Below, one piece after another: positions 1 through 64,000 of a DNA stretch of 64,000 nt (the first letter of the stretch is position 1; each line of letters begins with the position of its first letter). Below the pieces are notes generated by a model, which ran no database searches, was not told where the DNA came from, and saw only the letters and a list, made by a program, of their open reading frames with translations. Both the position numbers and the translations under genes were made by a program. The stretch is from Thunnus maccoyii (taxonomy: Eukaryota; Chordata; Actinopteri; Scombriformes; Scombridae): contig NC_056554.1 of NCBI RefSeq assembly GCF_910596095.1, forward strand, positions 1,550,001-1,614,000, in the 5' to 3' direction.

Positions 1-223
1 ATATGCTGAACACGGTCAAAGTGATCCCTCAATGCAGCGTTTTTTCTGTGGCGTACATGAAGAAAAAAATGTTAATATTTCTAAATGGAGTTTGGCATTA
101 TTCTCTTGCCGTAAAAGATAAGGCTGTCAGTCCCTTTTACTAGGATAGAGCACATTAGGATGGCACTGCCAAAGGACAGGCAACAGCTATCCACTATATT
201 AGCTAGTTATTAGTGTTACTTAC

Positions 224-327
224 CATTTATTTGTGCATTCTATCATCAGTTCTTGAAAGGAAGCAGCAAACTGGAACTTGGACGCTTTCTTTCCGACCCG
301 CTGGAGCCGCTTCCATACCGAAGTCAT
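224..327 (-). CDS. ehbp1l1: EH-domain-binding protein 1-like 1, first coding exon (partial gene)
   Basis: First coding exon of an EHBP1-family gene; the rest lies beyond the left edge. The ATG is at 327-325 and the exon ends at 224 before GTAAGT. The 34 complete codons read MTSVWKRLQRVGKKASKFQF at the start and finish with ECTNK and a split W codon. Known EHBP1/EHBP1L1 proteins begin almost identically, and this is the start of their N-terminal C2 (NT-C2) membrane-binding domain. The family links EH-domain and Rab8/10 proteins to actin in endosomal traffic. MTS rather than MAS at the start, and the adjacent kcnk7, favour EHBP1L1 over EHBP1. No second exon is visible in positions 1-223. Confidence 0.88.
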
Positions 328-650
328 GGTCGGGCTTGTCAAATCTCACAGACGCGGTGAACCGACATTAATATGAAGGAAATATGTATCCTCGCTCCTG
401 TCCCTCCGCTGGGACCTCACCGGTGGAAGTGGACTGAAGAGCTCCACCTGCTCCGCTGACAGCTCCTCTCTGGCAATGTATGAGCCGACTTTTCAGCGTC
501 TCCACCCTCATAGTCCTCCTCACGCAGCCTGCAAAACAAACACACGCCTCTAGTCAGAGGTGGCGTCAAGTTCACCACGATATACCGGAAGACGCAAGAC
601 TTTCACTTTCAAATAAATCCCTCGTCTCGTCACAAACAGCCCCGACATGA
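328..650 (-). promoter_or_regulatory. 5' leader and probable promoter region of ehbp1l1
   Basis: Sequence directly upstream of the ehbp1l1 ATG. It is richer in GC and CpG than the AT-rich DNA to its right, as expected for a housekeeping-type promoter and 5' leader. No TATA box or defined start site is identifiable by eye. The boundary at about 650 is an estimate. Confidence 0.4.
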
Positions 651-1858
651 CTTTGATCCATCAGGTCCAATGAAATTTGGAAAGTCTAGAAGAGACGTAT
701 CATTAGATTGTTTTTATAACATTCATGTGTGGGGAGGCAACGGGAAGTCAGCCGGTTCAGTCTATAAATATTTTGGATGTGTTAAATTTAATTTACCTAC
801 ATGAATATTTATACTTCCATGAAACAAAATGCTGGAGAGAAATGCTGAAGTTTTACGTTTATAAGGTCTATTTAGATTGTAAATTTAAAGATACAGAGCC
901 CAAAATAACGGAAGCAACTTGAAGTAACCGCCATACATATCTTATTGGCTGTAGAATGAAATTAGAAATTACAATCACAGTTATTTCATTTGAAAACTAT
1001 ATTAATGAGAAACATATCGTCAAAAGTGAAAGATTGGACGAGTTACACTTTTGAAGGTCCTCACTTCCTGTTTCACCATAGTTTATTGCGGCTAGTTTGA
1101 CGCAATAGGGATGATTATTAAGCAATATAGCATGCTTTACAAGTCACACCTACAGTGACTTCATATTCTGCAGGGTAATCTAATAATATGATGTTGTTAC
1201 ATGTGATGCTCTAGCTGAAGTCACCAAAGCATAGAAGTAATAACAGTAATTCTACAATAGACATAAAAAAGATACAACAGAAATTTCACAGCCAAAACTG
1301 ATGGCAGTAATACAGCAGTGATAGTGACTCTGTTGAGAACCTCTGGGCACTGTAACTCAGTACAAGAATACTATAACAATATCAAGCCTAATGCTATTGG
1401 AGATAAAATTCAATAATCTTCAGTAAGGCTACTTAGCTGAAAGCCACAGGCCGCTGTAAGTCCCTAAGAGAATATTACAGGGTTTTTTCATTAGGGCTAG
1501 GTTACACAGACATCATTTGCTTATATATACTCATAAATAATTGAAGTAAACAACAAATGCAGGCCTAAGAGGAGCCAAACGATGAGTGAGTTCTCACGAA
1601 GCGGTGTTGAGGGATATTATCAAGGACTGAATATAAAATGCAAATTACCTGTTTGTCTCTCAGGGGAAAGTTTTCCCTGTTATGAGTCCCCCTCAGCTGG
1701 AGGGACTTTTCCAGTTTAGCCCTGAGTCTATTTATAATCTGTCGTTGACACATGGAGCAGCTGAGAATATGATGTAGCCTCTGAGAACATACACATAAAC
1801 ACTCTGTTCACACTCTGATTAAAGTGCATTCAAAGATCATTTGATTTCATACAGTGTC

Positions 1859-1929
1859 ATTATTGTGTTTTACAAATATATCAAGTGTATTCATTGAATT
1901 ACAAAACTAGGCCTTCCTCTGATGCAAAT
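1859..1929 (+). repeat. 71-bp inverted repeat, left arm
   Basis: The 71 bases are the reverse complement of 4868-4938 with one mismatch by eye. The similarity stops abruptly on the inner side. The pair could be terminal inverted repeats of a roughly 3.1-kb non-autonomous DNA transposon, or two opposed copies of a short element. No transposase frame is recognisable between them. Confidence 0.75.
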
Positions 1930-2159
1930 CATATTTACTTACTGACATAATACTCCTGCCAAATGACCTGATTTGAGATATTTTTTATTGGAGTCCATAA
2001 GTAACTAGTCCACTAACCTGCTTGCATCCGCTTTGAAAAAAACCTGCATTAATTGTTTTTTTGTTTTTGTTTTTGTTTTTGTTTTTTGGGGGGGGGCACA
2101 GGGGGGATGGCAACAAGCTGTAAACACAACATCTGATATATTATCACCTCATTAAGTTG

Positions 2160-2520
2160 ATATGGGTAAAGCATATAGTAAAAAGCATACAATGCATTAT
2201 TTACACATCCAACAGGCATTTATTAGCATTCATTTGGAGTCATGGTTGTGTCACCCTGATGAATGTGGACAACACTGACTTTCCTTTTAGCTCTGGTTTG
2301 GTCTCCATCAACTCCTTTGCAGCTGCTAATGCTCCATTCGTTCCCTGCTAACTTTGTCTGTCTGCCGTCTGGTGCTGGTAGTGTACAGGTTTATCAGAGC
2401 TTTTTCACTGAAAACTGCTGTCTGCTGCTGCTGGAGACAGCATTATGAGAGCAATGAGTCTGAAAAAAAAGTCCTAGAACCAAAATAATTAGCTTAAAGA
2501 TGCGAAGTACCTCTGGAGCT
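2160..2520. repeat. Dispersed repeat family A, copy 1
   Basis: Shares long stretches with 6940-7640 and 12103-12690. Common landmarks are 'acacatccaacaggca', 'ttagcattcatttggagtca', a run near 'ctgtctgctgtttggtgctg' and 'aaaataattagctaaa'-like ends. It is a diverged, non-coding interspersed repeat. Boundaries are approximate. Confidence 0.6.
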
Positions 2521-4867
2521 GAGGGAAACCAAATGTCCTTTGGAAACCTTTCTGTTATTTCTAGTGTAATCAGTTATAGTCATGTTATTTCCAAAATTTG
2601 TTAATTGAAGTTAATTAATAGATTTAGAAGTATTTTGGATGGTGATCAGTTTACACAGGTCATATGGTCAAATTCACACAGCATTATCTAAGGAAAATTT
2701 ACAAAGTTAACAACAATTATACATATGAAAACAGGTAAGAGATTACTGGGGACTGTTTTTAAAAAGCAGATGATTTTCTAGTTTGAAGTAAGAATTAACA
2801 CCGATTAATTCTTTTTACTTAAATTCAGCATTTGATACAATTGACCGGTATTCTTATAATGGTCTTGAGACTTGAATGTGTTCTTATCTGGTTCCCGCAC
2901 ATTCAATACATTACAGGGAGTAATGTTTACATTAGTCTCAGAGAGCATGCATCCCAGAAATATGACTTTTGTTTAGCAGCTGCATAAGGAAGCTGTCTGG
3001 GTCCCCTGCTTTTCTCACTACATATGCTGATATTATCAAACAACACAATAATCATTCATTTCCACAGCAACAGTGGTAGTATACAACTAAGCTGTATGAA
3101 TGTCAAGCCACATGACACTCCCTGTCTGGAGTCTGCAAACAATAAATCAGTGAATACATTTTTCTTTACTAAATAAACTACACACAAATACTTGAAATAT
3201 CATGAAATACAACAAGAATTGCAAAGAATGATCAAATATAAAGAATTCAACCAAATAAATAGTTAAGTCATAAAAATGTGAGCTTGTTCAGGTGGGTTTT
3301 TAAAAGCTTTCTAAAATGTGGCACAGACTCAGCTGATCTGATAATGAGGGAGAGTTTGTTGCAGTGTTGGACCTACAACAGTAAAGGCACAATCACTCTT
3401 TGTCGCATTGACTGTGGAATTTGTAAAGACATTTGGTTTCCAGCAAGTCTTGCAGAATTAGGTGTTATAAGAGAGCCACTTTAACCCAGTTAGCACTGAA
3501 GGGATATTTTCTCTGTGTTTCGTGATTTTTGGAGAGTTTGGCAATATGCTTGATGACTGAACAAGAATCTTAATGTTACGATTGAAGTTGAGGTTTGGAT
3601 AAAAAAAAAGTTACAAGCCATCCAGTTGATGGTAGCAAGGCAGCAGTGTAGGAAGTCCAGACTTTAAAAACTTAAGGGATTGAATGAAACATACAACAGA
3701 GTGTCATCAGCATAATAATACAACCACATCACCAGACAATAACATTGTCACTGGGCAACCAAACCAAGTGGTTTTTGTGCCTAAACTTAACCAGACCTTA
3801 ATCACAGCAATGTCATACCATAAAACATAATTATTTTTAAACAGTGATTTGTAACAGTTTTGGAAAGCACAGACAAATTATGTTGTCCTGCCAATTACTG
3901 CCAATACAAGCAGCATATTAGAAAATGCTCCCATGGGTCATTCTGGAGTGCAAGGTCAAACAACCTATTTGGTTGTTTAATTTGGAGGAGTTGTTGGTGA
4001 TTTGATATACCCTGACACACTATACTGCCATCCACCACTCCTAAATCAACACCGTTATTTTCTGCCTTTGTACATGAATGACACACTACTTCCTGCATTG
4101 GTACAGAGCGTTGGCATTGAATGTACATCATGAGGAATCATCCAATACGGATGTAATTCCAAGGGTACTGGGCTCCCCAAAGGTAGGACACAATTTTGAA
4201 CTGACAAGTAGTCAAAGGGTAGCAAATACAAACTGAATACAATTGAAAAGAGTATCAATCATGACAAAAACACTGGGGAAGAAACAAAGGTACCAATAGC
4301 TAGTACATTAGTGTGATACCAGACCTTGAATGGTTTTGTTATTACATTTGATAAAAAAAACTTGCAGTCTCACATGGTCTCAGTACATGCTGTCCTAGTC
4401 TCCATCTGTTGCTAAGAGATGGGTCCAAGTCCCAGGCCAGTCCCTGGTGTTTCCATTATGGGACTGAACCTCCCCTGTCAGTGTCCTTCGATCCTCCCAG
4501 TCTCCCAGCAGGCACACTGGGAAACAGCTGCATTTGGGTGGGTAAAAATACAGCAAGAATGAAGGAAGAGCGGAGGGGAGTCTCCACATGTGGGAATAAC
4601 AGTTTTTTAAAGTTGGTGTTTTGCCAATGATCTACTGTGGTGAGGTTATGTTTATCTGACAAACTATTCCGGGAATTGCATTTCCTAGTTCCTCTGGTTC
4701 AGTGACAACACTTAATTTGGAAAAAAATGGAGGGTGTCACATTAAAGAGGAGTTTTCCTGCATATAGAAAGCTATTGGTCAATAAAAATAACCCTCAATT
4801 ACACACATACCAGAGAAGCAAAGTGCCTCCAGAATGTCAACATTTCAGGAACTACAAAGCTTGTGTG

Positions 4868-4938
4868 ATTTGCATCAGAGGAAGGCCTAATTTTGTAATT
4901 CAATGAATACACTTGATATATTTGTAAAACACAATAAT
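4868..4938 (-). repeat. 71-bp inverted repeat, right arm
   Basis: Partner of the arm at 1859-1929, in opposite orientation, with 70 of 71 bases matching by eye. See the left arm for interpretation. Confidence 0.75.
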
Positions 4939-5768
4939 ATGTCTGATGAGCTTTTTAAGGTTTTAATGGTATGTTGTAACTATGATGTAAACCCTCTCCT
5001 AAACAATCAACTTCCTGTCTGCAGGCCACCCACCAGTTGGTGCGTATCCTGTTTTGGAGGTCAGGGCATTGCAATGAGATTGAGTGTTTTTTGACCAACG
5101 TTCACGGCCAGTCATGTCATCTATGTTTAAAAATAATATACAGGCCAGTCAAGGTTGTCCACCTCTGATATAGTGAAGTGTAATTCATTATATAACTGAT
5201 CAATATTACAGTGGTTTTCTACAGAATGCCTTAACCTAAATAATTAACTTTATATATATTTTATACAAGTGAGCAATCATGTCTTTCTCCACCTCTTCCT
5301 AGGTTTTTGTATTTGCTTTTTACATATATGTGCATACAAAAGTGATACAAAAGTTCAGCCATCTGCAATTTCACTTAAAAAAAATAGATTCCACCAAAGG
5401 CTCTGGACACACAGGAGGGAATGTCATGCAGAGCAACTGTTTGCCCCAGAGAGCTGAGGATGGCAAACAAAGGGACACTTTTGTGTGGTTGACAAGATGA
5501 AATAGTGAGTGGAAGCTTTGCAGACAGGACAGATGGGTCTGTCACAAAGTTTTGCAACACACAAGACAAAAATGAACCAAACATTGCAATAACACGTAAA
5601 AATCAGTGCTGACATATTCTACATAAGGCCTCTTTAAGTTCATGTGTCTAAACAAGCTGAATATATTTTTTTGCAGGGTGAGGACATCCAGTACACGGCC
5701 TTCATAATACAGAGAGGGACTGTACATTCAGTTATAACACACCGATTTGTGTGTTTTTCTATGTTTTT

Positions 5769-6161
5769 TAAGGAAATAGTTCAATATTTTGGGAGATACC
5801 CTTATTTGCTTTTTTTTGAAAGTGAGATAAGAAGATGATATCAGTCTCATGTCTCTGTGTTAAGTACAGAGCTGGCATTGTGGTTAGTCTAGCTAAGCAT
5901 AAAGACTGGGAGGCAAGGGGAACACAAACGAGACACAACATGTTAATTGTTGAGCTTTAGAGATGTTGGTAGGAGTATTTTAAAAGTGTGGAAAGAGTCA
6001 GGCTGGCTGTTTCCCCCTGCTTCCAGTCTTTATGCTAAGCTAGGCTAACCATGTCCTGACTCTAGCTCTGTTCTGCATACATAGACATTAGAGTGGTATC
6101 CATCTGAACACCTCACTCTTGGAGACAAAGAAAATGAGTGTATTTTCCAACCGCATTCCTT
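5769..6161. mobile_element. Palindromic inverted-repeat element (family B), near full-length
   Basis: A non-coding element whose halves are imperfect reverse complements. The left half carries 'ctaagcataaagactgg' and the right half 'ccagtctttatgctaag'. The outer ends (AAGGAA... and ...TTCCTT) are also inverted. It has no open frame. I recognise the motif as a very common percomorph repeat. Partial copies lie at 13740-13832, 27725-27905 and 36040-36260. Confidence 0.7.
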
Positions 6162-6939
6162 AAAGTTTCAACCACGGCTAACAGGACTCAGGGTGACAGA
6201 TTCAGACATGAGATTGATTTCCATCTTCTCACCTCATTCTCAGAAAGAAAGCAAATAAATGAATTTCCTAAAATGTTCAATAATTTCTTTTGATTTTTTT
6301 TTTAATTGTTACTTCTGATTATTTTAAAATTTTACAGTTTTGGGGCAAATAAATAGATACATAAATATAGAAATGATGTGCCTGAGCACATCATGCAGGG
6401 AGATCAAATTTACAAGTTACAGTTAGGTTAACAAATTAATTATTGATATTTTTTAAATAATCAGAAATTGATTACAACAATTACAGTACAACTGCAATTT
6501 CAAACTCTGCTGTTCTATAAGAGCTCATTATACCACCTGAGAGAATAAAATATTTTCTTTAAATGAACATGACACATCAGATTCTTTCTAGGTAAGGAAG
6601 AACATGTGCTTGAAGTTTACCACTGGTGGAGTAATCAGATCCCTGCAGGCATCATACCCCACAGTTTTATATATGACCTTTGTAAATATAGCCTGGTTAA
6701 GCCAAACACCTGTTTGCTGTCTGTCAGAAGCAGAGCAGATGACAGGCAGCAAGAGCATAGGCCACCATATTAATAAGGTCACAGAACACCATCCCTGCAG
6801 CCATGATGCAACAGTACAGTCGCATGTATGACCTTTGACTATACTATGGAGTGATATGCCTATAGAATAGCATACATTATTTGGCTACTTGGTGTCAGAA
6901 GATCACAATAAGCTAAAAATCGTGTGTATTTGATAAATT

Positions 6940-7125
6940 GTGGCCTCTAAAACTTGATATGGTAAATGTGCAACAAGAAACTCTTGCCTGTTTACACATC
7001 CAGCAGGCAAGTAATATCATCATTAGCTGTCTTTTGGATGGATACGAGTCCAATATTTACTCTCCTTTTTTACTCAGCTCTTGTCTCCACCAGTGCCTCA
7101 GTAAAACATATGGCTCTTTAGCTAC

Positions 7126-7160
<35 letters not shown>

Positions 7161-7640
7161 ACCTGCTTTTCACTGAGAACAGCTGCCTGCTGCAGTTAGA
7201 CACTAGGTTGAGTGCTGAGAACAGTAAAGCAGAAAACAGTAAGGTGAAACTGAAACAGTGAAGCTGTGGCATGCAAAACCAAAACAATCAGCTAAAAGAA
7301 GCTATAAATAACTAAACGAAGCTATAAGTCTCTGTATAACAGAGAGGAAGTGCAGAGTTGGTGATAATTCTCTGTGAGTTAGTCATTATTTGTGACCCAT
7401 TTCACAATCAATACAGTCATTTGATCTATCATTAATATTAAATGTATTGATTAGTACAGCTTCATTTATTTTATTTGCCTAACTTTAACCATTCATTAAC
7501 TATATTGTCCTTGTCATACACAAATATTGCTGGTTTATTTTTTTTTCTTTTAACAATAAACTGCAAGTTGCACCTTTGACATTACACACAGTCATTTGAT
7601 CCATTGCTCATATAAAAATATTGAGTAGTGCAGCTTTAAA
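6940..7640. repeat. Dispersed repeat family A, copy 2
   Basis: Diverged copy of the repeat at 2160-2520 and 12103-12690, interrupted by an (AAAT)n run at 7126-7161. It shares 'acacatccagcaggca', the 'gctgcctgctgcagtt' region and the tail 'gtgcagctttaaagtta'. Non-coding. Confidence 0.6.
7126..7161 (+). repeat. (AAAT)n microsatellite
   Basis: About nine uninterrupted tetranucleotide units inside a family A repeat. Confidence 0.95.
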
Positions 7641-8229
7641 GTTAGCATCAATAGTAATAGCAGTCGCAGCAGCTGGAGGCTAACAGTGACAGTTATTGTG
7701 TTTGGGTTAGTTGTGTCCAGCAGCTTTAAGCAACAGTTCACTTCCCTTGAGACAACTGCTGTTTGATTATGTGACCTGGTAAGCAAACGCTTTGATTCTT
7801 TGTGTTAGATGTAGTCTTGGAGGCAGCTCTGAGGACAACTGTTGGCTGTGGTATTTAACACAGTGTTCGACTGAGCTCTGAGCAGGCTCATGTGTCAAGT
7901 GACCAGCCATCACAAGGCTGTCATGACCATCAGTCATGTCTGTGTCTCTGCTGTACCGCAGTGTTGTAAACTGATGACTGGAGGAAGAAGACAAAGAAGG
8001 CACTCACCAGTGACTCAGCTGAAAACACACCAGCAAAACAAATTATATGCCAAGATTTCCTGCTTTCTGACCATGATATGTAGCTTTGTTGTCATGTAAA
8101 CACCTACTACTGTTGCTTAAGTAACAGTTTTAGTGTTTGTTACTTTTACTTTGGGTTTTCACATTTTTTAAACGCTGACAAGTAACTGACATTTAATGCT
8201 TCAAGACACATTTAGCATATCTTTGCATA

Positions 8230-8231
<2 letters not shown>

Positions 8232-8291
<60 letters not shown>
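8232..8291 (+). repeat. (GT)n microsatellite
   Basis: About 30 uninterrupted GT dinucleotides. The long reading frames across it on both strands are artefacts of the repeat. Confidence 0.97.
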
Positions 8292-8292
<1 letters not shown>

Positions 8293-9067
8293 GCATGGCA
8301 GGGACAAGAGCTGGCAGTGCTGGTCACAAGCTCAGTTTCATGGCGGCTCCTTCCATAGTCCTCTGTGCCTTGTACAAACACAGCCATAGTAGAAGAAGAC
8401 AAAACAAGCCTCTGTTCATGTTCCAAGTAAAGCAGTCTGCACCTTCATTTAGATGGTTAATTAAAGGGGCATTCACTCCGAATGTACTGTCCCCAAACAC
8501 AGAATCTATGGAGTGTGAGTGATGTCAATACATCAAATATCAACTCAAAACTTTTCCCCCCACATTTTTATCTGTTATGAAAACATTGTACTTACCAAGG
8601 TAAGTACAACTTACTTGGAGGTAAAACCATAAGTAAGCACATCTGATATGCTGCTAATTATCAATTATTTCACAGGAAAATGGTGGGCAAAACTACGGTA
8701 AGTATATTAGGTCAGATTTGAACAGTTTGGGTAACATTTTTAACATTCACCTTCATTTTCTTTTCCAAATACATTTGGCTAACTTGAGTGTTTGTTTGCA
8801 ACCTGTCTGATCATCTCACTGCTCTCCAACATTATCGAGTTGCACTCTAATGTTTGGAGTAACATTAGAGTCCAATCATGAGTTTTTAAAACTGAGAAAG
8901 AGGGAAAGAAAAATAGTAACAATAATGAAAATAACTAAATAGATACATAAGTCATTACTCACAGCGGACAGGCTTCCTCCACGATGGTCTGGGGGAAGTC
9001 CACTGTGGAAAGTTGGGACCAGCCCCCTCCCAGGGGTCAGAGCATAGCCCAATGCAAGGACACAACA

Positions 9068-9070
<3 letters not shown>

Positions 9071-9149
<79 letters not shown>
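9071..9149 (+). repeat. (GA)n microsatellite, long polypurine tract
   Basis: About 39 uninterrupted GA units followed by further purine-rich sequence. The frames encoding Glu-Arg or Ser-Leu repeats are artefacts. The perfect mirror-symmetric polypurine tract could form triplex DNA. Confidence 0.97.
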
Positions 9150-9152
<3 letters not shown>

Positions 9153-9768
9153 AACAAAAAAGAAAACAGCCTGAGGACCTTACTAGTCCTTCCAAGCTGC
9201 ACTGGTCTTTGCTGCCTGCCAATATAAATGCATGCATACATGTACATGTATGAATATTTCTTTTTTTTCTCCATTCTTGTTTTTCTTTCTCTCTCCCTCT
9301 CTCGTTTTTACTCTACTTTCTCATTCTTTCTCTTTCTGTCCTTTTTCCTCCCTGTGCCCATACATACCCATACATTCTTTCCAATTGACACAAGTATCAC
9401 TCCCACCAATCTTTACTGATCTAACAATTGTTTTGCATCACTGTGTCTGCTTTCTTTTCTTGTCTGTACATTTAGTTATATCTATGTTGGTTCAGTTTGT
9501 GCCACCTTTTTTTGTTATGTCACATTATTTAAATAATGTAATTAAATAGATTTAATATAAATAAAGAAAGTTGTCTGATAAGGCTCTTTAGGGTGAGGCT
9601 CTGTATTTGCAGGGATATTCCACACCTCTTCTTATCTGTACAAACCACACTCAGACTGACAGTGAGATACAGTGTGAAAGACATTCAGGAGCTTTAACCT
9701 GCCATTTATACACATTGATATCATATAAAATAATCTAGTGATGGTTGGTGTCAAACCATGCTGTCTGT

Positions 9769-9792
9769 CCCCCCCCCCCCCCCCCCCCCCCC
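9769..9792 (+). repeat. Poly-C tract
   Basis: A run of about 24 cytosines; length in an assembly is unreliable for such runs. Confidence 0.95.
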
Positions 9793-11157
9793 AGACCTGC
9801 ACTGTAGCGCTGCTGTAATTAGTTGTGACACCTTGTGGTCACTTATGTACATTACATGTTCATCTAGTTTAACCTACAACATCTGGAGTTACTTTCAGTG
9901 GTTAAACCATGAGCAACGGGCAAGGTCAGTGTTAAAAAAAGGAGTGGCCTATATCACAACTATCAGAGTTGGTTCCATGTTTAAATAAATAATTATAAAT
10001 AGCATCTAGTTATCAAGTTTAATGACTTAATTGTGTCACATAGGAAGCAGGACGTGTACACATTTTTCTTAGGTTAGGTTAAAGTACTTCCAGTTCCTTA
10101 AAGTTACATGTCATAACTATAGCAGCACAACTGACTTAAGATACTTGAGACACATTTAGGTTGTTTTAAGCACTTTTGTGTGCTGTAGGAAAAAAAGAAA
10201 ACATACTTTGGGTACAGCAAAACAGAAAAATAAAGGTTACCTCGCCTCAAAGTTTCCCAGCAGGGATTTCTACAGGTTCACCAAGTTAAATTTAAGACTT
10301 TTAAAGACTGTTAATACCACATAAAATGTTATTTACCATGTTTCACCATCATACCATCCAAAGAATGAAAGTATGATGGAAAACCAGTAGGACTATATGG
10401 CCTACATATATTTAGTATTATATCACATGTTTTTCAGTACTTCTACATCCCAGCAGTACTGTATATAACAAGAATTCCTATTAATATAATAATGTCAGTG
10501 TTTGCTGCAGGTATGACTCCACACAAAAGGAGGAAATAACTTGCTGCAGCACAATCCACTGCTGAAACAATCCCACTTTCAGTTTATAGGTGTGTAGCCT
10601 CTCCTGACAGCCTGTAATCAGATCAAAACATTTTATAACTATCGCTGCCTACGACAGGCAAGAGAAAATATTAAACATCAAGAAAAATCCTTTTTTAATA
10701 CCTTTTTAAGGCCTTTTTGAGGAAGCTAATTCAGTGCTTTTTAAGACTTTCCAATAGCCTGCACAGTACAGATAATCAATTCAGTGTTCTTGTGTGCTAT
10801 TAAACAGTTTAGTCTCATTTTACTGTGAGTGAATGTTGTTTATCTCATACTGTATGTTATAGTTAAACTGTGCTGGTTAAATATTTCCAAGCCCAGCTGC
10901 TTATATCATTGTGTTGCACTCATGAGCTCCATCATGATGTTTAAAGACTAAATATGGACATCGTGAATAGGAAACATTTCAGTCTTGCAGCTGTACAGCT
11001 TTACTGGAACTGAACTTGAATTATGACTGAACTTCACAGCTTACTCCAGAGGAATGTGATAATATTGAAGTGCAGTGCATTAAGTATTTGAATATTCAAA
11101 CATGTAAGAGTCGGGTTGTGGAGGTGTTGTGGACAGGTTGGTGTCCAGTTGTGCATC

Positions 11158-14100
11158 TCAGGTGGTTTGGAGAGTTGAGGGTGTGGATCTCTGGGGGTCT
11201 GAACAAGGGGTCATCAGTTCTAAGGGAGTGGAGGAGATGGTACAGATGGACGAGAAGTACTGAGGCTCCTCTTCACAATTTTCTTCGCTCAGTGTCAGTT
11301 CGTTGAGATTGACACCTTCCAGCTCTGCATACTGCACACCAGCGAAGAGCCTGATCACCGCACGGACCTGGGGAACCTGCAGGAGAGTCTCCTTGAAGGT
11401 GATGAGCACCACCAGGCCCACCAGCAGGTAACCTGTGGAGAGAGGAGGACAAGATTTGGTATGGTTTGGTGATTCTGGTATTAACAAGATGTAATTTAGT
11501 CTCAATATCACGGAAAATTTACAAAATATATATTTAAACAGTTAAAGGGGAAGTCAATTGATTTTTAACATCAGTGTGTGCTCCAGGTGTTGGGGACGAC
11601 TACTACATATATATAAAAAAGTAATATAAAGCAGCGTCGGCTGGGGCTGAAGACTACAAGTTTGAAAACGAAACAAATCCGGGAGTGTGGAGTTAGAAAG
11701 AAGTGAGGTTAGCAGACCTCTGTAGCTCCTCATCTCTGCTGGAGGCTAGCAGCTCCAGGCTACATTAGCCGCTACTAGCATAACACACCACAATCTCCAG
11801 CCAAACTGTACCAGGTTTTGACAAGGAAGAAGAATGTGTAGAAACTGTCCATCATGCATCTGACAGTGTTGCAGTATATAAGTGCAATACTCCTTTAAAT
11901 TAATATATAAAATTATGTGAAAACAGTAGCTTTTTTGTCACAACTGTCTTAGCTTGGTGGGTTGTGTAGGGGGAAGTTTACTAAAATCCGGACTTTCATG
12001 TAATTCACTTGAGTCTCATTTGTGGTAATGTTTCTGTCTTACAGTCCTGTCACATCTAAATGATAACATGAAGCTAAAAAAAGTCTTAGCTGTGATTTCT
12101 CTGTTAAAGCTGCATTAATATGTTTGTTGCCACACTAGGTCAGGCCTCCACAACAAGCAAAACATCCACACACATCAGACATATTATGGCCTTATATTGT
12201 AAAAGGTGTTCCAGTGAACATGTTAGCAAACAGTTGCCTATTTATACATCCAGCAGACACAGAGCGACATTAGCATTCATTTGGAGTCATGCTTGTATCC
12301 ACCTGATGAATGTGAGTCCAATATTCACTCTCATTTTAACGATCGGTTATATATATCTGTCTCTTCAGCTGCTAAACACTCCTCTGTGTTCATCACCTAG
12401 TCTCTAACTGTGTCTGTCTGCTGTTTGGTGCTGAGCAGGTATTGGGTTTATCAGAAAACAGATGCTGCTCCTGCTGGAAACAAGGGTAGTAGTTGTGAAG
12501 TGAACCACAACACTGTGGGCTGTAAAGCCAAAACAATGAGCTAAAAGAGGCTAAAAAAGTGCCACAGAGTTGAGGGGAACTGCAGAGTCGGTGATAATTT
12601 TTTTCAGGTTTACCAGTATGAGTGACACCTTTCATATCACACATAGGAATTTAATTCATTGTTAATATAAAAAAGACAATGCAGCCTTAAAGTCAAACAT
12701 AAACACCAGCTTGGATTTATTGGTAATCACAGGGCATCAGAGAAAAAAAAAATAGAAAAGGTACCATTATTCAGAGGATCCAGCCCTTGAATTGGGACAT
12801 AGATGAATAGTCCCTCTGGTTGTCTGGGAAACTTCCCCCACAACCACAGCACAATCACCTGTCCCAGTGGGAGATCCCTCTATGACCTGATTTCTTCCAT
12901 TCTCTCTCTAAAAACACAGCTTTTCTTTTTAAACATAAGTACATGCTGGTCTATTTACTTTTCACCATCCTCTATATGTTGGGAAAATGTCACTAGTTTC
13001 TGCATTTCTTTCTAATTGAATTAAATTTAGAAGTAAACATTTCTCAAGAGATCAGGTGAATGCTGTTGCCTTCTTTTAACTCACTTCACAAAGCCTTGAA
13101 CTGAAATATCTCTGTTCAGTGTGTTACTTCCATTATAACAGTATAATAAACATAATATCATGCATACTATAAAGGCTGTCTAGGCACATACACCTGCATC
13201 ACTAGTTACTGACATCATTCCACTTACATGTGGTGAGGAGATTGAGTGTCTCCTTGGCCGCTGGGCTCCAGCTTCTCCCCACAGAGTTTCCTCCCTGACC
13301 GACGGTGCTCAGGATGAGAAAGCAGAAGAAGAGAGCGTCCAGGAAGCTCCACTCCGGCTCCACCACACACACCAGGAGAGCGGGGAGAAGGAAAAGGAGG
13401 GATACGACCAGCACTGAGAGGAGGGTGGCGTGGATGATGGTGGCCCGGGTGTAGGGCAGGGCCCAGTGAGTGTGTAGATGGTGCACAGGGGCATCGGTGA
13501 GGACGGGGAGGAGGAGGTTGGAGAGGAGGGTGAGGAGGAACAGGGTGAGGGGGATCCCCAGGGTGCAGTAGAAGATACAGAAGAGCTTGGCTTCATCTGA
13601 TTTGGGAGTGTAAGAGTCAGAACCTGAGGAAGAAGAGAGGAAGAGGTCTGCAGGAGGACGTGGAACCACTGAGGAGTTTGACAAACACATGACAGTCCCC
13701 TACAAATGCACTAAACTAACATTTTAATCAGCGAGCTTTACAGGTGTTGTAGGTGTATTTCTGAACTTTGGACAGAGTCAGGCTAGCTGTTTCCCTCTGT
13801 TTCCAGTCTTTATGCTAAGCTAGGCTAACCACATCCACAAACATCCTTTAAGTGCAGTGCTTGAGTTTCTTAGTTACTTTCCACCACTGCTAACAGACGT
13901 TGGGGTGAAAATGTTTAAAGTTTTATTTACTCTTATCAACTACCGTTTTACCAAAGAGAACTAAGGCCACATACAATATACTTAATGGTTTTCTATTTTG
14001 TATCTTTGTACATCTAAGTTTTTGGACTGTTGATCAGACGTAGCCTTGAGTTCTGGTAAAGTGTGATTAACATTATCACAATTTTCTGGCGTTTTCTAGA

Positions 14101-14551
14101 CAAAAACAATAAATCAGTGAATCTGGAAAATAATGACAGATTAACTGATGATGAAAGTAATGGTTATATGCAGCCCTGTTTCATTCATTTAGACATTTCT
14201 GCACTGTATCTCACCCATGGTGGTCAGAGTAACAATCACAAAGTAGAGCGACGAGGTGAAGTCATAGTCGCTCTCGTCAGCATCAGCCTTCAGAACGGCT
14301 ACATCACTCTGGTGAGCAGAGAGAACTTTCTCCAGCAGCTCACTCAGCCTGCGCTCCCGCACGCAGGGGTTCTCCTGCAGGAAGAGGCGACGCAGCTCCT
14401 CCACCTCCACTTTCAGCTCCTTCTCCACCGGCATCTCCACCGCTGTGAACACCAGACCTCCCAGCACGACAAAGAGGATGTAGCTGAGAAGCAGGAAGGT
14501 AAACGCATTGATCTGGCACAACAGCCCCAGTGAAGACATGAGCTGGGCCAT
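11158..14551 (-). CDS. kcnk7: Two-pore-domain potassium channel subunit, KCNK7-like
   Basis: Three coding exons: 14551-14215, 13623-13228 and 11432-11158 (337+396+275 bp, 335 aa). All introns are GT-AG and in phase 1, and the first intron splits the P1 glycine codon as in other KCNK genes. TM1 is about residues 15-40. The extracellular cap follows, with a Cys (ENPCV) matching the TWIK cap cysteine. P1 ends DFTSSLYFVIVTLTTMG, then M2 about 124-150, M3 about 171-200, P2 with LSTVGQGG near 217-224, and M4 from about 240. The closest family by eye is TWIK/KCNK7: LLPVL, LLPAL and GYLL/CYLL-VGL...ETLLQVPQVRA match human KCNK7, and ehbp1l1 lies next to it as in humans. Oddity: filter 1 reads TTMGSDS instead of TxGYG, and filter 2 is GQG. 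It would act as a dimer in a membrane, but conduction is doubtful. It could be a diverged kcnk1/6 paralogue. Confidence 0.85.
11546..11894. mobile_element. Probable TTAA-flanked MITE in kcnk7 intron 2
   Basis: A 349-bp non-coding block flanked on both sides by TTAA (11542-11545 and 11895-11898). It starts AGGGGAAGTC and ends CAATACTCCT, which is a weak inverted match. TTAA target duplications are typical of piggyBac-type elements. It lies inside the intron between kcnk7 exons 2 and 3. The similarity of the ends is modest, so the call is tentative. Confidence 0.5.
12103..12690. repeat. Dispersed repeat family A, copy 3, in kcnk7 intron 2
   Basis: The best-preserved copy of family A. The ends look inverted: TTAAAGCTGCATTAATATG on the left and ATGCAGCCTTAAAGT on the right. 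The interior matches the copies near 2.2 kb and 7.0 kb. Non-coding. Confidence 0.6.
13740..13832. mobile_element. Family B palindromic element fragment in kcnk7 intron 1
   Basis: Contains 'ccagtctttatgctaagc' and 'aggctaacca', preceded by 'cagagtcaggctagctgttt', like the right half of the element at 5769-6161. Truncated. Confidence 0.65.
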
Positions 14552-15404
14552 TGTTGGTTCTGGCTGCTGTGTTAGTGAGCAGACTGCAACCAGACACTAA
14601 GAGCTGGGCAGCTTTTAAATATTTAGAAAGGTAGAGCAAGTCACAGACACAGAACCAGTCACAGTGATACTGGGTCAGTCAGGCCTTTTTTTAACTCAAA
14701 AAACTGTTAAATATATGTTTGACAGAGTATTTTTGATTAGCTTGTTATGATTTTTTATTTTTAAATCAGAAAGCTAATTAAAGGGGGCATTTCATTTATA
14801 GTTTGTTTTTTAAAAAATTCAACTATAATGGAATTCTGGAAAAGATCAGCTGAATGAAGAAGAATGGAAGCAAGTCTACAGAAAAACAAAGTCTAAATAT
14901 TAGAGAGGATTTGCATGGAAATTATATAGAAGATTTTTTTATAACTCCAAATGTACATTCTAAAATTAACATATCAATGAAATCAGAGGACGGAGAAAAT
15001 GTGGTGAGACAAAGGTAAATCACTCGCACATTTTCTTTTTTTGTCCCATTTTAAAATTGGACATTCAGTCATAGCGGGTATCATGAGTTTTTACAAAATG
15101 AAAAAACAATAACCCCAATATATATTCTTAGAAAATCACCACCAGAGCTAATGCAGGAAACGAACCACGAGCCCTGAAGCAAATGACTAGGAAATGGCTA
15201 AAACCATAAAGTCCATCAGTTCAAATATGGAAAGTAATGATACAGGAAATCTCATCAGTGCTCATCGTCTCTCTTGTATAAAGATGTTGGTTTTAGTGGA
15301 TGAGATATGAGGCCATCAATTAACTTATGAAATGACTTAAACTCAGCCTAACAAAATCATTTTACTAAAGGACAGAGGCAGATCTTGTGAAAACAAATAC
15401 AATT

Positions 15405-15655
15405 GTATGCAAAAATTTGGGCACCCCTTGATAAATAATATATTTTGGTGATTTTTTAATTGAAAAGATGTAAACACAGTCTCTCTAGGATGTGGAACAT
15501 AAAACAATATTTTCAGCAAACATTAATGCATACTTATTTTTTATGTTATAAATTGAAAAAAATAAAAACATCATTGTGGCATGTGCAAAAGTTTGGGCAC
15601 CCATCCTAGAGAAAGAGGAAGATTTGTCAAGGGGTGCCCAAACTTACACATATCA
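15405..15655. mobile_element. Short DNA transposon relic with 'TTTGGGCACCCC' inverted repeats
   Basis: 'gcaaaaatttgggcacccc' at 15410-15428 is inverted as 'ggggtgcccaaactt' at about 15630-15645. A further direct-oriented copy, 'gcaaaagtttgggcaccc', lies at about 15584-15602. The AT-rich middle has no open frame. I recognise this motif as a frequent fish DNA-transposon end; the superfamily cannot be fixed by eye. Confidence 0.6.
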
Positions 15656-16104
15656 CCGGGTGTATAAAAAATAATGGCAAGGGCATGAAAATATACTGGA
15701 CATTTTGTGGGTGTACTGAATTATGAATTAATTGCAATAAAAGTAGGAAAAAGCTACAACAGTGAGATCTTTATTTTTTGGAAAACATCAGCTATGTACA
15801 AGACATCAAACTTTCTTACACATATACAGAAGAAGTAAACACCGACCTCTGCAGGTATTCAGTCTCAGAGCTGAGAGAGAAATAATCCTTCCATCACCTC
15901 TCTTCTCATTTTCTTCTCCTCTGACATCAGCTGTCTCCTGTGTGTGGGATCCTCTTCATAACAACTGTGTTGCTATATATATATATATATATAAGGCCAG
16001 TGTTGATCTTAACAGTCAGTATGGTTCACCTCTCATTACATATTCATCCACTGTAGAATTCACCAAAATATTACAACAGTTGAGAAAGCCTCTAAGCTAA
16101 TTAT

Positions 16105-16330
16105 GAGTCTAGTGCTCAAACGATTATATGACTAATGATCGACAGAAAATTGTCACTTTTGACAGTAAACAAATAAAACATGCCAAATATGTATAATTGC
16201 CAAGTAGCAAATATCATATATGAGTATTTGCTGCTTTTCACAGTTCACATCATAGTGAAGTCAACATGTTTGGGTTTTGGACTGTAAATTTAACTGTTTC
16301 AATATGACCGTTGCGATGGGCATTTTTCAC
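16105..16330. repeat. Diverged copy of repeat family C
   Basis: Contains 'gctcaaacgattatatgac', 'cgacagaaaattgtcac', 'gtatttgctgcttttcac' and 'tttgggttttggactgt'. These resemble the element best seen at 20868-21198 in reverse orientation. Eroded and non-coding. Confidence 0.45.
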
Positions 16331-16496
16331 CATTTTCTGCACTAAATGATTAAATATGAATGTAAATGAGTGTTTTGCAACTCTAAGTGGTATTTCAATA
16401 TTAGTATTATTATCATTTTATTGCTTAAATTGATGTTTGAGGCAGGAGTAGGACTGGGTGTGCAGGGGATACGACAAAATTTAGTCTCAACTTTAA

Positions 16497-17094
16497 AGGG
16501 GACCTATTATGCTCATTTACAGCTCTATATTTTTTTTATTTTTGGACTCCACTAGAGTAGCTTTGCATGATTCACAGTTCAAAAAAACTCCTTGTTTATT
16601 TTATACTGGCCCTTTTCTGCAGCCCCTCAGTTCAGCCACTGTCTCTAACAAGCAGTCTTAGCTCCTGTCTCTGATCTGACTGGCAGGCATTCCGAATGTA
16701 TCAGAGTCATGTTAAGTTACCGCTGATGCAAATCCTACATTTCCTGATTTATTGCTTCATATTAAAAGCTTTTAAATGACTAAATCAAGGGAAACTTTTA
16801 TTGTGAAGAACAAACAGTAAGTGAAATGTGAACAGAGGAGTGAACTTGTACGCTGTGCGTGGAGCAGATGACCATATAAGGAAACCTGTCACAAGCCGAC
16901 GTTGGCTCGGGCTAAAAGAAAAAAAAACGTTGGAAACCGAGCATTCAGAGCAGTGTGAAACCAGTGCTATTTGCCCACAGGGATTACTTCTACATATGTT
17001 TACCTCATTATTTGACACGGCCGCTTTTAACATGAACATCCGACATTCTAATATTTATATGACAGAAAATAATGAAAAGCATAATAGGTCCCCT
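16497..17094. mobile_element. piggyBac-like MITE with TTAA target duplication
   Basis: A 598-bp element flanked by TTAA at 16493-16496 and 17095-17098. The ends AGGGGACCTATTATGC and GCATAATAGGTCCCCT are perfect 16-bp inverted repeats. The interior has no transposase. A relative of the interior lies at 55108-55235, sharing 'gttaagttaccgctgatg'-like and 'cttcatattaaaagcttt' stretches. TTAA duplications are the hallmark of piggyBac-type transposition, so it is a non-autonomous passenger. Confidence 0.8.
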
Positions 17095-17379
17095 TTAATG
17101 TCTGAGAGAGATCAACATCCCAGAGCATCTCAAAACTAGATGTGATGTGTTTTAGTTGCCTCTTGTACACAAAAGTATTTTAAACACAAGTGTCACTTTA
17201 TATTAGAGCCTCTATGTGTGTGTTCGTTTTAATATGATAACAGCATCTTTCAAATGATTGTGATCATAGAAAAATGAGACATTTCTGGTGAACATGAATG
17301 TCCCCAGGTTGAATATGTTGGACTATTGGGGGCATACACTACCGTGTACCACATTGTCTGTAAAAAAATATATCGATTT

Positions 17380-17385
17380 TTTATT
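17380..17385 (-). terminator. Candidate taf6l poly(A) signal
   Basis: TTTATT on the plus strand (AATAAA on the transcribed strand) about 205 bp past the taf6l stop. Other hexamers could be used instead. Confidence 0.35.
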
Positions 17386-17590
17386 CTACACAGAGGAGTT
17401 TATCACAATGTGAACTGATCAGGCCTTTGTTGTTTTTGTTTGTTTCAACCATTAAAAACTGAAAATCCTTGCAATATATCAACAGTCTAAGCTGAAAATA
17501 TGAATACGTGCCTGTAAATGTCTGTAGCAGTGAAAGCCTACTTTGTAGCACTGCAGTCTAAAGCCCACCTCTTGTGCCTGAGACTCTCTT

Positions 17591-19279
17591 CTAGAGAGGG
17601 AGATGGAGGGAGTAGTGGGAACATGCCCAGCGGCGTACAGGTTTGCTCACCCTGCCAATGACAGATAGTTTATGGGCGTAGGCACGTGGTGGGATGGCAG
17701 GGAGAGGTGTAGTCGGGGCAAAAGTGGTCTGGAAGGGGCGGCGGCCTTGGCAGCGGCGGCCCATTTGTCTCCCGCCAATGAGGAAGGAGAAAGCCGTAGG
17801 TCCTGTTTGAGGAGAGGTGAAGCGAGCTTTAGGGAAAACGTCACGAGACAGACCTGCCGAGCGCTGGCCTGAACGTGAAGAGGAGGATCTGGAGCGCTGC
17901 ATAGAGGATGAAGAGGAGCGAGCCAGAGACCTGATGGAGAAAAGAGAGTCAGCGACACTGCAAACATTAACCTGATGGTTTAGTTTTTAAGAACAAAAAA
18001 AAAAAAAAAAAACACCAGCGAGTTCATGGTCTACCTTCCTGATCCCGTTGCTGCCAGGCTGGGTGGAGGCGGATCAGTGCGTGGACTCCCATCCTGCCTC
18101 GGGCTGATGTTGAGGTTTGCTGTCAGCTGTGGCATCTTACGGGTGGTGTCGGGGTTAGAAGCCGGTCCGGCGGGTTCCTTCCTGGCATCGCCGAGCTGTG
18201 ACAGGGTGCAGGGAGGGTAGCTGCCAAACCCGGGTCCTGTACTAAACCTGACAGCCAGGCTGTCTCCAAAGAAGGAGTAGAGCTCACAGTACATGGCGGG
18301 GAGAGGGACGGGGGTCCACTCCTCCCACGGGCAGCCGGCTCCACCGGCCTGAAGGTGGCTGGCGATTCCCAGGGCGGCCTCTGATAGAGGCTCTGGAGGT
18401 GGGCTGAGGCCGGGGGAGCTCACCCTGTAACCCATAGCGCCCGCCGTGGAGCCCGGCTGACCGCTGGAGCCTCCTTCTGCTTGCTGAGACAGAGACAGGG
18501 CCTTCATCTTCAGCAGGCGCTCCACTGCCACCTGCGGGACACACAGCACAACCTCTTTACACTCTGTACAGCTGACTGACTGTTTGCTTTGGTCAGCAGC
18601 TGTTGACCAAATTTCTGTGAATTGTGCTCGGAATATTCATGATCCCCAAAGATGACCATTTTTCCAGTGCCACCCTGAACACAAACTTTTTTTTAGTCCC
18701 ACTAGTGGTAATGCCTTTCAAATATAGCTAATCTGTGAGTATAAACTCCCTTGAAGCAATGTCATCTAATGTTTAACCCATCTTCTCTCTTTCTTATCAA
18801 AGTATAGTGTAGAGAACCTTCAGCTCCCAGCTGGCTGTTGTTCAGTATTAACTGCATTTTCACATAAATAAAATGGTATTTTGCTACTAAACTCCTAATG
18901 GAAACCATGAAATAGTCCTTCAATTCAGCTCCAGTTTTTCAAATTTTTACTTTCCATCTGCATGGGGAGTGAGACATTTTGAATGAGATAGGGAGGGAGA
19001 TGGTACTAGAAAATAAATAAACCATCTCTGCAAAGCACCAGAACAGTGACTACCAGTCTGAATGTTGCCAAAATGAAGAAAAACAGTGTTTGTCTTGCAG
19101 TGGATCGCTGTGTGAAAGGACTCTATGTGACCGCCGTACTGACCAGGATAGCTCCATAGACTTTGTGTCCATCTGCTTTGACCTGCGCGTTGGAAACAGA
19201 GTAGTCATCCAGCACAGCCTGCAGGTTGGCCCAGTAGGCAGGAAGGTGTGGGAAGAGCACTCTCTCGACAGCCTGTCAA

Positions 19280-19328
<49 letters not shown>

Positions 19329-19973
19329 TAATGCAAAGATTATCAAGGAGAAGTGATAGGAGTGCATTTAAACGAGCAGAAAATACAAGAACATATGATG
19401 GCGTACAGAAGACATAACAGGAAAAAAAAACATGTTAAGGTTTCCAAACATACTAAATATTTCATGTTGGATTTTGCAGAAATAGCCTCTGACTGTAAAG
19501 AAATTCAATCCTTTATGATGATTAAGTTGTGCAAATATGGAATATGTGAGGAGTTCTTTCTGAATGTGTCTCACGCACAAAACGTACACTGATGCTCACC
19601 TTTAGGTTTCAGCTGATAACATGAATGAATTCAGAGGCGGTGGTGAGAACATACCTTCCATCCCAGAGCATGAAGGCCCACCACAGCTCCATAGTGGGAG
19701 CAGAGAGGTCTCACAGGGTCCGACAGAACCTTCTGCAGGGACAGCAGGATCTGGTGGTAGAGACCACTCACCAGATCACCATGAGTCCTAGGAAGAAGTC
19801 AGAACTCAAATAAACTTCATCCAAAATGAATATGCATGTGTTGTAAAATATCTGCTCATTTAATCCTAAAGTTTTTTATTCTTTGGTGTTTCAATGAAAT
19901 AATAAACCCTATTTGTCAAAACGAACACAACATTAGTGTCGTCCATCTGATTCTAAACTCTGTGTCTGAGCAG

Positions 19974-20024
<51 letters not shown>

Positions 20025-23000
20025 GCGCTCACCAGAAGATGTGGCTGAGTAGCAGGGCTGCGTAGTCTCGGAGGGTCCAGTGGTCGTTGAGCGGGTTGAT
20101 GGAGGCTGCCAGAGGCTCCAGGATGCAGTACATGACACTAGAGACCAGGCTACGCACGTACGAGCCCAGGTACAGGTAGGGGTTCTGGACCAGGCTCTTC
20201 ACCATGTGGAGGAGTCTGTTGAGCTGCTCCAGGTCGTGGCTGACTGACTTCACCTGGACAGAAACAACACAGGGATGAAATGCAACCAGATGTGTGGTGT
20301 GTGAAAGTAAAAATCCACTAGTAAAGAAGGCTGATTTTCTAATTGAAGACATTCAAGGATTATAAGGAATATCTTTAAAATGTAACTGTGAAATCTGAAA
20401 ACACGATATTTGCACATTTTCCATGTAAAAGTGAATAAATGGGAAATGTTTTGCATGTTGTAGAAGATGTGATGTGTGGGTAGCCTACCCCGCTGATGAC
20501 GTAAACAAAGTATGGCAGCAGCGCAGCGATTTTGGAGTTGGACTGGAGGTCCAGCAGAGCCACCTGAGATACACACACACACACAGCACAGATGTTAACA
20601 CACACACCATGCAGCCACACAGCACGCTGGCCTGTATTCAGCCTGCCAGTTTACCTTCATGAGGTGGGGGTCTTCTCCCAGGATGGCCCGCGTGATCTGC
20701 TGGTAGTACTTCAACAGGTCATCTGACAGCGACTGTACTGCAGTGGGAACTGTGACGATGCAACAGGTCAGGTCAGACAACCAAAGTCTGTTTTATCAAC
20801 AGGTGTCTCTCATTTAAACATTATTGCATGCTTTGGATACAATCAAGGGGATTCAAGGTGAAAATTAGGGCTGCAACTAAAAATTACTTTCATTATCCAT
20901 TAATCTGTCAATTAATGGATTAGTTGTTTGGTCTATTAAATATCAGAAAATGGTGAAAAATGCATATCAATGTTTCCCAAAGTCCAAGATGACTTCCTCA
21001 AATGTCTTATTTTATCCACAACCAAAAGATATTCAGTTTACTGTCATAGAGGACTAAAGAAACCAGAAAAAAAGCTGGAATCTGAGAATTTGGATTTTTT
21101 TTTTTCTTAAAAATGATTCAAAATGATTTATCAATGATCAAAATAGCTGGCAATTTATTTAATAGTTGACAAGTAATTGATTAATCGTTGCAGCTCTAGT
21201 GACCATAGTCATGTTAAGCTGCAAACCACTTGACCCAGTATCAAGCTTTCAAAGCACAAGTATGCAAGTACGCAAGATGTTTTGAGTCACATGACCAGCC
21301 CAAATGAGGCCTTGTTACGTCACACTAACATCAGAGAGGTGTTTAAAAAAAGTCATAAGCCTTTTTTCCCTCTAATTGTCAAGTGTATTTTCAGCAAACT
21401 TTTGAAATGTTGCAAAAATGAAAAAAAGAAAAAAGAAAAAGTGAACTAGGCGCGTTTCCATCAACTGGTTTGGAGCGAATAAACTAGGCTACGCTAGGTT
21501 TTCATCAGAAGTTGGTGGTATCGTCTACGTTATGCATGGCAAGAGGAAAATGGAGACAGGTCTTCAGGAATTTGTTTCAATTTGGCAAGTTGTCATTGTT
21601 CTTTCATGTCAGCTAGTATTGGTTGCTTAGTTGCTACTACTAGCCATGTTTTGGCGCGTTATGGGAATATCCAGGAAGATGCCCACAGTGGAAACAGCTG
21701 ATCAGTCACGTGAGTTAAAAGTTTGCTACGTCAGAACTTATTCAAAAAAGGTGTTTCAATCTCTCATTTAACACATCAACTGTTTTTTTGAAAAAGACAA
21801 AAAATCACCTCGAGCTAATGTAAAAACGTTTTTGCGAAACTGAGGAAGTTCTTTTTTAATTTTGCCGTTTCCATCAACCTTTTCTGATGCGATACTTCAA
21901 AATGTGCATAAAAATATGTTGATGGAAACACAGCAATAGACTCTGTTTGAAAAAGTGATTCATTTTTATAATTTGACAAGTTGCAATATGAACCAAATCA
22001 AATTTTAAAAAGCATTTTAAATATTCAAATTTAAAGTCTTCCTCTATATTTTGTGTTGCACAGAGTCCTGCCAGTGAATCACCAGTGTGATTGTCAGATT
22101 ATTAATACATCTTCCATTAATTGGTCAACGTTGACCAACGTTCTACTTGAATACATTTGAGAATGTGCACCGGCATGACAAGTTTGAACATCACCTATTG
22201 CTTCACAAGTGAGGGAAGCTGTGGGGATGGGTGCAGGTTGGGCACTGAAACAAAACTGAACTGGATTCAGAGCAGTCGGCATGTATCAGGTACAAGTCTT
22301 GTGACGCTTCAGCCGTCATGTCAACCTACTGGTAAATGAATTTTATGTTTACTCTGCAGCTAGCTAGATAGTTATGTGGCAGTATGTGTTTTATTACAGT
22401 AGTTATAGATATGCTTTGGAGTTTCTGACCTCTACTACTGCAGTGGGGCAGTTATTTTATGAGTGAGTCCTCTTTTTGTTGCACAATCACTGGCTTCATG
22501 CTATTCCACTGATCTACAAGTGGCTGTAACGTGCCAAGAGACGTGGCAATGTGCCAGCAAATGCAGAGAAGAAGAAGATCGCAAGCTAGTAAACATGGAC
22601 ATAAACACTGCAGGGTGTAAAATATATTTGACAAATCAGCTTTTGAAATGTTATATGATGAAGGAAACGCATTCATCACCTTCAGTAGACCTCAATGATG
22701 ATAGTTAATGGGTATTAACATTAGTTACAATGTTGTGATGAATATATATCATGTTAATGCAAGTCATATGGACATTGCTGTTGCTGTGACACACTAACCT
22801 GCTCCCTGAGGTTCCAGGTTACCTTTTCCATCCAGGTACGACACATTCACTGACGGGACAAGAACACAGGAGAAACATTAGTAAAAGATACCTCTCTATT
22901 CAAAGAGCTGAAACATGGGCTTTGAGCATTAAGGATACATCTGTCTGTAGTTTGTGACAGCGTGGTGGGTCGTACCTCGCACCATGGTCTCAGCACAGCC

Positions 23001-23615
23001 CTTGGGAATGTTGGTGGCCAGAGCCAACTCAACTAGGTTGATGTCTCGCTCCTCAGTGAAGAAAAGCTCACCTTCTTTCACTGAGCGGAAAGGCAGAGCA
23101 TCTTGAGCCCCATAGCCACAGATAGCCTGGTGAACACAGGGAGATAAAGATGTGATTTTTTTGACTGGGAGGGACCACTGATAGGAACATCGAAGTAGAA
23201 TTTCAAGTCACCTCCACGTTGCTCCAGCGCAGAGCTCTGTTGAAGCCCTCTACTGTCAGCTTCCTCCTCTTGGCATGTCTCATGAACTGAGAGCTGCTCT
23301 GTGTGGTTTCAAAATAAAACACAGACACCTCACCATCAATACTACACATTCACACATCATGATAGTACATATCTGTCCTTTGAGTATGGAACAAGGTGAC
23401 TGCGGCCTTTCATGTGATACATTTTTGGAAAGGGTGTCACTGTTAAGTTTCAACCCGGCAGCACTGACCTGCGTTGCCTCCCTGAGCCGGTAACACACGT
23501 CTTCAGCCAGCAGACCGGCCACATCGTCGCCGAGCTCAACGCCTGCACTCTCGGCCATGAGTTTCACGGACTCCCGGGAAATTTCGGCGAAGCGGCGCTC
23601 CTCCCGGTCCGCCAT
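17591..23615 (-). CDS. taf6l: TAF6-like RNA polymerase II p300/CBP-associated factor subunit (PAF65-alpha)
   Basis: Eleven coding exons: 23615-23469, 23298-23212, 23126-22976, 22849-22799, 20749-20655, 20563-20489, 20253-20033, 19787-19655, 19272-19144, 18531-18035 and 17930-17591. They total 1926 bp, 641 aa; human is about 622 aa. All introns are GT-AG with matching phases. The start at 23615 gives MADREERRFAEIS; a frame start six bases upstream is GTG and is not used. Residues about 5-75 form the TAF6-type histone fold (LLAEDVCYRLREATQ, KRRKLTVEGFNRALRW). Residues about 170-370 form the HEAT-like TAF6 C-terminal domain (HDLEQLNRLL, LNDHWTLRDYAALLLSHIFW). A Pro/Ser-rich linker follows, then a conserved Arg-rich end (GRRCQGR, RRWACSHYSLHLPL). 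It is a scaffold subunit of SAGA/PCAF histone acetyltransferase complexes. CA or TG repeats abut several of its splice sites. Confidence 0.97.
19281..19325 (+). repeat. (AC)n microsatellite upstream of a taf6l acceptor
   Basis: About 22 AC units. In taf6l pre-mRNA this is a UG repeat beginning about 8 nt upstream of the exon 9 acceptor (exon 19272-19144). Confidence 0.95.
19975..20022 (+). repeat. (TG)n microsatellite downstream of a taf6l donor
   Basis: About 24 TG units. In taf6l pre-mRNA this is a CA repeat starting about 10 nt after the exon 7 donor (exon ends at 20033). Confidence 0.95.
20868..21198 (+). mobile_element. Repeat family C element in taf6l intron 4
   Basis: Starts 'gggctgcaactaaaaatta' and ends 'gattaatcgttgcagctc', so the ends are inverted (GGCTGCAACTA / TTGCAGCTC). 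The interior has 'aagtccaagatgacttcctc' and 'ttcagtttactgtcatagag'. I recognise it as one of the commonest percomorph interspersed repeats. Other copies are at 52956-53276, 53850-54038 and 56447-56640, with fragments at 16105-16330, 34120-34230 and 59500-59570. Confidence 0.75.
21451..21932. mobile_element. Inverted-repeat element with 'GTTTCCATCAAC' ends, in taf6l intron 4
   Basis: Left end 'gcgtttccatcaac' at about 21453 and right end 'gttgatggaaacac' at about 21919. A second internal copy, 'cgtttccatcaacc', lies near 21867. The roughly 480 bp contain no coding frame. Non-autonomous DNA element; boundaries approximate. Confidence 0.6.
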
Positions 23616-23960
23616 GCTCACGGCGACTACTTAGGAAACAGCGAAGAAAAAGCACCTTACATAAACATTTATACTCTAACATCTTCTCACACAAAAAGAC
23701 AGCATGACTGTAATAACGAGCAGCGTGTTAAAGCTACGATTTTATTAAAATTGAGAGGTGCATGGTGGATCAACTGTATCCCGAATTTACCCGAAGACAT
23801 ATTTGATTCGTTAAACATCTTGACTTCTGATATATCCGTTATGTATCAGTGATGACAAGCCAATAAGTCCTAAACTACCATATTTTTGAGTGGGCTTTGG
23901 CGAATGTAGCTACCCGGGGCCAGCATGCTAACAAAATACATTCTGGGTTCGGTCTATCAG
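23616..23960 (-). promoter_or_regulatory. taf6l 5' leader and promoter region
   Basis: Sequence immediately upstream of the taf6l ATG. It contains a few CpG sites close to the start codon (GGTCCGCCATG, CGGCGACTAC), then becomes AT-rich. The transcription start cannot be placed by eye. Confidence 0.35.
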
Positions 23961-26230
23961 CTGGAACACACAATTTATAAGGGGAAATTTAAGTAGTTAT
24001 GACGTTAATAAACTATCATTGTGTGGTGTATAAATGTCTGGTTAGTGTTTGCTAGAGAAGAATATGAAGTTAACGTTAGTTACTGTGAAGTAAACAAATA
24101 CTAGACTGAGCTATTGTACTTGTAGCTAGCTACAATCACCTAAAGTCAAGAAATAATAGCTAGCTTGCTAAAAATAAATAAATAAATAAAAGAAAAAAGA
24201 GCAAATGCATTAATTTAAAACAACGCTTTACCTTCTTAACTAGATAGGCTGAGTGCTGAATAACATTAAAATGAGGACGAAAGTTCACATGAATGTAGCC
24301 GCTCTCCCTGTAAGACACTCCATAACAATGTCAAGTTAGCAAGCAGAGGAAGTGACGAATTTCGTCTACAACCTTCAAAATAAGACGATATTGGTGAGCC
24401 GTTCCTTTTATTTGTTTTTTGTTTGTTTGTTTTGTTGTTTGTATGTTTGATTGTATGGTGAAAACAAAATATATTGAACATGACTCTGTGAAAACAGTCT
24501 CTTGTATTTAAGTTTTCTATAAACATTATTAATTAAAGTAAATTGTTTGAATCAAAAGTAAAGGCTACGTCAAATTGAGTCAAACTACATCCGGTTTAAT
24601 TGTGCTGTACTTGACCGAGCAGGGCTATACATTGACGTAATGACGCAGCAGGTCGATAGGAGACACTGATTGGTTGAACACCAGTCAGACACAGACGGAC
24701 CTCTTCAATGGAAATATGTCAGGGGTCTTTTCAATCATAACCTCCCATAAAAAGAAAAAAGTAAAATACTTGATGTGTTCGATCTGCGCGCGTTTCTATT
24801 CTGAGAAGGAATCCCAATTTAAAATGTATTAAAATGACCGTGGCACCTCATAAAGGATAGGTTCACAATTTTTCAAGTCTGTCTTAAAATAATAGGTTAG
24901 TTTTAGTTAATTAGGTGCCCACATAAACAATAATACATGTTTTTAATTCCTCCTGTTCATACTGACCATTAGAAGATAACCTCTTAATGCACTTACAATG
25001 GAAGTGATGGAGGACAAAATCCACAGTCCTCCTGTGCAAAAATGTATTTAAAAGTTTATCTGAAGCTAATATGAAGCCTCAGCATCCAAATTAGTCAAAT
25101 CAAGTAGATAGCTTTCAGCGTTACAGTTACGTTGGAAGATATCTACTTGATTTGACTAATTTGGAAAGCTGAAGCATCTTATTATCTTCAGATAACTTTT
25201 AAATACATTTTAGCACAAAACAAGGACTCTGGACTTTGTCCTACATCATAATGCAGATTAAGAAAGGATCTTTACAGTCCAGATGAAATGAAAAATGCCT
25301 TTTAAACCTTTTAGATCACATGTCCGGTCATATTGTGCACCTATTTAAGAATGTATGCCAAAAAAAATACAATTACTTTGTATTCTTATATCAAAATCCA
25401 ATCATGTTTGCTTCCTGTAAAACAAACTAGGACATGTGCTTACATGAGCTTGAAATGCTGTTTCATCTGGACTTTAAATGGTTAGTATGAACAGGAGGAA
25501 TGATTAAAGCAAGCTAAATTTGTTCTAAGGTACATTCTGTATGTGGGCATGAATACTGATTTAAGACTGACTTGAAAAGTTGTGATTGTGCTGCTAAAAC
25601 CACCTGCTAGCAGGTGTTGGAACCTGGCTGCAGGGATTTGCTCCCATTAAGACACAAGAGTTCTTCCACAGCAAATTGAGAATAGCATTTCTTTATGGAG
25701 CTGCTTTGTCATGTTGAAACAGGAAAGGGCCAAGCACAAAGGGTTGCCATAAAAAAACATTGTCTACTGTGTTGTGGCATTAAGATTTCCCTTCATTGGT
25801 ACAAAGAGGCCCCAAACCAAATGTGCACCTCTGGCAGCTGGCTCCTCCAACAGTTTTCCAGAGAATGCATTCCATAAACTAGGTGCTGGGCTTGGCAGTG
25901 GCATGTATCAAGGTAAGAGGGCCACACACTAGGCTCCAAAGATATTGTCATTTCAACCACACTTGTCTTTTCCTCAAGACAAGTTGTATAATAGTCATTG
26001 GAGCGTACTCGTCTTTTCTGTCAAGCTTCACCCTCATGAAAAATTTGTTGCCATAGCCTCAATACTAGCTGGATTCAGTCCAAAAACTATTTCTGTAATC
26101 ATACTTCTCCCTCAGTTTCACAAGCACATAGTACTTAGTGTAAAACACATACTAAAAATAAAAGCACTTGCAGACATGTTTGCCTTGACAAAGTACACGT
26201 TCATATCCAAAAGTCAGGACAAGTTTAGGA
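23961..26230. other. Gene-free interval between taf6l and cth1
   Basis: No recognisable exons. Contains a short (AATA)n run near 24170-24190, a (TTTG)n-rich stretch near 24412-24445 and the large foldback element at 24851-25596. The frames at 25695-25877 and 25945-26256 have no family motifs and are taken as chance. Confidence 0.6.
24851..25596. mobile_element. Large palindromic (foldback) element
   Basis: About 746 bp folding on itself around position 25135. The outer left end 'cacaatttttcaagtctgtc' pairs with the right end 'gacttgaaaagttgtg'. Near the centre, 'attagtcaaatcaagtagat' pairs with 'atctacttgatttgactaat' exactly. No open frame. A fragment of the same family lies at 35850-36005. 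Confidence 0.7.
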
Positions 26231-26239
26231 TTAAAATAG

Positions 26240-26245
26240 TTTATT
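26240..26245 (-). terminator. Candidate cth1 poly(A) signal
   Basis: TTTATT on the plus strand (AATAAA on the transcribed strand) about 315 bp past the cth1 stop. A second one lies near 26306. Either could end the transcript. Confidence 0.4.
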
Positions 26246-26557
26246 CACGATGCTGAGGTTAGACATTTACTCAGTTCATTAATAATGTACAATAGTTAAA
26301 ACATTTTATTACACTCAGCTGCACCTATAGTGATTCAGGACACCACATGTCCACAACTGTTCCAGACTGCTTAGTACTGAACAGTTCAAGGCTTGCTTGA
26401 CCTGCTGACAAGCCAACTTTAATTAAAAAATATATATATAAAAATAAAACATGCCCCTAGGGAATGGGTTAGAAAGAGAAGAGGAAAAAAAAAAAAAAGT
26501 TTTAAATTCAGCTGTGTGTTGAGTGCTCATGCTGGTTTTATCTACAAACATGCTCAG

Positions 26558-28768
26558 TTACAGCACCCTGTTGTCCCAGATCTCCTGGGCCTTGCTGCTC
26601 TCCAGCTGCTGCAGGTGGAGGGCCAGCGGCAGCAGCAGGTCGCTCAGGTGCTGACTGGAGAAGGTGAAAGCGTTGTGGGCTGTAGCCTCTGCAGGCAGGG
26701 TAGTGAGAGGGGAGGTTGAGGGAGGAGATGACGAGGTTGAGGGAGGAGAGGACGAGGTCGAGGAGTTTGGCGAGGTGGAGGTGAACGGGGAGGTAGGGGA
26801 AGGTAAACCTGAACTACCTGGCTGAGGGTAGAAGAGGTTCCCTTGGCTCTGGTCTGAGGTTTTGATCTTGCTGGGGAGGCCGTGCTGGAAGCGACAGCGT
26901 GTGCCGTACAGGCAGAAACCAAAAGCGCTGAATGTGCGACACAGAGCTCCACGTGGCTTCCACTCCTTGGTCTGTGGTTGCAGCTGGGGGGTGGGAGCAG
27001 TTGGAGTCTTCTCACCATCATCAGACGACTCCACACTGCTGTTGACGTCTCCACCCTCGACGTGCAGGAAGTTACAACGGTTGCCAAAGGGACAAACCCC
27101 AAAGGAGCGGAAGGTGCGGCAGGGGAAGTTCCTCCTGCGGCGGAGAGCGGGGCGCTGCTCGGTGGGATTGTGGACGAACAGGCAGCGGCTGCCGTAGTAG
27201 CAGTAGCCGGTGGTGTGGTAGCTGCGACACAACTCAGTCTTGTACTTGGGGTGGCGGAAGGGAACGTGGAGCTCATGGAGGCCGTGAGCGAACTGACAAC
27301 GCTCAGCATACTTGCAGAAACCAGTTGCCGAGTAGGTGGTGCAGAGCTCCGTCTTGTAGCGGGTGGAGCAGGGGACGAGGGGACGGGATGAGGACTCTAC
27401 CAGGGGGAGCAGAGCCTTAGCCAGAGAAAGGCCACCTCCATCTGACTCCTCACTGGACAGCAGGTTGTCCACCAGCTCCTCATCTTGGTACGGAGGCAGA
27501 TACAAGTCGTCGCTACCGGTCTGGAAGACAAAGTGTAGTTAGTTGAGCAGGTCATCATGAAGCCCCCTCCTCTCCCTGCAGCTGGCCTGTCCCACAAACT
27601 ATAGGAGTACCTGAACAGTATATAGAGATAGTTCCTTTCTGGCAGTGTTAAATAACTACATGTTATACTTTTGTTTAATCCATGCACAAACCCATTGTAT
27701 AAAAACACAATTTGCGTTCATTTCTTTACTGGGAGCAGTGACTTCCTGAGTCTCTGCAGGTTGCCTGAACAGCTCAGGAACTGCTAAGAGCCAATGGCTT
27801 TGCACATATTAAACACAGGAGATACAGTCAGGCTAGCATTTTCCCCCTGTTTTAAGTCTTTATGCTAAGCTAATGGGCTGCTGGTGGTAGATTTACAATT
27901 GCCAGACGAATGAGAACGACCACCATGAACACTGTGCAACCTCTACCTGGATCTGTTGAGACTCAAGCATTGGAGGAAATACTTTTGTTGTGTTAGAAGA
28001 CAGGTGAGCAGTGGACTGGAGGAAAAGCAGAGGATCACCTAAAAAAGGTAAACTGTTGAGCTGGTGGACACAGTAGGGCCAGTCTGAGCTAGTTCTGCCG
28101 AGACTGAACCTTATGTTTGTCAGTCATTCTCTCATATGACCTTTAGTTTCTGGTTTTAAATGTTTCATGAAAGATGTTAAGTGTTTTAGGCTCTTGTTCA
28201 TTTAAAAACAACAAATGTAACAATACTCCACATAATGGAGAAAAAAAGATGTATGCATATTGTTGAAGGTGCATTTTCACCATTACACAATCATTTGCTA
28301 GAGAGCTTAAAAAAAAAAAAAAAGAAGAAGTAAACTTGTGAAATAAGAAATGCAGAACAATTTTTTTTGAGTGGGTTAATTTTGACAGACTTATTCTGTG
28401 AGAACAAGTCACAGTAGGTTTTAAGACTACTAAACTTTCAATTAGATACTATACTCCCAAAAAAAAAAAAAAGATGATCATAAGACATCTTAGGTTGTTT
28501 TGACCAGCCAACAGTCCAAAACCCAGCGCAATAAGAACAGCAAACACTGACTTTTGACAAGATGGAACCAACAAATCAAATTGATTTTTATTTTAACCAC
28601 TAATCAATTTAGTGGCCAATCATCCCAGTGCATGACCAGTACAAATACTGCAAAGCTGGGTTTGACTCCCAGTCGTGCCACTCGTGCTGTAAACAGCATT
28701 TGTAACATTAATAAGCAAAAACTAAATGAATGTAAAACAGTATGAAACAGCTGACTTACCTCAAACAT
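26558..28768 (-). CDS. cth1: CCCH zinc-finger RNA-binding protein, TIS11 family, four fingers (CTH1-like)
   Basis: Two coding exons: 28768-28760 (only MFE) and 27520-26558, giving 972 bp and 323 aa. The donor GTAAGT and acceptor CAG join in phase 0 as MFE-TGSDD. There are four CCCH fingers, each C-x8-C-x5-C-x3-H. Fingers 1 and 2 are the classic TIS11 tandem pair with YKTELC leads ([40 protein letters not shown]). Fingers 3 and 4 ([40 protein letters not shown]) are diverged copies; a Ser/Asp/Pro linker separates 3 from 4. The C-terminal part is Ser/Pro/Thr-rich. TIS11 proteins bind AU-rich elements in mRNA 3' ends and recruit deadenylases. From memory, a four-finger TIS11 member called CTH1 is known from carp and zebrafish oocytes and embryos. 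The C3H pairing is certain; the orthology is likely. Confidence 0.87.
27725..27905. mobile_element. Family B palindromic element fragment in the cth1 intron
   Basis: Includes 'gggagcagtgacttcctgag', 'ctctgcaggttgcctgaaca' and 'agtctttatgctaagctaat', which match the centre and right half of the family B repeat. Located in the intron between cth1 exons 1 and 2. Confidence 0.65.
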
Positions 28769-29140
28769 GGCTGCAGACAGAGGCAGAGTTGCTGTGTGGA
28801 TCGGGGAGGTCAGCTGGCCAGAACAACCACCAGACCAAAAAAAAACTATTTAAAAACAAATAAGCAGAATGGCTGCTGAGTTACTGTAAAACAAGTGTGT
28901 GTATGTGTGGATGAGCTGGCATGGACTCACACTGCCGTTCTCTTACTGAGTCACACGCAAACAAGCGCAACTCTTCGTTTGTCTTTTAACCCGGCGCTCA
29001 GCTCGCGCCTCCCACTTCAAATGAGCATCAGGTGTGTCACTATGGTGACATAGTGATTGGTGACGGACCAATCGTTAGTAGCTCTGACACCAGTGACGTC
29101 ATGGCCCATTCATATCGACATATTTGCATAAAGTCAGTTT
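28769..29140 (-). promoter_or_regulatory. cth1 promoter region with AP-1-like, CCAAT, CRE and octamer motifs
   Basis: Upstream of the cth1 start. It contains TGAGTCA near 28946, CCAAT boxes in both orientations (ATTGG near 29056, CCAAT near 29068), a perfect cAMP-response element TGACGTCA at 29094-29101, and an octamer ATTTGCAT at 29122-29129. The clustering within about 200 bp fits an immediate-early or maternal-type promoter, which is in character for TIS11 genes. Factor binding is inferred only from the motifs. Confidence 0.55.
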
Positions 29141-29144
29141 GTAT

Positions 29145-29159
29145 CTTCTTCTTCTTCTT

Positions 29160-29190
<31 letters not shown>

Positions 29191-29206
29191 TTATTATTAT
29201 TATTAT
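29145..29206 (+). repeat. (CTT)n then (ATT)n microsatellite
   Basis: About 15 CTT units running into ATT units, just beyond the cth1 promoter motifs. On the cth1 coding strand it is a GAA/AAT tract. Confidence 0.93.
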
Positions 29207-29959
29207 TGTTCTTATTATACTTCCATAGTTTGTATACATTTACTTCCGGTTATACAGAGAGTTACTGCAGTAATATTTGTCCATAATATGTTCATTTCAT
29301 TTCTGTTTTTATTCATGTTAGTCCATCGCATCTTTTTTTTTCCTTTTTACTCGTCTAATCGATGTGAAATCTAATTTTCTAGCGGCTAGCGGATGTTTAG
29401 CATACGGGCTCAATCAACATCCTGTATTAGAGATTTGTGGAAATTAGCACCTCAGTCGGAAGTTGTTAAAACAAACTTTCTAATTAACAGCCGTCTGGTA
29501 GGAACACTGAGTACAAATAGACAAATATTTCCTTTAGTTAGGTTGATCTTTGTTGAAGCTTTGATTCAATAAGGCCCACAGCAGCAATGCTGAAACTTTT
29601 CCATATCATTGACTCCTAAATACACAATCACTTCTGTACGGTGAACACATTAGGAAATACACTAAGCCAATTTAAAATATTCTATTTCTCTCATTTCTAA
29701 GTAAATGTAAAGATATTTCTCTTCTAAACTCATTCTGTAAATCTAAAGTAATGTATACATACGAATGTATACATATGATCTGCTCATACTATCAGAAGTA
29801 AACTACACCTGAATATATTTCTCTTCTGTCTGTTATGGACAGTGGTGGAAGGAGTACTCAGATATTTTACTGCAGTAATAGTACCAATGCAGCAATGTAA
29901 AAATACTCCATTACAAGTAAAAGTCCTCTATGAAAAATCCTACTACAGTAAAAGTATAT

Positions 29960-30100
29960 AAGTATTATGAGCTTGATGTAGTTAAAGTATTGCAGTAAAA
30001 GTACATAAGTATTATGAGCTTGATGTAGTTAAAGTATTGCAGTAAAAGTACATAAGTATTATGAGCTTGATGTAGTATGCAGTATTGCAGTAAAAGTAGT
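29960..30100 (+). repeat. 47-bp tandem repeat, nearly three copies
   Basis: Units start at 29960, 30007 and 30054, each with 'aagtattatgagcttgatgt'. The third diverges after about 25 bases. Internal amplification within the transposon relic. Confidence 0.9.
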
Positions 30101-30249
30101 GGTTTGGTCCCTCTGACTGATATTTTATTATATATGACATCATTAGATTATTAATAGTGAAGCATCAGTGTTAGAGCAGCATGTTACTGTTGTAGCTGCT
30201 GGAGGTGGAGCTAGTTTACACTACTTTATATACAGTTAGCTAGTTTAGT

Positions 30250-30584
30250 CCAGTGGTTCCCAACCTAGGGGTTGGGCCCCTCCAAAGGGTCATCAGGTAA
30301 ATCTGAGGGGTGGTGAGATGATTAATGGGAGAGGAAAGAAGAAAAAACAAAGTTCTGATACACAAATCTGTTTTCAGGTTTTGGACTTTTTCTCTAATCT
30401 TTGATTTTTGGTGAAATATTGGATCATTTGAACATTTATTGAAATGAAAGCATGTGAGAAGTCTAGAGGGAAAAATCACTACTTGGTGGAGCTGTTAACA
30501 ACTCATAGACATGTGAAATGTGACCCCGACTACACACTGCTTTTTGTAAGACACCAAAAGCCAAAAAGGTTGGAAACCACTGGT
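30250..30584. mobile_element. Nested hAT-like MITE
   Basis: Ends CAGTGGTTCCCAACCT and AGGTTGGAAACCACTG are inverted with minor mismatches. The flanks GTTTAGTC and GTTTCATC resemble an 8-bp target duplication (6 of 8 matching), as expected of hAT elements. It lies inside the element at 29838-30812 and so was inserted later. Confidence 0.7.
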
Positions 30585-31164
30585 TTCATCTTTAACAATG
30601 TGTTGTATTTTAAAAGCTTGTTATATTATCCATTGAGTCAAATCTTCATCTGAAAAGTAACTAAAGCTGTCAAATAAATGTAGTGGAGTAGAAAGTACAA
30701 TATTTCCCTCTGAAATGTAGGGGAGTGGAAGTATAAAGTACAAGTACCTCTAAAGTGTACTTAAGTACAGTACTTGAGTAAATGTACTTAGTTACTTTCC
30801 ACCACTGTTGAAGGAAACAGTGTTCCGAGAACAACAGTGTTTCAACTTCAGACTTTTCTTAACTGATGTAAAACATCTTTATACACCCCTGAACAAAATG
30901 TGAAGCAGAAAAGCACAAATAAGTTCCACTCTTCTGGAAGACACTGTAAAACATATTTGATTTAAATTGTTTTATTCATTAAAAAAAAGTCTTTTTAATT
31001 CCTTTTTTATACTGTCCCTGCTTTAGGTTACAGTTCTAGAGTTCATATGGATCTATGATTTATTTAGACTTTTGCCTACTGAGATTTTCCTCTTCCATGT
31101 CTTATGTTTTCATCCCTAACCTCCCACAGTGAATGTAATTAAGCTTTACTGATCAATTAAATCA

Positions 31165-31560
31165 ATTGAAAAAGGCCGGATGCAGAGTAAACCCTAACAG
31201 GATTATTGAAGTCATATGAGTGTGTGTGGACAGGTCTGTAACAGTTTCCCACATCTGGACACAATCATTCTTATTTAAAAAGTTGCATTGAGACTCTGAG
31301 TAACCAGCCTTTGTCAAATTCAGCCACAAATTCTGGATTGGATTGAGATCTGGACTCTGACTCGTCCACTCCAGGATATGAACATTGTTGTTTTTAAGCC
31401 ATTCCTCTATAGCTTTAGCTTTATTGTTGGCCTCATTGTCTTTTGGGGAATCAAGTCTTCTCCCAGGTTACAGGATTCTTGCAGACTGCTTCAGGTTTTT
31501 CTCTAGGAGTTCCCCTAAACTACCCCTACATCCCTAAGCTTTTCAAACTGAGACATAATT
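31165..31560. mobile_element. Decayed DNA transposon fragment
   Basis: Contains 'tggattgagatctggactct', 'gtccactccaggatatgaac', 'tttaagccattcctctatag' and 'tcttctcccaggttacagg'. I recognise these as part of a transposase region found throughout fish and frog genomes, here read on the complementary strand. Many stops; no frame survives. Superfamily not assigned. Confidence 0.5.
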
Positions 31561-34474
31561 GATAATGCCCACTTAGACCCCCCAAAAATGTGTCAAACAC
31601 ACCAAACGCCCAAACACAACAAAACAGAGTGACTGAGCTGCTGCTGCATCTGGAAGTCAGAGTTACCTACTACGCTGTGATTAAAGGTTGTAAGAGAAAA
31701 CATGAGAAATAAGTTGATACTGTTCATGTACAGCAGGTAGACTGAAGCTCTTTGCTGGTTCAGTGTTGAACTGTAGAGCTGTGAGGAGGTAATAAAGGTG
31801 AGAGTGGAAGCTGGGGTTATAATTAGCATATTTAAAGTCAAATTAAAGTCACTTTGCATGTTTGCTCATTTAGGCTAATTTCTGGGCTTATTCAGTCTAT
31901 TTTGTGGCAAAACATGTAAACATCTATGGGTTAAAATGCAGGTTATTTATGTTTTTCTCATGTTTAAAGGGACAGACCACAGACCGCATTACAACTTAGA
32001 TGTTGATGTGCTGTTTACAGTTTTAGACCCATCCTGCCTGGTAAATGCTTACTTCTTTTAAACTCCACAAGTCCAGTTTGTAAGACTCCCCCCCCCCCCC
32101 CCCCAAGATGTAGACTCCAGGTTCAAGGTGAGAAAACCTTGCTGACATCACTATGACATCATGAGTTATCTTAGACTTGACAAAGCTCCTCCAGTGCCAC
32201 AGAAGATATTTATGTTCTCATAGGCTGAGTAGCACTCCTCGTGACTAGTGAACTACACTGTAATGTGTAAAAACATGAAATAAAATCCATTTCATGCCTT
32301 TTAAATGAAAAGTTTCTACTTAGATATGGCAGCATATTTCAACTTTCAGCGAGTAACTTTATTCACTATCCTAGTGGGCAGATTCTGTACTTAAATTAGA
32401 AAAAAAATAAATGACACACTTAAACCCCCATACCTTCAGATAAAATATACTCCACCATTCCTCTTTCCCCCCCTCAGGGTTTATAGTCCCAGAGCCAAAA
32501 AAAACTTGAGAATGAGTCCATGTCTGACCACGAAGAAAAAAAAAATCTTTATTTCTTTTCTTATCAAGATACATTAAAGGATACAGAGACATTGGAATAA
32601 AAAACACTTGAGAAAAAGTTTCAATTGTAGCATGTTTGTCTCTCCCATCATACAAAAATCAGCACCCTGTCCCTTTTGAATGTTGCCCCTGGTTGAAATG
32701 ACCAGCCCACCCACCCAATGAAGGAGAGCAATGCTTCACATGTACAGTAGCCTATTAGAGCCATCTCCACAATAATGGAGCAGAATTACACACTTTAGAT
32801 GTAAAAAAAGTTTCCAATATGCCAGTTTTCCACTTTTCTTTACACAGATTAGTATTTGCTACAAACTCAACACTTCAATTTCTTTTTTTTTTTTTTGAGA
32901 AATATTACAAAGCCCACATTGGGACCAAACTTGCTTATAAAACCCTTGTAAGCCCTCACTGCTGTGGAAGTCACAGGCTGAGGGATACAGAGGAATTATA
33001 ATTATCCAATTAACAACTTTTAGTACTCACCCTTTCATAATGGTACAAACAAGGGGGGGGACTAAAATAAACAAATGAAAGCACAAGTTGAGACAGATGG
33101 ATTCCTTTCACATTGTTGTCATACCCAATCACAATCAAAAAACATGACTTCTGTTCTGCATCATCAGACGTTTACAGAAGACAATTAAGGCCATGTGGGG
33201 GGAAAAAAAAAGTTCTGAAATTAAGATTTTGAGAACAAGTATGACTTTAATCTCGGTCTCTTCACAATTTTTTAACATTAATTTCTGAACTCAATTTTTG
33301 GCCCCAATTACCTTCCGTACATTTACATACAGACTTTTATCAACTGACCAGTAACATAATTGTGTCACTTTTATTCAAACCAACCAAACAGTACATTGTA
33401 AGAAATGCTGTGGCTTTAGTCTAACATTACCTCAGGGATTAAAGCGTCCACACACTTATGGATATCGCACTGTTTTGCACATTATGGCTTCGTTTTGGAC
33501 TTCTGCAGACTCAAACATAGTACCTCAAAGCCAAAATGTGTTCGCTCGTCATGGCAAGTCAACACAGTAACTCGTGCAAATCCATGGTAACCACAATCAT
33601 TCAACTCTCCTAAGCAGTTAAACCTACAGACCTCTTTGAATCCAGACTGCCTGAAGCGGGGCGCTTCTCGCTTAATACCGACTAAAAGTGGCTGTAAAAG
33701 CGTGGCGATCAAGTGACAGGAGATGAAAGACGAAATACGGTTTTTACTGCAACAGCAACCTTTCCTCAATTTCTAAAAAAATGACTTCTGCGGTGCCTCA
33801 TGAATAGGGAGACAGTACGGAAGGTTACTAGTCACAAAACTGTTAAGATAGCACAAAACTAACTTGAGCAGTGAAGTCGGGATTCAGTTCAGGGTCTGCA
33901 AACGATCAAAAAAGGAGGAATCAGGATTAAGTAAACACACACACATGATTTTAAATGAGTTCCATTGTTCCGTGCTTGGTTCGGTTCTGAATGAGAGAAC
34001 ATTTACTGTTAGGAACATAGTTACTTCATTTAAAGCCTGTTGCATAGCTAGTAACCTGATTAGAATTGAAATGATTAGTCTCTTCATCAGTTACTAAATG
34101 CACAGCTACATTAATCAAACTGAATATCTTTGGGCTTTGAGGAAATGTGATGGGCGTTTATATTGATTAATTAGGAAGATAATTGGCAAATGAATAGATA
34201 ATGAAGATAATGCTTAGTTGCAGCCCTGAAGCTGATGTTACTTAGAATGGCTTGTCTAACAGGAGGACACTTTTGACTTTGTATGAGTGATACATCTCGC
34301 CAAAATTAAGAAAGCAGCTTTGATGATAGTGAGCAAACAAAACGATCCCTTCCTAACTTCAACCATTAAGTACACTCAGCCTTCTCTCCTCCTTGCTCCA
34401 CACACTCTTCACACCTTGACTTTGACACTGCTCAAGTTGTTTTGTGCTGGCTCAAATATTTGAGACACTGAGGG

Positions 34475-34644
34475 ACTTCCATAAAAACAGAGGATGTTAA
34501 GAGGTGCAGATGGGATGAAAATCTAGGGAAGGATTTTGACCTGTCAGGGTTTATTAACACTTCCATAAAAACAGAGGATGTTAAGAGGTGCAGATGGGAT
34601 GAAAATCTAGGGAAGGATTTTGACCTGTCAGGGTTTATTAACAC
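34475..34644 (+). repeat. Perfect 84-bp tandem duplication
   Basis: 34475-34558 is repeated without a visible difference as 34559-34642, plus two more matching bases. Each copy carries 'gggtttattaacac', so a minus-strand AATAAA is duplicated. The unit is divisible by three, which explains the repeated peptide in an open frame here. Confidence 0.95.
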
Positions 34645-35240
34645 CTGTAACAGGTATGTGGTTGGCTCCTGACTGATGATGGTAAACGTTGACAGGTTAC
34701 GGAGTAAAATAAAATAGCGGCAGATGGATCAAACACTGTACGTTCACACCGACTGAGGGCAGCTCTGTCGACATGTCTCCTGAACTTCAACCATTGAAGG
34801 TGTAGTCAGTGAGCTACCATCTGCCACGCCCGCAACCAGTCAGGTTAAGAGAGCCACGTACATGTCTGCATAGTGACACACATACTGAGACCTTAATGAT
34901 GGAGTGTATGAGTAACATCTGGATTAAAATCTGATCTTCGCCCTGCCAGAGCTGTCCCCCACACTCTCTCATTTCCCCGTTTTTCATCGCATACTGCTGG
35001 TCACCCCCTTCGATGATGCATATATTTACACAAAGATAGAGACGTGGAGGAAAAACAAAGTGTGCTTTATCACCATTGTTTCAGGATGAGAAATATCTTG
35101 ATTTAAATTACACATTTAAAAACAGGCGGCATTAAAAAGGGGAGCAAAAATAATTCAGGATCTGGAATAAAATACTACAAAGCCCAAGGTGTTGTGTGAG
35201 TGTCAGTATGTTAATTAAAATGAAATGCACAGTCATCGAA

Positions 35241-35243
35241 GTG

Positions 35244-35304
<61 letters not shown>

Positions 35305-35309
35305 GTGTT
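35241..35309 (+). repeat. (GT)n microsatellite, interrupted
   Basis: About 34 GT units with two TTT interruptions, in the mta2 3' flank. Confidence 0.95.
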
Positions 35310-35515
35310 GGACACATCCACTTTTGGGGAGTAACAGAGGACTAAAGAAAAATGACACTGAAAAGAGGGAAAATAAAAGACTACTGGTATGACGTACTGT
35401 GCTGCCTGGTAAGTGACGACCTGAGCACAGACCCTCCCCAACTCCCTCCCCAACTCCCTCCTGACCCCCCATGTCCTGTTAAAAGACCCCCCCCCCCCCC
35501 CCCCGTGACTCCCCT

Positions 35516-36571
35516 TCAGTCCTCCAGGACGATGGGTTCGCTGGTGCTGGAGGGGAGCAGGGACAGGGCCAGGGAGCGAGGGGGAGGTGGCAGCTTGATC
35601 CGGACCGGGAGGTGAGGTTTCCTCGCTGCCCGACGCATCTCTGACTGGGTTAGATGTTTCCTCAGAGCCCTGGTTAAAGAGACCAGCAGGGACAAAAACA
35701 CATCATGGTCTGTATACAAAACTGTCCATTTACAAGTGATGGTGATTGAACAACAGGTATCTGATGAAGTGAGATTAGAAGGTGACATACAGTAGATTGA
35801 TTTTGGCATCCAAACAAAGTTTCATGAAAAACAGTTAACCTTTTTTTGGGCAGAGAAGGAGGACTGTGGATTGTAAGTGCATTATGAAGGAATCTTCTAA
35901 TGGTCAGTATGAACAGCAGGAATGATTACAGCAAGAAAAACAGGTTTGAATGTTCGTTTGGGCTCCTGACTGTTGTTTCAAGACAGACTTGAAAAATTGT
36001 GAACCTGTCCTTAAAGTTTCATTCAATGGAAAGTTGTTAATAGCCTGTACAGTAAATATGAAGCTACTGTCTGCAGGTGGTTAGCCTAGCTTAGCATAAA
36101 TACTGGAAACAGCTTTGTTGAAAGGTAACAATCCACCTACCAGCACCTCTAAAGATCTGGTTTGTTTAATCTCAATCTTTATGCTAAGCTAGGCTAACCA
36201 GCTGCTGGCTGTAACTTCATATTTACCGTACAGACATGAGAATAGTAACCATCTTTTCATCTAATTAAACAAAAGGCCAACACAGTGTGGAGGTGTTGCT
36301 GCTTCATCTGTCACATACTGATGACAGGACTGACACTGTTAAATGTACCTGGTGTCCTTTGTGGCCACAAACACCACGGGGTTAGGAGCCTCCCCCTGGC
36401 TGACCTTCTGCCGCTTGATGACAGACTGGGAGGTGGTCCTCATACCTGAAGTGTACGGCCTCCCATTGGCTGGGTAGGGCACCCCTGTAGCCTGTGAACC
36501 AATAAAAGACAGGCGCGTGGTTATGGTTGAGCAGTTGAAGGTGAACAAGGTTGTGAGACAATTCCACCAAG

Positions 36572-36628
<57 letters not shown>

Positions 36629-39600
36629 ATACTGACGCTGTCGAAGCCTCTCTTCCCCAGCAGGCTTTGGCCCCCACGAGGCTGGCTGGCCTGGTTCCTG
36701 TTGATGGGTGTTGGGGGTCCTCTGGACGCCTTCAGTTTCAGAGGAGCTGATATGGCTGCAGAGAGGACACAACGACACTCCTCACCATCCAATCACACTT
36801 CAGAGAGAACGGATTAGCAGATATAGCAGTCTGGGAGTTCTCACCTAAATCCTTCACTATGGTGGCCAGTGACTGTCGAGGCACCACCTTGCTCTTTACA
36901 TTAGTTTTTGTAGCTTTGGGCAGCCGGATCATACCTGAAGAGACAGACAGCGAATCAAACATGTGAAGCAACAGATATCAGTCTGTCAAACAACTGACTG
37001 ATACTGGCCTTTCATTTAAAGGCAGTTCATGTGTGTAAGTGTGTGTACATACACTCAGCCTTGACGGCGTTGGCGTTGATGGAGGCGTAGGGCCGTCGTG
37101 CGGCGCGGCGCGGCTGCAGGATGTCCTCGCACACCCGCCGAGCGATGCGGGTCAGCTTGGTGGTCTGCAGGATGAACGTCTGGCGGTTCTTGGCCAGCAG
37201 CTTGGCTCGACCCTCGTTGCGAGTGAACGGTGACATGCCCTGGACCTCCTGGCGGGTCATGTGACCGCGGGGGCCTGACTCCTGGTCAGAGAGGAAGAAT
37301 GTAGCTATAGTGAATAGCTCATGGTTGATTTCTGTACTGTTTTAGACTTAGATATTGAAAGTCGCATCTAAAAAGATCAGATCAAAATGTGAGGGAGGAG
37401 ACATACAGAGCCAGCTCTAGCAGCGCCCTCTAGCTGTGTGGGGGTCTTCAGGCCTCCGTACTTCTTCCAGTAGATCCAGCAGGAGGCGCACAGTCTGCAC
37501 TGCATGTTGGGAGGGCCCCAGGCGTACCACTGAGGTGACTGGGCCGCTGGGTTGGTGACAGGACATTCAGAGAGTTAATACAAATGGACCTTTTAGAGTC
37601 AATACAGACAATAGAGTCAAACATCCTAGTTGCTGTTTTGGGTGAGGTTATGGGTTAAGATTCCTGCAGTGGACAAAATGCTCTAAAATTTCTGTTTTAA
37701 TATCAGTACTGAAACTCAGTGCTGTCAGACAAATAGTAATTTTTTCTCTCAAACTTCCTCTGCAGTCAAATCCAGAGTGAAAGCAGACTTCAGACTGTAC
37801 TTACTGTGGCAGCTCTCACAGCTGAGTCCTTTCTGAAAGCCTGCGGCTCCGTTCATCCCCGGCTTGCTGCCCGGCACCATGATCTGATTGGGGTTGGGTT
37901 TGGTGCTGGTGAGAGAAGGGGAGCGTGAGAAGAAGAAGAAGAAGAAGGTGAGGCAGTTGTTTTGAGTCATTCTAACTCAAAGAGAAGTATTCAGTGTTGC
38001 AGGAGACAGTAATACTCACTAGGTGGGGATGTACACCTGCTTCAGCTTGCTGTCTGCCTCTGCTGCCTTCAGTCGTTTCTGAAAGAGAGAAACCATAGAG
38101 ATGAGCAGTAAGTAGCAAATGGGACAATGCTGTTGTGTATTTTGTGGCTTGCTGTGTGTGTGTGTGTGTGTGTATTTACCTGTTGGATGTAGCGATCTGT
38201 AGTCTTCCACATGTAGTAGAACTGGACCACACTGGCTAGAGACTTCCAGGGCAGCTGAGGAAGAAGAAACAAAAATATATTTAAACTAGAATTCCACATG
38301 CAGTTCTGTTGCTACTGATGGTTCTATTTGAAAATGATCATAAGGCAGTGGAGAGACAACATATCCTCATATATAAAAGAAAGCAGAGAAGAAGAGCTTA
38401 CAAAGTCCTGGCGGATGTCATTGAAGTCCTTGCCGTATTTCTCCAGAGCCTCTTCGAACAGCATGGCCTCGGAGGCGCTCCACTCCTCCATCTCGTCGCG
38501 GCAGAGCACCGGACCCCCCTGAGGCACCAGGGTGGACATGGCTTTGGCCAGGTCATAGTTGTTCTTCTGCAACGTGTCCATAGCGTGGAACTAAGAGCAG
38601 AGAGAGAGGAGAGGTGGAACAGAAGAGCTTCGTCATCACAGATTCTCTCGCACGACCATGTAGCCTGTCAGGAACACTACACCAGTACACATGTCTTCAA
38701 ACTAGCTTTGACACAGGGCACAAGATTATATAATAAAGCAATAATTCAAGCAAAAATATAACTATGCAAATACATGTCAGTAGGCTTACATTTAAATGCT
38801 TGGTTTGGATTGTTTACAGAGTTTGAGAGCTGTAGAGCAGTTTTAGAACCCATCACTGTATCCTCTATGAACAAGTAGGGTGGACATCACTTACCACTCA
38901 AAGGGAACAACACTGTCTTGTTTTATTTATAAAGCCATCCTAAATAAGCTACTATTTTATTTATCATCACTTTTTAGACTGTTCTCGTTCACAAGGATGC
39001 ATTATCTTGGATATCCCGTACAGTTTTAGCTCCAGTGCAGTGCATCTTTTATGTTAAACACTACAATGTCCCAATAAATAAATACAACCAATCAGAAGTG
39101 TAGAAAAACTGCATTCACCTATTATGCTCCTCAGAAGTGGAAAAAGCTTCAAGACTCCCTTAAATTAGACACATTTTTATCCCTTGAACAGTTCTGACTA
39201 CTTTGTCCCTTTGTAATGTAATGTATAAAGTCTATCTGTCTAGTGTGTGTATGTGTGTGTGTGTGTGTCTCACCAGTGTGATGTCTCTGGAGGCTGCAGC
39301 TGCACTCATATGGAGGCTGGGCTGGCGAATGGAGCTGCTGCAGTCCAGGGCCCGAGCAAAAGTCCCCACAGCCCTGGAACACACATGGAACTGTTACTGG
39401 AAGTCATGACACATGACTTCTCACCAGATATACAGACGTGTGTTTGTGATGGACATCAGACATAATAATATCCCCCAGAAAGTGTGAGTCACACTCAATC
39501 TAAAAATCTGTTTATCATGTCTTTGTGTTCAGATTTGACTGAGTTATGAGTGAATAGGATTTTTTGTGTATTGCTGATTTTTCATTAAATGGCCACTAGA

Positions 39601-42600
39601 TGGAGTGTTTGTGCTGTTGGAGCAGTTCATAGGCAGCAGGAGGATTCCCTCCAAAAGAAAACTTTACATGGATTTACAAAAAAATTTTAAAAAATCATTA
39701 CACTACTGCTGCACCATCATTCCACTGCTATACTGTAGTGTTAAATGTGCATTCTAATACATTTCTGCCTAACAGTATATGCATGTATACATTATGAATA
39801 TATATATAATGTGTTGGATATGCCTCTGTTAATTGCAATCAGCTGATCCTCTTTGGAACACCATGAAAAAATAATTTCCTTTCATAAGAAATTATTGAGC
39901 TTGTTCCTCCAGAAAACCTTCCCTGCTGATGGTAGAGTCACAAGTCACCATGGCAACAGGATGTGATGATGATGCAACTGGTTGACAGATGGAAGGGGAG
40001 CGTTACCTTGCTACCACCAGGAACTGGTCGATCTGAGGGTCTTTGAGCTGGTTGTTGGGGTCCCACACCTTGGTCTCCAGCTTCTCCTGGATCCGGTTGT
40101 CTGATTCACCTGAGACACAAAAGGAAGTGGGTTCAACTTAGGACGTTTTACTAGTAGAAAATGCTCAAATAGCAACTGAAATCTGGAAACATTTGTTTTC
40201 CTGGTATCTGAAACTTTCAGTGTGCTGCTCACCCTCAGCTAGCTTGTCAGGGATCTCCGCCTGATACTTGGAGCCCACTCGGATCTCTCCCTGGTCTGCC
40301 AGCAGGGTCTTCTGGACCGGGTCAAACACCAGCGAGTAGAAGAAACAATCCTGGACAGAACATAGAGAAAAAACATTACAGCTGCTTGCCAAGTGCTTTG
40401 TGATTGTTCAATTCACCAACAGTGTGAAATAGTTAAAAAAAAAAAAAAAAAAGGGAGTAAATGCACCCCATCGTGATGAGTTGATGAGAAATGAACAGAT
40501 GGCATCTTACCTCTTTCTCTAGGTAGCCGGCCAAGACATCTGTTTCATTGAGGAGGGTGACATTACATTTCCCCCTGGAGAGACAGCGAGGAGCATTCAG
40601 AGACCAGTATGACAAAGATGTACAGACTCTACAGTCCCACAAGGTACAAATAGGAGTTCAAATCAAGTTATTTTAGACAGTCCATGCTTGCAAACACAGT
40701 CTGTGCATCCATTACTGGATGAATAACAAAACACCAAACAATATAATACTATGACCATGAACTTAACAGTACCTCTCAACTAAAAAAAATATAGTAGATG
40801 TGTCAAAAAGGCAGTGTTAACTTGATGTATTATATTATACCAGAAGGTGTTCTTGTCACTGTGTCCACCCCCAGCAGAAATGAGGGGATACTGATGGGAT
40901 TGTAATGTAGCACAGCACCTAACCAAACCTATTCATTTCATTCAAACCTCAGATTCATCTGTATGATGTGTCATGTTCACGTGTTCTACATTTTGTAAGG
41001 ACTGGGCATTACATGGCCAAACTTTGCTGATAAATAGTGTTTTATCAAATGTAACTACAAACACTGTGACTTCAGACTCACTGGCTGCGTTCCAAGTTAG
41101 ATACAAACTGGTCAACAAACTAAAAGCCCTGAGAAACAACTGTTTTGTACATGGTTGAAATGTGGTGGTCCAGCTGAGAGAAGTGTAATATAATACATCA
41201 TTTTTTAGACTATCTATTGGTGGAAATGTGTTTTAATACATTATTCACTATTATTATGATGATTTGGATCTTTTTTTTTTCCACAAGCAAATGTGACACA
41301 CCTCTCGATTTCTTTCAGATTAAAGGGGCACTCCATCAATTGTACACATTAAGATGTGTTTACTTGTCATGAGGGCTACTAGTAGAATATCTATGATGCT
41401 GTATATATATATATATAATGTCTACACATCATCACAGAGAGTCAAACTGTTACAAACTGGAGCTGTGGAGTTTGAAAGACATGGAATGAAAGACGCTATT
41501 GACTTGTATTATGGAATTGTAGGATCCAGCAATTTTGGAACTTGGCCAATACTTTTTCCACAATTTTTTTTATTGTTGTTTATCTGTCTCTTTCAAGTCC
41601 CAAAACTGTAACACTCGAGCCCTGCAGTGTTCTATGAGAGACACGTGTGTGTGTTAAAAAGGGATGGGTTTTTCCCAGAAAGTTCAACACAAGACGATTG
41701 TGCCGACCTCAGAATTTTAATGTGACTGTGCTGCTGAGAGATAAGTCAAGTGCACAGAGTAAAGGCCTGTACCTGTCTTTTGAACAGTTTTGACCTTCAG
41801 TAGCAGACTGAATACTAAACCAAAAATGTCTCAGAAATCTAACTACATTTGGGGGAGTTTCACAACTCTAACTATAGTGTGGTCAGCATGAGGTCCTTTT
41901 GATGATTGCTATGGTATAGTTGTGGTGTTGTTGCACCTGACGCCGACAGTGATGTCACAGGGATGGCTTGAGAACGGTTAAATGTACATGACAGGTGTCT
42001 GGCTTCAAACCAGCTATCTTTGGTCTTAACTCAGGTGTTCCAGCATCACAAAACTGGCTCTATTATCGGGTTAGATCACCACAGTGATAAAATAAACTAA
42101 AAAAAGTAGGAAATAAACACTAAATTAGAAAAATAATCCACAGTGTTAATTAGCTCCCTCATCAACCATTCAATTATTTTCCTCCTCCTCGCTCCTCTCG
42201 GTGGAATTGCTCTTACTTTGTGTGCATCACATCTTTATAATAGTTTGTTCATTATGAGACAACAAAGTAAAAACATTCTTTAATACTGTTGATAACTCTG
42301 CTCCTTTCATGTGAGCTGTGTCGTAGCTGGAGGGTAAAGTCCAGAGTTAACTGAGACTGAGTTGACTTTGTATCAGCGTAGTATCAGCAGCTGCTGTTAG
42401 TAAAAAGACGTACCGTATGTGAGTAGCAGGAAGAGATTCGAACTGTCGAGAGAGGAAGAGTTCTCTGTGTTTGAGCTGGTGTTTCTGTTGTTCAGACAGC
42501 GACGGCTGCTTCGACTCCTCCTCGAACTCTCCTAAAAAAAAAACAAAAAAAAAAAACACACATAGGCATCAGCACTGGTTTTCTACTGACGTGACAAAAC

Positions 42601-44353
42601 ATCACACGCTATCACAAACAGAAAAAAACAACAACATGACAAACAGAATTCCAACATAGCCTGCTAGCTTAACGCTCTAACAGTGGTTTGCAACCTACAG
42701 TGTGTATGGAATCAGACCCCTGCAGGCGGTTGAAAACTGGAAATTCAAAGAGAAAACACATTCACAGCTGCAGTTAATGCTCTGACAGGAAGTTGAATCA
42801 AGGTATCAAGTCAACCCATCGTTTGCTTAGTACCACAATTGTTTTCATGTTTTTTTTTGATTCATATAGAGGCCTGCCTGGTGGCTCTTTTCTGTCTCTC
42901 TCTTATTTTTCCCTACTAGGTAGCGAGGCTTGTGTGTATTAGGAGGATAAAAAGAGAGAGAGAGAGAAGAATCATGCCTGGACCAAATGTATGAACTGAG
43001 AGCAGTCTTATCACGCGTGACACTGTGTCATAACTCTATCTTCCAGTGGGTGTACTGATGGGGTTTGAAGAGGGCGTTTTTTTTTTGCTGGCCAGACTTA
43101 ATAGTTTATGATGAATCATTACCAGCCGTGAGCCTGTCGTTGTTCGGATCGAAAAACAGCAATGTTACAAAAAAGCAGGGCTGTGGGCTGTGTGTTGGTG
43201 GGAGCGTGTTGCTTCAGGTACAGGTGAGACATGAAATAGATCCATGAAGCTGAAGGCTCATTTTATCCACTGTGTCCATAGTTTCAAGTTAGGGCTGGAG
43301 ATGACATACATTTATCTACCATTCTGTAGGTGCATGAGACCTTTGTGGGCAATGTTACAAGTCAATGAGCAGGTCTGCTGTATGCTAAAATGGATCGTTT
43401 TTGCATCAATGTGATGAATTACTTTGATTTATCAGGCATTTTACTGGAAAAACAAGATATCCCTGTGTGGTTATTGTATTCATTAACTGTTTCTCAACAG
43501 ATTTTCCAGAAAATATACTTTCACTCTCAATACAGATCATCATCACTATACAGATCATCAGCTCCATGATCTTAAACTTTAGCATCTTTTAGCATCAACA
43601 AACTACAGGCTGTTTAATTATAAAACTGGTACGCAAAGACTTCAGTCATTCATTCATAATCTACTGTATATTACATTATAATTATAGCAGCAGGTACATG
43701 GAAGTTAGAAATGGTCAGGAGCGTGCACTTGCATGTATGTGACTGAGCACGACTCAACGTTTTTGATGGAGACTTCATGCTAACTCAGTGGTCTCATTGA
43801 AATGAATGAGAGGGCTGTGTGTTTTTTTAAGCCTTCAGCCTCAATCTGCTGTGTAATGACCTTTTATAGTTTTTTTTTGTCCTCTGGGTTAATTTCTTAC
43901 TTTGCTGTTATTGCTTTTACTTTTTATTGCAGCAGTTAATATTGTGTTAATCATCTGCGAAGCACTTTATAAGAGTTCAAAGGTCACTAAATTATCAGGT
44001 TACAGAGAAAATTGCTCCCTAATGTGATTTCTAGAATTTAGTCATCTACAAGAAATTGATTCATTTAAACTGTGTGCTTGATCTTTGCCATCCACAGACA
44101 CAGTTACTAATGGACTTACTGTACAACAATGCAAATGTTTCACATTACCAAACCCATGTGACACCCATGTTCCAGCCAGTAAGCGGCTCTGTGTGTGTGT
44201 GTGTGTGTGTGTGTGTTCGGCCACTAGATTGCGCATTCCTAATTTCAGGCGGGTGAGTAATTTGTTGCAAGCTGGAGGGGAGGGACTATATCGCTCCATC
44301 TCCGTGGACTCCGCCCCTGCACTCAGCCACAGGAAACCCTGTCAGTGAGGACA

Positions 44354-44395
<42 letters not shown>

Positions 44396-44563
44396 GGACG
44401 CTACCTTAAGCCACACCCCTTTTCTGTTAACCTCTCAACCCCCCTCCCCCCCTCCTCCCCCTGTCCGGCTAGTCCCTGCCAGACAAAGTAGGAAACCCTG
44501 TGTACCAAACCTGAGGCGCCCATCCCCCCTCCCCCCCAACATGTATCCCCAACTCCCTCCCCA

Positions 44564-44609
<46 letters not shown>

Positions 44610-44707
44610 AAGAAACCACACAAATACACAGAAGGAGCGACAAGCACTTAAAGCGCACCCAGAGCAGCAACACACTCCTTGTACACACACACGCGTGCGT
44701 GCGCGCG

Positions 44708-44782
<75 letters not shown>

Positions 44783-46627
44783 TTTCTTCGCTCTGACAAA
44801 GACACAAGGCAAGTCTGAATTAACCCGTTGCATGCTGTGGCCCTCAGGGACAGATCAAGGGCCTTTTGTTATGCACAAAGAATTGATGTGTGTAGAAGGA
44901 GGAGGAAGACGACGATGAGGCAGATAAAGCAGAGCTTTAGTAGAAATGAGGAAAGCATGTAGTCTTCTTCATCACTGCTACAGGATCACTGTGTGTCAAG
45001 CCAGACCTGCACAGACCAGACTAAGTTAGACCAGGTCCCATACATGCATATGTGTGGAAGACAAGTGGATGGACTTTAAAACCAGGTCCACACTCAACTG
45101 GCTCCGTCAAGAATATGAGATGTTATTGTAGCTAATAATATGACAGTAATATCACAATAATCATCAACGTTTCCTGACATCCTATTATTATTGCTGAAAT
45201 ATAGTTAAAACACTTCACACCATGATCACAACATGGTGTAAAATGCAGCTCTCTCTCTCTCTCTCTCATTGAATGTTAAAACTTAACACCCGTGAGTTAG
45301 CCGCAATTCAGTGGGTTGACAGCTAATGTCCTGGCCAGAGTAGCTAGAGCTCCACAGTGACAGCGTACCAGTAGAAAGCTCCTTCTTTGTTGCTAAACAA
45401 AAATAAAAAAAAAATGGATGAAGGCAGGAGTGCTGCTGCTGCGTTCACCGCGTCCTCTGAAAAAGCTGATAATCACTGTAATGACGGTAATGGACGTGGT
45501 TGGCGGTGTTAATAAAATCAGCATGTTTCGCTGCGGTATACAGTAAAAAAAAAGGTATACCAGCACATCTCTAGTCTGGAGATCCACTAGTGGAAAACGG
45601 TCTCCAGAGTGGATAAATCTCAACATGCTGGCGTTGTGTTCGAGCGTAAAAAAGAGGAAAAGCAGAAGTTTTGGAAAACATCCAGAAACAGTTGGGAGCA
45701 GCGTGGCAGTAAACTTTCTGTGTGATCATTCATTTTATATGTCAGTATAACTGCTGTCGTTATGATCGTCAGAGTGATTTCAACGACTTCTCGGTGCAGC
45801 AGTGCACGAGCGAAATCCCCTATTAACTCAGTCATAAGTGGAGAAACAGAAAAATAGGAATGAGAGTGAATAAATGATGAGACTGTGAAACCTGGCAGCA
45901 AAAATCTAATCTAGGAATGACTTATTTTATTGATTAAGTTCATTCTTGAACATGGAAAGCGTTTACATAAAACAACAAAAAAAAACAATCTGCACGATAT
46001 TCAACTGACTCTCCCCTCAGACCTTCAGTTCAGATAAGGAAAAGCCCAACAGGTAGAGTGTAGAGAGGTGATGATGGACTGAGCGGAGCTTTGACTCAGC
46101 AGAGTGTCTGCTGGCTGTGACGCTCAGATTTTGTTTGTTAACTGAAGGGAGGATGAAGAGAAGAGAAGAGAGATTCCTGTTGAGCTGGTGTTTCGTTGTA
46201 GATGGTTGTGTGGACGTTGTGTTTTTTACACGAGTTGTGATTTTATCGTCTCTCCCTCGGCTCAGTCGGCTTTAGGTGTTAATTGGCAAGAAATATCCGA
46301 ATTTCTACCACAATGAGATGAATTATGTGACTTGAAAAATAAGTAATTAGACTGATGATGCTTTCAGTAGGAGAGGAAGAAACTGTGAGCGTACATGATG
46401 ATCAGTGGAGAATGATCAGAGAATCTTTATTAAAACCACCTGTCTTAAAAAGACAAGAATATAAACCTAAAGAGGGCAGTCCAGGCTGCCTGCAGACACT
46501 GACAACACATGATGAATTGTCCACACATGCCCAGTGAACAAACACTTAGCATCTCTGTGCGTGTGTGTGTGTGATGCTGAGCACAGTGAAAAAAAAAAGC
46601 AGCATTAATGCATCCATTTTGAGGTGT

Positions 46628-46698
<71 letters not shown>

Positions 46699-49600
46699 AT
46701 GTCTTTGTCTGGATCACTGCGGCCCAGGAGGAGGGAGGGAGGGAGGGAGGGGGGGGGGGGGGGGGGGAGCTGCTGCTGCTGCTGGTGGTGGTGGTGTTGG
46801 TGGTAATGACTGAATGTGATCAGGCTTCAGTAGTCTGCATGCCATTAGCACCACCCCGCTACCTCCACCCTCCTCCCACCTCCTCGTCTCTGTGATCACA
46901 CACAAGACAGAGGACTGAGGCTTATAGGCTGATCAGGGCGGGGTGGAGGAGGAGGAGGGGGGGGGGCAGACATCACATACTGACACTATACTACAGAGGT
47001 ATTTCATTAAAAAAAAAAAAGGGAGTGATTATTACTATTATCACTACGTCTCAAAGACAGAAAATCACTCCAGTAAGATCTTTTGATTCAGGGCTAAAAG
47101 CTAATGATGAAACCTTATAATAACATGATGATTAAATGTATCTAAATCATTAAAGTATTAGATTACTTCCTGCTGACTTTGCACACCTTATTTTTTATGA
47201 GATGATGGATCCAAATATTAGAGGTTCTGATTCTGAATGTTTCAGCTAATAAGATTATAACATATGATATGAATGAAATAAGAGACTCTTAAAACTGATA
47301 TGACATAAATCAGTGAGATCGACTCGGTCAAGTTCTGTTGTATTATGATCACTATGAATCACTGCTTCTAAATAATAAGAATGATAATAATCAGCTTTAT
47401 TTATACAGCACTTACATTGTATATACACACACTAAAAGCAGCTCAAGGTGCTTCACAAAGTAAAGTAAAAGATGTGATGGACTCTTCCCCTGAAGAAGGC
47501 CTTGGTGCAATTTACAAGCTAAAAACTGAGGAGGTGCTGTGAGGCTTTTATGTGAAACACAATGAGGAACAGGTTCATTAAAGGCGGTGAGCCGTATCAT
47601 ACCTGCTCTCACACTGGAGAGCGGGCCAACAGGTGTGGAGAGCGGATAGGTGTTCATGTAGTCGCTACTCACTTGCGTTGCTGTCAGCCAGAGTGTTGAG
47701 GTTGCCTGAGATGTCTCGCCTCCGGAACAGACACACCACCTTGGCCTCCACGTTCCCGTTGGCTGTCTGGAAGTGGGCAGTCAGAGGTTACCAGTTAGCG
47801 ACATGATAAAGCAGTGCTATCACTGTAATCTGTGATATTCCCAGATTTCTCTGTCTCTTTACTCATATCGACACGGTGAAATTCACTGCTCATGTTAACA
47901 CCCCTCTCCAGTGTATTCTGGCATTTTTAAGATATTTCATATCTTTCTGAATCATTTTGTAATTTTGTGCTCAAAGTTCAAAAAAAAAAATTGAAGCTGT
48001 TGCAAAAATGGAATGATGATGTATGACTAGAGTAGAATGCTGCAGTCAGTAAATCAGTCTGCACTGATGTAGAAATGAATGTGGGTGATTCAACAGCTGC
48101 TTTATACTGTATGAAAAGCTTTCAGTTCATTAAATCCCTGCAACACCTGAAGGCAGCAAGACTGATATGGTGATAAATTCACAGACTCTGAGAAGTGTTG
48201 CGCCAGAGTGAAGTGCCGTTACCCATGACTGTTTACCTTCATTAAAATCACACACACCTGTACACACATCAGACTGGTGGGGTTATAACTGGATATTCTA
48301 TTGTTTTATGTAGGAGACATCAGGTTTGCAGGGCTCATCAGCCCCGACTTTCTTTTTAGCAACAGTAGCGTCTCTTGTTTTATCCTTGAAACACATTGAA
48401 GTGCAAACGCTGTTGTATAACATTAATCACTAAACTATGTGAAAGTGTACGAGGTGAGATACATGAGAATTATTGCTGAAATAATGTTGGTGCGATAGAA
48501 TCATAAACAGCTTCACCAAATCAGTTTCTTTATTTTTTATTTCTATTGTTATTATAGTAACTAACTGATGAAAACAACTACTCCATCTGTCTTTGGCTGC
48601 AGGTTTGTAGTGATGTGTGTTCATGTTGTGACGCTCTGAACCATCCAGACACTTCCCGGATGGAAGTGAAAAGCTTTCTATTCGTTGAGCTGCCTGTGTG
48701 TTATCGTGTTTAACTGTGATTGGCACAACTGTCTCAGAGTGAGAGCAGTGATGTGACTGGCTGAGAGAGTATTTAATAAATCACCGCGCGTTATTGATTT
48801 TTTTTCCTTACCGCACAAATTAGCAAAGCCATTCAAACCACCGCCATAAAGACATAATTTAAACCTCAGATATTAGAAAATAATTGGCTCCTAACTATCG
48901 GATAGGATGAATATAAGGCAACCCTGATTATAAGACGAATGCATTTATTCCTGTAGTAGTCTATATAGTCTAAATGTCTATCTTATATTAGTGGGCATTC
49001 GGCAGGCGCGTCGTTCTTTATGTCAAACCTGAGAGAATAACTAATGTCCCATCACTTGAGCTGCTGACTCAGCGGTGAAGCAGTGATCAACTTGACCCTG
49101 CCAGGGTGGACATGACGAGATTGCGTTACTGCAGTAATGTGGTAACCGTGGCAGCACATACATGAACCAAAATAGCAGGTGCACATGGAGACATCCATAC
49201 AGTCCATGCATCTAAGAGCTACCACGCTGCTCTTGGCATTTATTATTCAAATTTCAACTGAAACATATTAAACTGAGGCTGTAATGCGTGCTTTTGCACC
49301 CTTGTCAAACTGAGCCACTGAGGAGGAACATTTACAGACATAAAGTCATTGCTTAGGATAGATGATCCATCAGTAAAGAAGCCATCATCTTTCACCTTTC
49401 CACTTCACATATCCCTGTTACTTACATTTAATCTATTCTATATAGCTAATGTGGTTGTGAGCGGACAGGTTAGGCTATAATATCACTACCATTCTGACAC
49501 ATCTGGATTCCATCTGACTATCAACTACACCCCAGGGCTCAATATTAGCACCAGCCACTAGCCAAATGCTGGTAAAATATACAAGTGGCTGGTAATTAGC

Positions 49601-50363
49601 TTCACTCACCAGCTAAACATAACAATGATAATCTATTGAGTGGCTGGTAAAATTGGAACATTCACTAGCCATTCAGCCAGTACCCTGCCACACCCCCCCA
49701 TGCTCTATTTGAGGAGTGGGGCTTTAACGCTTATTCAGAAGCACTTTTCCAATTCTGGTTCTTAGAAGAACCCACCTTAATTATCAGCAGGTTTTTGGCT
49801 GCCATGTCTAGACCGAGCACTCACTGATCTCAAACAGTCTAAACAAATCCTACAGGTAGTAAACTCACTTCTGCTCTGTAAGGAGCTGGAATCCTGCCTA
49901 CAGCACTTCTGCTTTCTGAAAACTTGGGTCTTATTTTCATCACTTCATTCAGTTGTGATCACACAGGTAACTCTAAATAAGCCAACAGTTTAGCCAGATT
50001 ATCTGAACCAGCCTTATGGGCTTGAAAACCATGATATTGAAAGGTATTTTGGTATTTTTGAGATATGACGATATGCTAAAGAAAATGTTTTCTATCCAGA
50101 TTTCAGCTAGTTGAAGGAGACTGTATCGGGGTGCGACATGTCCAGTGATTATCAAACCAACTTCAGCCTGCTGTTTGACTGCTTGCTCTCCTCTGCTTAT
50201 GTGGAGAGATGCTCCTGACAGTAGTAGATGACAGCGTATATATGGTCTTGTTGTGTGATGTAAGGTGAGATGGTGAGGGGGGTTTCACTCTCTGTGATGA
50301 AAAAGAAGAGACAACGCTTCCCTCCATGCATGCTTCACATTCCTGCCTGGACCTGGAGAGCTG

Positions 50364-50401
<38 letters not shown>

Positions 50402-53400
50402 ATCCATTCATTCTGCTCAGCAGCCATTAGCACTCGGGACGATACAGTCCTCCTGGTGCTCAGCACAAGCCCTTCAATATAAGAGTGTTACATAAATGAG
50501 CTTAATCTTTGACTGGCAAACAAGCCTGTGTCATATGCTGCTGCTGCTGCTGGGTTATATACTGTAAGTGACTCCTGTACTCATGTCCTGTCATTACAGG
50601 AGCCATGGATAACTGACAGCATCCAGGGGAAGGCTGAGTGAAATGGTGTGTGATTATGGGATGGGGTTCAACACCATCACCGAGGTTGCCTTTTTTCCAG
50701 AAACAAGAGGCTTTCTTTCTCAATCGGACTCAGAGAAACTATGCATACATTTGTCATGAGCAGGCTGGATTATTGCAACTCTCTATTTATGGGTCTTACA
50801 AAACAAAACAATCCATAGATTACAACTTATCCAGAGCTGCATGAGTTCTAACCAGGACAAAAAGATCAGACCATGTACCTCCAGTCCTCTGGAACCTTCA
50901 CTGGCTACCTGTTGTTTTCAGAATACTATTCAAAATCCTCCTTTTTGTTTTTTACAAAACACTTGCTGGTCTGACTGCACAGTACACCTCAGACATGCTG
51001 TCAGTTTATAACCCCAGCAGATCTCTCCGATCACAAGGTGGAAATCTCCATGTGCCTGGAGCACTTTCAAAGTCTGCTGAGATGGCATTCAGTATTTATG
51101 CACCCAACGAATGGAAGAGTTGCTGCTGAACTTAGACTTGCTCCAACACTGTGTTCTTTAAAACTAAAGAACTAAAAGACTAACTAAAGACCTTTCTTTT
51201 CAGTCCAGCATTTTCTTAAATAAAGACACCATATTTGTAAAGTATGTTTGTACGTGTGTATGTGTATGTATGCATGATGTTTCTGTTTATTTGCACATTT
51301 TTGCCGTTTCTTTTTTTAGTTATGTAAATTTTATTGTACTCAAATCTTGTATCTTATTAGCTACAGCTGATCCAAACTATGCATGATGGGAAAACACAGC
51401 CTGGACAACCAACCTTGTTGAGCTCTTCTATTCTGCGGATCAGGTAAGGGTTGCTGGAGGAGTTCTCAAAGTACACGTAATCTGGAAGAAAACAGAAAAC
51501 AAAAAGATTAGACTCAGGAGAATATGCACATCCATGCGTGACCATAGATAATGATAAAAATAAGAAATGTTCTTCTAAACAACAGAACCACAGCCCCGAT
51601 TACATGTCTGGTTGATCCTCTGATAGTTCACTAACACATTTGTGTTATTAAATCTCAGCAGCGCTCTATTGCTAAAAGTCACTGAGGAATACCTTTTCCA
51701 CTGGAGCTACTTACCCACTTCTTTAATAGGCAGAATAGCAGCAGTGTAAATGACCATAACACCAAAAATAAACAAGAATGGTTTTCAATCCCCCCCCAGT
51801 CCACACTAGTTTAACAGCCTGCACTCTATCATTAACACATTCTACTAGAAACAAAAGAAAAACAAGAGTGAGATTAGATCAGTTATCAACATAACGGAAA
51901 CCAAAGACGTGGGAGATCTAGCTGCCCCGAATTTCAGATTTTCCCACTTCACAATGTTTAATACATAACAAAACAGCTTCAAATGAACAAACAATAAAAA
52001 CACCTATGGATGGATAATTACAGGAATTAGCAATATCAGATCTACCGATTCTAACTGTCAGTTAAAAACACATTTATAATTGTGGTTCTGACAGCTTGGT
52101 GGAAACTTCACCAAATGACTGGACAAAGTTATGTTTCCCTTTTTTTTTTCTTTTTTTCGCTGATCTGAAATGATTCAATCCATGACTCAAACCCATATCT
52201 GAACTGTATGTTTTGTGATCAGTTGCACCTCTAACATTTAGCTATTAGAGCTTATTCTGAGCAGTGATGGCTGCATATAACCACAGAATGTCCATACCCT
52301 TAGCATTAAGTCTACAAGAAAAAGGTCCCACTACTCTGATTCTGTTAGTTGTTTTACCGAATCAACAGAAAAGAAAACTCATCACCTCAGTCCTAGTAGA
52401 CAGAAAACTGAGAAAGACTTCTCTTCAAAACTAAGGCTGCGTTCAGACCAAATGCGTGAAAAAAGGTGGTCCTCCAAGTCATTTGAATGGGGCGGTGCGT
52501 TTACACGGTGGGAGTGGGGACAGCATGGGACTCAGTGAAAAAAAACTCAGCAGCTATCCAGCAAAAAATTTGAACCGGACTTAACTTTTGCCAAAATGTA
52601 ACCTGACGTCATGCTGCATACAAGTGCACATCCCTGGTGGATTTACTTTGTAACGTGACTGTTGTCAAAACGAAAATGAAACGGTTGCGGCCGTGATAAC
52701 TTTCCAGAGTTGTAAAATCCTGACTGTGAGTGTTACAAACTGCTGCCCTGTGTTTTGGCATCTGATAAGTCCTTAGAATCATTAATCTGTAACTACGAGT
52801 TGACCTCCTGGATCGTACTTCATTCAATCAACACGCCCTCTCCACTGCAGCCCCCAGCGCTGGATTGGCGGATTGGGCCCTGAGCTGGTCTGCTATTAAT
52901 CAGTCAATGTGATCAGGCCGACAGAAACACTGTACAACATCATTTACATATTTATAGGGCTGCAACACAGGATTATTTTCATAACCAATGAATTTATCTG
53001 TGTATTACTTACTCGTTTGGTCTATACGATATCAGAAAATAGTTCAATTATCCATCACAATTTCCTAGAGCCCAAGCTGATGTCATACAATGTCTCGTTT
53101 TATTTGCAATCCAAAACCTAAAATGATTGGGTTTAGTATAATGTTAAGACAAGGAAAGAGAGAAACTTAGACAAAAGAACGTTTGGATTTTTGACATTGA
53201 TCAATTAATCGATTATCTAAATAGTTGGCAATTACTTTATTTGTTGGCAACTAATCAATGAATCGTTGCAGTCTTGTAATGTATCGTAAAGGTTTTCCTG
53301 CAGTTGAGCAGGCAGGGAGGGTTAACAGAGACAGCCGTGGTAGACAGCACTACAGACAGGCAGAGTGTTTGCTTTTGCAAAAATGTTCACTATTATATAG

Positions 53401-56400
53401 CTTATTCCAATGGGATCACTAGAAGAAAGTCCCAATTCCCATTGACCAAGAGTGCTGCCAAATTAACATCAAGTGCCAAGAAAGAAGCTCTTGACTCAGG
53501 CGGGCCTGAGAGAAAGACACAAAGTTCTTGATAACCCTACGAGAGTCAGTGTCCATTATGTTTTAGCGGCTTTTCCACTGAACTGGGCGCACACTGGGAC
53601 TGACACTTCAGTACTTTTTAAAAGTATCATCTCTCAATTATGTCCATAGGCCCAACTAGTAGAAGACTACACCAGCTGCTTGGTGAGATTCTCAGTGTTG
53701 CTTCCTGATTCTTTTATGACACATTTATCATTTGGTTGATTGTATACTGTGTGTTATTTGGCACTATTCTTGTGCAGCTGTTAGCTTTAAGGCTAAAATA
53801 AACACTGATGCATTTCAATTAATCAATCAATTTTTATTTATATAGTCCACAAGCCAAAGATAATCAGTTTGCTGTCATGGACGACTAAAGAAACCAGAAA
53901 TGATTCACATTTGAGAAGCTGAAATCTGGTCTTTTTCTTAAAAAAGGACTAAAATGATTCATCAGTTATCAAAACAGTTGGTAATTAATTTAATAGTTGG
54001 CAACTAATTGATTAATCGACTAATTGTTGCAGATCTAATAAAGATAAAGAGATCAATGCTCCTGTAGCTTACGCTGGGTTCTGTCAGTAGAACTTAATAA
54101 GTACAATGAGCCCGCAAGGCGCCAACAGGCCTCAGCCTCCATCAAATCCAGTGCTCTTCACAGCCCATCCTGCAAACCACAAGTAATCCTCCCCACACAC
54201 AGCCTGCCTGTACCTCCACTGAGCTCTTATTAGCAGTGAAATCAATGTGGCAGAGGGGGAAACAGATCAATGAAATATGGTTAGGATGGATTGTACAGGA
54301 GTCACTAAGCGAGATTAAGGTCTCAGACTTTGTCCATTGCGCCACATCAAATATCCTAAAGTCCAACTGGACCGAATCCAGAAGCTAAAATGATTTTCCT
54401 GTATTACTGGTTCAGGTTTTGGGCTCTGGCATGAATAATATGTGTGCAGTCAGACATGTAGTTCTGCAGGTCACATCAAAAAAGGTCAAGAGGCCAGTAG
54501 GCTAGGCCAGAGCATCATGGTGGCGGCATGATGGCCAGACGATCAAGCGGTGTGCAGTGCGATCGACATTCAGCTCCACACATGCAGCACATATCCTCAA
54601 ACAACGGCCTTAGTTCAGTCAAACGAAAAACTGAGGAAATGTAGGATAAAGCAGGTCTGTCAGTAGAGGTGGGAATCTTTGGGAATCTCGAGGGCCAAGT
54701 CAAACCAAGCTGTGTTGACTTTGGTTTTCCATTACCAGATTCAACACGCCGAGGTTGTGCCGAGTCCCTCCTGAGATGGACCATCCCCGGAGTCAGGCCG
54801 AAGAGTGCCTGACCCGCCTCCGAGTGGGTTGCGGCGATGTCTTGCTGACTGCGGCCAACCGGTGACAACCCCCCCCCCTCCCATTTTCCTGCTTCTCCCC
54901 CTCAAACAAGTGTGTGTTGTAAGACTCTACTCATGTCTGTGCTGGAGACCAGAGAGAAAGAGGTTTTTAAAAGCCTCTCTGTGTTCACTTCTCAGCACTT
55001 TTGTAGCTTCTAACTGAATCTCTGTGGTTTGAAGTTTAGCTTCTCTCCTGTGTTGCTGTTTGTACTTTCAAATATCTGCTTTATTTTACTGTTTCCTGAT
55101 TACTTTTAGCCATATCTGAGCTGTGTTAAGTTACTGCTGATGAAAACACTTCCTGCTGCCGCTTCATATTAAAAGCTTTCCGCTGACAAACTAACGGAAG
55201 GCTTTTATTGTGAAGAATTTATAGGAAGTTAAATGCGTTTATCCACCGTTTTACAGCCATGATGTATACAACCCTGCTGCTTTTTGACTGAAGACAAGCA
55301 CGTCATCAATTAAAGTTAAAATGGAGAATAAAAATACGCTTAGATATGCGGGTTGTATAGACAGCTGTATTGATTAACATAGAAATGAACTGGACAACTG
55401 AAAAAACGCGGCTGAGACGCATTCAGTGTAGACACAGCGTTAGTCTCCGAGTGATGTATAAAATATTAATATACTCCACGTTCATCTCACAAAGGTAATT
55501 ATTTAGTCATTAAATCAAAAATACACCCAAATGCTTGCCTTCTTTGAAGGTGAACTACAAGATATCTCTAGCATGAGTGCGCTGTAGACTGTCTGGGTCT
55601 GCACTGCCCTCGCACCATTTTCCTTCAGTCAACATAACGTTATCAACTAACATTTAGAAAAATCAATTTTTAACACTTATGAATCAATTCAGAATCGTAA
55701 AAGATAAGAGTCACGATTCTTATACGAATGGATTTTTTTTGACCCAACCCTCATCTGTCAGCCTTAACTTTACAACAGCAGAGATACAGACAGGTGACAA
55801 ATTAAAAGAAAAACCGTAACAGCTCTGGATGCTTGACCCCTACAGTGAGGTGGCTCTGTTATGCTTTGAGGGGCATTTTGCTGACATGGTTTGGGTCCAC
55901 TTGTCATCTCTATAAGACACCACGTGAACTGAAGGACAGTGGGGAAAGGGCAGAGAGAGAATGTGGAGGCTGGCGGTTGTAGTAACAAGTTAAATCCTGT
56001 TACAAGCATCAGTTCCAACACTGTCAAACACTGAGTGAAGCCTGTTATGACGGTGGTGAAGTAAACCTACTGTGCTGGGGAGATAATGTAGTCAGTCAAG
56101 TGTGGTGCAGTAACAACTAGTGAAGATAAAACACGGAGGACACATTAAAGATCCCACCTGGTATTAACATGCGATCTTCATCTGGATATTTCATCTGCAT
56201 CTGTACACTGTACCCACAATCTGAAGAAAAACATCTGGACCAACAAGCTGAAAAGGTCTCTGCCTCTTCCTGCTGTCTAGAGCTGCCTGTCAAAAAAGCT
56301 GCAGACCAGCTCTTCCTCTGCAGAGGACAAATAAACAGAGCTAATACAACACTTTCACATCACTCCACTTGAGATGCCTCATCTCCGCTTAGTTTGTCAG

Positions 56401-59400
56401 CTCTACCTACCTAATTTGCATATTGAGCTTATGGTTTGAGTCATCAGGAGCTGAAATGATTAGTCGATCGAAAGTAAAATAATCAGCGACCATTTTGGTT
56501 ATTTTCAAACAAACACGCCGAGCGTTTGACGCTTCCAGTGAATTGAATATTTCGGGGTTTTGGACTGTTTGTCGGACAAAGTGGAAAATTTGAAGAATAA
56601 TGAATAATCAATTAATCCCCCCAAAAAAAATCAGGTCAGTCAAAGATGAAATAATCCTTGGTTACGAGCCTACAATCATCAGTATAAAAGATTTGTAAAA
56701 AATTGACAAAAAGGCACCAGCCTGTGCATGGGGAGACCTCCCATGGTGCATTTCAGTACAAAACATACAATCAACGAGCTTAAAATTCTGTTTTGTGCAC
56801 CACTAATAATAACAACAACAATAATAATACATTATTATTATTAATATTATTATGCATAGAGAACTTTTCAAAACCAAAGTGACAACATGCTTCACACATC
56901 TAACTCAAATGAACAAACCTTATGATAAAACAGATGATGACAAGTGAAAGCTAACTATTAAGAGTTTTTTTGAAAACTGATAATAAAACCCAGAACTTTA
57001 TTTAAGGCCCCTTTTTGCATTTGAGATTCATTTGGCAGCTGTGCTTGGATCCCAAACTGCAACAAGCAAGAATTATGAATTCACTACAGCTCTGATCTGC
57101 ACCTGACTGGCTTCTTCTTGACAGCTATGACAGATGAGACTCATCATGGGTAGTGGATTTATCATTCAGTCATTACCAACAACAAACTCACAGCACTAAA
57201 CATTGGTTTTCAGATATGTGATATATATAATATATGTATGGATTTTCTTTCATTTTCTGAGGTTACTGTACAGACATATTACAATATTCCATTCTGACCA
57301 CAATGCTCTTATACGAATACAAATCGTCTCAAATGGCTTAAATTAGCCATTTAATGTAACACTACAGTGAGGCTGAATTGCATTTGTAATTCTAATCTTA
57401 TTTGGTGCACATTAGTGAGTGATTAATGCAAAACAGTTGGCTAAATTGATTATTTAAAAGAGGTCATGCTACTTTGTAATTGCTGGATTTTTTTTTTTTT
57501 TTTGTTCTTTTTTTTGTAAATAGATACTAAATATGGGTTCATAATATCAGCTGAAGGCAGCTCCACCTGAGAGATATCATCCTTTTAAAAGCTCTTATTG
57601 ATCCAACCTGCGAGTCATTTATCAGTCATCATGCTACTATCACAGACACAGTGCTTCCTTGTAGCTTTTGATGCAGCTCTGCACAGCAGTGTGGCTTCAC
57701 GTCAAGCTCCATCTGGTCCTCCCACTAGCAGGGACAGAGAGCCTCAGGAGGATATCAGTGGGTTTCTGATGCATCACCACAAGCAAGAGATGGAGGAGGA
57801 AGAATCCAGACAGGGAGAGGATTTCTTGCTCTACTTATCACACTGATGGAGAGCCCGACCAGAGAAGCATCACCTCCTTGTTCACAGTGAAGGAACACAA
57901 CATCACCACATTACATCACAACGCTGGCTGAGACACCAAAAGGGGATTTGCACTCTCATGTGCCTGACATGACTGATTCTAGCTGTAGAGACACAGTGAT
58001 GGTGGAAGGAGGGACTTATTTTGTTATATTCAGGCTGTCAATCTCTTCTTCTTCTTCTTTCCCAGTGGGACAAATTACAGAATGATCCTGTTTGACTAGC
58101 ACTGAAGCCAGCTGAGTGTATCAGTGAGAGAGAGGGGGCTGACGGATCAATGATCCGGGAAAGACACACTGGACTTCAGAGGGTTCAACCCGTCTACCCT
58201 TCTGTAGACAAAAACACACAGCTCAGCTTAACCTGACACTTTGGCTTGGCATAATCATGTCGCCTGTGAAAAAGAGACCAGCTGGTATTATGTTAATGCA
58301 TGTATGTAAGTATCAGTGGGTCTGAAAAAAAAAAAAAAGATCTGAAGAGAGAAAGCGTCTGCAGCCGTGAGTGTTTGTTGTGGACGTATGCGGCTGGAGT
58401 GGCGCAGTGTGCAGGGTGCTTGAGGGTGAATGAAGAGGAGGAAGCCCTTTGACTAATCTCTAGGGAAGATAATGATCTTACATGCAGACTGAACACTGTG
58501 TGCTTCTGGAGGACTGGTAATATAGGCACTCACTCTTACAGAACTGCGTGCACCGAGCCAGCTGCAACAAGAGAAAGCAAAATCTACGGACACGTGTCCC
58601 GTAAATATCAACTCATTCTGATAGATTCATTACTGGTAGGGCCTATATTACTCATAACATTTGTTTCACTATTGCTCCTGCATTATACAACCCAACAACT
58701 TAGCGTTGTTACTGTGTGGGCTAGTTAAAAATCAATTTGAGCGTCATTACATAATCATATGCTTGTTGCTAACACTAACTGGACTATTACATGAGCTAGA
58801 CTTAGTATGACATGAAACTCCACTGCACACACATGATCCAGCGAGGTTTTTTTTTTGCAAAACAAAGTGCAACCCAGCAGCTTCCAAGTGAACGTATCTT
58901 GTGCAAAGTTCCCTCCTAGATGCCTGTTGAATGTGCATGAGAGAGGGACATCACATGTCCTTTACAGTACGAGGGAACAGCAAACCTCTGTATCCGTGCA
59001 TCTGCACAGGCCTCACACTCACGCTGATATCTGCCCACATATTTACATGTGTCTTTCATGTGTGCACGAGACAGCTGTGTGACATTTACCAAACCAGAAT
59101 GTACAGGAGACTGAGGTAACCCTATTTGGAACTAAAAATATCAACAGAATACAGTTGTTTGACATCAGGAAAAGAAATGATTCAATACAAGACTATAAAT
59201 CTGACCAAACCTTCAAAGTTCAGAGTGTGAGAGTTTTGATACTCAATGCTACAGTCGGTCAGTTGTCAGAAAGTTTCAACATTAAATACGCAGCCCTGAA
59301 CAGGAAAACAGATACATACGGTTTGAGGAAGAGTTTATTCGACAGGTCTGTAATTTCCCTAAAACCTCTTAAGTAATTTTCTAGAAGGCTTCCTGGAAAA

Positions 59401-62400
59401 AAACAACAAAAAAACCCAACATAATTTGGAGCTAAATATAAGAAAAATAAACAGTTGTTGATTTCCATGACAGAAAAGCTCCATGTAAAACGAAGCAAAT
59501 AGGAGCTGCAACGATTAGTCGATTAGCCTAGCCGCCAACTCCTAAATTAATCAGCTGTTATTAACACTGTCTCTACTGTACCTAAAGTTAGTATAAAATA
59601 ACAAATATCAGCTCCCCTGCACTGTCAACACTTCAGGAAAATGTATTCCATAACTACATTCACCAGGCATTTCATTGCTGTTGCAGTAATGTATAATAGT
59701 GTAGCTATTCAAAAAAATGTATCAAACATTGATGGTGTGAGGAAGCTGATTTTTGTTACTTTAATTCATCGCTCAGCACAGGCTCAGGCGTGCAAGGATC
59801 ACTTTTCTTGTGATACTCCCCATAAATACATAGTAGGAATTTATTAGGGGATTATTATTATTATTACTATTATTATTAGGAAATTACAGGGCTGTAAAAT
59901 AAAGCTTTACCACAATTTGTTGTTGACATTTTCAACTTGAGGTCTGTACATTAGCTGCTCTGTAAGCCTTCTTCTCTACATCCCTGCACAAATATAATAT
60001 CATGCATTTTCACAAAAATATAACTCTGCCTTGAAGAGCCGGGGAGCCACGCTGACCGACACTACCTGCTGGAGCATCAACACACACTGATCGTGAAAGG
60101 ATGTGAGTGAGTGCAGGTATGCTGGTGGGATATGGAGTCACTGCCAACAGATGCTCTTGTCTGCAAAGCCATGTCTGCTGTGCATATAAGAGGAAAATAA
60201 AACAACATGATGCTCGATGCAAAAACAACACAGAGGAATACAACCTTATAACACACACGTTTACATTTTAATACCAAATTACTTACAAAACCCGACTGTT
60301 TACATTGAACAAAAAAAATGATGGCAGCATATTTTGCAGAGTACTGTTTAATCACCATGACCTAAATAGCCTACAGGCTCTTATGTGACCTTACACAGCG
60401 GTAAGCCTGTCACACTGTCTCACTGTCAATTCAGCCATCTCTGCCGCCCCAAAGCCAGACTCAAAGAAGGTACACCAAGTCCTAACATCGTTACTGATGC
60501 TTATAGACAATAAAATGTTGGTCACAAACACTGAAAAGACGAGGTGACATATCAACACCCACAGTGAAGTACAAGTACACTTGTCTCTGTAGCCATCGGG
60601 ATCGATGAAACTGAAAAAAATAGTGGAGGCAAGCTAGCTGACAACTAGCCGTCTCTACCGGAGTTTTGCCTCTCTCCACAATAATGGTGACTTTTAAAAA
60701 CCCGATATGAGCAGACGAGGCGAGGTGAAAATGTTAATGAGACTGCCTGCAATCTTATACTATATCATATAAACACCTGACATTTCACGAGGTGCTGTGA
60801 AAGTTAATGTAATTAAATTGTGCGGAGATAAAGTAAGCGCTACATTATGCAAGAAGAAGTCTAACTGCCATTGAAACTGTTGCACTGGTAGAAAGTTAGT
60901 GTTAGTTCAGCCTTTTCTGGAATTAACACAAAGTTATCCGACGTGTCTCACTTGGCGGTGTTTCGTATTAACAAATGGCTAATGCTATATGGAGAGGTAT
61001 TAGTAAACTAAACATTTAGCTAACGGTTAGTATCACTAAAACATATAACCACAACGTAAGGCTTAGCTCACAAAACTTAGCTATCAAAGTTAGCTGGCAC
61101 GGCTAACGCTACCCGTTGCATATGAAGTGATATGGCGGAGGCGATAATGAAATTAACCCACCCCGCTGACAAAGCTAGCCGGTGTTTCGGTTTAATGAGT
61201 GACCGTGTTAACTGGTGACTTTTAGTCGAATGGTTGCCCGTAGTGACGGCAGCTGTTGAAAACCTGAATAGAACACGTAGGTGTCCTCCTAGGAGCCTTT
61301 AATTTTACTTTAATCAACTTTAAATACACATTCATTTGTGTTTAATATTTATGCTAACCATCATGTAACTTAAATTGTGCTCAGCAAGACTCAGTCACCT
61401 CTCGTAACGTTTCTTATAATGTGGGAAACAAATGGTAGCCTTTAAGTTGGCAGTGCAGCAGCCCATCTTGGGATTTCATACCGTTATCCTCAATCGGAAA
61501 GTGGCCAATATTCAACCAATTAACCTGTATTATATCAAAGTCCTCATTACATGCTAGCTGCTTTGCTAATTTATATTTTCCCCGCATTAAAAGTAACTTC
61601 AAGAAATGTGTATACTTCTTGTTGGCGACACCGTTTAATTTACATACTGTAGATGAGAAAAAGGAAAAGCAAACAGGACCAGCCGAAAACATACTGTATT
61701 GAACATTCAATTTAAAACAATTCAAGGCTTTCAGGCTTTTCAACAGCTGCTGTCACCACGACAACCACGGACGCATTAGGCTGAAAGTCACCAGTTAACA
61801 CGGTCACTAGTTACACCGAAACACCGGCCAGTTTTAGCTAGCGTTAGCTTCCGTCGGATGCTGGTCTCTCAACGGCAGCTAGCTTCATGCTGTCTGGCAT
61901 TGTGTTCACCTCCAGGACGTTACCATATGTACCGACTCCATGTCAGAAAATGAGTCAATTTACGGTTGCTTCGCTTACTTACAAACCAGTGAACTGTAGT
62001 ATCCATAAAGCTTAATTTATTTTACATTTAATGCCAACTTTCAGAAGTGGTTCACACTGCACGGCAGCCTCCCGCCGACGGGGTATTTTGGTGGAGGAAA
62101 CTACTCGGGATATCACACCAATCTGTTTTAAAAGTTGATATTTTCAATAAAATAAAATAAGATAAAAAATACACACTGCTTGGTGTATCATAAAATTATC
62201 TATGCCGAGTGCAGGAGTGGTTCCGGTTAATTGCAACTAAGTCGAAACTGAGCCATACTGTTGGAGTTATTTACATTTGTATTACATTGTTGGATGTTTT
62301 AATAGATTTGACGCACGTACGGACGCGAGGAAACAGCTAGCGTCGGTTAGCGGCTAACCGAACAGACAGCTAGCGGCTAGTTAGCCACCTTGCTGCCGAA

Positions 62401-62481
62401 ACGAACAATCACGTTGTTGGGGGGGAGTCTTAAAAATGTAAAACATTCCTTACCTCCCACTCGGTACATGTTGGCCGCCAT
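35516..62481 (-). CDS. mta2: Metastasis-associated protein MTA2, NuRD complex subunit
   Basis: Eighteen coding exons: 62481-62454, 51481-51414, 47766-47673, 42531-42414, 40574-40511, 40350-40233, 40109-40007, 39373-39274, 38590-38402, 38254-38180, 38078-38020, 37905-37805, 37546-37407, 37281-37053, 36934-36845, 36755-36637, 36491-36349 and 35669-35516. They total 1992 bp, 663 aa; human is 668 aa. All introns are GT-AG and phases match. A BAH domain (about 4-145; MYRVGDYVYFE) is followed by ELM2 (about 145-255, [14 protein letters not shown]), SANT (about 263-315, [20 protein letters not shown]), a GATA-type zinc finger (368-393; CESC-x17-CRLC) and a basic C-terminal part ending SEPIVLED as in human MTA2. 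ELM2-SANT recruits HDAC1/2, and the C-terminal part binds RBBP4/7, in the nuclear NuRD remodelling and deacetylase complex. MTA1 and MTA3 are excluded by the C-terminal match. Confidence 0.98.
35850..36005 (-). mobile_element. Fragment of the foldback element, mta2 intron 17
   Basis: 'ggtcagtatgaacagcagga' and 'agacttgaaaaattgtgaac' match the right arm of the palindrome at 24851-25596. Confidence 0.6.
36040..36260. mobile_element. Family B palindromic element, short form, mta2 intron 17
   Basis: 'gttagcctagcttagcataa' at about 36081 is inverted at about 36177 as 'tttatgctaagctaggctaa'. Outer parts 'aatatgaagctactgtctgc' and 'gctggctgtaacttcatatt' also pair. About 220 bp, non-coding. Confidence 0.7.
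36575..36626 (+). repeat. (TG)n microsatellite next to mta2 exon 16 donor
   Basis: About 26 TG units. In mta2 pre-mRNA it is a CA repeat starting about 10 nt after the exon 16 donor (exon ends at 36637). Confidence 0.95.
38890..39200 (+). mobile_element. Probable LINE 3'-end fragment, mta2 intron 8
   Basis: Decayed reading on the plus strand ending [20 protein letters not shown], like the terminal segment of reverse transcriptase ORFs in fish LINEs (APxxWNxLQ-type motif). Frameshifts and stops occur upstream. The family is uncertain. Confidence 0.4.
40575..42413. other. mta2 intron 4
   Basis: About 1.8 kb between exons 4 and 5. No further exon or RNA gene was recognised. A short AT microsatellite lies near 41403-41418. 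A frame at 40973-41158 has no clear homology. Confidence 0.6.
44190..44216 (+). repeat. (GT)n microsatellite
   Basis: About 13 GT units in mta2 intron 3. Confidence 0.95.
44357..44395 (+). repeat. (GA)n microsatellite
   Basis: About 19 GA units with one GC interruption, in mta2 intron 3. Confidence 0.93.
44570..44605 (+). repeat. (CA)n microsatellite
   Basis: About 18 CA units in mta2 intron 3, followed within 100 bp by the longer CA tract. Confidence 0.95.
44681..44780 (+). repeat. Alternating purine-pyrimidine tract: CA/CG core then (CA)n
   Basis: Starts GTACACACACACGCGTGCGT and continues GCGCGCGC, then after a short break about 35 CA units. Nearly 100 bp of alternating purine-pyrimidine sequence with a CG-rich core, a form favourable to Z-DNA. 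Confidence 0.93.
46629..46697 (+). repeat. (GT)n microsatellite
   Basis: About 34 uninterrupted GT units in mta2 intron 3. Confidence 0.96.
46729..46768 (+). repeat. G-rich tract: (GGGA)n then poly-G
   Basis: Several GGGA units followed by about 17 consecutive G, then GCT and GGT triplets. A strong G-quadruplex candidate on the strand that serves as template for mta2. Confidence 0.93.
50371..50398 (+). repeat. (CT)n microsatellite
   Basis: About 14 CT units in mta2 intron 2. Confidence 0.95.
50741..51180 (+). mobile_element. LINE-2-like reverse transcriptase 3' fragment
   Basis: The plus-strand reading begins [14 protein letters not shown]. After frameshifts it continues with [17 protein letters not shown], a '[11 protein letters not shown]'-like stretch and [11 protein letters not shown]. 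This order ([10 protein letters not shown]...LHWLPV...RI-FKIL...AP-LWN) is the C-terminal end of L2-clade reverse transcriptase ORFs. Stops and frameshifts show it is dead. It lies in mta2 intron 2, antisense to the gene. Confidence 0.75.
52437..52650. mobile_element. Possible MITE end with 'GGCTGCGTTCAGACC'
   Basis: 'ggctgcgttcagaccaaatg' is a recurrent end of fish non-autonomous elements in my recollection. Its partner end is not clearly seen nearby; 'gcattcagtgtagacacagc' near 55420 is only a weak match. Non-coding. Confidence 0.35.
52956..53276 (+). mobile_element. Repeat family C copy, mta2 intron 1
   Basis: Begins 'agggctgcaacacaggatta' and ends 'caatgaatcgttgcagtct'; diverged relative of 20868-21198. 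Confidence 0.65.
53850..54038 (+). mobile_element. Repeat family C copy, 3' half, mta2 intron 1
   Basis: Shares 'atcagtttgctgtcatggac', 'gactaaagaaaccagaaa' and the end 'ttgattaatcgactaattg' with 20868-21198. Confidence 0.65.
55108..55235. repeat. Fragment related to the TTAA-flanked MITE
   Basis: 'gtgttaagttactgctgatg', 'cttcatattaaaagctttcc' and 'cttttattgtgaagaattta' match the interior of the element at 16497-17094. The ends are missing. Confidence 0.6.
56447..56640. repeat. Repeat family C fragment, mta2 intron 1
   Basis: Contains 'atgattagtcgatcgaaag' and 'ggttttggactgtttgtcgg' in the inverse orientation of family C; truncated. Confidence 0.55.
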
Positions 62482-62950
62482 TCTCTCGTAACCTTTATCA
62501 AAATCAGTCCCCGGGTATTCCCCGCTTGGGTAGAAAAAGGTCGATGGGGATCTATTTTATTCCTTCATTTATCGTAGACACCCCCGCCGTGAAACAAAGC
62601 CGGCTCCGGGCACAACAAGCCGAGCTGTGGCGGGTAAAAAGTTGAAAGTTTCCGTTAGTAATGTTCCGGAGGTTATCCCCAAAAAATACAAGTCTTTGTT
62701 TTCGGTCCCTCCGACGACCTTCCTCTCCTCTTCCTCACTCACTCACTCATTCACACACACAGCTAGCCTGTCTCTTACTCCACTCTTCCTCCCATCCTCC
62801 GCTCCCAGCTTCATCCTCCTCTTCTTCACCTCCGCTCAGTTCAACACACACACACTCGCACACAAAAAACACACACTCACTGGCCCCCTTCGTTCGTGCG
62901 GAAATCGTCATCTTCGGAGGCTGTCGGCAATCTCCGGTATCTGACAATTA
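62310..62950 (-). promoter_or_regulatory. mta2 promoter, CpG-enriched
   Basis: Around and upstream of the mta2 start codon (62479-62481) the sequence becomes GC- and CpG-rich (GCGAGG, GCCGGCTCCGGG, CCGACGACC, CGTGCGGAAATCGTC). This is unlike the AT-rich intron and fits a housekeeping CpG-island promoter. The first exon carries the 5' leader from about 62482. No TATA box is apparent. Confidence 0.55.
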
Positions 62951-63163
62951 ACTTTTTCTTCCGACACAGGTTTAATAAACAACTTATTTTTTGTAATTTA
63001 AAATACAGACACACTTGCAAATGACCGGAGGTGGAGAAGTAAAAATACATTTAATAAACAGATAAAAAGTTTAATAGAGAACTACTAAAAGAGGGAATAC
63101 GGTTTACATAAAAATATAGTCCCTACATATTGCAAGATGAAGACAAAGCAGGAAATTGGGAAT

Positions 63164-63211
<48 letters not shown>

Positions 63212-64000
63212 CAGCAGCAAACTCCAATGGAATCTTTATTATTATGAGACATGTAACAGGCTATAATAGTAGGAATAGTAATAATATTAGCATTAGCAGT
63301 TCCACAGGGACTGAGCTGCATGAGAGTTAGTTATTACTCTTATCCACTAACACTCAATGTGAGAGAATTATGACTGAAAGCATTGGTTTACCAACCTTTT
63401 TTGTATTGTGACCGCTTAAAGTAAAATCATGTCCACTTGTAACCCTTAGTGACAGGATGTATGTGTCTATAAGCTGTGATCTGTGTAACCAAAGTGTCAT
63501 TTTTGTTTTTCAGGTAGTTTAATTTGAGTAAGTATGGAAGCCCAACTCCCAGAAGAAAAAAAAAGATCAAATAGTAGGTAAGACGAAAGTAAAAATACTC
63601 ACACTGAGTCAAAATTATAACCATTTGAGTCAAAATTATGAGATACATAGTCAATATTAGGAGATAGTGAGACACAATTATAACTTTTTGAATTAAAATT
63701 GTGAGACAGGAAGTCACAGCAGGTTATAGTAGTAAGTAAGTCAGATTGGAAATAATTTTAGTTAAAGTGTTAAAAAAAAAATTAGAATTATTATAATTGA
63801 CTACTAATAGTGTCTGATCATATTGATTTAAAAAGTCAATGCCTTGACTTAGTATTTCATTTGTAAATTTAAAACATGTTTAATGAATAAATATGAAAAT
63901 ATATAATCAGAATGTCTTGTTAGCATCAGTATGGTGGGAATAGTGTAACATTTTATCTGATACAATGTTTTTTCATCATTAAGTTGTGTTTTATACTGGT
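62951..64000. other. Intergenic sequence upstream of mta2
   Basis: AT-rich sequence with a (CA)n microsatellite. No exon of a neighbouring gene was recognised on either strand. 'gagtcaaaattatgagat'-type short repeats occur near 63600-63720. Confidence 0.55.
63166..63209 (+). repeat. (CA)n microsatellite
   Basis: About 22 CA units upstream of mta2. Confidence 0.95.

Follow-up and report, generated by a model that had tools for sequence, protein, structure and literature searches.

The window, a stretch of 64 kb (C22:1550001-1614000 of a genome of 782,140,779 bases in 54 contigs), carries on its minus strand a complete three-exon gene for a TWIK-type K2P channel subunit of 335 amino acids, located at positions 14551-11158 and referred to here as kcnk7. 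Exon 1 (14215..14551, minus strand, as are all features of the gene) is an open frame that matches KCNK1 by both tblastn and phmmer and ends at the GT donor GTGAGATA. It contains the start codon (A at -3, G at +4), M1, the cap (the M1-P1 linker) with C63, the P1 pore helix, TTM, and the first base of the G113 codon. Intron 1 (13624..14214) is a phase-1 GT-AG intron lying within the first P1 glycine codon. Exon 2 (13228..13623), bounded by an acceptor that ends CTTCCTCAG and the GT donor GTAAGTGG, is an open frame with a KCNK1 match and encodes the remainder of P1, M2, M3 and P2. A second phase-1 GT-AG intron (11433..13227) separates it from exon 3 (11158..11432), which follows an AG acceptor and holds, in an open frame, M4 (CYLLVGLVVLITF, matching M4 of KCNK1), the cytosolic tail and a TGA stop. 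The preliminary description had placed its feature at 13228..14215; the junction coordinates were right, and that span covers only the end of exon 1, intron 1 and exon 2.

The encoded protein has unusual selectivity filters. The exon 1-2 junction splits the G113 codon as G|GT, with TCT GAC (SD) following, and the splice from 14215 to 13623 predicts G joined to GTTCTGAC. The first filter thus reads GSD where GYG is usual (13616..13623, which spans S114, D115 and the two closing bases of the G113 codon). The second, STVGQGG at residues 218-224 (13289..13309), stands for STIGLGD and continues with NS. The potassium signature TxG[YFL]G is therefore missing from both loops, which read TMGSD and TVGQG. 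By comparison, the genome's other three TWIK genes have filters of GYG / GLG, and in all three the first intron interrupts the codon of the first P1 glycine after one base. In those genes, the next exon continues TAT GG. to complete GYG, whereas kcnk7 has TCT GAC. The second intron is likewise phase 1 in the three paralogue gene models, so that both introns are common to all of them. Four AG acceptors in the right phase for exon 2 (first bases 13668, 13647, 13623 and 13596) were found across intron 1 and exon 2, none of which restores G[YFL]G, and the motif [ST][TI]xG[YFL]G is absent from all six frames of the window. The claims that conserved phase-1 sites splitting the P1 glycine codon fix this splice, that P1 joins as TTMG-SDSYTPKSD with GSD at residues 113-115, and that P2 is STVGQGG all agree with the spliced 335-residue frame and with the paralogues.

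The spliced protein aligns to human KCNK1 (3ukm) with an E-value of 9.8e-57 by phmmer, over query residues 16-274, P1 and P2 included, without a gap, in keeping with the gapless TWIK alignment proposed earlier. KCNK1 is its best match in the PDB, followed by KCNK6. The Ion_trans_2 domain is matched twice, at 72.9 bits versus a cut-off of 22.5, and hydrophobic peaks at residues 20-38, 128-146, 182-200 and 239-257 bear out the earlier statement that the frame and all four membrane helices are kept. In an Ion_trans_2 scan of the genome, in which 150 of 169 candidates were scored, at least 114 matches were obtained. None of these fell on kcnk7, which is weak evidence because the scan reads exon by exon. 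The other TWIK genes of the genome lie on C14 (79% identical to human KCNK1), C20 (60% to KCNK1) and C6 (53% to KCNK6), as measured over 248 shared columns. In that same core, kcnk7 is 37-38% identical to KCNK1 and the C14 and C20 paralogues; its identity to the three fish paralogues together is 35-38%. A protein search for a second copy of kcnk7 in the genome found none (40 of 40 first-look candidates scored, yielding 37 matches, three of them the exons of kcnk7 itself). Pattern searches for relatives in the genome_contigs and viral_contigs sets gave 95 and 16 matches, respectively, with 0 confirmed. To judge from its sequence, this is a genuine coding gene that evolves fast, the fourth TWIK-type K2P gene in this genome. 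Its protein has no N-glycosylation sequon; the fish TWIK paralogues have one, two and two.

The filters were also compared with those at 27 other loci of the genome, using reads aligned at E<1e-3. P1 read GYG in 11 cases, GFG in six and GED in one (17/18 GYG or GFG), and P2 read GFG in 14 and GLG in three (17/17). A single gene accounts for two of these loci (L030 and L031), not every locus yielded a read, and the survey is not a genome census because the loci were chosen by their similarity to kcnk7. The single GED proved to be an artefact, produced where exon 1 of the C20 gene was read on into its intron. Among the matches listed from the open-access literature, as far as their available passages go, none was about the filters of fish kcnk7; the altered motif may already be known to curators.

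Neighbouring genes and the name kcnk7

Two further genes in the window lie on the same strand as kcnk7. Exons encoding TAF and TAF6_C domains at 20032-23630 are read as taf6l, and exons encoding MTA_R1 and ELM2 domains at 37030-40407 are read as mta2; both are tentative labels that come from the domains. Between them, at 26561-27538 (minus strand), a single open frame encodes four CCCH zinc fingers (PF00642), versus two in ZFP36/TTP. Teleost cth1 is a four-finger relative. The name cth1 also occurs in connection with PMC3546996. Rfam gave 0 matches in the window. In a passage of PMC9471012, zebrafish kcnk7 on chromosome 7 is grouped with mta2, taf6l and eml3, all with orthologues on human chromosome 11. 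Since taf6l and mta2 match this list, the gene in the window is evidently the kcnk7 of fish annotators.

Whether that gene is also the orthologue of mammalian KCNK7 is disputed. The human chromosome 11 orthologue assigned to zebrafish kcnk7 (PMC9471012, in part) speaks for it. Against this, passages of PMC3711925 state that the genes given this name in fish have quite different syntenic surroundings and probably arose by independent duplication, and orthologues of human KCNK7 are traced only as far as mammals in PMC13183375 (in part). In a tree of seven rows, with a provisional sequence in the human KCNK7 row, enforcing a clade of kcnk7 and mammalian KCNK7 gave a p-AU of 0.346. The best tree joined kcnk7 and the C20 gene, a weakly supported grouping (62/44) in which both had long branches, that of kcnk7 being the longest in the tree at 2.37. 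Identity to human KCNK7, again using the provisional sequence, is 33%. The C20 gene (L040, C20:10250500-10259000; 60% to human KCNK1) has the residues ELPQMR after M4, close to QVPQVRA of kcnk7. Human KCNK7 presumably carries ELPQVRA at this place, close to ELPQMR of the C20 gene, and the stretch may be an old TWIK feature rather than a mark of KCNK7.

The preliminary description had contrasted this gene with mammalian KCNK7, in which the second filter was said to be altered and the first was not. That both filters are non-canonical here stands; the contrast itself presumes an orthology that the papers dispute and that the p-AU above leaves undecided. Because of this dispute, the mammalian gene serves as an analogy and not as an established before-and-after comparison. 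Likewise, short of a proper tree, the fish name kcnk7 provides no basis for transferring findings on mammalian KCNK7. The same reserve applies to published expression data on genes so named: one is reported to be expressed in hair cells of the zebrafish (PMC11524865, in part), and another to be lowered in the Campylomormyrus electric organ (PMC10897887, in part).

Constraint across the protein

The reading frame of kcnk7 is free of stops and frame breaks and its splice sites are intact, and its GC3 of 0.73 resembles that of the working paralogues (0.67, 0.68 and 0.74), versus a GC content of 0.36 in the flanks. When neutral drift of a kcnk1a-like coding sequence was simulated to 37% identity over its whole length, a mean of 9.1 stops accumulated, with three or more in 50 of 50 runs. 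The intact frame therefore argues for constraint over most of the history of kcnk7, and a recent loss of function may still be compatible with it. The cysteine at C63 (codon 14363..14365), which aligns with the cap cysteine C69 of TWIK1, is invariant in all six TWIK rows compared.

These rows (kcnk7, the C14, C20 and C6 genes, human KCNK1 and human KCNK6) were aligned over a core of 248 columns, in which 76 positions are invariant among the five sequences other than kcnk7. Of these, kcnk7 keeps 47 (62%) and has lost 29. As a control, positions invariant among four of the five other rows were determined, and the fifth row was scored on them beside kcnk7. The fifth row kept 76/76 when it was C14, 76/92 for C20, 76/89 for C6, 76/78 for human KCNK1 and 76/88 for human KCNK6, versus 47, 51, 52, 47 and 53, respectively, for kcnk7 on the same sets. 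Since kcnk7 keeps fewer than each control row, the whole protein is fast-evolving.

The losses had been expected to be specific to the filters, and three groupings show no significant excess there. The filter residues proper are kept in 5/9 cases versus 42/67 elsewhere (p=0.47), the filters with their outer mouths in 6/14 versus 41/62 (p=0.096), and the filters with mouths of equal reach in 8/17 versus 39/59 (p=0.13). Within the filters, the lower residues T111, G113, T219 and G221 are all kept (4/4), versus one (G223) of the five upper residues Y114, G115, L222, G223 and D224; the p-value of 0.040 for this difference comes from few positions and a grouping picked after looking.

Possible roles of a subunit with two altered filters

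The explanation that is narrowly favoured on the sequence evidence is that kcnk7 encodes a fast-evolving TWIK-type subunit that would carry no ordinary potassium current alone and would act through the current or traffic of a K2P partner. The sequence retains the two-pore layout with its four helices, the cap cysteine, the placement of both introns, and the lower threonine and glycine of each loop. In a homodimer with GSD and GQG, the usual four-site potassium filter presumably could not form, so that no ordinary potassium current would be expected from the protein alone. It would dimerise through its cap, either as a homodimer or together with a different K2P subunit, and the dimer could then lower or change the current or surface traffic of the partner, as silent TASK-5 does. 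Precedents come from other K2P subunits. For example, KCNK7, KCNK12 and KCNK15 are called silent K2P subunits in a passage of PMC8616229, and mammalian KCNK7 is reported to form covalent dimers (PMC4906011, in part; the same passages give C69 as the cap cysteine of TWIK1) and to be located mainly in the ER (PMC5428834, in part). The TASK-5 homodimer is likewise silent, and TASK-5 can pair with TASK-1 and TASK-3, whose expression at the cell surface it reduces; its filter variant G95E acts as a dominant negative (PMC11364637, in part).

Several observations count against a partner role, including the missing N-glycosylation sequon noted above. The cap cysteine is reportedly dispensable for most K2P currents (PMC4726246, in part), and the Kcnk7 knockout mouse is described as showing no obvious phenotype (PMC8616229, in part). 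Passages of the latter source also treat it as an open question whether such silent subunits truly do not conduct or are channels without their cofactor. In addition, the loss of invariant positions is spread over the protein and so does not distinguish a partner role from simple relaxation. The earlier suggestion of selection for a non-conducting partner or trafficking subunit is supported in part: neither filter is canonical, although the gene is intact and its four hydrophobic helices are kept, and its likeliest reading is a partner role. The spread-out loss lends no support to the proposed selection, and the accompanying contrast to KCNK7 presumes orthology.

Relaxation of constraint over the whole channel, with the filters merely two of the places lost by a gene on its way to becoming a pseudogene, is considered unlikely. 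The loss of 29 of 76 otherwise invariant positions, with fewer kept than in each control row, the longest branch in the tree and the lack of any excess loss in the filter itself are what such decay would leave behind. On the other hand, the unbroken frame and splice sites, the GC3 of a working paralogue, the four hydrophobic helices and the cap cysteine are not, and simulated drift to the same distance leaves stops.

Loss of the potassium signature is not equal to loss of conduction, and kcnk7 might instead encode a conducting channel of altered selectivity, whose pore, in a homodimer or mixed dimer, would be a NaK-like filter with two sites and no selectivity among cations. The NaK filter TVGDGN is described as having only sites S3 and S4 and being non-selective, and as becoming potassium-selective upon its change to TVGYGD (PMC9822992, in part). 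TVGQG of the second loop resembles the TVGDG of that channel, and the threonines and glycines of the lower filter are the very residues retained in kcnk7, subject to the few positions and post hoc grouping behind that p-value. Because TxG is present in both loops with a polar residue (S or Q) at the tyrosine site, a sodium leak is possible. The P1-M2 piece also scores 36.8 bits with chain 2q69, versus 26.0 (10.8 less) for the corresponding piece of the kcnk1a-like paralogue; this chain, labelled 'Potassium channel protein', is taken here to be wild-type NaK. However, the same piece scores higher with K2P chains (46.0 bits for KCNK3 and 42.6 for KCNK1), and the P2-M4 piece reaches 51.3 bits with KCNK1 versus at most 14.4 (E 0.41) with NaK chains. 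The combination of TxG, a non-aromatic tyrosine site and the next glycine is complete in P2; P1 has D115 at the glycine of NaK, a misfit with a NaK-like turn, and the protein is fast-evolving throughout. An altered-selectivity channel is thus judged decidedly unlikely, and its stronger form, a vertebrate K2P turned into a depolarising leak that passes both sodium and potassium as a dimer or a mixed dimer with TWIK, is more doubtful still. UNC-58 was considered as a precedent for a sodium-passing K2P and was set aside, as the passages at hand lack that statement.

A subunit that helps to pass potassium in mixed dimers, its altered loops being tolerated beside the two usual loops of a TWIK partner, is very improbable, given that the G95E filter variant of TASK-5 is reported as dominant-negative (PMC11364637, in part) and that both loops are altered in kcnk7. 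Finally, although the gene is known from one assembly and from genomic sequence alone, it is barely credible that the altered filters are an artefact of base errors, of an unseen exon or of RNA editing that restores a usual filter, as eight separate in-frame changes affect both loops and their mouths (Y114S, G115D, T117Y, L120K, L222Q, D224G, V226S and P227V) and no acceptor in intron 1 or exon 2, nor any motif in six frames of the window, was found that could supply G[YFL]G.

Returning to the partner role, experimenters commonly use EYG filter mutants as a tool in K2P pairing tests (PMC11364637, in part). With both filters unfit for potassium and the channel plan kept, kcnk7 would be a natural case of a subunit whose very make-up renders potassium conduction on its own unlikely. 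A phenotype would therefore suggest either that it acts through a partner or that its selectivity is altered.

Comparison with known channels

TWIK1/KCNK1 and the C14 and C20 paralogues share with kcnk7 the two-pore, four-helix plan, the cap cysteine, and the positions and phases of both introns. They differ from it in their filters, which read TTGYG and TIGLG versus GSD and GQG. Bacillus cereus NaK resembles kcnk7 in keeping TxG with a polar tyrosine site, but it is a two-helix tetramer and not a K2P channel, and P1 of kcnk7 is without the second glycine.

Mammalian KCNK7 (TWIK3), like kcnk7, is a TWIK-type subunit with an altered filter. The original cloning paper is said to give GYG for P1 and GLE for P2 of the human protein, and it is in P1 that the fish gene would differ. 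Mammalian KCNK7 is itself silent on expression (PMC8616229, in part). TASK-5/KCNK15 is silent alone, serves as a model for the partner role, and has a filter variant of its own; unlike kcnk7, it belongs to another K2P subfamily, and its filter is commonly GYG, the G95E change being a polymorphism.
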